Of a stretch of 33,590 bases of DNA, positions 1-33,590 are shown one piece after another. The stretch spans positions 1 through 33,590 of the forward strand of contig NZ_RQYN01000033.1 of assembly GCF_003860135.1 (NCBI RefSeq). Reading direction: 5' to 3'. The DNA is from Tannerella forsythia. GTDB taxonomy: Bacteria; Bacteroidota; Bacteroidia; Bacteroidales; Tannerellaceae. Positions within the stretch are counted from its first letter, which is position 1; each line of letters opens with the position of its first letter. A program made the position numbers and the translations under genes. Below the pieces are notes generated by a model. The model was given only the letters and a program-made list of their open reading frames with translations, searched no databases and had not been told where the DNA came from.

Positions 1-577
1 GCGGGTAGTTGCATGACCACCCGATGGGTAGCTCAGAGGCACCCGTCGGGTGGTTCTTTATTGCCCGATGGGTAGCTCCGAACGTATCGGCGAGTGATTC
101 CGGAATACTCACCGTTGACCTCGGAACTACTCCGGGTACGTTCACGAACTACCCGACACCTGCTTCGGAACGTATCCATGGGTGGTTCCGAACCTGATTC
201 CGGTACGTTCCGAACCGTATTAAATACCCCTTCGAACCCTATTTAAGGTATTTCCGAAATACATTTCGGGTATTTCCGAACCTGATTTGGGTACGTTCTG
301 AGCTACCCGTCGATACGTTACCAACTACCCGTCGACAGGTTCCCAACCACCTGCCGATACGTTCCGAAGCACCCATCGATACGTTCCGGACGTACCGAAA
401 TATCTCTCCGAACCACCCAAAATCAGGTTCCGAACCGGTCATAATCTATTTCCGAACAGTATTAAATACCCCTCCGAACGTACCGAAATACCCCTCCGAA
501 CGTACCGAAATACCGTTCGGAACGTAGTATAATACCTCTCCGGACGTACCTGAATACCCTTCGGGACGTATCGGCCG
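1..577. repeat. Degenerate tandem array, strict 22-bp period
   Basis: This gene-free stretch divides into about 26 consecutive 22-bp units with no insertion or deletion that I could find. Unit starts fall at 5, 27, 49, 71 and so on through 291, 313 up to 555. The shared core is TTCCGAAC at unit positions 6-13, usually followed by a TACCCG-like segment. Most neighbouring units differ at many positions, but the units at 467 and 489 are identical. The array runs off the left edge and stops about 17 bp before the promoter of the regulator gene. The short open frames inside it do not stay in register with the repeat, so I do not call genes here. Confidence 0.85.
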
Positions 578-593
578 ATGATTTTTTCCTCTT

Positions 594-624
594 TTTGCAT
601 TTATCGGGAAATCGACTACATTTG
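594..624 (+). promoter_or_regulatory. Bacteroidota-type promoter of the propeller regulator gene
   Basis: TTTG at 594-597 is followed by exactly 19 bp and then TACATTTG at 617-624. This matches the Bacteroidota consensus TTTG-N19-21-TAnnTTTG. Transcription would begin near 629-632, so an ATG at 578 could not be on this transcript. Confidence 0.65.
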
Positions 625-625
625 C

Positions 626-3568
626 ATGACCATGAGCAGACGAGATGATTTATCGATCGGTCGACGCCGGACTCCGACCCTGTGGGAACGTTCGGTACGC
701 ATCGTACGAATAGCTGTCTTGATGTGGGCGGTATGCGTACTCGTCAGACTTCATGTTTATGCATACGACATTCCTTTTGTTCCCCCGGTTTACAACTACA
801 CCACGGCGATGTACGGAGGGGGAAACCAGAATTGGGCTGTGGCGCAAGGTGCCGATGGGGTGATCTATATCGGAAACAACAACGGTCTGCTGCGTTTCGA
901 CGGGGTTAACTGGGAACTGCATCGGTTGCCTAATCACTTATCCGTCAAATCACTTTTCGTCGATACGACTGTGACGCCCGAACGCGTCTACATCGGCTCG
1001 TTCGAAGAGTTCGGATATTTTGCTGCCGATGCTGCGCGCCGCCTCACGTATCATTCGCTTAAGCCGCTCGTAAAAGATTATCCTTTTCGTAACGACGAAG
1101 TCTGGACGATTCGCAAGATCGGGGCGGTCGTTTACTTTCAATCTTTCTCTTCTTATTTCGCTTATCGTCCTGCGGAGGGTTCCATTCGCTACGCTCGTCC
1201 TTATCCGGCGCCGCTCTATTTTTTCGAGGCCGGTGGAGCGTTGCTTTCGCAATGGATTGACGACGACTTTTACCGATTGGACGAAGCCGGCAAGACGGAG
1301 CGACTTTTCGGGCGCGAGGAGGTGGGCGACGACGATATCGTTTCGGTACTGCCTTTCGGCAGAGAGTGGCTACTCGTTTCGTCGCAGCATGGGTTCTTTG
1401 CTTTCGATTCGGAAACGCGTGCCGTACGTCCGTGGCCGACGGATATCGATGCCGAATTGCGTACAGCCATTGTCAACCGGGCTGTCTGTACACACGATTC
1501 GATTTACATTGTCGGTACGCTAAACAAAGGGCTGTTCGCCGTTGGTCGAGACGGCAGGAAACGATGGCATCTTCATCGACAGAACGGGTTGAACAACAAT
1601 ACGGTGCTCGGACTGTTCGTCGATCGCGATCATCATGTATGGGCGGTGTTAGACAACGGTATTTCCCTTATTCATGCGCGGTCCGGGCTATCGTTCTTTC
1701 AGCCGGAAGGCATTCAGTTGGGGCTGGTAGAAGATATGCTTTTTTACGACAACAAGCTTTATCTTGCCACCAATCAGGGGGTCTACAAATCGTCGGGGGG
1801 AGACGGACGGATGGAACGGCTGCCGGGCTTCGATACGCAATCGTGGTTTATCCGTTCTTTCGACGGGCAGATCATCACAGGCAACAACCGAGGTACATCG
1901 TTTATCTACAACGATCAGAACATCCCTGTCGCGACCAGTACGGGCGGTATGGATATCCGTCAGGCGCGACTGTATGAGCAGGACGTGCTGATCGAATCGA
2001 CCTATACCTATCTGTCCGTCTATCGTCGAAACAAGGCCGGCCACTGGATGTTCGACAGACAGATCGACGGGTTCTACGATTTGATCCATCACCTTGAAAC
2101 GGACCATACCGGAAATATCTGGGCCGGACACATGTATAAAGGCGTATATCGATTGCGACTGAACGATTCGTTGAACGCCGTTGCCGAGACAACTTATTTC
2201 CCGCATTTACATCCGGCCGACAGTACTCCGGCACATATCCGCGTCATGAAACTGCGCGGGCGTATCGTCTTCTCCGACGGCCGGCATTTTTATACTTATG
2301 ATGACATCGGCCGACGGATCATACTCTATGAACAACTCAATACCCAACTCCGCGGACTGGAAGACGTCAATCGCGTGGCTGCAATTAATGACAGTCTGTA
2401 CTGGTTCGTATGTGACGATGCTTATGCGCTTGTCGGACTGCGCGACAATATCTATCGCCTGCGCGAAAAAATTCCGTTTGCCGTCTTGAATCATCCCCCT
2501 AATAGCGGACGCGGTAACGTGCATGTGACGAGCGACGGGGTATCGTATCTTTGTCTCGACGGCGGCCTCGCGCGGTATATGCCGCCATCGGGCGTCTCTT
2601 ATGCTCCGCCATCGTTACGCCTGCATGCCGTGTCGGCCTACAATCGCCGGAGCGACGAACGTCAATATCTGTCGGTCGATGCACCGCCCGCTCCGATCGA
2701 TTATGCGTTCAATCATCTGACGTTTGCTTTTCAATATCCCGATTTCTCGCGGAAGGCTTTCCGGATAGAATGCTTGTTAGCGCCGTACGACACGCGGTGG
2801 ATGGCAACCGATGATCATCGGCGTATCGAGTATGGCTATCTGCCGGCAGGTGAATATACGTTACAGTCGCGTGTGCTCAACAATCTTGGGGAGGAGCTCG
2901 CTACTCTTACCTACTCGTTTCGTATCCGGAATCCGTGGTATCGTACGGCTACGGCCTGCGTCGGCTATCTGTTTTTCGGAATCTTGTTGATGCTCTTTTT
3001 GATCAGGCTGTACACATGTCGTGTCATGCGTAAACGTAGCGAGTTGTTCGACCAACAGGAGAAAGAACGAATGGCACAACTCGACCGGCAGGAGAAACTG
3101 ATTACGACACTGCGTAATGAACGCCTCGAAGCCGATTTGATTTACAAGGGGAAAGAATTGGCCGGCGCCGCGATGAGCATCATCAATCAGAAAGAATTTC
3201 TCAATAAGTTGAAGCACGAGATACAAGCCGTGATCCTTCAAGGGAAGATGAATAAGAACGAAGGACGCAAGCTCCTCGCGCTCATCGACGGAAATCTTTC
3301 GGACGAGGATGATTGGGGACTGTTTCAGGAAAACTTCGATTTGATTCATGAAAACTTCTTCCGCCGGCTGCAGGAGAAGTATCCGGCGCTAACCCCGACC
3401 GATCTCAAGCTGTGTGCGCTGCTTCGCCTGAACTATTCCTCGAAAGAGATCGCGAATATGTTGAACCTGACGGTTCGAGGAGCCGAAGCCGCCCGCTACC
3501 GCCTGCGCAAGAAGCTGAACTTGTCCGAAGAAGTGAACCTCGTTTCTTTTATGATCGATTTCAAGTAA
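626..3568 (+). CDS. Membrane-spanning one-component regulator (beta-propeller, Y_Y_Y, LuxR-type HTH)
   Basis: A 980-residue protein if read from 626. A hydrophobic segment near residues 25-45 acts as signal or anchor. A long periplasmic region of two-component-regulator propeller repeats follows, with typical blades such as NNNTVLGLFVDRDHHVWAV. Next come a Y_Y_Y-like immunoglobulin domain just before the membrane, one transmembrane helix near 777-795, a charged coiled coil near 800-845, and a LuxR/GerE-like helix-turn-helix near 922-965 (SSKEIANMLNLTVRGAEAAR). No histidine-kinase or receiver domain is visible, so the protein probably senses outside and binds DNA while tethered to the inner membrane. 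The frame is open from 578, but the promoter box at 617-624 lies inside that extension. I therefore prefer the ATG at 626 or 632. The ligand and target genes are unknown; polysaccharide use is the common theme for the family. Confidence 0.8.
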   Translation: MTMSRRDDLSIGRRRTPTLWERSVRIVRIAVLMWAVCVLVRLHVYAYDIPFVPPVYNYTTAMYGGGNQNWAVAQGADGVIYIGNNNGLLRFDGVNWELHRLPNHLSVKSLFVDTTVTPERVYIGSFEEFGYFAADAARRLTYHSLKPLVKDYPFRNDEVWTIRKIGAVVYFQSFSSYFAYRPAEGSIRYARPYPAPLYFFEAGGALLSQWIDDDFYRLDEAGKTERLFGREEVGDDDIVSVLPFGREWLLVSSQHGFFAFDSETRAVRPWPTDIDAELRTAIVNRAVCTHDSIYIVGTLNKGLFAVGRDGRKRWHLHRQNGLNNNTVLGLFVDRDHHVWAVLDNGISLIHARSGLSFFQPEGIQLGLVEDMLFYDNKLYLATNQGVYKSSGGDGRMERLPGFDTQSWFIRSFDGQIITGNNRGTSFIYNDQNIPVATSTGGMDIRQARLYEQDVLIESTYTYLSVYRRNKAGHWMFDRQIDGFYDLIHHLETDHTGNIWAGHMYKGVYRLRLNDSLNAVAETTYFPHLHPADSTPAHIRVMKLRGRIVFSDGRHFYTYDDIGRRIILYEQLNTQLRGLEDVNRVAAINDSLYWFVCDDAYALVGLRDNIYRLREKIPFAVLNHPPNSGRGNVHVTSDGVSYLCLDGGLARYMPPSGVSYAPPSLRLHAVSAYNRRSDERQYLSVDAPPAPIDYAFNHLTFAFQYPDFSRKAFRIECLLAPYDTRWMATDDHRRIEYGYLPAGEYTLQSRVLNNLGEELATLTYSFRIRNPWYRTATACVGYLFFGILLMLFLIRLYTCRVMRKRSELFDQQEKERMAQLDRQEKLITTLRNERLEADLIYKGKELAGAAMSIINQKEFLNKLKHEIQAVILQGKMNKNEGRKLLALIDGNLSDEDDWGLFQENFDLIHENFFRRLQEKYPALTPTDLKLCALLRLNYSSKEIANMLNLTVRGAEAARYRLRKKLNLSEEVNLVSFMIDFK

Positions 3569-3604
3569 GTTTTTCGTATGTTTCTTAAAAAAAATATCTT
3601 CATC

Positions 3605-4984
3605 ATGAGAACAAAACTATTACTCATCTCGCTGATCGCCCTTGTTGCCTGCGAAGGAATAGCGCAACGTCTTTCTTTACAGGAACTTGTCGATAAACGG
3701 CGATATGCCGAAGTCGTGTCGTATGCGGCCACTCTGCAACCGGGCGATACGTCCGATTATGCCACCATGTATGCCCTCGGGCAGGCTTGCGAAGGGATGC
3801 TCAAATACCGCGATGCTTACCGTTATTATCGGCGCTGTCTGTCTATCGACTCGACCCGGACGGATTTGCTGGCAACGGCTTCGCGCATGGCTGCGAATCT
3901 GGGTAAGGCCGCCGAGGCGGAAACGTATCTGCAACAACTACGCGCATGCGATACGACCGACTTTTACGCGAACTATCAATTGGCCCGGCTCTATGCCCAG
4001 CAGGGAGAATATGCGAAAGCTATCGGACGGTATGAATTTCTCTTGCAACAAGACCCTGAAAATTCCGTACTGATGCGTCTTATCGGCGATTGTTATAATC
4101 GGATGGACTATCCCGTCTCCGCTTTTCGATATTATCTGAACGCTTTTCGACGCGAGCCGGAAAACGCGTCGCTGGCAGCTTCTTTGTCTAACCTGTTGCT
4201 GTTGCTCCAAGAGCCGGGAGAAGCTGCGGCTGTCTGTGACACGTCCTTACGATACCATCCGAACAGCCGTTTGCTGCTTCAGAGCAAGGGGCTTGCGTTG
4301 TTTACCATGCAGAAATACGCACAGGCCGATACGGTCTATTCCATACTTATGGCACAGGGCGACAGTTCTTACAATACATTAAAATACGGAGGGTCGGCCA
4401 AATATTATGCCGGTCAATACATGAAGTCCATCAAGCCGCTTGAGAAGGCCTACCAAAAAGATACGACGTCCGTCGAGGTCTGCTTGTTGCTCGGCTCGTC
4501 GTTGGGACGGACCTTCGACCGTAAACGGGCGTTCGAGCTGTTCGACAATGCCGAAGTTCTGATGCGCCCCCAGCCCGCTTTAGTCGATATGTTGATACGG
4601 TTCCGAGCCGAAACGTTTGAGCGTGAGAACCTGCATGACAAGGCAAACGTACTGTATTATCAACTCTGGAACGAGAGCCGGCGGTTCGATATGTTGGGAC
4701 GTATCTGGCAACGATACCGAACCTCTAAGATGGCGGAACAGTCTGACGATTATCGCCAGCGTGCCCTTTTCATCCACATGCTTTTCGCGACCGAATACCT
4801 GAAAAGACCGGAGCGCAGGAAAGATAATCTGGTTTATCTCCGTTCGTTGCTTTCGCAGTTTCAGGAAGAGATGTTCTTCCGTGGCGTGAAACAGCTGCCG
4901 ACGCTTGCTCCCGATGGCAAAAAAGGCGTCTGCACGGAGGAACAGTTGCAGGCCGTCATCCGACAACTCCCCCAAAAAGAGTAG
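3605..4984 (+). CDS. Exported TPR-repeat protein
   Basis: A 459-residue protein from the ATG at 3605, which gives a clean signal sequence (MRTKLLLISLIALVACEG). Cleavage could be by signal peptidase I after the IAQ motif, or by signal peptidase II at the Cys of LVAC; the sequence fits both. The frame is also open from an ATG at 3578, but that adds a charged extension before the signal peptide. The mature part is a run of tetratricopeptide-type helical pairs with usual TPR spacing, for example YANYQLARLYAQQGEYAKAI and the repeats that follow. It is therefore a periplasmic or membrane-anchored protein-interaction scaffold. It starts about 35 bp after the regulator gene with no obvious terminator between them, so co-transcription is possible. 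The partner is unknown. Confidence 0.75.
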   Translation: MRTKLLLISLIALVACEGIAQRLSLQELVDKRRYAEVVSYAATLQPGDTSDYATMYALGQACEGMLKYRDAYRYYRRCLSIDSTRTDLLATASRMAANLGKAAEAETYLQQLRACDTTDFYANYQLARLYAQQGEYAKAIGRYEFLLQQDPENSVLMRLIGDCYNRMDYPVSAFRYYLNAFRREPENASLAASLSNLLLLLQEPGEAAAVCDTSLRYHPNSRLLLQSKGLALFTMQKYAQADTVYSILMAQGDSSYNTLKYGGSAKYYAGQYMKSIKPLEKAYQKDTTSVEVCLLLGSSLGRTFDRKRAFELFDNAEVLMRPQPALVDMLIRFRAETFERENLHDKANVLYYQLWNESRRFDMLGRIWQRYRTSKMAEQSDDYRQRALFIHMLFATEYLKRPERRKDNLVYLRSLLSQFQEEMFFRGVKQLPTLAPDGKKGVCTEEQLQAVIRQLPQKE

Positions 4985-5016
4985 CAGACCAAGATCGGTG
5001 TTCCGGATTTTTGCAC

Positions 5017-5024
5017 TATTTTTG
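5017..5024 (+). promoter_or_regulatory. Possible -7 promoter element upstream of the DUF2461 gene
   Basis: TATTTTTG matches TAnnTTTG and lies 23 bp upstream of the ATG at 5048. No good TTG element was found at the expected upstream spacing, so this is only a partial match. Confidence 0.4.
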
Positions 5025-5047
5025 TCCGACAAAGAAACGACAGACAG

Positions 5048-5722
5048 ATGAATAGAGCACTGTTCGAGTTCCTGCGGGAGCTTCAGGAAAACAATAACAG
5101 GGAATGGTTCCAAGCCAACAAGAAGCGGTATGATGCCTTGCATGTCGCTTTTGTCGACCATGTGAGGCAGCTGATCGACCGTATCGCGGCGTTCGATCCC
5201 GAGATCGGCGGGCTGGATGCCCGGAGTTGCGTGTATCGCATCTATCGGGATCTGCGTTTTTCGCAGGATAAGACACCTTACAAAACTCATTTCGGAGCGT
5301 ATATGACCGGTTTCGGAGGACGAACCAGTCCTTATGGAGGCTATTACATCCACCTTGAGCCGGGTAAACCGTTTCTCTCGGGAGGTGTGTGGTGTCCTTC
5401 ACCCGCTATGCTCAAGCGGCTGCGAAAGGATTTATTCGATAACATGGACGAGTTTCTCCCAATTTACGAAGACCCGAAGTTCCGAAAAGTCTTCGGAGAG
5501 CTGGAAGGCGATAAACTCAGCCGGATGCCACAGGGTTTTCCCGCCGATGCTGAACACGGTGAGATATTGAAATATAAGAGCTTCGTCGTGTCGAGTGTCA
5601 AGACGGAAGCGTTCTTTTGTGCCGATGACTGGATCGATCGCACTGCCGAGGAATTCAAACTGCTACAACCGTTCAACCATTTTCTGAATTATACCATCGG
5701 CGAGTTTTTCGGCAAAGCATGA
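5048..5722 (+). CDS. DUF2461 family protein (TIGR02453)
   Basis: A 224-residue cytosolic protein with the hallmarks of the DUF2461 family: an N-terminal NNREWFQANKKRYD block, the central YRDLRFSQDKTPYKTHFGA block, and the GGYYIHLEPGKPFLSGGVW strand region, in the usual order and at the usual length (about 220 residues). The biochemical role of the family is not established and nothing in the sequence assigns one. The last codons overlap the next gene by 4 bp (ATGA), so the two are translationally coupled and probably act together. Confidence 0.85.
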   Translation: MNRALFEFLRELQENNNREWFQANKKRYDALHVAFVDHVRQLIDRIAAFDPEIGGLDARSCVYRIYRDLRFSQDKTPYKTHFGAYMTGFGGRTSPYGGYYIHLEPGKPFLSGGVWCPSPAMLKRLRKDLFDNMDEFLPIYEDPKFRKVFGELEGDKLSRMPQGFPADAEHGEILKYKSFVVSSVKTEAFFCADDWIDRTAEEFKLLQPFNHFLNYTIGEFFGKA

Positions 5723-6435
5723 AACGTTTTTTGAAGCGTCTCTATCGGTATCTCTTCTGTCGCAAAGGTTACGGAGTACATTCGCCATTCGTCTTCGATC
5801 TGATTACGAACGTACTCGAAGAACGATATGGCTATTATGCCTATACCGAACTGAAAGCTGCCCGTCTGATGCTGCAAGATGCTGCAAAGATGAAAGATGC
5901 GTCCAAGTATCAGCGTCTTTCCCTGCGCGAATGCGAGTGGCTTTTCCGGCTGGCGAATCGTTTCAAACCATGTCGCATTATCATGGTCGGGAGCGGGGCG
6001 GGGCTGATTCCGCTTTGTTTAACGAGTTATGTTTCGGGAGGGGTACATGGCATAGCCTTGGAGCAGGATGCCATGATCGCCGATGTAGCGCGGACATTGC
6101 TATGTGAGCGGGCGACATCGCCTGTCGAAGTTCGTTGTGAGGCATATGAGATTTCGTTGCCGAAGGCGCTCGCTGAATTCGGACATCCCGACTGCATCGT
6201 GCTCGATGGGAAAGCAAGCGGATTATCCGCCTTACTCCGATGCTGTGGCGATTATATCCATGAAGATACCCTGCTTATCATCCGGGGGATCGACGCTTCG
6301 CCCGAAGCAAACGAAGCGTGGCGAACGGCTTGTGCCTTTCCGTCCGCCACGGTCAGTATCGATGCATGCACATGGGGCATTGTTTTTTTTCGCCCGGGGC
6401 TGCCACGGAAAACATTCAGGCATGTTGTGTGTTAA
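5719..6435 (+). CDS. SAM-dependent methyltransferase-like protein
   Basis: A 238-residue protein beginning with the conserved Bacteroidota block GYGVHSPFVFDLITNV at about residues 17-32. A Rossmann-type SAM-binding loop VGSGAG follows at about 90-95, after a hydrophobic strand, and an acidic strand end (HGIALEQD) comes later. This is the layout of a class I methyltransferase; the substrate is unknown. The start is fixed by the 4-bp overlap with the DUF2461 gene. The gene converges on the lipoprotein gene at 6492, and the 56 bp between them hold no clear terminator hairpin. Confidence 0.65.
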   Translation: MKRFLKRLYRYLFCRKGYGVHSPFVFDLITNVLEERYGYYAYTELKAARLMLQDAAKMKDASKYQRLSLRECEWLFRLANRFKPCRIIMVGSGAGLIPLCLTSYVSGGVHGIALEQDAMIADVARTLLCERATSPVEVRCEAYEISLPKALAEFGHPDCIVLDGKASGLSALLRCCGDYIHEDTLLIIRGIDASPEANEAWRTACAFPSATVSIDACTWGIVFFRPGLPRKTFRHVVC

Positions 6436-6491
6436 ATCTCTCTCTCTCGCCTTGGTCTTCCGTCTTCGCGATACCATTCGCTCTGTCGCCG

Positions 6492-7271
6492 TCAAAACCT
6501 CAATCGACCGTTGTAACTCCAATGTTCGCGGGAGTTGAGATAACGAATCTCGACATTATCGTGTGAAGTGATATGGGCTTTTGTTTCTTCCGTTCTTTTT
6601 TCTCTTACGTCGGTAGCCAGTATTTTGATGGCTCCATCTATAAAACCGGCATCGCCACGTGTTTTCTCAATACGTAAGGGAATTTCGATCGTATAATCGA
6701 GTTGCAACTTGGGCGATTGGAAGCTCAACAGCGTGCCTTCTCCTTCGATTTTACGCGACGCCCCTTCTCCGAAGCGAATCTTCCACGAACAGGAATACTC
6801 GAATAGCCCGTCCCGGTTGTTATGACGGGCAACGCTCCACGTATTGCTGCCTTCGTTTTTAATCTCGAATTCGTAGATGCTCCGTTGCTCTGCGGACGAA
6901 GAAGATAAATCACGCACCGTCCATGTGCCCGGAGCATTCAGGGTGTGTCCGTTCGTTCGGATGGACATGTGTATTTTATCTCCGGAGAGGTACCGCAGCG
7001 TCCATGCGTTTTCTTCTTCGCCACGAAGTATTTTTACGTTGTTGAAGTAGAGTTTGTCGACCGAGTCGCGTTTGGCAAGGTCGGTCTGCGAATAGTATTC
7101 GTTGAAACGATAAACGTATTCGAGCATGGCCGCGTATTTTTCCAACGCATTATACGTATAGTCGAACGCTACATAGCCCGGATGTGTTCTGCGCCGGCTT
7201 TCATCGTAATATACGCAACTGCACGTCATACTCAGTAGAATCAGGCTTAAAAGGATATGTTTCAGTTTCAT
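6492..7271 (-). CDS. Putative lipoprotein of unknown function
   Basis: A 259-residue protein with a hydrophobic signal sequence (MKLKHILLSLILLSMTCSC) ending in closely spaced cysteines at 17 and 19. Either Cys could be lipidated, although the residue at -3 is not the usual Leu or Val. The mature part is mostly predicted beta strand with alternating polar and aromatic residues and no family motif that I recognise. It lies 39 bp downstream of the barrel-like gene at 7311-7946 on the same strand, so the pair is probably one operon and both products probably reach the envelope. Confidence 0.65.
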   Translation of the reverse strand: MKLKHILLSLILLSMTCSCVYYDESRRRTHPGYVAFDYTYNALEKYAAMLEYVYRFNEYYSQTDLAKRDSVDKLYFNNVKILRGEEENAWTLRYLSGDKIHMSIRTNGHTLNAPGTWTVRDLSSSSAEQRSIYEFEIKNEGSNTWSVARHNNRDGLFEYSCSWKIRFGEGASRKIEGEGTLLSFQSPKLQLDYTIEIPLRIEKTRGDAGFIDGAIKILATDVREKRTEETKAHITSHDNVEIRYLNSREHWSYNGRLRF

Positions 7272-7310
7272 TGTAGTATATATCTATTTGAATGTTTAAT
7301 TCCTGTTTTT

Positions 7311-7946
7311 TTAGAAGCGGTAACCTACACCGGCTTTCAGGAAGCCCATCGTGCCGTATCCGATCTCCCAGGACCCGAAAAGATTACGCCCGAAGGATAC
7401 CCCGAAGAAAGTGAGCTGTCCGGTTACAAACGTCCGATGCTGGTATTCACGCATGCCGAACTCTCTCTCGCTTTCCATGCCAAATCCTAATCCGAACCCG
7501 GAATAGAGACGTACGAAAGGACGATTGAAATACGTAAAGCGTACCGTCGGATAAAATGCGAAGCGGTGTTTACGGTAATTATCGTCGACCAGAAAGGATT
7601 CACGGACTCTGCGATTTTGAAAGACACCGGAATAGGAAAGATTAAGCCCTAATGCGAGCCATCGTTTCATTTCCTGTGTGTAGGAGAGGGAGAGCGCTTG
7701 CGTGTAATATCGGTCGTCGTACGTGTATCTTCCCTGATTATACCGATCAAGCGGTGTTCGCCAAAAATCCGTATAATCGTAGCCCTTCCACCATGATGCG
7801 GAAGGGATTTCAACAAGTCCCCAACCGAATGCCACTTCGCGTTTGGGATGGAAGGCCGAGCGCCTCTTCTCCGGTAAATCATCTTGCGCTCGCGCACTCA
7901 TCGCCAGTACAGCGAGGCAAACCAAACATAACATTTTTTTCTTCAT
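7311..7946 (-). CDS. Putative small outer-membrane beta-barrel protein
   Basis: A 211-residue protein with a signal peptide (MKKKMLCLVCLAVLAMSARA) and likely cleavage before Gln-Asp-Asp. The mature chain is rich in Tyr, Phe, Trp and Gly, with alternating strands such as RLYSGFGLGFGMESEREFG, and ends in Phe (GVGYRF), as outer-membrane barrels commonly do. It fits a barrel of eight or so strands. No close family is recognised. It is the first gene of a probable two-gene unit with the lipoprotein at 6492-7271. Confidence 0.65.
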   Translation of the reverse strand: MKKKMLCLVCLAVLAMSARAQDDLPEKRRSAFHPKREVAFGWGLVEIPSASWWKGYDYTDFWRTPLDRYNQGRYTYDDRYYTQALSLSYTQEMKRWLALGLNLSYSGVFQNRRVRESFLVDDNYRKHRFAFYPTVRFTYFNRPFVRLYSGFGLGFGMESEREFGMREYQHRTFVTGQLTFFGVSFGRNLFGSWEIGYGTMGFLKAGVGYRF

Positions 7947-8008
7947 AAAGATGAATCGTTTCTTTTTTATTTATCCAATCATATTATCATTTTCGCCCGA
8001 AAGCGTGA

Positions 8009-8038
8009 CAAAATTATCTCTTTTTCTTTCTTTGCAAA
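8009..8038 (-). promoter_or_regulatory. Probable promoter of the barrel-lipoprotein pair
   Basis: Read on the minus strand, TTTG (8035-8038) is followed by 18 bp and then TAATTTTG (8009-8016), a near-consensus Bacteroidota promoter. It predicts a leader of about 55-60 nt before the ATG at 7946. Confidence 0.5.
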
Positions 8039-8142
8039 AAAGACTTTGTATAGATAGACGGAAAAAATGTCCGAAACGCTGCATCAAAGCGTTTTTTAAC
8101 TCAGATTCCGCAATAGAAGAAATCATAATGAATTTCATTCAG

Positions 8143-8219
8143 GCCTTCAGCCCTTGTATGCCCTTCGTGGGGTGAGTTGTTGAGTTGTTGAGGTGTTTAT
8201 TTGTTGAGGTGTTGGTCGG
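8143..8219. repeat. Interspersed direct repeat, copy 1
   Basis: The segment carries CCTTCAGCCCTTGTATGC, then several TTGAGTTGT/TTGAGGTG words, and ends TTGGTCGG. It matches 8526-8596 along its length apart from an 8-bp length difference in the TTGAG run. It is noncoding and lies in a gene-free kilobase. Confidence 0.7.
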
Positions 8220-8222
8220 TGA

Positions 8223-8276
8223 ACATCCCCCCTTTCCCCCCCTTCGAAGGGGGAAGAGCGAAGCGAAGGGGGATGT
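8223..8276. repeat. Nested GC-rich inverted repeats
   Basis: The outer arms are at 8223-8234 (ACATCCCCCCTT) and 8266-8276 (AAGGGGGATGT). An inner palindrome centred on TTCGAA is at about 8235-8255. It could form a branched hairpin. A third related block (CCCTTCAAAGGGG) follows at about 8280-8293. No gene uses it as an obvious terminator. Confidence 0.6.
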
Positions 8277-8304
8277 CATCCCTTCAAAGGGGGGAATTTA
8301 CGAT

Positions 8305-8398
8305 GTTCAGAACGCAAATAAACACAAATGGCGCAAATCAACGCAAATGAAAAAAAGTAGCAAAGTAGTCAAAGGTAGTCAGAGTAGTAAAGAATAAC
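8305..8398. repeat. AT-rich short-word repeats
   Basis: At 8311-8350 the words CGCAAAT, AACACAAATGG and CGCAAATCAA recur with roughly 10-11 bp spacing. At 8356-8394 variants of AGTAGTAAAG recur. This is simple degenerate repeat DNA with no coding signal. Confidence 0.5.
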
Positions 8399-8454
8399 AA
8401 CAATCGACAATTAATTACGCTGAATGCTGATGACTGACTGCTGCCGATTAAGTC

Positions 8455-8700
8455 AGGCTTTCAGCCCTTCAAACAAGGAATGGGCGTCGATCCCCCACCC
8501 TTGCGGGATGAGGCTAAAATATATCGGGCTTTCAGCCCTTGTATGCTTTTCAGGTGTTGAGTTGTTGAAATGTTTATTTGTTGAGTTGTTGGCCGGCTGA
8601 AGGCTGATTGTTGTAAAAGCCCTGAAAGGGCACCTTAATTCAGCCCAATGCGAAGCGTTGGGGAAAAGGTATCGCATCTCGGCGGAGGGCTGTAAGCCTG
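8455..8700. repeat. REP-like cluster of short triloop palindromes
   Basis: Five small perfect or near-perfect hairpins with 3-nt loops lie close together. They are 8456-8466 (GGCT-TTC-AGCC), 8526-8538 (GGGCT-TTC-AGCCC), 8619-8631 (GCCCT-GAA-AGGGC), 8644-8662 (CCCAATGC-GAA-GCGTTGGG, one G.U pair) and 8688-8698 (GGCT-GTA-AGCC). The loop is GAA or TTC in four of five. This resembles REP-type palindromic elements. The minus-strand frame open across 8453-8710 looks fortuitous. Confidence 0.55.
8526..8596. repeat. Interspersed direct repeat, copy 2
   Basis: This is the partner of 8143-8219. It shares TTCAGCCCTTGTATGC, the TTGAGTTGTTGA words, TGTTTATTTGTTGAG and the terminal TTGGCCGG. The first 13 bp also form one of the triloop palindromes. 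Confidence 0.7.
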
Positions 8701-8842
8701 ACATAATCATCGTCGTACATTCGTACGTCCATGATTAATGGTAAACACCGAACAGTGTATCGCGTAATTTGGGTTTAAGGTAAAGTTTTGTAGTTGATGC
8801 TCGTTCTTAGGATGTTGAATTGTCGGTTAGATGGATATGTAA

Positions 8843-8880
8843 GTAAGGAGCTTTGTCATTCTTTTGACGCAGCTCCCTAC
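8843..8880 (-). terminator. Hairpin downstream of the lipid operon, possible terminator
   Basis: Arms GTAAGGAGCT (8843-8852) and AGCTCCCTAC (8871-8880) pair at 9 of 10 positions, and an inner GTCA/TGAC stem sits within the loop. It lies about 65 bp past the stop of the last operon gene. There is no T-run on either strand, so it may only protect the 3' end of the message. Confidence 0.3.
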
Positions 8881-8944
8881 GAATAGATGGGATGTCGGCC
8901 TTTGTTATCCAAGGTTTGCCCGGTCAAACAGTCTATTTGGGCCG

Positions 8945-9202
8945 TTACTTTGTTCGGTTGGCCTGTACGTATTCGGCCATCGTGCGCACGGATTTGAAGA
9001 TTTCCTTGCCTTGCGCGGGATCTTTGAGCTTAATCCCGTAATTCTTCTCGAGCAATACAATCAGTTCAAGCGCGTCGATCGAGTCAAGTCCCAATCCATC
9101 GCCGAAAAGTTCGCTGTCGTCTCCAATATCTTCAGGCTTCACCCCTTCGAGGTTCAGTACTTTGATCAGTTCGTTTTTAAGTTCTAAAATCAGTTCGTCC
9201 AT
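8945..9202 (-). CDS. Acyl carrier protein (flexirubin/aryl-polyene type operon, ACP 1)
   Basis: An 85-residue acidic protein with the phosphopantetheine attachment motif GLDSIDALEL, attachment Ser at position 41, and the four-helix ACP pattern. It is the last gene of the minus-strand operon, 18 bp after the ketosynthase-like gene. It differs from the second ACP (13918-14163) in sequence and helix II, so the two probably carry different substrates or serve different steps, for example starter loading against chain growth. That division of labour is inference. Confidence 0.9.
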   Translation of the reverse strand: MDELILELKNELIKVLNLEGVKPEDIGDDSELFGDGLGLDSIDALELIVLLEKNYGIKLKDPAQGKEIFKSVRTMAEYVQANRTK

Positions 9203-9220
9203 TGTTTTTTAATTGAGTTA

Positions 9221-9856
9221 TTATCTATTAAATAAGTCGGTCAAATGTCCTGCCGTAAGCGGCAAGGGAGACCGTTTGTCAGTAATTGGTTCGTTGTCTG
9301 ATGAGCAGAGCAACATGCGTCCGTCGAACGTATCGCCGTTTACTTCCGTCCATCCTGCCAGCACGTATCGCATGCCGGTAGCTGTCAGCGTGTCGTCAAC
9401 GATATTACAGATCGTTTCCGGTCGAAAGGCGGGCAGCACATAAAACATTGTTTCGCCGAAAATCTTGTTCCGGATAGCGATTTCGCCCGTCACGATATTC
9501 GGGAGCGTATAGACAAATTCGGCCGGAGAAGGGAAAAAATTCTCTTCGTCGCGAATCGTTTCCTGATACGCCACATCGGCTTCGAGCGACGCGCTACGGT
9601 TGAAGAGCACGATGCCCATATCTTCCTTCGGCTGTTCTCGGTCGAACCCTTTCAGCAGCCATTCGGAGGCGAGAAAGCCGAGTTTCGAGAGCGCATCCAT
9701 TTTGTAAAACTTGCGATAGTCGATTTGAAGACTGCGATACGCGGCAGCAAAGAAATCACGCATCGGGAGATGTTGCCGATCGGGAACGAAACACTTCGTT
9801 CCGTTCAGGCTCACTCCTTCGAGGTTTATCGTACAATATGCATGTATATAATTCAT
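9221..9856 (-). CDS. Truncated beta-ketoacyl synthase-like protein
   Basis: A 211-residue protein with the N-terminal-half features of a thiolase-fold ketosynthase: MDALSKLGFLASEWLL, MGIVLFNRSASLEAD, then FFPSPAEFVYTLPNIVTGEI. It ends before any HGT or GHT histidine motif and has no NAC(x)SG cysteine. It is therefore probably not catalytic alone and may act as a partner or chain-length factor for the ketosynthase encoded next to it; related proteins recur in Bacteroidota polyene-type operons. The start is set by the 4-bp overlap (ATGA) with that gene. The frame is open further upstream to 9940, but only inside the neighbouring gene. Confidence 0.7.
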   Translation of the reverse strand: MNYIHAYCTINLEGVSLNGTKCFVPDRQHLPMRDFFAAAYRSLQIDYRKFYKMDALSKLGFLASEWLLKGFDREQPKEDMGIVLFNRSASLEADVAYQETIRDEENFFPSPAEFVYTLPNIVTGEIAIRNKIFGETMFYVLPAFRPETICNIVDDTLTATGMRYVLAGWTEVNGDTFDGRMLLCSSDNEPITDKRSPLPLTAGHLTDLFNR

Positions 9857-11040
9857 CTTTTTACGGCCTGATCGGGTATATGTTTCGTAAACAGCAGCGC
9901 GGCATTGCATCCTCCGAAGCCTGAAAGCATCTTGACACACCAGCGGCGTACTGTCGTCTGCGTTTCGGATGCGACGCGAAGCGGATGTGTAACCCCGAGC
10001 GTATCGAAGCCATGTGTTTTTAAGACGATCCCCTCGCGGAGGGCTCGGATGGAGATGACGCTCTCTAACACACCTGCCGCACCGAGCGTATGCCCGAAAT
10101 ATCCTTTCAGGCTGTTGACCGGAACATCGGCCAGTCCGGCGCGTGTCAAGGCGATAGATTCCATCTCGTCGTTATAAGGCGTAGCCGTGCCATGGGCATT
10201 GACAAAGGCCACTTCGCCGGAAGAAAACCCTTCAAGAATATGACGCAGGGCGAGGTAGCTTCCTTCGCCCGTGCGTGAAGGCCCTGAGATATGATTGGCG
10301 TCGTTGCGGACGGCTCCGGCCGTCAAAACGACCTCGCCGGCACCGATCTCCTCCGCGCGAAGTTCGGTCAGGATGATTGTCGCCGCGGCCTCCCCGAGAT
10401 TCAGTCCGCAACGATCACGATCGAACGGCTTGCATACCTCTTGCGACAAGGCCTTAAACGACTGGAATCCAGAAATCACAAACCGCGACAGCATATCGGC
10501 GGCAACGACGATGACATGATCGTATCGTCCCGCACGTAATTCACGCTGCGCGGCTATCAACGCCGCAGCACCGGAGATACATGCATTCGAGACAACCAGC
10601 GGCGGATTCGTGTTTCTGAAAAAGCCGGCAATCCGCTCGGCCGATCGCCAAAGAAAGACTTGTTCGGCTTCATGGACGTGGTGTACACGCTCATCGAGCA
10701 GAAAGACATTGCCTTTCGTCGTCGAAAAGATAAAGAGCACCCGCTTGTCTGACGCGTTGATAGCAGCTGTTTGCAAAGCCCCGGCTACCGAAACGATCGC
10801 GGCCTTCTCCAGCTTCGTATAATTGGCCATCGTGGCAGAAGGTACATATTCGGTCTCGGTCTCCGCGAAAATCGTGTTCAAAGCCGTGTCATCGATCTCC
10901 GAGGCCATGAACGGTTCGGGCAGTCCGAAACGCTCACGGTAAAGACGCAATCCGGTCCGCCCCTGCTTCACGTTCCGGTAGTTCTCTTCGGCAGTGAAAC
11001 CCAGCGAAGAGATGATATTATCGCCCGTACAGATCGTCAT
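9853..11040 (-). CDS. Beta-ketoacyl-ACP synthase (KAS II type)
   Basis: A 395-residue condensing enzyme with an intact triad: Cys154 in SNACISG, His283 in NAHGTATPYND and His317 in KGYFGHTLGAAG, plus Lys312. It should extend acyl chains on the operon's ACPs by decarboxylative condensation with malonyl-ACP. The start at 11040 is chosen because it overlaps the thioesterase stop by 4 bp (ATGA); an in-frame ATG at 11091 lies within the thioesterase gene. It is the only complete ketosynthase in the operon, whereas typical aryl-polyene clusters carry two or three. Confidence 0.9.
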   Translation of the reverse strand: MTICTGDNIISSLGFTAEENYRNVKQGRTGLRLYRERFGLPEPFMASEIDDTALNTIFAETETEYVPSATMANYTKLEKAAIVSVAGALQTAAINASDKRVLFIFSTTKGNVFLLDERVHHVHEAEQVFLWRSAERIAGFFRNTNPPLVVSNACISGAAALIAAQRELRAGRYDHVIVVAADMLSRFVISGFQSFKALSQEVCKPFDRDRCGLNLGEAAATIILTELRAEEIGAGEVVLTAGAVRNDANHISGPSRTGEGSYLALRHILEGFSSGEVAFVNAHGTATPYNDEMESIALTRAGLADVPVNSLKGYFGHTLGAAGVLESVISIRALREGIVLKTHGFDTLGVTHPLRVASETQTTVRRWCVKMLSGFGGCNAALLFTKHIPDQAVKR

Positions 11041-11459
11041 AGCTGGCCGTGTTTCTTTTTCCATGCTTCGTAAAACGGCGGGTTCGTCCACATCAGCCGA
11101 TATTCGCGGTCGAGGAAGACTTGTGTCGAGAATCCGGTAGCGATCAAGCTGTCGTCATCGAGGAGCCGGATTTCGTAGTCGAAAATCACCTTGGCCGCAG
11201 GGGTATTGCGGTAGGTGATGTCGATGCGTGCACGTTGCCCGTAGAGCAACGGCTTCTTATATTGAAAGTTCAGATCGACGAGCGGCGCAAAATACTCGTT
11301 GGCGATATACTCATGATAGCTCAGCCCGAACACCCGCCCGAACTCTTCGCGAGCATCTTCGAAATAAAGCGCGTAAGAGCCATGCCAGACGATGTGCATC
11401 GAGTCCACCTCGCTGAACCGTACGTCAAATTCTTTCGATGCCTTTAATACCTTCTCCAT
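11037..11459 (-). CDS. Hotdog-fold acyl thioesterase (4HBT/YbgC type)
   Basis: A 140-residue single hotdog domain with the family signature FSEVDSMHIVWHGSYALYFE, including the Asp that serves as catalytic residue in 4-hydroxybenzoyl-CoA thioesterase relatives, followed by the long helix DAREEFGRVFG. It probably hydrolyses an acyl-thioester, either editing or releasing chains from the operon's ACPs. It overlaps the ketosynthase gene by 4 bp and follows the dehydratase gene by 13 bp. Confidence 0.85.
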   Translation of the reverse strand: MEKVLKASKEFDVRFSEVDSMHIVWHGSYALYFEDAREEFGRVFGLSYHEYIANEYFAPLVDLNFQYKKPLLYGQRARIDITYRNTPAAKVIFDYEIRLLDDDSLIATGFSTQVFLDREYRLMWTNPPFYEAWKKKHGQL

Positions 11460-11472
11460 CCTCTCTCTTTAT

Positions 11473-11925
11473 TTATCTTACACCCGACGGCTCCGTCTGG
11501 TCCGTCAGGAATATTTTCATCGAACCCGAAGCAATCACTTCGTCCCCTACTTCCACCTTCGTTTCGACAAGCGACGTAGAGAAAATTTCTTCCATCACTT
11601 CAACCGTTGTTGTCAGCACTTCTCCAACGAGGGGCGCACGAACGATCGTTATTCCTCTGATCGCGCCGATAAAGCCCACCCTGACGGTGCCGTCACTTTG
11701 CGGCTCCGTGCGGGAACGATAGCCCATCCGCGCAGCGCATGTCTGAGCCATATTCTCAATCAGTCCGGCTTCTTCCATACGGCCGCCATCGGTGCAAAAC
11801 AGGTTTCCTTCCCGTACCGTGAAAGTGCTCCGGGTACTCGTCTCGTCATCATGCGTCAGTTTATCGACCATCACGAAGGGCGGTCGTTGCGGTATCAGTT
11901 CCAGTATATCGAAATCTTTAATCAT
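11473..11925 (-). CDS. FabZ-like 3-hydroxyacyl-ACP dehydratase with altered active site
   Basis: A 150-residue hotdog protein aligning with FabZ-type dehydratases at LIPQRPPFVMVD and EAGLIENMAQTCAARMG. The acidic catalytic residue is present (Glu57). The position of the catalytic His in FabZ (LPHRYPF) is Gln13 here. It may still dehydrate with another residue as base, or it may be a structural partner. In a polyene pathway this step creates each trans double bond after ketoreduction. It lies between the methyltransferase (19-bp gap) and the thioesterase (13-bp gap). Confidence 0.75.
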   Translation of the reverse strand: MIKDFDILELIPQRPPFVMVDKLTHDDETSTRSTFTVREGNLFCTDGGRMEEAGLIENMAQTCAARMGYRSRTEPQSDGTVRVGFIGAIRGITIVRAPLVGEVLTTTVEVMEEIFSTSLVETKVEVGDEVIASGSMKIFLTDQTEPSGVR

Positions 11926-11944
11926 CCGATGAGCGTATAAAACA

Positions 11945-13030
11945 TTATGCTTTCCGGCAAACCAGTATGGAGTGCCCGCTTCTCAGTCCGTCGTGAATCG
12001 TCTCGACCGTCAGCCCGCCGGCTTCGATGCAGCGGATCAGGTCGTCGGAATGATACATCTTACTGTTTCCGTTGGCCATTACCGTAAAATAGAGACTGAT
12101 TTGGGTCAGGCAGTAGGCGGCTACATCGTTAGCTTGCCGGTCCCAAAGCGTTTCCATCACAAATAATCGGGCATGTTCATCCATCGAAGCAGCCGCGCGC
12201 TGAACGATACTTGTAATTTCCGCCTCCGAGAAGCAGTCGAGAAACTGACTCATCCAGATGGCGTCGAAGCCTTGCGGAAAAGGCGCGTCGGGATTCAGTA
12301 AATCGATCGCATAGCCGTCGATGCGTGTCGCGCCGTCTTTGTCTGTAATTTGTTGCTTCATCATGCCGATCTGCTGCGGCAAGTCCATAATCGTCACGCG
12401 AACCTCGTCATTGTAATCTACGCAACGGAGCGCCCATCGGCCTGTATTCCCGCCAACATCGAGCAAACGTGCCGGGTGGTGCGAAAAGACGATCTCCAGT
12501 GCCTCATCGAACGAATGGTCGGAATAAAAGTGATCGAACCGGAGCCAACTTTTCCGCACTTCATCGGGCAATGAGGACAGTCCTTCATAAATCGTTTTCC
12601 ACGATCCGAACACCTTCAGTCCTTCGGGCTTGCCGTTCAGCAAGGCCTCTTCCATCCGATATAGACCGAGATAATTCACGTCGTGATTAAAGTCCATATT
12701 AACCGACATAAGCGGATCGGTCAGCAGCAACCAGCCGGTCTTGGAGAGAACAAACCGCCCATCGACATACAACACCGTTTGCGCCGTGAGCGAAGCCTCC
12801 AGCAGTACTTGAACGGCATAGCGCGAGAGGTTCGTCGCAGCAGCGATTTCGTCGAGGGTCAGCCCGTTTTTGGTCTCGTCCAGCAATCGGAAGATGCCGA
12901 ACTTTATCATCAGTCGCGATACCTGAAACGTTACGGGAGCAAACGCAATTTCGTGTGCCCGTCGTTGCGCCTCAAGAATCCCCATCTGTTCTTTCGTATA
13001 TTTTTTTTCAAGCGCAGGAAACATGTTCAT
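11945..13030 (-). CDS. SAM-dependent methyltransferase (acetylserotonin O-methyltransferase-like family)
   Basis: A 361-residue protein with an N-terminal winged-helix dimerisation domain (residues about 35-105, LTLDEIAAATNLSRYAVQVL) and a C-terminal Rossmann domain whose SAM loop is DVGGNTG at 191-197. This layout is typical of O-methyltransferases acting on aromatic hydroxyls, and such genes occur in flexirubin and aryl-polyene clusters. The specific substrate is inference. The gene starts inside the end of the acyltransferase gene (23-bp overlap). A second ATG at 13024 has GGAAAG 7 bp upstream and could be the true start. Confidence 0.8.
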   Translation of the reverse strand: MNMFPALEKKYTKEQMGILEAQRRAHEIAFAPVTFQVSRLMIKFGIFRLLDETKNGLTLDEIAAATNLSRYAVQVLLEASLTAQTVLYVDGRFVLSKTGWLLLTDPLMSVNMDFNHDVNYLGLYRMEEALLNGKPEGLKVFGSWKTIYEGLSSLPDEVRKSWLRFDHFYSDHSFDEALEIVFSHHPARLLDVGGNTGRWALRCVDYNDEVRVTIMDLPQQIGMMKQQITDKDGATRIDGYAIDLLNPDAPFPQGFDAIWMSQFLDCFSEAEITSIVQRAAASMDEHARLFVMETLWDRQANDVAAYCLTQISLYFTVMANGNSKMYHSDDLIRCIEAGGLTVETIHDGLRSGHSILVCRKA

Positions 13031-13916
13031 CTTTCCAGAAATTATAAAAGTTAAACCACTGTTCGGGATATTTTTTTACGATACACTCCAGCTCGTGAGC
13101 GAAAATACGGGTCATTGCTTCGACCTGCTCGCGCTTCGTGCCTTCTGCCGGCACAGGAATACGCACGATATGGATGCGGTATTGCGAGGTTTTCGTTTTC
13201 AGTGCAAACATGGCCAATACCGGCACATCGAACTGGCGCGCAAGGACGAACGCTCCGACCGGAAAGTCGGCCTTGCCGTTCAGGAACTCGCATTCGACGC
13301 TCTTGCTGCTGCCGAAGGTGCGGTCGCACGGCATACTGACCATCTCGCCTTCTTTCAACGCTTCGTTGATCAGAAAGATATGCGACAGATCTTCCGAAAC
13401 GGGTATCGTGCGAATGTTATTGCGCTCCAGTATCTTCGTTCGGTTTTTCTGTACTTCTTCGGACTCGCCTCCGTATATCAGGCAGTTGATTCGCTTCTGC
13501 TGCTGTCGCAGGAGGTAGCCGCACAGTTCGGGATTCCCCACATGCGCACCCGCGACAATACAGCCGTGCGGGCTCTCCAGCATCGAGGTGAACAAATCGT
13601 TATCGGGACTGTCGACCTTGAAATTCTTTTGTCCCGCATAGACGGCGAAACGATCGAGCATCGCCTGCCCGAAAACAAAATGATTCCGATAGGTGTAAAA
13701 GAACGATTTCAAGGGCGAATATCCATGCTGCCGTCGGAAATAACGATAGATCGATAAATATCCCTTGCGACGAAAAAGCATGTAGAACGGAACGACAAAC
13801 GCGAGAATGACATATCCGACACGGACATTCACGACGGAGAAGGTAATCTTCATCGCTTTTTGCCCCAAAGTGGTGCCACCGGTCACGCCATCCCATTCTC
13901 TCTCTTTTCCCCGCAT
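13008..13916 (-). CDS. LpxL/HtrB-like lipid acyltransferase
   Basis: A 302-residue protein beginning with the Bacteroidota block EWDGVTGGTTLGQKAM. A membrane-embedded stretch lies near residues 30-48, and the acyltransferase motif HX4E is present (His125 to Glu130 in AHVGNPE). Relatives move an acyl chain from ACP to a lipid. In aryl-polyene clusters the corresponding enzyme is thought to attach the finished chain to a membrane lipid, which would make the product envelope-bound. It starts 1 bp after the stop of the ACP 2 gene. Confidence 0.8.
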   Translation of the reverse strand: MRGKEREWDGVTGGTTLGQKAMKITFSVVNVRVGYVILAFVVPFYMLFRRKGYLSIYRYFRRQHGYSPLKSFFYTYRNHFVFGQAMLDRFAVYAGQKNFKVDSPDNDLFTSMLESPHGCIVAGAHVGNPELCGYLLRQQQKRINCLIYGGESEEVQKNRTKILERNNIRTIPVSEDLSHIFLINEALKEGEMVSMPCDRTFGSSKSVECEFLNGKADFPVGAFVLARQFDVPVLAMFALKTKTSQYRIHIVRIPVPAEGTKREQVEAMTRIFAHELECIVKKYPEQWFNFYNFWKDEHVSCA

Positions 13917-13917
13917 C

Positions 13918-14163
13918 TCAGCCTCTAACCTTCGACTCGATGTAATCGTAAAATTCTTTTACCGTAAGTACGTTCGCCATCTCTTCGGGTTTAATCTTGA
14001 AACCGAATGTTTTTTCGACGATGACAACGATATCTACAAAGTCAAGGCTGTCTAATCCCAGATCGTCTTTCAGCAGAGCATCGTCGCGAATGACATCGGC
14101 TTCGATCTCCATTTCCTCGATTAAAAACTGATTGACCTTCGATTCTATTTCTTTTCTTTCCAT
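13918..14163 (-). CDS. Acyl carrier protein (flexirubin/aryl-polyene type operon, ACP 2)
   Basis: An 81-residue acidic protein with the attachment motif DLGLDSLDFVDIVV, attachment Ser at position 39. It precedes the acyltransferase gene with a 1-bp gap, which suggests that it delivers substrate to that enzyme. The 86 bp between it and the ketoreductase gene hold no clear terminator or promoter. Confidence 0.9.
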   Translation of the reverse strand: MERKEIESKVNQFLIEEMEIEADVIRDDALLKDDLGLDSLDFVDIVVIVEKTFGFKIKPEEMANVLTVKEFYDYIESKVRG

Positions 14164-14249
14164 TTCTCTCTTGTTCTCGTTATATCTTTTTTCGTTGTTT
14201 GTTGGAGCATTTAATCGTAAATTGTACCGTACAGTCAGCAGGATAAGGG

Positions 14250-14975
14250 TCAGAACAATCCTCCGTTGATCGAAATCACTTCTCCGGTGATATAAGCGGC
14301 CTCGTCGGAGGTGAGAAAGCCGACGAGCGCAGCGACTTCCTCAGGCTTCCCGAAACGTCCCAGCGGAATATTTTTCTTCAGTTCCGCTTCGTTCAGGTCT
14401 TTTGTCATATCCGTTGTGATAAATCCCGGAGCAACGGCATTGACCGTTACTTTTCGCGGCGCCACTTCCTGAGCCAGCGCTTTCGTCGCACCGATAACGG
14501 CCGCTTTGGCCGCCGAATAATTTGTCTGTCCCGGCATTCCTTTCAAGCCTGAAAGCGACACGATATTGACGATGCGTCCGTTGCGTTTCATCAGCATATC
14601 TTTCAATATGCGTCTCGTGACGAAGAAAAATCCGTTTACCGAGATATCCAGTACGTTCCGCCACTGCGCGCTTTGCATGAAAATCATCATGGCATCCTGA
14701 CGGATACCGGCGTTGTTGACGAGAATGCCGATATGGTCGTCGGGATGCTTCTCTGCCCACTCTTCAAGCGCCTTGTCGACAGACGCCTCGTCCGACACGT
14801 CGAAAGACAGCAGTTCGGCCGTCCCACCATTCGCTTCGATAAGCGCTTTCGTCTCTTCGGCTGCGACCTCGTTCGATGCATAGTTGATTATAACCGGATA
14901 CCCTTTGGCGGCCAATGCCGTGCAGATTGCCCGGCCGATGCCCCGCGAACCTCCCGTAACTAATGCATATTTCAT
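14250..14975 (-). CDS. fabG: 3-oxoacyl-ACP reductase (FabG-like short-chain dehydrogenase)
   Basis: A 241-residue classical SDR. The nucleotide-binding loop GGSRGIG is at 8-14, NNAG at 87-90, and the catalytic set Asn114, Ser140, Tyr153 and Lys157 (YSAAK) is complete and correctly spaced. It reduces 3-oxoacyl-ACP to 3-hydroxyacyl-ACP with NADPH. It is the first gene of the nine-gene operon, with a good ribosome-binding sequence (AAAGGA, complement of 14981-14986) ahead of the ATG. Because it sits in a secondary lipid operon, it is more likely the pathway ketoreductase than the housekeeping FabG; this is inference. Confidence 0.85.
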   Translation of the reverse strand: MKYALVTGGSRGIGRAICTALAAKGYPVIINYASNEVAAEETKALIEANGGTAELLSFDVSDEASVDKALEEWAEKHPDDHIGILVNNAGIRQDAMMIFMQSAQWRNVLDISVNGFFFVTRRILKDMLMKRNGRIVNIVSLSGLKGMPGQTNYSAAKAAVIGATKALAQEVAPRKVTVNAVAPGFITTDMTKDLNEAELKKNIPLGRFGKPEEVAALVGFLTSDEAAYITGEVISINGGLF

Positions 14976-15016
14976 ATAAATCCTTTATTTTCTAACGTGA
15001 TACAATAAAATGAGTG

Positions 15017-15024
15017 CAAAAGTA
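15017..15024 (-). promoter_or_regulatory. Probable promoter of the nine-gene lipid operon
   Basis: TACTTTTG on the minus strand matches TAnnTTTG and lies 42 bp upstream of the fabG-like ATG. The upstream element would be TTCG at 15042-15045 with 17 bp spacing, which is imperfect. Confidence 0.5.
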
Positions 15025-15039
15025 TGAAAAAAAACAATA

Positions 15040-15070
15040 TTCGAAAAACCGGAAATAATTTTTACCTTTG
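15040..15070 (+). promoter_or_regulatory. Probable promoter of cysS
   Basis: TTCG at 15040-15043, one mismatch from TTTG, is followed by 19 bp and then TACCTTTG at 15063-15070. The ATG follows 22 bp later. The palindrome TTCGAA at 15040-15045 would supply the upstream element of both divergent promoters. Confidence 0.55.
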
Positions 15071-15092
15071 CGTCTCTTAACATCAAAGAGAT

Positions 15093-16565
15093 ATGAACAA
15101 TCAACGGAAACTTGTTTTATATAATACTCTTTCGCGGAAGAAAGAAGTTTTTGAACCGCTTCACGCACCGCACGTGGGCATGTATGTCTGCGGTCCCACG
15201 GTGTACGGCGATCCGCATCTTGGTCATGCGCGGTCGGCCATCACGTTCGATATCCTGTTTCGCTACCTGAAACACCTTGGTTATAAGGTGCGTTATGTGC
15301 GCAATATCACCGACGTTGGTCATCTGGAGCATGATGCGGACAGTGGCGATGATAAAATCGCCAAGAAAGCGCGTCTCGAGCAGCTCGAACCGATGGAGGT
15401 CGTGCATTATTACACGTTGCGTTACCATAAGGCGATGGAGCTGCTGAATGTACTTTCACCGAGCATCGAACCGTATGCTTCGGGACATATCATCGAACAG
15501 ATCGCGCTGGTAGAGAAGATCCTGAAGAGTGGCTATGCGTACGAGAGCGAAGGGTCTGTCTACTTCGATGTAGCGAAATATAACCAAGACCATCGGTACG
15601 GCATCCTCTCGAATCGCAATATCGACGATATGTTGAACACCACACGCGACTTGGACGGACAGCAGGAGAAACACAATCCGGTCGACTTCGCACTGTGGAA
15701 AAAAGCGCAACCCGAGCATATCATGCGCTGGCCTTCGCCGTGGGGCGACGGGTTTCCCGGCTGGCACTGCGAATGTACGGCGATGGGAAAGAAATACCTC
15801 GGTGAGCATTTTGATATCCACGGTGGCGGCATGGATTTGATCTTCCCACATCACGAGTGTGAGATCGCACAAGCTGTGGCTTCGCAAGGACGCGACATGG
15901 TACATTATTGGGTACACAATAATATGATCACTTACGAAGGACAAAAGATGGGCAAGTCGCTCGGCAATGCTATCACCCTGACAGAGTTTTTTACAGGCAG
16001 CCATAAGTTGCTTGCAAAAGCATACACGCCCGTCACGATACGTTTCTTTATCCTTCAGGCACATTACCGTAGCACGGTCGATTTCAGCAATGAAGCACTG
16101 CAAGCCTCCGAAAAAGGGCTGGAACGTCTGTTCGAAGCCTACGCCCGATTGCAGAAGTTGACGCCCTCCGACATCTCGACCGTCGACACGAAAGGGCTGC
16201 GCGAAAAATGCGAAGAGGCCATGTGTGACGATATGAACACCCCTATCGTAATCTCTCACCTCTTCGATGCGTGCAAAGCCATCAATACCGTACACGACGG
16301 CAAAGGCACGATCACAGCCGATGAACTGGAGGAGCTGAACTCCGTCTTCCGCCTCTTTATGGAAGACCTCTTGGGGCTCCGCGATACGGCCGCCTCCAGT
16401 GAAACGAACGAGGCTTACCGTAAAGCGATCGATCTGCTCCTTTCCATCCGTCAGCAAGCAAAGCAAAGCAAAGACTGGGCCACGAGCGACCGCATACGCA
16501 ACGAAATGGCGGCACTCGGATTCGTCGTGAAAGATACGAAGGACGGCTTTGAGTGGAGTTTATAA
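15093..16565 (+). CDS. cysS: Cysteinyl-tRNA synthetase
   Basis: A 490-residue class I aminoacyl-tRNA synthetase that charges tRNA-Cys. HIGH is present as HLGH at 42-45 and KMSKS as KMGKS at 285-289. The active-site zinc ligands can be placed at Cys33, Cys228 (in WHCEC), His253 and Glu257, matching the spacing of the E. coli enzyme. The C-terminal DALR-like helical region is present and length is normal. It is divergent from the lipid operon, is monocistronic, and ends at a strong terminator. Confidence 0.97.
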
Positions 16566-16592
16566 CACGCTCCGCTCCATACGGAGATAGGA

Positions 16593-16649
16593 TGGCGGCT
16601 TGACAGGCAGATTTTTCTTTCTGCTTATCAAGCCGCCACTCTTTTTTTT
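16593..16649 (+). terminator. Rho-independent terminator of cysS
   Basis: Arms TGGCGGCTTGA (16593-16603) and TCAAGCCGCCA (16628-16638) pair perfectly over 11 bp. An inner GCAGA/TCTGC stem extends the hairpin, and eight T residues follow at 16642-16649. It lies between convergent cysS and the GH110 gene; on the minus strand no T-run follows. Confidence 0.85.
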
Positions 16650-16672
16650 GCACCTCGTCCGAAATGATCTCT

Positions 16673-18523
16673 TTATCGGAAGTTTACCGCATCCTCCGGC
16701 GAACGATTGACGAGGATATCCCGCTTGGGATCGAAGTCTTTGCCGAAATGGTTCCCTTCGATCGTCACATTTCGCACTTTCTCGAAGAAGAAGAGATGCG
16801 TATTCCAGTGGAACGGCTCGTACTTGGTGTTATAAGTTACCTTATTGTTACGGAACGTGATGCCGTCGGTCGATTTGGCATACAACAGCGGATGATCGAA
16901 TGTTTCAAACAAGTTGTCTTCAATCACAATGCCCGAATGGAACAGGTGCTCCTGCTTATCCAGGTCGGGTATTTCCGGATAGATCGAGATGACGGCGTTC
17001 GTAAACTGATAGCTTCCGGTCAACGCATTGACGAACGTATTGTTCCGAATCGTTACATCCTTGCACGCGCCTGTCTCGTACCAACCGTTACAATCGCCAC
17101 AGAGCAGGATGGCCGTACCGTGCGTATGGTCGAACAGGTTGCTTTCGCAGACAACACGACGCGGTGTGCTGAACAAGGCGCCTCGAGCACGGTTGTTTCG
17201 CACGATGTTATCGGTGAAAACCACTTCGGGTGTCCAGGTCAGGTTCTCGACGCCGTATTTTCCGGCTTCCGAGATTTCCGCCGGCAAAGCATCGGCAAAG
17301 GTGATTTCGAACTCTTTCGCTCCGGCCTCTGTCGGTTGGTCAACCGGCTTGATCGACCGGATCGTATAGATATGGTTTCCTACCGTCTCCATCCGTTCCG
17401 ACTCGACGAATTGCACGCTGTCGCCCGGCTCGCCCCATTTGAAGCCCCAAGCCTGATGGTGCATATAACGCGCACAGAGAGTATGATCATCAATGCGACG
17501 CGTAACTCGCAGATAGGTGCCATGCACATTGATGGCATCGTCGGCCATGTTCTCATACAGGCCGTTTTTAGAGACGATCACGCCTTTGCATCCCGAAAAA
17601 TGGGTCGCATCGGCTTGCGTGGTAAAGAAGCGCGGGTCGTCATCGCTCCGAAGACAGACGTTGAACCCATTCAGGGTGATGTTTTCGCTCATCTGTGCCA
17701 ATAGTCCCATTCCTTCGGCGTAACGGACGCGTATGTTTTCGAGCGTCGTATTCGTACATTCGCTCACGAAGATACCCGGCGTAGGCCTGTGCCCGGAACG
17801 TAGCACGAACCGCTCTCCGGGAGTGGTATAAGCCGTTTGATCCCATCCTTTGATGAGGAAGGTATCGGGCGAGACTTCCGCTACGGATTCCGGACGGAAA
17901 CCTACATCCTGCCGCTTGTATGTAAGCCGTTTGTCGGAAGCGAAAGCCATGGCGTATGTCGGTACGATCTCAAAACTCTCGCCCGAAAGTATCAGCCGGC
18001 CATCTTCGATGCGGTAATGTCCCGACGGATAAATGGCCGCCTTTGTTTCGTTCCGCTCTCTGTCAGTGTCGAGAATTTGCAACTGTCGCAAGGCAGGAAC
18101 GGCAAAATCGACGGAGAAGTTTTTCAATGTAATGTTCTTTGCGTTCAGCAACGCAAACGGGATCATCCGACCGTGAAAAATGAATTCGGAGCCTTGTCCG
18201 TCGAACGTAATGTTCCGCAAATATTCGAACGCGAACGCTACGTGCTTGGGATTGTCCTGATCGTGATTCGAGATGTAATACTCGCGTACGAAAGCGCCGT
18301 CTTCGTAGAAATGATACGTCCCGGCGGGAAATGTAACAATCAGATGAGCCGTGTCGGTACGCGATTGCAGAAAAGCAATCAATTTGCTGGCTGCATCAGA
18401 CGCATTGTCCTGCGCGTCGGGTAAGATACCGAAACGATCGAACGAGACGGTGGAAGGCTTTTGCTGCGTACAGCCGGCATGACACAAAAGCAAGCCTAAC
18501 AAGAGTACCATTGTTTTTTTCAT
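16673..18523 (-). CDS. GH110-family alpha-1,3-galactosidase lipoprotein
   Basis: A 616-residue protein with a lipoprotein signal (LLLCHAGC, lipidated Cys18) and a right-handed parallel beta-helix with repeated N-I-T-L/F turns. The GH110 active-site region is intact: Asp305 in QADATHF and the pair Asp328-Asp329 in NMADDAINVHG. Their 23-residue spacing matches the three acidic residues described for GH110 enzymes. Family members remove terminal alpha-1,3-linked galactose, including from blood-group B structures on host glycans, by an inverting mechanism. The anchor suggests action at the outer membrane or periplasm. The gene stands alone with no SusC/D-type neighbours in the window. Confidence 0.9.
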   Translation of the reverse strand: MKKTMVLLLGLLLCHAGCTQQKPSTVSFDRFGILPDAQDNASDAASKLIAFLQSRTDTAHLIVTFPAGTYHFYEDGAFVREYYISNHDQDNPKHVAFAFEYLRNITFDGQGSEFIFHGRMIPFALLNAKNITLKNFSVDFAVPALRQLQILDTDRERNETKAAIYPSGHYRIEDGRLILSGESFEIVPTYAMAFASDKRLTYKRQDVGFRPESVAEVSPDTFLIKGWDQTAYTTPGERFVLRSGHRPTPGIFVSECTNTTLENIRVRYAEGMGLLAQMSENITLNGFNVCLRSDDDPRFFTTQADATHFSGCKGVIVSKNGLYENMADDAINVHGTYLRVTRRIDDHTLCARYMHHQAWGFKWGEPGDSVQFVESERMETVGNHIYTIRSIKPVDQPTEAGAKEFEITFADALPAEISEAGKYGVENLTWTPEVVFTDNIVRNNRARGALFSTPRRVVCESNLFDHTHGTAILLCGDCNGWYETGACKDVTIRNNTFVNALTGSYQFTNAVISIYPEIPDLDKQEHLFHSGIVIEDNLFETFDHPLLYAKSTDGITFRNNKVTYNTKYEPFHWNTHLFFFEKVRNVTIEGNHFGKDFDPKRDILVNRSPEDAVNFR

Positions 18524-18555
18524 CAGATTCTGTTCTTATAGTTTCTTAATGTAAA

Positions 18556-18598
18556 GAGAAGAGGCTGTACGAAACCTCGTTTGGTGCAGCCTCTTCTC
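18556..18598 (-). promoter_or_regulatory. Hairpin at the 5' end of the GH110 leader
   Basis: Perfect 12-bp arms lie at 18556-18567 (GAGAAGAGGCTG) and 18587-18598 (CAGCCTCTTCTC), with a further AAAC/GTTT pairing inside. From the promoter just upstream, the hairpin would begin about 10 nt into the transcript and end 32 nt before the ATG. It has no T-run on either strand, and no gene ends next to it. Confidence 0.65.
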
Positions 18599-18614
18599 GA
18601 TTATATTCGGACAA

Positions 18615-18644
18615 CAAAGATATGTTATTTATTGAACGATTCAA
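18615..18644 (-). promoter_or_regulatory. Promoter of the GH110 gene
   Basis: On the minus strand TTG (18642-18644) is followed by exactly 19 bp and then TATCTTTG (18615-18622), a consensus Bacteroidota promoter. Transcription should begin near 18608-18610. Confidence 0.65.
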
Positions 18645-18730
18645 CGATTAGCATCCACGTTTTTTTCGTTTTCTTATCCGCAGCGATTACTTCATAATAC
18701 CTCAATCGAATGTAACTCCTCTCCCAGTGC

Positions 18731-18943
18731 GCGGAAATGTACCGGTACGGCGGGAAATTATCTTGCGGCGCTCGGAAATATCTCGGTATGACGGAAGATG
18801 TTGGAGCATGGCTCGGAGACTTCTCGGCATAACGTGAAAAGAGAATACATTGCGCCGGAATCTCACGGGATAACGGGAAATTATCTCGCGATGCTCGGAA
18901 ATGTCTCAGCGCACCGGAAGATGTCGGAGCATGGCTCGGAAAG
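18731..18943. repeat. Degenerate tandem array, 20-21 bp period
   Basis: Eleven units sharing CGGAAAT followed by a TCTCGG-like block occur with spacings of 19-22 bp (mean about 20.5). Superimposed on this is a longer duplication: 18751-18819 and 18874-18942 align over 69 bp without gaps at roughly 85-88% identity, 123 bp apart. The sequence resembles some units of the array at 1-577 (for example GCTCCGAACGTATCGG). It ends about 70 bp before the putative promoter of the helicase gene. Frames open across it look fortuitous. Confidence 0.75.
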
Positions 18944-19011
18944 TGATATTAAAGAATATCAAGACGTCTCATATATCCTATATGACAGGGCGTTTTTTTA
19001 CGGGAAAAAGG

Positions 19012-19039
19012 TTGCATACGAAAAATGATTGTACCTTTG
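19012..19039 (+). promoter_or_regulatory. Probable promoter of the UvrD-like helicase gene
   Basis: TACCTTTG at 19032-19039 matches TAnnTTTG. TTG at 19012-19014 lies 17 bp upstream, slightly short of the usual 19-21. The ATG at 19076 is 36 bp downstream. Confidence 0.5.
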
Positions 19040-19075
19040 TCATTAGAATAATACGGAAAAACAAAATGTTTCGGT

Positions 19076-21235
19076 ATGGAAACAAAAACGGATTTAAGCA
19101 TATTGAACCGCAAACAACGCGAGGCCGTAGTCAGTGAAGACCGTCGTCTCTTAGTTTTGGCAGGAGCCGGGTCGGGCAAAACAAAAACGCTTTTGCAGAA
19201 ACTCATTTATCTGATTGGAGAAAAAAACGTAAGCCCTTCCCATATCCTGACTCTTACGTTCACCAAGAATGCCATGAACGAGATGATCGACCGGTTGATT
19301 ATTTCGGCAGACGAAAGCGGGGCATACGCAGAACAACTCTTCGATGAGAAAAAGAGCTATGCCGATAAAGCGAGGGAACGAGTCGTTCAAAAGAAAAAAT
19401 ATCCTTGGATCGACAGGCTTACGATCCAAACCTTTCACAGTTTCTGCTACCATGTCTTGCGAAACGATGGCGTAAATGAATTTGACAATCAATTTAAAAT
19501 CATCGGAGAAGGAAAACGAATGGACGACGACGAGCTTTCTAACCATACGACACAGGAAACAATATTCTATGTCATGCGTAAACTCCTGATCGAAGCGTGT
19601 GAAGATGTCGACTATCTGTTAAAACTGAAACATTATATCCTTGATTATATCGTGGATAAAATTCATCTCAAGAAAAACAATCCCGATCGCATCGCTCGCG
19701 ATAACAAATATTATACCTCGCTTAACGGCACGAAAGTACGATCCAAGTCCGAACAGTTTATCGCGGACTGGTTCTATCGGCATAACATCAAGTTCGAATA
19801 CGAACCGAAGCTAAACATAAAAGATTTCGACTTTCATCCCGATTTCTATATCCCCGCGGCAGAACTGTACCTCGAACACGTTTCGGATAAGAGCTACCCG
19901 ATGTACGACAAGGAAAAACAGTTTTATAAAGGGAAGCTCTTATTGGTCAAGACCTTCGAGCCTATGACCAACGACTCGGCTCTGTTTCATGATACCTTGG
20001 ATAAAATCGTTAAAAACCGCTTGCCGGCCGATTACTCCCGAACCATCTCCGTTAGTTTTAACGAAGCGTTTTACGGCTATCATGAAGAAGTAAGAGCTTT
20101 TGTTCAGCTTATCTTACGCATCACCAATATGATGAAAGTGGAAAACACGGAGCCCGACACCCTTTTGGAAAAAGCAAAGAAAGACCCGCACGAACGTATT
20201 CGACACTTCTATGAACTGGCCATTCCGCTCGTAAAAAAATACATGCACTATTGCGTCGATAAATCGTACCTCGATTTTAACGACCTTATCTCGCGAAGCG
20301 CTTCTTTGTTTCATCATCATACCGATATCGCCCGCCGGTACAGAAATAGATTCCGATACATTCTGGTCGACGAGTTTCAGGATGTGAATAACCTGCAGGT
20401 CGAACTCATCAAATTATTGCTTACCGGCAGCACGCAACTTTTCTGTGTGGGGGACGATTGGCAAAGCATTTATGGCTTCAGAGGATCGGATGTGAATTAC
20501 ATCATCGAGTTTGAAAAACATTTTCCGAACGCGAAAGTCATCAAGCTCAATTTGAATTACCGGAGTACGCAAAATATCGTCGAGGCAAGCAATGAAGTGA
20601 TTAAGCATAATAGTCTGAAAATAGAAAAAGAACTTAAAGCTTCGAAACGATCCGAGCATAAAATCGTTGTTTTCGCGGGAAACACAGAAGAAGACAACCA
20701 CCAATTCTGTTTCGACAAAGTAAAAGAATTGCTGAAAGACGGAGTAAACAAAGATGAAATTCTATTTTTGTACAGAAGAAACAAAATGTTCGCTCCGTAC
20801 TCTTATCGTTTTAAAAAAGGCAATCTCCCGATTCAAGGTAAAACGATTCATGCATCGAAGGGGTTGGAAGCCAAAGTCGTTTTTATTATCGGTTTGACCG
20901 AAGGGCATGGCGGCTTCCCCGATATATGGCTTGAAGACCGCATCTTTCAGGTGATAAAAAAAGCCAATCACGATTTATTGCTCGAAGAAGAAAGGCGGCT
21001 GTTCTATGTTGCCCTTACAAGAGCCAAAGATAAGCTCTTTTTAATCACATTAAGAGGAAATGAATCCGGCTTTTTGAACGAGATACCGGCCAACTATACG
21101 GTACGGACTACCAACTCTCTTGAGCAGACAACCCACAACGTAATTCTGTGCGATCGTTGTTTTAGCCAATTGGGAAAACTTCACAAGTATTGCCCTTATT
21201 GCGGACAACGAGTCATCGAACGGCCCAAAGAATAG
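19076..21235 (+). CDS. UvrD/Rep-family DNA helicase with inserted nuclease-like domain and zinc ribbon
   Basis: A 719-residue superfamily 1A helicase. Walker A is AGAGSGKT (Lys35), motif II is DEFQD at 432-436, motif III is GDDWQSIYGFRG at 459-470, and motif VI is FYVALTRAKDKL near 643-654. Between motifs Ia and II, about residues 220-300 resemble a PD-(D/E)xK nuclease fold (RSKSEQFIADWFYRHNIKFE, then HPDF with Asp256, then LEH with Glu267). At the C terminus CDRC and CPYC (692, 695, 706, 709) form a zinc ribbon. A role in DNA repair or restart, or in defence against foreign DNA, is possible. The gene looks more AT-rich than its neighbours and stands alone after a repeat array. Confidence 0.85.
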   Translation: METKTDLSILNRKQREAVVSEDRRLLVLAGAGSGKTKTLLQKLIYLIGEKNVSPSHILTLTFTKNAMNEMIDRLIISADESGAYAEQLFDEKKSYADKARERVVQKKKYPWIDRLTIQTFHSFCYHVLRNDGVNEFDNQFKIIGEGKRMDDDELSNHTTQETIFYVMRKLLIEACEDVDYLLKLKHYILDYIVDKIHLKKNNPDRIARDNKYYTSLNGTKVRSKSEQFIADWFYRHNIKFEYEPKLNIKDFDFHPDFYIPAAELYLEHVSDKSYPMYDKEKQFYKGKLLLVKTFEPMTNDSALFHDTLDKIVKNRLPADYSRTISVSFNEAFYGYHEEVRAFVQLILRITNMMKVENTEPDTLLEKAKKDPHERIRHFYELAIPLVKKYMHYCVDKSYLDFNDLISRSASLFHHHTDIARRYRNRFRYILVDEFQDVNNLQVELIKLLLTGSTQLFCVGDDWQSIYGFRGSDVNYIIEFEKHFPNAKVIKLNLNYRSTQNIVEASNEVIKHNSLKIEKELKASKRSEHKIVVFAGNTEEDNHQFCFDKVKELLKDGVNKDEILFLYRRNKMFAPYSYRFKKGNLPIQGKTIHASKGLEAKVVFIIGLTEGHGGFPDIWLEDRIFQVIKKANHDLLLEEERRLFYVALTRAKDKLFLITLRGNESGFLNEIPANYTVRTTNSLEQTTHNVILCDRCFSQLGKLHKYCPYCGQRVIERPKE

Positions 21236-21315
21236 AAAAACCTTCTTGTGTCGTATCGGTGCGATTTCATCTCCTCTCTTTCCCTAAGAGAACTGACTGA
21301 TCGCCGAATGACAAC

Positions 21316-22602
21316 CTAACCATGATCCGCTTCGTCCGTATCGTTCGCGATGCCGAGACGGTCGATCACATAAAAGAGTCCGCCGAGGAACATCCCCGTG
21401 ATCGTGGCCAGACACATACCCGTCAGTTTCACGTTGCCGAGTTGGATATATACGCCCGACAATCCGACGACGAAGACGAGCGCCGTCATGGCCAGATTAC
21501 GTCCTTTGGCATAGTTCACCTTACGATCTACCATCAGGCGGATACCCGATGCGCCGATCATACCGTAAAGCAGGAAGCTGATACCGCCCATCACCGGAGC
21601 GGGGATGGAGTTGATCAGCGCCGACGCCGGAGCGAGGAACGCCAGCAGGATGGAGAAGACGGCCGCTCCGCCGATCACCCAGACGCTGAATACTTTCGTG
21701 ACGGCCATTACGCCGATGTTTTCGCCGTACGTCGTCGTAGGCACGGAGCCGAAGCATCCCGAGAGGGTGGTCGAGATTCCGTCGGAGAAGAGCGTGCGAT
21801 GCAGTCCCGGATCTTTCAGCAAGTCACGCCCGACGATTTCGCTCGTCACCACCTGATGTCCGATATGCTCGGAAATCACCACGAGCGAAGCCGGGATAAT
21901 GATTAGCACCGACTCGAGGCTAAATTGGGGAAACATGAAGTTGGGCCATGCGAACAGCCCGGCTTGCGTTACCCCGGTAAAGTCGACCAGCCCGGCGAAG
22001 AATGCGACGAGGTAGCCCGCGACGATGGCGATCAGAATCGATATGGCGGCCGCGAAGCCGCGGAACAGTACTTGTCCCAGCACAGCAACGGCGATTGTCA
22101 CCACAAAGACAACCACAAACAGAGGATTGATTTCGGTATAGGTCTCGGTCAGTACGAGTCCGCCGTTTTGCGCGGCCGTACCGGCCAGTTCGAGCCCGAT
22201 AAGCGCCACTACAGGCCCCATGGCGGCCGGAGGTAGCACGGTATCGATCCATTTCGTCCCTGCGAATTTGATCAGCATCGCCACGGCACAGAAAATCATC
22301 CCGGTGACGACAAACCCGCCCAAGGCGTAGGGATAGCCGTAGTCCGGATTGTTGATCAGCAATAGGGTGGGAGCGATGAAAGCGAAACTCGAACCGAGGT
22401 AAGCGGGCGATTTGCCTTTCGTCACCGCAATAAAGATAAGTGTCCCGATCCCGTTCATCAGCAGCACGATGGCGGCGTTGATGCCGAAAAGCCATGGCAC
22501 CAATACCGAGGCGCTGAACATGGCAAACGTATGTTGAATGCTCAGCGGGATACCTTTGAGTAAAGGCACCCGCTCTTCTACTTGAATGATTCGTCTTGAC
22601 AT
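21316..22602 (-). CDS. uraA: Uracil permease (NCS2 family)
   Basis: A 428-residue inner-membrane transporter with many hydrophobic helices. NCS2 signatures are present: QHTFAMFSASVLVPWLFG near the start, PTTTYGENIGVMAVTKVFS in the middle, and a C-terminal amphipathic tail. It imports uracil with protons. Its start at 22602 gives the typical N terminus (MSRRIIQVEE); the open frame continues upstream to 22803 only by running over the upp gene. It follows upp by 23 bp, so uptake and salvage of uracil are co-expressed. Confidence 0.92.
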   Translation of the reverse strand: MSRRIIQVEERVPLLKGIPLSIQHTFAMFSASVLVPWLFGINAAIVLLMNGIGTLIFIAVTKGKSPAYLGSSFAFIAPTLLLINNPDYGYPYALGGFVVTGMIFCAVAMLIKFAGTKWIDTVLPPAAMGPVVALIGLELAGTAAQNGGLVLTETYTEINPLFVVVFVVTIAVAVLGQVLFRGFAAAISILIAIVAGYLVAFFAGLVDFTGVTQAGLFAWPNFMFPQFSLESVLIIIPASLVVISEHIGHQVVTSEIVGRDLLKDPGLHRTLFSDGISTTLSGCFGSVPTTTYGENIGVMAVTKVFSVWVIGGAAVFSILLAFLAPASALINSIPAPVMGGISFLLYGMIGASGIRLMVDRKVNYAKGRNLAMTALVFVVGLSGVYIQLGNVKLTGMCLATITGMFLGGLFYVIDRLGIANDTDEADHG

Positions 22603-22625
22603 GAACGTGTCTGTGGAGAACTGAT

Positions 22626-23255
22626 TTATTTCGTGCCGAAAATCCGGTCGCCGGCGTCGCCGAGGCCGGGCAGAATATAAGCGCTGTCGTTCAGACGTTC
22701 GTCGAGCGAAGCCGTGTAGATGTCGACGTCGGGGTGATCGGCCTGCACACGCCGTACTCCTTCGGGGGCTGCCACGAGGCACATCAGGCGGATGTTCGTA
22801 CAACCTTTCTCTTTCAGCATCTTGATGGCGTCGGACGCGCTTCCTCCCGTGGCGAGCATAGGGTCGGTGATGATGACCATGCGATGGTTGATGTCTTCAG
22901 GCAACTTGCAATAATAGAAAACGGGGTTGTGCGTGTCGTGATCTCGATAGAGGCCGATATGTCCGACCTTGGCCACCGGAAGAAGGTTCAACAACCCGTC
23001 GACCATGCCCAGCCCGGCGCGCAGAATGGGTACGATGGCCAGCTTTTTTCCCGATATCTCGTGCGCTTTCGTGCGCATCATCGGTGTCTCGATTTCGATT
23101 TCGGTAAGCGGAAGATCGCGTGTCACTTCATAGCCCATCAACATGGCGATCTCTTTGAGCAGATCGCGAAAATCTTTTGCACCCGTGTTGATATCCCGTA
23201 TTCTCGTCAGCTTGTGCTGAATCATGGGATGGTCGATAATATGCAGCTTGCTCAT
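22626..23255 (-). CDS. upp: Uracil phosphoribosyltransferase
   Basis: A 209-residue enzyme converting uracil and PRPP to UMP. The PRPP loop is [14 protein letters not shown], and the C-terminal uracil-binding segment [13 protein letters not shown] is intact. The start at 23255 ([10 protein letters not shown]) gives the usual family length; the frame is open to 23285, but that extension would overlap the promoter box. It forms a two-gene operon with uraA. Confidence 0.95.
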
Positions 23256-23282
23256 GTTTTTATCGTTTTTTGAAAACCGGCA

Positions 23283-23290
23283 CAAAAGTA
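23283..23290 (-). promoter_or_regulatory. Putative promoter element of upp-uraA
   Basis: TACTTTTG on the minus strand matches TAnnTTTG, 27 bp upstream of the upp ATG and within the 83-bp gap after polA. No clear TTG element is found at the expected distance. Confidence 0.45.
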
Positions 23291-23338
23291 CGATTTTTTT
23301 TCATTTTCTGCCATCTGCTACATGTCGAATCGTTCTTG

Positions 23339-26140
23339 TCAGTGCGCTTCCAACCAATTCTGTCCCGTACCGCAATCGGCAACGAGCGGCACATGCAGTT
23401 GCATCACACCCTCCATTTCTCGCAGCACGATTTCACGCACGCGATCCAATTCGTCGCGATGCACGTTAAAATTCAATTCGTCGTGTACCTGAAGGATCAT
23501 CTTGCTGCGCAACTTCTCTTCGGCAAACCGACGGTAGATACCCACCATCGCCATCTTGATGATATCGGCGGCGCTGCCCTGTATCGGCGCGTTGATCGCG
23601 TTTCGTTCGGCGTACCCGCGTACCACGGCATTATGCGAGTGGATATCGGGCAAAAAGCGTTTGCGGCCGCATATCGTGGTTACGTAGCCGTGTTCTTTGG
23701 CCAGTCGGATGCTTTCGTCCATATAAGCACGCACATCGGGGTAGGTTTTGAAATAACCGTCGATGAGCTCTTTCGCCTCTGCGCGCGGGATGTTCAAACG
23801 TTCGGCCAATCCGAACACCGAGATACCGTAGATGATGCCGAAATTGGCTGTTTTGGCTTTGCGACGCATGTCGGAGGTGACGGCTTCGTCCGCCACACCG
23901 TAGATTTTCGCCGCAGTGGCCGAATGAATGTCGGCTCCGCTGCAGAAGGCCTCGATCATCTGCTTGTCGCCGCTCAAGTGCGCCATGATGCGCAGCTCGA
24001 TCTGCGAGTAGTCAGCCGAGAAGAAGACACCGTCTGAATGGTCGGCAATAAACGCCTTACGGATGTCGCGCCCCAACGCTTCGCGGATCGGGATATTTTG
24101 CAAGTTCGGGTTCGATGAACTGAGGCGTCCGGTTGAGGCGACCGTCTGATTGAACGAGGTGTGGATTTTGCCTGTCTCCGGATTGATGAGCTCGGGTAAG
24201 GCGTCGATATACGTGCCCAACAGCTTTTTCAGACCGCGGTAATCGAGGAGTTTCCCGACGATCGGATGACGGTTGCGCAGTTTCTCCAGAATGCTTTCGT
24301 TCGTGCTGTAACTGCCTGTTTTTGTTTTTTTCGCTTTCTCCTCAATACGAAGTCGGTCGAATAAGATCTCACCGACCTGCTTGGCCGAATTAATATTGAA
24401 TGTCGTTCCGGCCAACTCATAAATGTCTTTTTCTAATTGACTGAGTGTTTTCGAAAGTTCTTCGGACGATTGTTTTAAAGCTTTCGTGTCGAGAGAAACA
24501 CCGGTCAGCTCCATGTCGGCCAGCACATAGATCAGCGGCATCTCGATGTCGCGAAACAGCGGTTCGAATCCGCCGTCCGAGAGTTGCGGGGCGAAGAAGT
24601 TCTTCAGTCGCAGGGTGACATCGGCATCCTCGGCGGCATATTCGCTGACCTTCTCTACCGGCACGTCGCGCATCGATAGTTGCCCTTTGCCGCGCGCGCC
24701 GATCAGACGTTCGATCGAGAGAGGGCGATAACGCAGATATGTCTCTGCCAAATAGTCCATATTGTGCCGCAGCTCGGGGTTGAGCAGATAATGAGCAATC
24801 ATCGTATCGAACAGGGGCCCCGCTACCTGTATGCCGTAGCGCCTAAGCATCAACAGGTCGAATTTAATGTTTTGCCCCACCTTTTCGATAGCAGGATGTT
24901 GCAAAGCCTCGGCAAACGGAGCGATGATCCGTTTCGTCTCTTCGGTATCGGCAGGCAGAGGCACGTACCATGCTTCGTATTCGTTGATGGCGAACGATAT
25001 CCCGACAAGATGAGCTGTCAACGGATCGATGCCGTCCGTCTCCGTATCGAAAGCAAACGACGATTGAGAGCGAAGCAATCGTGCCAGATCGTTTCGTTTC
25101 GCCTCCGTGTCGGCCGTGAAATAGGTGTGTGGCGTAGTTGTCAAATCGGCGAGATCGGATACCATCGCTTCTTCCGATTCCAACTGCATGTCTACGGCCG
25201 ATGTTTGCTCCGCGTCGTCGCCGAAGAGGGAGAGTTGTTGCATGGCTGTCGTGCCTTTCCCGGTGTGTGCTGTCGCGGGGTCATCGTTCAGTTTGTTCAG
25301 GAAAGAGCGGAACTCCAGTTCGACGTAGATCTCGCGGAGACGCTCCTTGTCCGCGTCTTTGCGTGCGCAAGTCACAGCGTCGAAGGAAATCGGGACGTCG
25401 GTGACGATCGTAGCCAAAAACTTGGAGAAGCGGATCTGTTCCGCGTTTTCTTCCACTTTCGTCTTCAACGCGCCTTTCAGCCGATCGGTGCTTGCCAGCA
25501 ACTCTTCGACGGAACCGAACTCGGCAAGTAATTTTTGCGCAGTCTTTTCGCCTACACCGGGACAGCCGGGGATGTTGTCGGAGCTGTCGCCCATCAACCC
25601 GAGGAGATCGATCATCTGCCCGACGGACGTGAGTCCGTATTTCGTCAGCACTTCGGGAACTCCTAATGTTTCGTAATCGCCTCCGAATTTCGGTCTATAC
25701 TGGAAGATATGTTCCGAGACGAGCTGCCCGTAGTCCTTGTCCGATGTCATCATTAGCACCTTGAACCCTTCCTGCTCGGCTTGCTTGGCGATCGTGCCGA
25801 TGACGTCGTCCGCTTCGTAGCGCGGCACCTCCAGCACAGGGATGCGGTATGCGGCGATGATCTCGCGGATGTAAGGGATGGCGATACGGATGTCTTCGGG
25901 TGTTTCTTCCCGCTGCGCTTTGTACGCTTCGTAGGCTTCGTGACGAAACGTCGGGCTTGGCGGATCAAACCCAAAAGCGACATGTGTCGGGTTTTCGCGC
26001 CGAAGAACATCTTCGAGCGTATTGATGAAGCCGAAAATCGCCGACGTGTTCATCCCTTTCGAATTCATTCGGGGATTTTTGATAAAGGCGTAATATGAGC
26101 GGTAAATGAGCGCGTAAGCGTCGATCAAAAGCAATTTCAT
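23339..26140 (-). CDS. polA: DNA polymerase I
   Basis: A 933-residue three-domain polymerase for primer removal and repair synthesis. The 5'-3' exonuclease domain covers about residues 1-290 (IDAYALIYRSYYAF, DLLGLMGDSSDNIPG). The 3'-5' proofreading domain has its acidic residues intact: Asp365 and Glu367 in FDTETDG, Asp428 in NIKFD and Asp505 in YAAED. The polymerase domain carries motif A (SADYSQIELRIMAHLSG), motif B (RRKAKTANFGIIYG) and motif C (QVHDEL). The linker contains QLSLF at 302-306, which fits the sliding-clamp binding consensus. Length and order are normal. Confidence 0.97.
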   Translation of the reverse strand: MKLLLIDAYALIYRSYYAFIKNPRMNSKGMNTSAIFGFINTLEDVLRRENPTHVAFGFDPPSPTFRHEAYEAYKAQREETPEDIRIAIPYIREIIAAYRIPVLEVPRYEADDVIGTIAKQAEQEGFKVLMMTSDKDYGQLVSEHIFQYRPKFGGDYETLGVPEVLTKYGLTSVGQMIDLLGLMGDSSDNIPGCPGVGEKTAQKLLAEFGSVEELLASTDRLKGALKTKVEENAEQIRFSKFLATIVTDVPISFDAVTCARKDADKERLREIYVELEFRSFLNKLNDDPATAHTGKGTTAMQQLSLFGDDAEQTSAVDMQLESEEAMVSDLADLTTTPHTYFTADTEAKRNDLARLLRSQSSFAFDTETDGIDPLTAHLVGISFAINEYEAWYVPLPADTEETKRIIAPFAEALQHPAIEKVGQNIKFDLLMLRRYGIQVAGPLFDTMIAHYLLNPELRHNMDYLAETYLRYRPLSIERLIGARGKGQLSMRDVPVEKVSEYAAEDADVTLRLKNFFAPQLSDGGFEPLFRDIEMPLIYVLADMELTGVSLDTKALKQSSEELSKTLSQLEKDIYELAGTTFNINSAKQVGEILFDRLRIEEKAKKTKTGSYSTNESILEKLRNRHPIVGKLLDYRGLKKLLGTYIDALPELINPETGKIHTSFNQTVASTGRLSSSNPNLQNIPIREALGRDIRKAFIADHSDGVFFSADYSQIELRIMAHLSGDKQMIEAFCSGADIHSATAAKIYGVADEAVTSDMRRKAKTANFGIIYGISVFGLAERLNIPRAEAKELIDGYFKTYPDVRAYMDESIRLAKEHGYVTTICGRKRFLPDIHSHNAVVRGYAERNAINAPIQGSAADIIKMAMVGIYRRFAEEKLRSKMILQVHDELNFNVHRDELDRVREIVLREMEGVMQLHVPLVADCGTGQNWLEAH

Positions 26141-26203
26141 AAGGAGCGTGTTGTTTTTGGGGGGTAAAAGTACGAAAAAACTTTTTCAGTCGGCACTTTT
26201 TCT

Positions 26204-26211
26204 TACTTTTG
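26204..26211 (+). promoter_or_regulatory. Putative promoter element of the polyprenyl synthase gene
   Basis: TACTTTTG matches TAnnTTTG and lies 19 bp before the ATG at 26231. The upstream element is weak. A related minus-strand TACTTTTA at about 26164-26171 could serve divergent polA. Confidence 0.4.
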
Positions 26212-26230
26212 CATTCGGAAAGCAGGATTT

Positions 26231-27205
26231 ATGATAGATAAAAGAGATATAGAGAAGCCTGTCTCGGAAGAGTTCGGAATATTCCGCGAGAAATTTGCGG
26301 AGGCGCTTTATAGCGAAATCGCTACCATACGCAAAGCCATCGAAACGGTATATCATTCGAATGGCAAGCATATCCGCCCGCTTTTGGTGCTGCTGACAGC
26401 CAAGGCCTGCGGACGTGTCACGCCGGACTCGATCCATGCAGCTGTGTTTCTCGAATTATTACATACGGCGTCGCTCCTTCACGATGATGTGGTGGACGAT
26501 ACCCGCCAGCGCCGGGGACTTCCCTCAATGAACGCGCTCTTTGATAATCGTGTAGCCGTGCTGATAGGTGATTTTATCCTCTCCGAAGCGCTCGTGCGGG
26601 CCACGCAGACGGGACAGGTGCAGATCGTTTCGATCATCGCGTCGCTCAGTCGTCAGATGGCTGAAGGCGAAATCAAGCAGCTGGAAAACGCGCAAGAACA
26701 GATATTGGAAGAAAAAGACTACCTGATCGCGATTGAAAAGAAAACATCGATGCTGCTCTCGGCATGTACGGAAATCGGTGCCGTAACAGCTCGGGCAACC
26801 CCTTCGATGCAAGAGAGTTGTAGAGAGTTCGGTCGTCTGCTTGGCTACTGTTTCCAGATACGCGATGATATTTTCGATTACTTCGATGACCCGGTCGTCG
26901 GCAAGCCCAGCGGCAACGACATCCGCGAAGGGAAGGTGACCCTGCCTCTGCTTTACGCCCTCGAATCGACAGACGAACCGACGAAAGCGCCTTATCTGAA
27001 GATGATTCGTGAGCGAGATTTCTCGCCTGAAAATGTCGCGGCGCTGATCAGTTTCGCCAAAGAGCGTGGAGGGGTCGAATATGCCATGTCTCGTATGGCA
27101 TACTATAAGGAGAAAGTGGCGGATATCATCCGTTCATTACCCGACAATGACGCCCGTGAGAGCCTGTTGCTCCTCGCCGACTATGTAATTGAACGAAAGA
27201 AGTAA
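26231..27205 (+). CDS. Long-chain polyprenyl diphosphate synthase
   Basis: A 324-residue all-helical prenyltransferase with both aspartate-rich motifs intact: DDVVD at 85-89 and DDIFD at 212-216. It adds isopentenyl units in the trans configuration. The small residues a few positions before the first motif (TAS) favour a long product such as the octaprenyl or longer side chain of menaquinone; exact length cannot be read from sequence. The last 17 codons and the stop lie in a 55-bp segment repeated at 28290-28344, beyond the hicAB genes. The present 3' end may therefore have been supplied by that insert. Confidence 0.9.
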   Translation: MIDKRDIEKPVSEEFGIFREKFAEALYSEIATIRKAIETVYHSNGKHIRPLLVLLTAKACGRVTPDSIHAAVFLELLHTASLLHDDVVDDTRQRRGLPSMNALFDNRVAVLIGDFILSEALVRATQTGQVQIVSIIASLSRQMAEGEIKQLENAQEQILEEKDYLIAIEKKTSMLLSACTEIGAVTARATPSMQESCREFGRLLGYCFQIRDDIFDYFDDPVVGKPSGNDIREGKVTLPLLYALESTDEPTKAPYLKMIRERDFSPENVAALISFAKERGGVEYAMSRMAYYKEKVADIIRSLPDNDARESLLLLADYVIERKK

Positions 27206-27206
27206 A
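27152..27206 (+). repeat. 55-bp direct repeat, left copy (3' end of the polyprenyl synthase gene)
   Basis: This segment encodes the C-terminal residues ending LLLLADYVIERKK and the stop. It matches 28290-28344 at 50 of 55 positions without gaps. The core GAGAGCCTGTTGCTCCTCGC is identical in both. Confidence 0.9.
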
Positions 27207-27529
27207 TCCTTTCTGCACAAGATCGGGAGCTTCCAAGGCGATCACAAAGTTTCGTCTGTTACATGTCCTCCGTTTGACGACAGCACCAGAAATCACCGGA
27301 TTGTGGCCTGGATACGTCATGTGTATAGTTTAATATGGCCCGGAGTGTTATATCATGATGTTACATTTTTTGTCTAACGGTTGAGGGGAATAAGCATCAG
27401 ACTTTTACAGATGAAAAAAACTTTAATCTAACGACAAAAGAAAAAATAAAGGCGTAGCAAAAACAAGGAAGAATCATTGTTTATTGTTCATATTATTACT
27501 ATATTTGCGTCGTCGAAATAGAAAACGCG
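27206..27529. other. Noncoding left part of the hicAB insert
   Basis: No gene of convincing length or composition is visible here. The first 150 bp match nothing I recognise, and the remainder becomes AT-rich toward the hicA promoter. No integrase, transposase or inverted terminal repeats were found. Confidence 0.5.
27477..27507 (+). promoter_or_regulatory. Promoter of hicAB
   Basis: TTG at 27477-27479 is followed by 20 bp and TATATTTG at 27500-27507, a consensus Bacteroidota promoter. The hicA ATG is 22 bp downstream. HicB proteins commonly repress such promoters. Confidence 0.65.
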
Positions 27530-27718
27530 ATGAGCTATAAAACCGTAAAAGAAGTAATCAATCTGTTGAAAGAAAATGGTTTTGTGGTAAAGACCAAAAA
27601 GGGAAGCCATATAAAGTTCGAAAAAGGCGGGAAGATTGTTATTGTACCGGATCACGGAAGCAAAGGCGTAGAAAAAGGTACCTATTACAATATACTTCGA
27701 CAAGCGGGGTTGAAATAA
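27530..27718 (+). CDS. hicA: HicA family mRNA-interferase toxin
   Basis: A 62-residue basic protein with the double-stranded-RNA-binding-like HicA/YcfA fold. It has an N-terminal helix (VKEVINLLKENGF), the motif KGSHIKF with the catalytic His27, a central strand, and the ending GTYYNILRQAGL. HicA toxins cleave mRNA and are neutralised by HicB. It lies 13 bp upstream of the antitoxin gene in one unit. The reading frame and catalytic His are intact, so the toxin is likely active. Confidence 0.93.
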   Translation: MSYKTVKEVINLLKENGFVVKTKKGSHIKFEKGGKIVIVPDHGSKGVEKGTYYNILRQAGLK

Positions 27719-27731
27719 AAATAAGCAGATT

Positions 27732-28124
27732 ATGAGGAAGGTAGAAGTTATCGTCGAACACGCAGGCAACAATCTTAGTGCCTATATTCAAAATGTTCCT
27801 ATCCTTGTGGTTGGTAATACGGTTAGTGAGATAGAAAACAATATGAAAGAAGCTATCGAGCTGTATTTGGAAGACAATGAGAATCCTTGTGAGGAACTAT
27901 CGGGCAGTTTCTCCCTGGTATTCAAGTTAGATGCCGCTACATTTATCAATAATTACAGCGGGATTTTCACGAAGTCCGCGCTGAGCCGCATTACGGGAAT
28001 TAATGAGCGCCAACTTTGGCATTATGCCGCAGGAATACATAAGCCCCGAGAAAAACAATTGAAAAAGATACAAGACGGGGTGAAGGCTTTAAGCGAAGAA
28101 CTGTCCCGCATAAGCTTATTGTAG
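27732..28124 (+). CDS. hicB: HicB family antitoxin
   Basis: A 130-residue protein with the HicB arrangement. The N-terminal partial RNase-H-like domain (about 1-70, VEVIVEHAGNNLSAYIQNVP, then a helix MKEAIELYLED) binds the toxin. A C-terminal helix-turn-helix at about 79-117 (TKSALSRITGINERQLWHYA) should bind the operon promoter. It completes an intact type II toxin-antitoxin pair with hicA. Confidence 0.92.
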   Translation: MRKVEVIVEHAGNNLSAYIQNVPILVVGNTVSEIENNMKEAIELYLEDNENPCEELSGSFSLVFKLDAATFINNYSGIFTKSALSRITGINERQLWHYAAGIHKPREKQLKKIQDGVKALSEELSRISLL

Positions 28125-28289
28125 AGGCTAATAATCTTCATCGGATCTGTACGACTGAGGTTTTGAGAAATGCCAAAAGGGTTAAGGATAAGTGTTTTGT
28201 TTAGAAACACACTTGTTAAACAAGATTGTGAATAGATATTAGGATGCAAATTCAGAGAGGAACGAACTTCGGAGTGCGCAAAGTTAAAT

Positions 28290-28344
28290 GCACGCGAGAG
28301 CCTGTTGCTCCTCGCCGAGTATGTGATTGAGCGAAAGAAGTAAA
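28290..28344 (+). repeat. 55-bp direct repeat, right copy (displaced gene-end remnant)
   Basis: This copy still reads RESLLLLAEYVIERKK and a stop in the frame of the polyprenyl synthase gene. The differences near its end are one Asp-to-Glu change and two synonymous codons, so it looks like a once-functional allele of that 3' end rather than random similarity. It lies 14 bp before the convergent VanZ-like gene. Confidence 0.9.
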
Positions 28345-28357
28345 GAGGAGATTGCTT

Positions 28358-28843
28358 TTACCTCCGACTTTTGCGTGTCGGTCTTTTGGAGCGGCGTACC
28401 GACCGAATCAGAAAGAGAGCGATACAGAGTCCGATCGTAAATCCGGCAAAATCGATCCATACGTCGAGCAACGAAGGCCCACGACCGCAACCGAACAGTT
28501 GGATGGTCTCGTCGCACACGGCCGTGAACAGTCCTGCAAATAGCGGCCACGAGATATGCGGCATCAGGCGATTCGTGTAGACGCGTAATGTTAGTGTCAA
28601 GAAAAGCCCCAGCAGCATAAATTCGGTCAGGTGCGCGAGTTTCCGTACGGTATACACTGTGAACCGATAGTCGATACCCAAATGACCGATCAGCCGGTTC
28701 AGCCACTCGGTAACCATCGCACTACGCAGTCCGGACGCTTCGCCTCCCTGTAGCGAGTTCGTAAAGATAAAGACGGTTACAGCGATAGTCAGTAGCGTGT
28801 ATATCCAGCGAAACAGCTGTGTATGTTTGCCTTTCTTATTCAT
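28358..28843 (-). CDS. VanZ-like membrane protein
   Basis: A 161-residue protein with four hydrophobic helices and the VanZ-family polar pattern: RKLAHLTEF at 67-75, DETIQLF at 111-117, and GRGPSLLDVWIDFAG at 120-134. VanZ was named for low-level teicoplanin resistance, but most homologues, including single genes in Bacteroidota, have no known role. The C terminus is strongly basic. It converges on the hicAB insert, and before the insertion it would have been the direct neighbour of the polyprenyl synthase gene. Confidence 0.85.
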   Translation of the reverse strand: MNKKGKHTQLFRWIYTLLTIAVTVFIFTNSLQGGEASGLRSAMVTEWLNRLIGHLGIDYRFTVYTVRKLAHLTEFMLLGLFLTLTLRVYTNRLMPHISWPLFAGLFTAVCDETIQLFGCGRGPSLLDVWIDFAGFTIGLCIALFLIRSVRRSKRPTRKSRR

Positions 28844-29038
28844 TGTGTTGTAAAAAACAGTCGCAAAGGAAAGAAATAAAAGTCGTCGGACGAAACGATT
28901 TTCTTTAAGAAGTCGTAAAACACGATTAAAAAACGTACCGGTAGCGAGAAAATGAAAAAACGCATTCCCGTTTACGATTTCTTCGTAACTCGAACAATAT
29001 ATGTAATAAGATAGCGTTATGTTGTCAGCGGATTTTTA

Positions 29039-29046
29039 TATCTTTG
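29039..29046 (+). promoter_or_regulatory. Putative promoter element of the DUF2723 gene
   Basis: TATCTTTG matches TAnnTTTG and lies 42 bp before the ATG at 29089. TTG occurs only 14 bp upstream, so the second element is not convincing. Confidence 0.45.
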
Positions 29047-29088
29047 CGGCCGAATATTCAAAAATAAACGCTTACTATATCCTCGATT

Positions 29089-32000
29089 ATGAAGCAATAT
29101 AAGCTAATCAACAACGTATTGGGATGGATCGTCTTCCTGATCGCGTCATACACGTATTTATCGACTATCGAGCCGACCGGAAGTTTCTGGGATTGCGGCG
29201 AGTTTATTGCATCTGCCTATAAACTGGAAGTGGGACACCCACCCGGCGCACCTTTCTTCATGCTGATGGGTAATCTGTTTACGCAACTCACCTCCGATAC
29301 GGCGGAAGTGGCGAAGATGGTGAACCGTATGTCCGCCCTGTTCAGCGCGCTGACGATTCTGTTCCTCTTCTGGAGCATCACGCACATGGCTCGGCGTATC
29401 ATACTGAAAGAAGGAAAACGCGAGCTGACTTTGACGCGCACCATCATGGTGATGGGTTGCGGACTGGTCGGAGCATTGGTCTATACCTTCAGCGATACGT
29501 TTTGGTTTAGTGCCGTGGAGGGTGAAGTGTACGCCAGCTCGTCGTTATTTACGGCTGTCGTGTTCTGGCTGATTCTGAAATGGGAAGAAGCGGCCGACCG
29601 TCCGCATGCCGACCGTTGGATAGTGCTGATCGCCTACTTCATGGGTTTAAGTATCGGTGTCCATCTGCTGAACTTGCTTTGTATTCCTGCCATCGTACTC
29701 GTATATTACTACCGGAAATTCCCTAATCCAACGTTCAAAGGAACGGCGATCGCCCTTTTGGTATCGTTTGCCATCGTCGGATTGATGATGTACGGCGTCG
29801 TGCAAGGTCTCGTAGAGGCTTGCGGCTGGTTCGAACTGCTGTTTGTAAACGGCTTCGGGATGCCATATAATTCCGGTGTTTATGCCTATGTGTTGATCAT
29901 TGCCGGCATGCTGGGCTGGTCGATTTGGGAAACGATGCGCGAGGACATCTCCCCGATGCGCGTGAGGATTTCTTTCGTCCTGACCATCGCCCTGCTCGGT
30001 ATTCCTTTCCTGGGAAGCGGCTATGTGCTCGGTATTCTATTGTTGATCGCTTTAACGGCCGCCCTGTTCCGCCTCAAAAATATCAATGTCCGCACACTGA
30101 ATACGATTTTGGTTTCACTGATGGTGATTGTGGTGGGTTATTCGTCTTACGCACTGATTCTTATTCGTTCGACGGCTGACACACCGATGAACCAGAATGC
30201 ACCGAAGGATATTTTCACCCTCCGCAGTTATCTGGCACGTGAACAATACGGTGATACGCCTCTGATCTACGGTAAGACTTACGTGTCGGTACCGGAGCGC
30301 AACAGTGATGGTACGGCTGTTGCGAGCGAGAGTGCCACTATCTGGCGTCGTGCGATTAAAAAAGATAAGAACGAGAAAGACCGCTATTTTGATACGTATA
30401 CGATGATTACACCTAAATACGTCAGCGAAACGATGATGCTTTTCCCGCGTATGCATAGCTCCGAACCGCGTCACGTGGCGGGTTACAAGTCGTGGGCGAA
30501 TGTGAAAGGCTTTCCGGTAAAAGTCCGTGAATTAGGCGAGACGAAGAGTGTCATGAAACCGACCTTTGCCGAGAATATCAAATTCTTCGTGCGTTATCAG
30601 CTGAACTTTATGTATTGGCGATATTTTATGTGGAACTTCTCCGGTCGTCAGAACGATATTCAAGGACATGGCGAGATTATGAACGGGAACTGGATCACGG
30701 GAATCAAACCGATCGATACGTTCCTCGTTGGTCCGCAGGATGATATGCCGTTCGATATTGCCAACAACAAGGGGCATAATGTGTATTATATGTTGCCTCT
30801 TCTGCTCGGACTACTGGGGATCTTTTACCAGTTGTTTAGTGGAAAAAAAGGAACACAATCTTTCTGGGTGACGTTCTTCCTCTTCTTTATGACGGGGATT
30901 GCGATCGTGCTTTACCTGAATCAGACCCCGCTTCAGCCGCGCGAACGAGATTATGCGTATGCCGGCTCGTTCTATGCATACTGTATTTGGATCGGACTGG
31001 GTGTCGGTGCCGTAGCGCGAGCACTAGAAAAGTTTGGGAAATTGCCGGGACTTGTGGCCGGTACGGTCGCGACGCTTGCATGTGTACTTGTACCGATTCA
31101 GATGGCCGGACAGAATTGGGACGACCACGACCGTTCGGGACGTTACATGTGCCGTGACTTCGGTTCCAACTATCTCGAATCGTGTGAGCCGAATGCTATT
31201 ATATTTACGAATGGCGACAACGATACGTTCCCTCTCTGGTATGCGCAGGAAGTGGAAGGCATCCGCACCGATGTGCGCGTATGTAACACGAGCTACCTGC
31301 AAACCGACTGGTATATCGACCAGATGAAACGTCAAGCCTACGAATCCGCGCCGCTACCGATCACATGGGATCGTAGCCAGTATATTCAGGGCAAACGGGA
31401 TATGACGTATGTCATTAAACGCATGGATAAGGTCGATTTAGGGCAGGCATTGGAGTGGTTACGCAGCGACGACCCGCGCACGAAGAAACTTCCCGGATAC
31501 CAGAATGATATTTCTAACATTCCTTCGGATGTACTGACATTGAAAGTCGATTCGGCCACGGTGATGAAGCATGGTGCCATCAGTCCGCAGGACGCGTCGC
31601 AGATGGTCAAGGAAATGACCATCAATTTATCGGGCAAGGAAGTTCTGGGCAAAGAAGCCGTAACAATCCTTGATATGCTTCATACGAATAACTGGGAACG
31701 TCCCATCTATTTTGCCATCACGGTAGATCCGAATCAGTTCGTACGCCTCGACCCGTATTTTCAAAAAACGGGGATGGCATATCACATCGTGCCTTACATG
31801 ACGCAAGGTCCGAATGCGCGTGCCATCGATACGGAAAAGATGTACGATAACGTGATGAACAAGTTCCGATGGGGCGGTGTCGACAAGCCCGGAGTTTACA
31901 TCGATGAGAATACGATGCGTATGTGCAAAAGTTACCGGATGTATCTTTTCGGTGAGCTGGCTCAGGCCTTGCTGCAGGAAGGTAAGCCTGACAAGGCACA

Positions 32001-32352
32001 AGCTGTTCTGGATCGATGCATGGAAGTGCTTCCGCCCGAAAACGTACCGTTGGATTACAGTGCGATTATGATCGGAGAAACGTATATGGCGATCGGTCAA
32101 AAAGAGAAGGGGGGCTCGATTCTCGATGGTGTCATCGAAAACTCATTGCGGAATATCCGCTGGTATATGCGTCTGAACGCGCGGGATAGGGCCGGTATTC
32201 AGGATGATTGGCAGCGTGATCTCGCCATCGTGCAGAACGCGTTGGGAATGGGAATGCAATACGATCGTGAATACGGCGCCAAGTATCGCGAAGAGTTCCA
32301 GAAATACTACATGGCTTTTCAGGGAACTCAAGACGGAGGACGCAACCGCTAA
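29089..32352 (+). CDS. DUF2723 (TMEM260-like) membrane protein, probable GT-C glycosyltransferase
   Basis: A 1087-residue inner-membrane protein. The N-terminal DUF2723 region carries the signature GSFWDCGEFIASAYKLEVG followed by HPPGAP in its first extracytoplasmic loop, with acidic residues where GT-C enzymes place their catalytic base. About ten to twelve transmembrane helices run to residue 650 or so. A large soluble domain follows with NGDNDTFPLWYAQEVEGIRT and a TPR-like end. The human relative TMEM260 is a protein O-mannosyltransferase, and this family is a candidate for protein or glycan modification across the inner membrane in Bacteroidota. The exact substrate is not known from sequence. 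A deacetylase gene follows after 6 bp. Confidence 0.82.
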   Translation: MKQYKLINNVLGWIVFLIASYTYLSTIEPTGSFWDCGEFIASAYKLEVGHPPGAPFFMLMGNLFTQLTSDTAEVAKMVNRMSALFSALTILFLFWSITHMARRIILKEGKRELTLTRTIMVMGCGLVGALVYTFSDTFWFSAVEGEVYASSSLFTAVVFWLILKWEEAADRPHADRWIVLIAYFMGLSIGVHLLNLLCIPAIVLVYYYRKFPNPTFKGTAIALLVSFAIVGLMMYGVVQGLVEACGWFELLFVNGFGMPYNSGVYAYVLIIAGMLGWSIWETMREDISPMRVRISFVLTIALLGIPFLGSGYVLGILLLIALTAALFRLKNINVRTLNTILVSLMVIVVGYSSYALILIRSTADTPMNQNAPKDIFTLRSYLAREQYGDTPLIYGKTYVSVPERNSDGTAVASESATIWRRAIKKDKNEKDRYFDTYTMITPKYVSETMMLFPRMHSSEPRHVAGYKSWANVKGFPVKVRELGETKSVMKPTFAENIKFFVRYQLNFMYWRYFMWNFSGRQNDIQGHGEIMNGNWITGIKPIDTFLVGPQDDMPFDIANNKGHNVYYMLPLLLGLLGIFYQLFSGKKGTQSFWVTFFLFFMTGIAIVLYLNQTPLQPRERDYAYAGSFYAYCIWIGLGVGAVARALEKFGKLPGLVAGTVATLACVLVPIQMAGQNWDDHDRSGRYMCRDFGSNYLESCEPNAIIFTNGDNDTFPLWYAQEVEGIRTDVRVCNTSYLQTDWYIDQMKRQAYESAPLPITWDRSQYIQGKRDMTYVIKRMDKVDLGQALEWLRSDDPRTKKLPGYQNDISNIPSDVLTLKVDSATVMKHGAISPQDASQMVKEMTINLSGKEVLGKEAVTILDMLHTNNWERPIYFAITVDPNQFVRLDPYFQKTGMAYHIVPYMTQGPNARAIDTEKMYDNVMNKFRWGGVDKPGVYIDENTMRMCKSYRMYLFGELAQALLQEGKPDKAQAVLDRCMEVLPPENVPLDYSAIMIGETYMAIGQKEKGGSILDGVIENSLRNIRWYMRLNARDRAGIQDDWQRDLAIVQNALGMGMQYDREYGAKYREEFQKYYMAFQGTQDGGRNR

Positions 32353-32358
32353 CCGACG

Positions 32359-32973
32359 ATGTTTATCGAACAACCGCCCTGGTTTTACAGGGCGATTTTT
32401 CGCGGAGGTATCTGGCGGATTCCGCAGAAAGAGAAGTGTGTCTACCTAACATTTGACGACGGACCGATCCCCGAGATCACGCCGTGGGTGCTTGACGTGC
32501 TTGATCGTTACAAGGTGAAGGCCACGTTCTTCTGCGTCGGCGACAATGTGCGTAAGCATCCGGATATTTATCGCATGGTGCTCGAACGCGGTCATGATGT
32601 GGGTAATCATACGTTCAATCATATTCAGGGAGTCCGTTCGTGGTCGTCTCGTTATATGGAGAATGTGGAGAAGGCCGCAGAGCTGATCGACAGCCGCCTC
32701 TTTCGTCCTCCGCATGGACACATGCGTTTGCCGCAATTGGCACGACTGCGCAAGAAATACAAGGTGATCATGTGGGACGTCGTCACCCGCGATTACAGTC
32801 CTCACATGACGGCACAAGGGGTTTTTAACGTCGTGAAACGATATACACGCAATGGATCCATTATTGTCTTTCACGACTCACTCAAAGCCGCTGACCGCAT
32901 GAAAGAAGCCCTTCCCCGATCGATCGAATGGCTTCAAGAACAAGGCTATCGGTTCGAACTCTTCGAGCCGTAG
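32359..32973 (+). CDS. Polysaccharide deacetylase (NodB domain, CE4)
   Basis: A 204-residue NodB-homology protein with all usual motifs: TFDDG at 31-35, metal ligands His84 and His88 in HTFNH, RPPHG at 116-120, and the late His172 in FHDS. It should remove N-acetyl groups from a glycan using a divalent metal. There is no signal peptide, only a short hydrophobic aromatic N terminus, so it may act in the cytosol or at the membrane. It starts 6 bp after the DUF2723 gene, which suggests co-transcription and perhaps a shared glycan pathway. Confidence 0.9.
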   Translation: MFIEQPPWFYRAIFRGGIWRIPQKEKCVYLTFDDGPIPEITPWVLDVLDRYKVKATFFCVGDNVRKHPDIYRMVLERGHDVGNHTFNHIQGVRSWSSRYMENVEKAAELIDSRLFRPPHGHMRLPQLARLRKKYKVIMWDVVTRDYSPHMTAQGVFNVVKRYTRNGSIIVFHDSLKAADRMKEALPRSIEWLQEQGYRFELFEP

Positions 32974-33185
32974 CATCGTTGGTGAATGTAGGAGACGGAG
33001 AAACGAGAAGTGAAACTCAGCGAGTGTTTAGCTGTTCCTTTGTTGGCTGAAAACCGTTCGCTAAATGACTATTAACACGGCGATAATATAACGTTATTTT
33101 TATTTTGACAAATATTTATTAGTCAGATATTTAATAGTTTCAAAAATCACGAAATAATCCCGTCGGGTTAATATTAACAATTTTG

Positions 33186-33590
33186 CCGGATAGGACGACG
33201 GCCGGATGGCAAGCCGTACAGCTTCCTCATACCTGGAACGATAAGGATGTGCTGGCCGACGGACAGAGAGATACTACCGCGGCGCCGGCTGGTACAAGAA
33301 AAGATTTCGCCTTGTTCCCGAAGAGGGAAAAAGGTATTTCCTTCGGTTCGAAGGAGTGAATCAAACGGCCGAAGTGTTTGTAAACGGGAAACCGGCCGGA
33401 AAACATACGGGCGGTTACACCGCTTTCAACATCGATTTAATGCCTTTCCTCGAGGCGTCGGGAGAGCAGTACATCGCCGTAAAAGCGGACAACAGCCATC
33501 GAGACGACGTGCCGTCCCTGTCCGCCGATTTCACTTTCTTCGGCGGCATATACCGGCCGGTACATCTGATCACCACGGGCGAACAGCATT
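33186..33590 (+). pseudogene. Broken GH2 beta-galactosidase fragment, cut by the window edge
   Basis: Translated pieces clearly belong to the N-terminal sugar-binding domain of a GH2 beta-galactosidase. They are WQAVQLPHTWND (from 33207) and, in a different frame from about 33272, YYRGAGWYKKRFRL, FVNGKPAGKHTGGYTAFN, and FTFFGGIYRPVHL. Joining them needs a one-base shift between about 33240 and 33271. No plausible ATG or signal peptide lies upstream: the first frame reaches a TAG about 80 bp before the homology with no ATG in between. The second frame stays open to the window end. A sequencing error could explain the shift but not the missing start. Confidence 0.7.

Follow-up and report, generated by a model that had tools for sequence, protein, structure and literature searches.

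Chromosomal toxin-antitoxin pairs raise the question of how they move when they have no vector, and it is posed by a short locus of Tannerella forsythia where a predicted hicAB pair lies between two copies of the end of a housekeeping gene. The locus is located on a contig (C153) of 33,590 nucleotides, which was analysed over its whole length and is referred to here as the window. A small and fairly well-documented case, the site combines an intact insert, two relatives in which it is empty and a pair of gene ends that can be compared with each other.

The gene in question is intact and encodes a polyprenyl diphosphate synthase of 324 amino acids (26231..27205, plus strand; Pfam polyprenyl_synt, 2.1e-63). 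Its last 18 codons including the stop codon, together with one further base, form the left copy of a 55-bp direct repeat (27152..27206, plus strand), of which the right copy is an orphan gene end that remains in frame up to the stop codon (28290..28344, plus strand) and encodes the peptide ARESLLLLAEYVIERKK-stop. The two copies are identical at 50/55 positions (91%) with a start-to-start distance of 1138 bp, and a chance origin of the pair is excluded because it is recovered with an E value of 6.4e-17 when the region is searched against itself (locus L191). All five mismatches (repeat positions 3, 6, 30, 36 and 42) fall on third codon positions, and only one of them alters the encoded residue, from Asp to Glu, the other four being synonymous. 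The initial annotation had reported 55-bp direct repeats with five mismatches around about 1.1 kb that contains only hicA and hicB, and a right copy that retains the C-terminal peptide and its stop codon with changes that are either synonymous or Asp to Glu; its coordinates and number of mismatches are exact, and the substitutions are of the two kinds named. The synthase gene has a G+C content of 0.52 and the right copy one of 0.53. The right neighbour of the site is a VanZ-like gene (28358..28843, minus strand; Pfam VanZ, 8.1e-15), which follows the right copy and is convergent with the synthase gene. The sequence stems from a draft assembly of 226 contigs, which could suggest that the second gene end is an assembly artefact; this is scarcely credible, as both copies are contained within one contig of 33.6 kb, the DNA between them occurs once in the genome, and genome completeness and contamination are 99.98 and 0.01, respectively.

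The insert between the repeats comprises 1083 bp and is AT-rich, with a G+C content of 0.35-0.41 depending on the segment. HicA and hicB are the only convincing genes between the copies, and a small open reading frame at 27189-27377 has no match in NCBIfam. As had been annotated, no recombinase is present: the insert contains no open reading frame of that size, and a Pfam scan of five proteins of the site gave none either, the window beyond these being read by its open reading frames. Neither a tRNA nor an Rfam feature at the gathering threshold is found across the window. The left part of the insert (27207..27454, G+C 0.41) is AT-rich, its first few bases weakly resemble a spacer of the relative G026, and across 41 genomes of the genus it yields only matches of less than 50 bp with E values of 0.008 or weaker. 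It is followed by the hicA promoter region (27455..27529, plus strand), in which we assume a candidate Bacteroidetes-type promoter motif, by hicA (27530..27718, plus strand) and by hicB (27732..28124, plus strand). After a probable remnant of the spacer between the synthase and VanZ genes (28130..28155, plus strand), the right part of the insert (28156..28289, G+C about 0.35) is no more similar to the synthase or VanZ genes than shuffled sequences are and has a single 28-bp match in the 41 genomes (E 0.096). The idea that the flanks of the insert are pieces of the synthase or VanZ genes was rejected, there being no such similarity. Compared as a whole with the same 41 genomes, the insert produces matches of 22-90 bp only (best E 1.8e-4), twelve genomes besides the window's own matching at E 0.1 or better; apart from the G026 spacer, at least one of these matches (G033, contig C250) falls in another hicA gene. 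The insert has no match in plasmids, and one phage record matches its hicAB part.

HicA is a predicted toxin of a type II toxin-antitoxin pair, consists of 62 amino acids and scores above the cut-off of the Pfam family HicA_toxin (5.3e-17); among the PHROGs it belongs to phrog_353, which is annotated as 'toxin' and placed in the moron class, and in PADLOC it has one marginal, irrelevant match (E 0.0064). The 130-residue product of hicB is predicted to be the HicB-type antitoxin from its alignment to HicB proteins and from the position of its gene behind hicA. On its own it matches no HicB family in Pfam, NCBIfam or PHROGs and no PDB chain was found for it; it aligns at 41-75% identity with eight proteins, and four of the nine aligned proteins match HicB_lk_antitox (best 2.2e-9). 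Compared with 16 HicB proteins from viral contigs it shows 41-75% identity, 14 of them lying at 69-75%, and in 12 of the 16 the hicAB cassettes are 65-71% identical at the DNA level over about 580-700 bp. This similarity sets in within the hicA promoter region, which is common to the viral cassettes, at 27455-27487 for most of them, and stops near the end of hicB. In one of the viral contigs (L172), the genes around hicAB resemble phage structural genes by eye. Of 395 genomes of the class, 36, including the window's own, contain a protein that matches HicB at 1e-10 or better, the best of the others being 50% identical. Judged from these comparisons the pair looks like a phage-type cassette, because the closest HicB proteins are in viral contigs and HicA falls in a moron-class PHROG. 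Like the window, the cassettes in viral contigs (IMG/VR, L170-L183) have the order promoter-hicA-hicB where this is covered, with HicB proteins at 69-75% identity, but unlike the window they have no match to the synthase gene end.

What the site looked like before the pair arrived can be seen in related genomes. Sixty relatives were searched with the synthase protein, and the closest are G025 and G026, to which the protein of the window is 90% and 87% identical at the amino acid level. Among 31 loci compared, including two of the window's own and covering about 1.5 kb of flank that in some cases ends at a contig end, the window's two and those of G025 and G026 are the only ones with a VanZ gene near the synthase gene; in both relatives the two genes adjoin. 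Both relatives with this neighbourhood (2/2) are empty: one gene end is followed by a short spacer and then by the VanZ gene, exactly the empty site with one gene end before VanZ that the initial annotation had predicted. The neighbourhood is therefore represented by three genomes, one with hicAB and two empty, and none of these three carries a different cargo. In a minimal mobile element in the Neisseria sense, the cargo between one and the same pair of conserved genes varies from strain to strain. Of the junctions in the window the right one is abrupt; placing the left crossover point would require the donor sequence.

The DNA between the repeats seems not to be wholly foreign, judging by the stretch at 28130-28155. 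It begins 5 bp past the stop codon of hicB and matches the 70-odd bp synthase-VanZ spacer of G026 at 24/26 positions, with a local alignment score of 22 as against a maximum of 12 in 200 shuffles; this spacer is also the sole G026 match of the insert in the comparison with the genus. A 24-base pattern of the stretch with three mismatches allowed occurs once in G000, the genome of the window, once in G026 and in none of four other genomes, and the shorter spacer of G025 has no trace of it. Because of this resemblance, host spacer DNA seems to be present inside the supposed element. A clean, repeat-bounded element does not predict such a stretch, and an allele with hicAB in its spacer does, which weakens the reading of the insert as an element. 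Alternatively, the 26 bp may be cassette DNA retained in G026 after this genome had once carried the cassette, rather than ancestral spacer.

It is proposed that a hicAB-bearing allele was imported through a crossover between homologous synthase genes on the left and an illegitimate junction on the right, leaving the recipient's gene end behind, a course of events that we consider probable, if not by much. A phage-type hicAB cassette would have settled in the synthase-VanZ spacer of a related lineage, and DNA with this hicAB-bearing allele would have entered an ancestor of the strain. On the left, a homologous crossover may have taken place somewhere in the synthase gene, and on the right the incoming DNA would have been attached, in the absence of homology, to the recipient's own gene at a point 51 bp short of its stop codon. 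The outcome would be a complete synthase gene with the donor's end, hicAB, a scrap of donor spacer and the orphan end of the recipient, in an arrangement that is itself observed. The process would correspond to homology-facilitated illegitimate recombination and its footprint to an insertion with long target duplication; once in place, hicAB as an addiction module would, as its family suggests, favour its own retention. Import of an allele explains why the gene is intact and an orphan end is present, how far the two ends have diverged, the scrap of spacer and the missing recombinase. Against it, the 133 bp ahead of the orphan copy have no convincing match and are left unexplained, an allele of the donor type, with hicAB and only one synthase end, was not found in the genomes searched, and the support from empty sites comes from two genomes only. 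The site bears the marks of imprecise DNA exchange between related bacteria more than those of a self-moving element, and suggests that allele exchange can give rise to an insert that is bounded by repeats and resembles an integrated element.

The differences between the two gene ends speak to the origin of the orphan. Left and right end differ at 5/18 third codon positions and at 0/36 first or second positions, and compared with either copy the ends of G025 and G026 show differences at 6-8/18 third positions and nowhere else. The two ends thus resemble coding alleles of different species, being nearly as divergent as these, and on the strength of five differences only both look as if they had diverged while coding. 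Over the whole synthase gene, third positions differ from G025 in 109/325 cases and from G026 in 101/325. An explanation by local events only would be a tandem duplication of the gene end and its spacer, after which hicAB entered the first spacer and the second was largely lost. It would account for the spacer-type DNA at 28130-28155 before the orphan copy without any donor, but it needs three events, and an orphan drifting in place, free of constraint, should have acquired changes at first and second positions, which are absent, all five differences being at third positions. At the mismatches in the 5' part of the repeat the relatives share the base of the left copy, both of them at position 6, G025 at position 3 and G026 at position 30; at position 36 both share that of the right copy, and position 42 is split. 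Three differences look derived on the right side alone, and the chance that all three should fall on third positions is about 0.04, with the polarity uncertain. Drift of the orphan in place is accordingly disfavoured, and we regard a purely local origin as improbable. As a further point for the import of an allele, the synthase gene of the window is unevenly diverged from the two relatives: at 26879-26986 it differs from G026 at 7/108 and from G025 at 22/108 positions, and in the preceding stretch (26771-26878) at 30 and 17, respectively, a pattern that possibly reflects past exchange between species.

A remnant of a site-specific integrative element, be it a prophage, an island or a cis-mobilizable unit, is another reading of such a site. 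CIMEs and other integrative elements target the 3' ends of genes. The window resembles them in that direct repeats rebuild the gene end, and differs from them in that no related integrase-bearing element was found at the synthase gene and that spacer-type DNA lies inside. On this reading the element sat in the 3' end of the synthase gene, its recombinase was lost or acted from elsewhere, and hicAB is the surviving cargo. The repeats do reach the stop codon, the empty sites carry one copy, the closest relatives of the pair are in viral contigs, and a stretch of 23 identical bp within the repeat could serve as a core. The polarity of the mismatches also fits an att-type crossover that produced hybrid attL and attR sites, weakly so, with an estimated chance of about 1 in 4. 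This must be set against the spacer remnant inside the insert, unless G026 has kept a scrap of the element, and against a survey of synthase loci, in which none of 108 outside the window has a second copy of the gene end. These are what remains of 115 loci after removal of the window's own seven; they include many distant orthologues, may contain overlapping fetches of one genome and were covered with flanks of 1.5-8 kb in many cases. Searches with the repeat core and the right copy in viral contigs, phages and plasmids likewise gave no close match: a 25-base core pattern has no exact match in viral contigs, where the sole match of the core is one of 20 bp (L287) outside any synthase context, and the right copy has none in phages or plasmids. 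An integrated element with a recombinase of its own was rejected, given that the insert has no such reading frame and that none of the 108 loci has a second end, and we hold a remnant that relied on another recombinase, or has lost its own, to be rather unlikely. Of the mobile-element footprint originally suggested, the insertion stands, borne out by both empty relatives and by the phage-associated pair; the repeats as the ends of an element that enters the 3' ends of genes are not supported, in view of the spacer stretch inside, the missing recombinase and the survey. The mechanism of such an element is less likely than an exchange that is not site-specific.

Import of an allele would have precedents in other systems, none of which coincides with the window. 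Nobusato and co-workers reportedly described in 2000 the insertion of restriction-modification (RM) genes with long target duplication in Helicobacter pylori. RM systems are described as inserting with long and variable target duplications (PMC3874152), and for one cluster an insertion of this kind was raised as a possibility (PMC4978471). The window shares with them addiction-type genes and the lack of a recombinase, the duplicated target of the RM systems being about 100 bp and variable, and it differs in having hicAB as cargo, a host of another phylum and copies that are 9% diverged. Because of this divergence, the copies in the window have the look of two separate alleles and not of a single target that was duplicated. 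In Vibrio cholerae, effector-immunity modules were inserted such that the old 3' parts were shifted behind them, for which homology-facilitated illegitimate recombination was tentatively proposed (PMC5361080), a process also reported in conjugation of E. coli (PMC3240628). The Vibrio arrays are like the window in that a module follows a homologous anchor and the old 3' part persists downstream as an orphan, whereas in the window the orphan consists of 18 codons of a housekeeping gene instead of an immunity gene and there is a single event and no array. A ParE/ParD-like pair of Microcystis lies between 152-bp direct repeats behind the MaOC1 gene (PMC7935541) and resembles the window in being a toxin-antitoxin pair within direct repeats just after a gene; unlike those in the window, its repeats are identical, start after the stop codon and contain an inverted repeat. 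A narrow literature search, limited to titles and the openings of abstracts, found no published description of hicAB between duplicated gene ends.

The same layout was sought at other hicAB loci by the rule that a direct repeat of at least 25 bp and at least 80% identity should lie on both sides of hicA/hicB with its copies 500-2500 bp apart. After removal of the window's own locus (L191), the set contained 104 hicA/hicB loci, 30 from the order, 29 from the genus, 29 from the class and 16 viral, which represent 103 places (L149 and L244 are one place, and neither is positive). Flanking repeats are present at 11/104 loci (order 5, genus 2, class 4, viral 0), or at 9/102 if three loci from one genus (L162, L163 and L169) are counted once. 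Control slices are positive in 8/486 cases, made up of 0/36 control loci of the genus, 5/330 synthase-gene slices of other genomes and 3/120 slices of G030. The difference is significant (Fisher p 7e-5, or 7e-4 with the one genus counted once), with the reservation that the controls were chosen by convenience, are mostly core regions and are unmatched for accessory regions. Within the genus alone it is not (2/29 vs 3/156, p 0.18). An earlier, looser repeat pass had given 6/74 non-window loci against 0/36 and 4/330.

The 11 positives are of several kinds, as read from their sequences and open reading frames, genome copy number having been searched for G002 only. The closest parallel to the site in the window is in G598 (L247/L250/L266), where approximately the last 80 bp of a gene are found on both sides of hicAB and a small open reading frame, and the orphan keeps its stop codon. 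There is no clean empty site for G598: among 15 other genomes with a match, the loci of 13 relatives were compared, and in none of them was the corresponding gene followed by the one that lies beyond the orphan copy. In G002 (L205, L219; contig C340) a stretch of about 220 bp that looks like a gene tail is found twice and, in part, once more at the contig end; hicAB lies between the first and second copies and other small open reading frames between the second and third, at nearly equal spacings of 1040 and 1049 bp, and the reading frame of the first tail copy is interrupted. In three species of one genus of the class (L162, L163, L169) hicAB reads as lying directly beside a tyrosine-recombinase-like gene, the start of which is repeated together with a palindromic stretch over 133-141 bp beyond hicAB. 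L221 consists of tandem hicB paralogues, L227 involves a remnant of hicB together with an apparent tRNA end, and L145, L194, L220 and L228 look like dispersed or intergenic repeats. The loci are heterogeneous and their flanking repeats share no common core by eye.

It could be argued from the excess over the control slices, and from the copies of a gene end in G598 and of an apparent tail in G002, that Bacteroidales hicAB pairs travel as minimal units, which enter gene ends time and again and duplicate the tail through a process peculiar to them that needs no encoded recombinase. This is highly improbable: the controls are mostly core regions unmatched for accessory ones, none of the 16 viral loci is positive, the genus alone gives no significant difference, most of the 11 appear to be of other kinds (repeats that are dispersed or intergenic, tandem hicB paralogues, a tRNA-like end, a recombinase-like gene), and the parallel in G598 lacks a clean empty site. 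In a broader form, HicAB of Bacteroidales might spread along chromosomes free of recombinases, land directly behind stop codons and leave orphan tails, with the synthase gene, G598 and possibly G002 as independent landings; to this we attach little credence. The similar layouts at other hicAB pairs are suggestive, a lead and not a result. Should recurrence at other gene ends survive a matched control, it would suggest a route that toxin-antitoxin pairs take more generally.

Repeats of other kinds are also present elsewhere in the window. Degenerate direct repeats of about 93 bp are located between two genes at 18725-18940, and the left end of the contig (1-545) contains degenerate direct repeats, mostly in multiples of 22 bp, together with inverted repeats.
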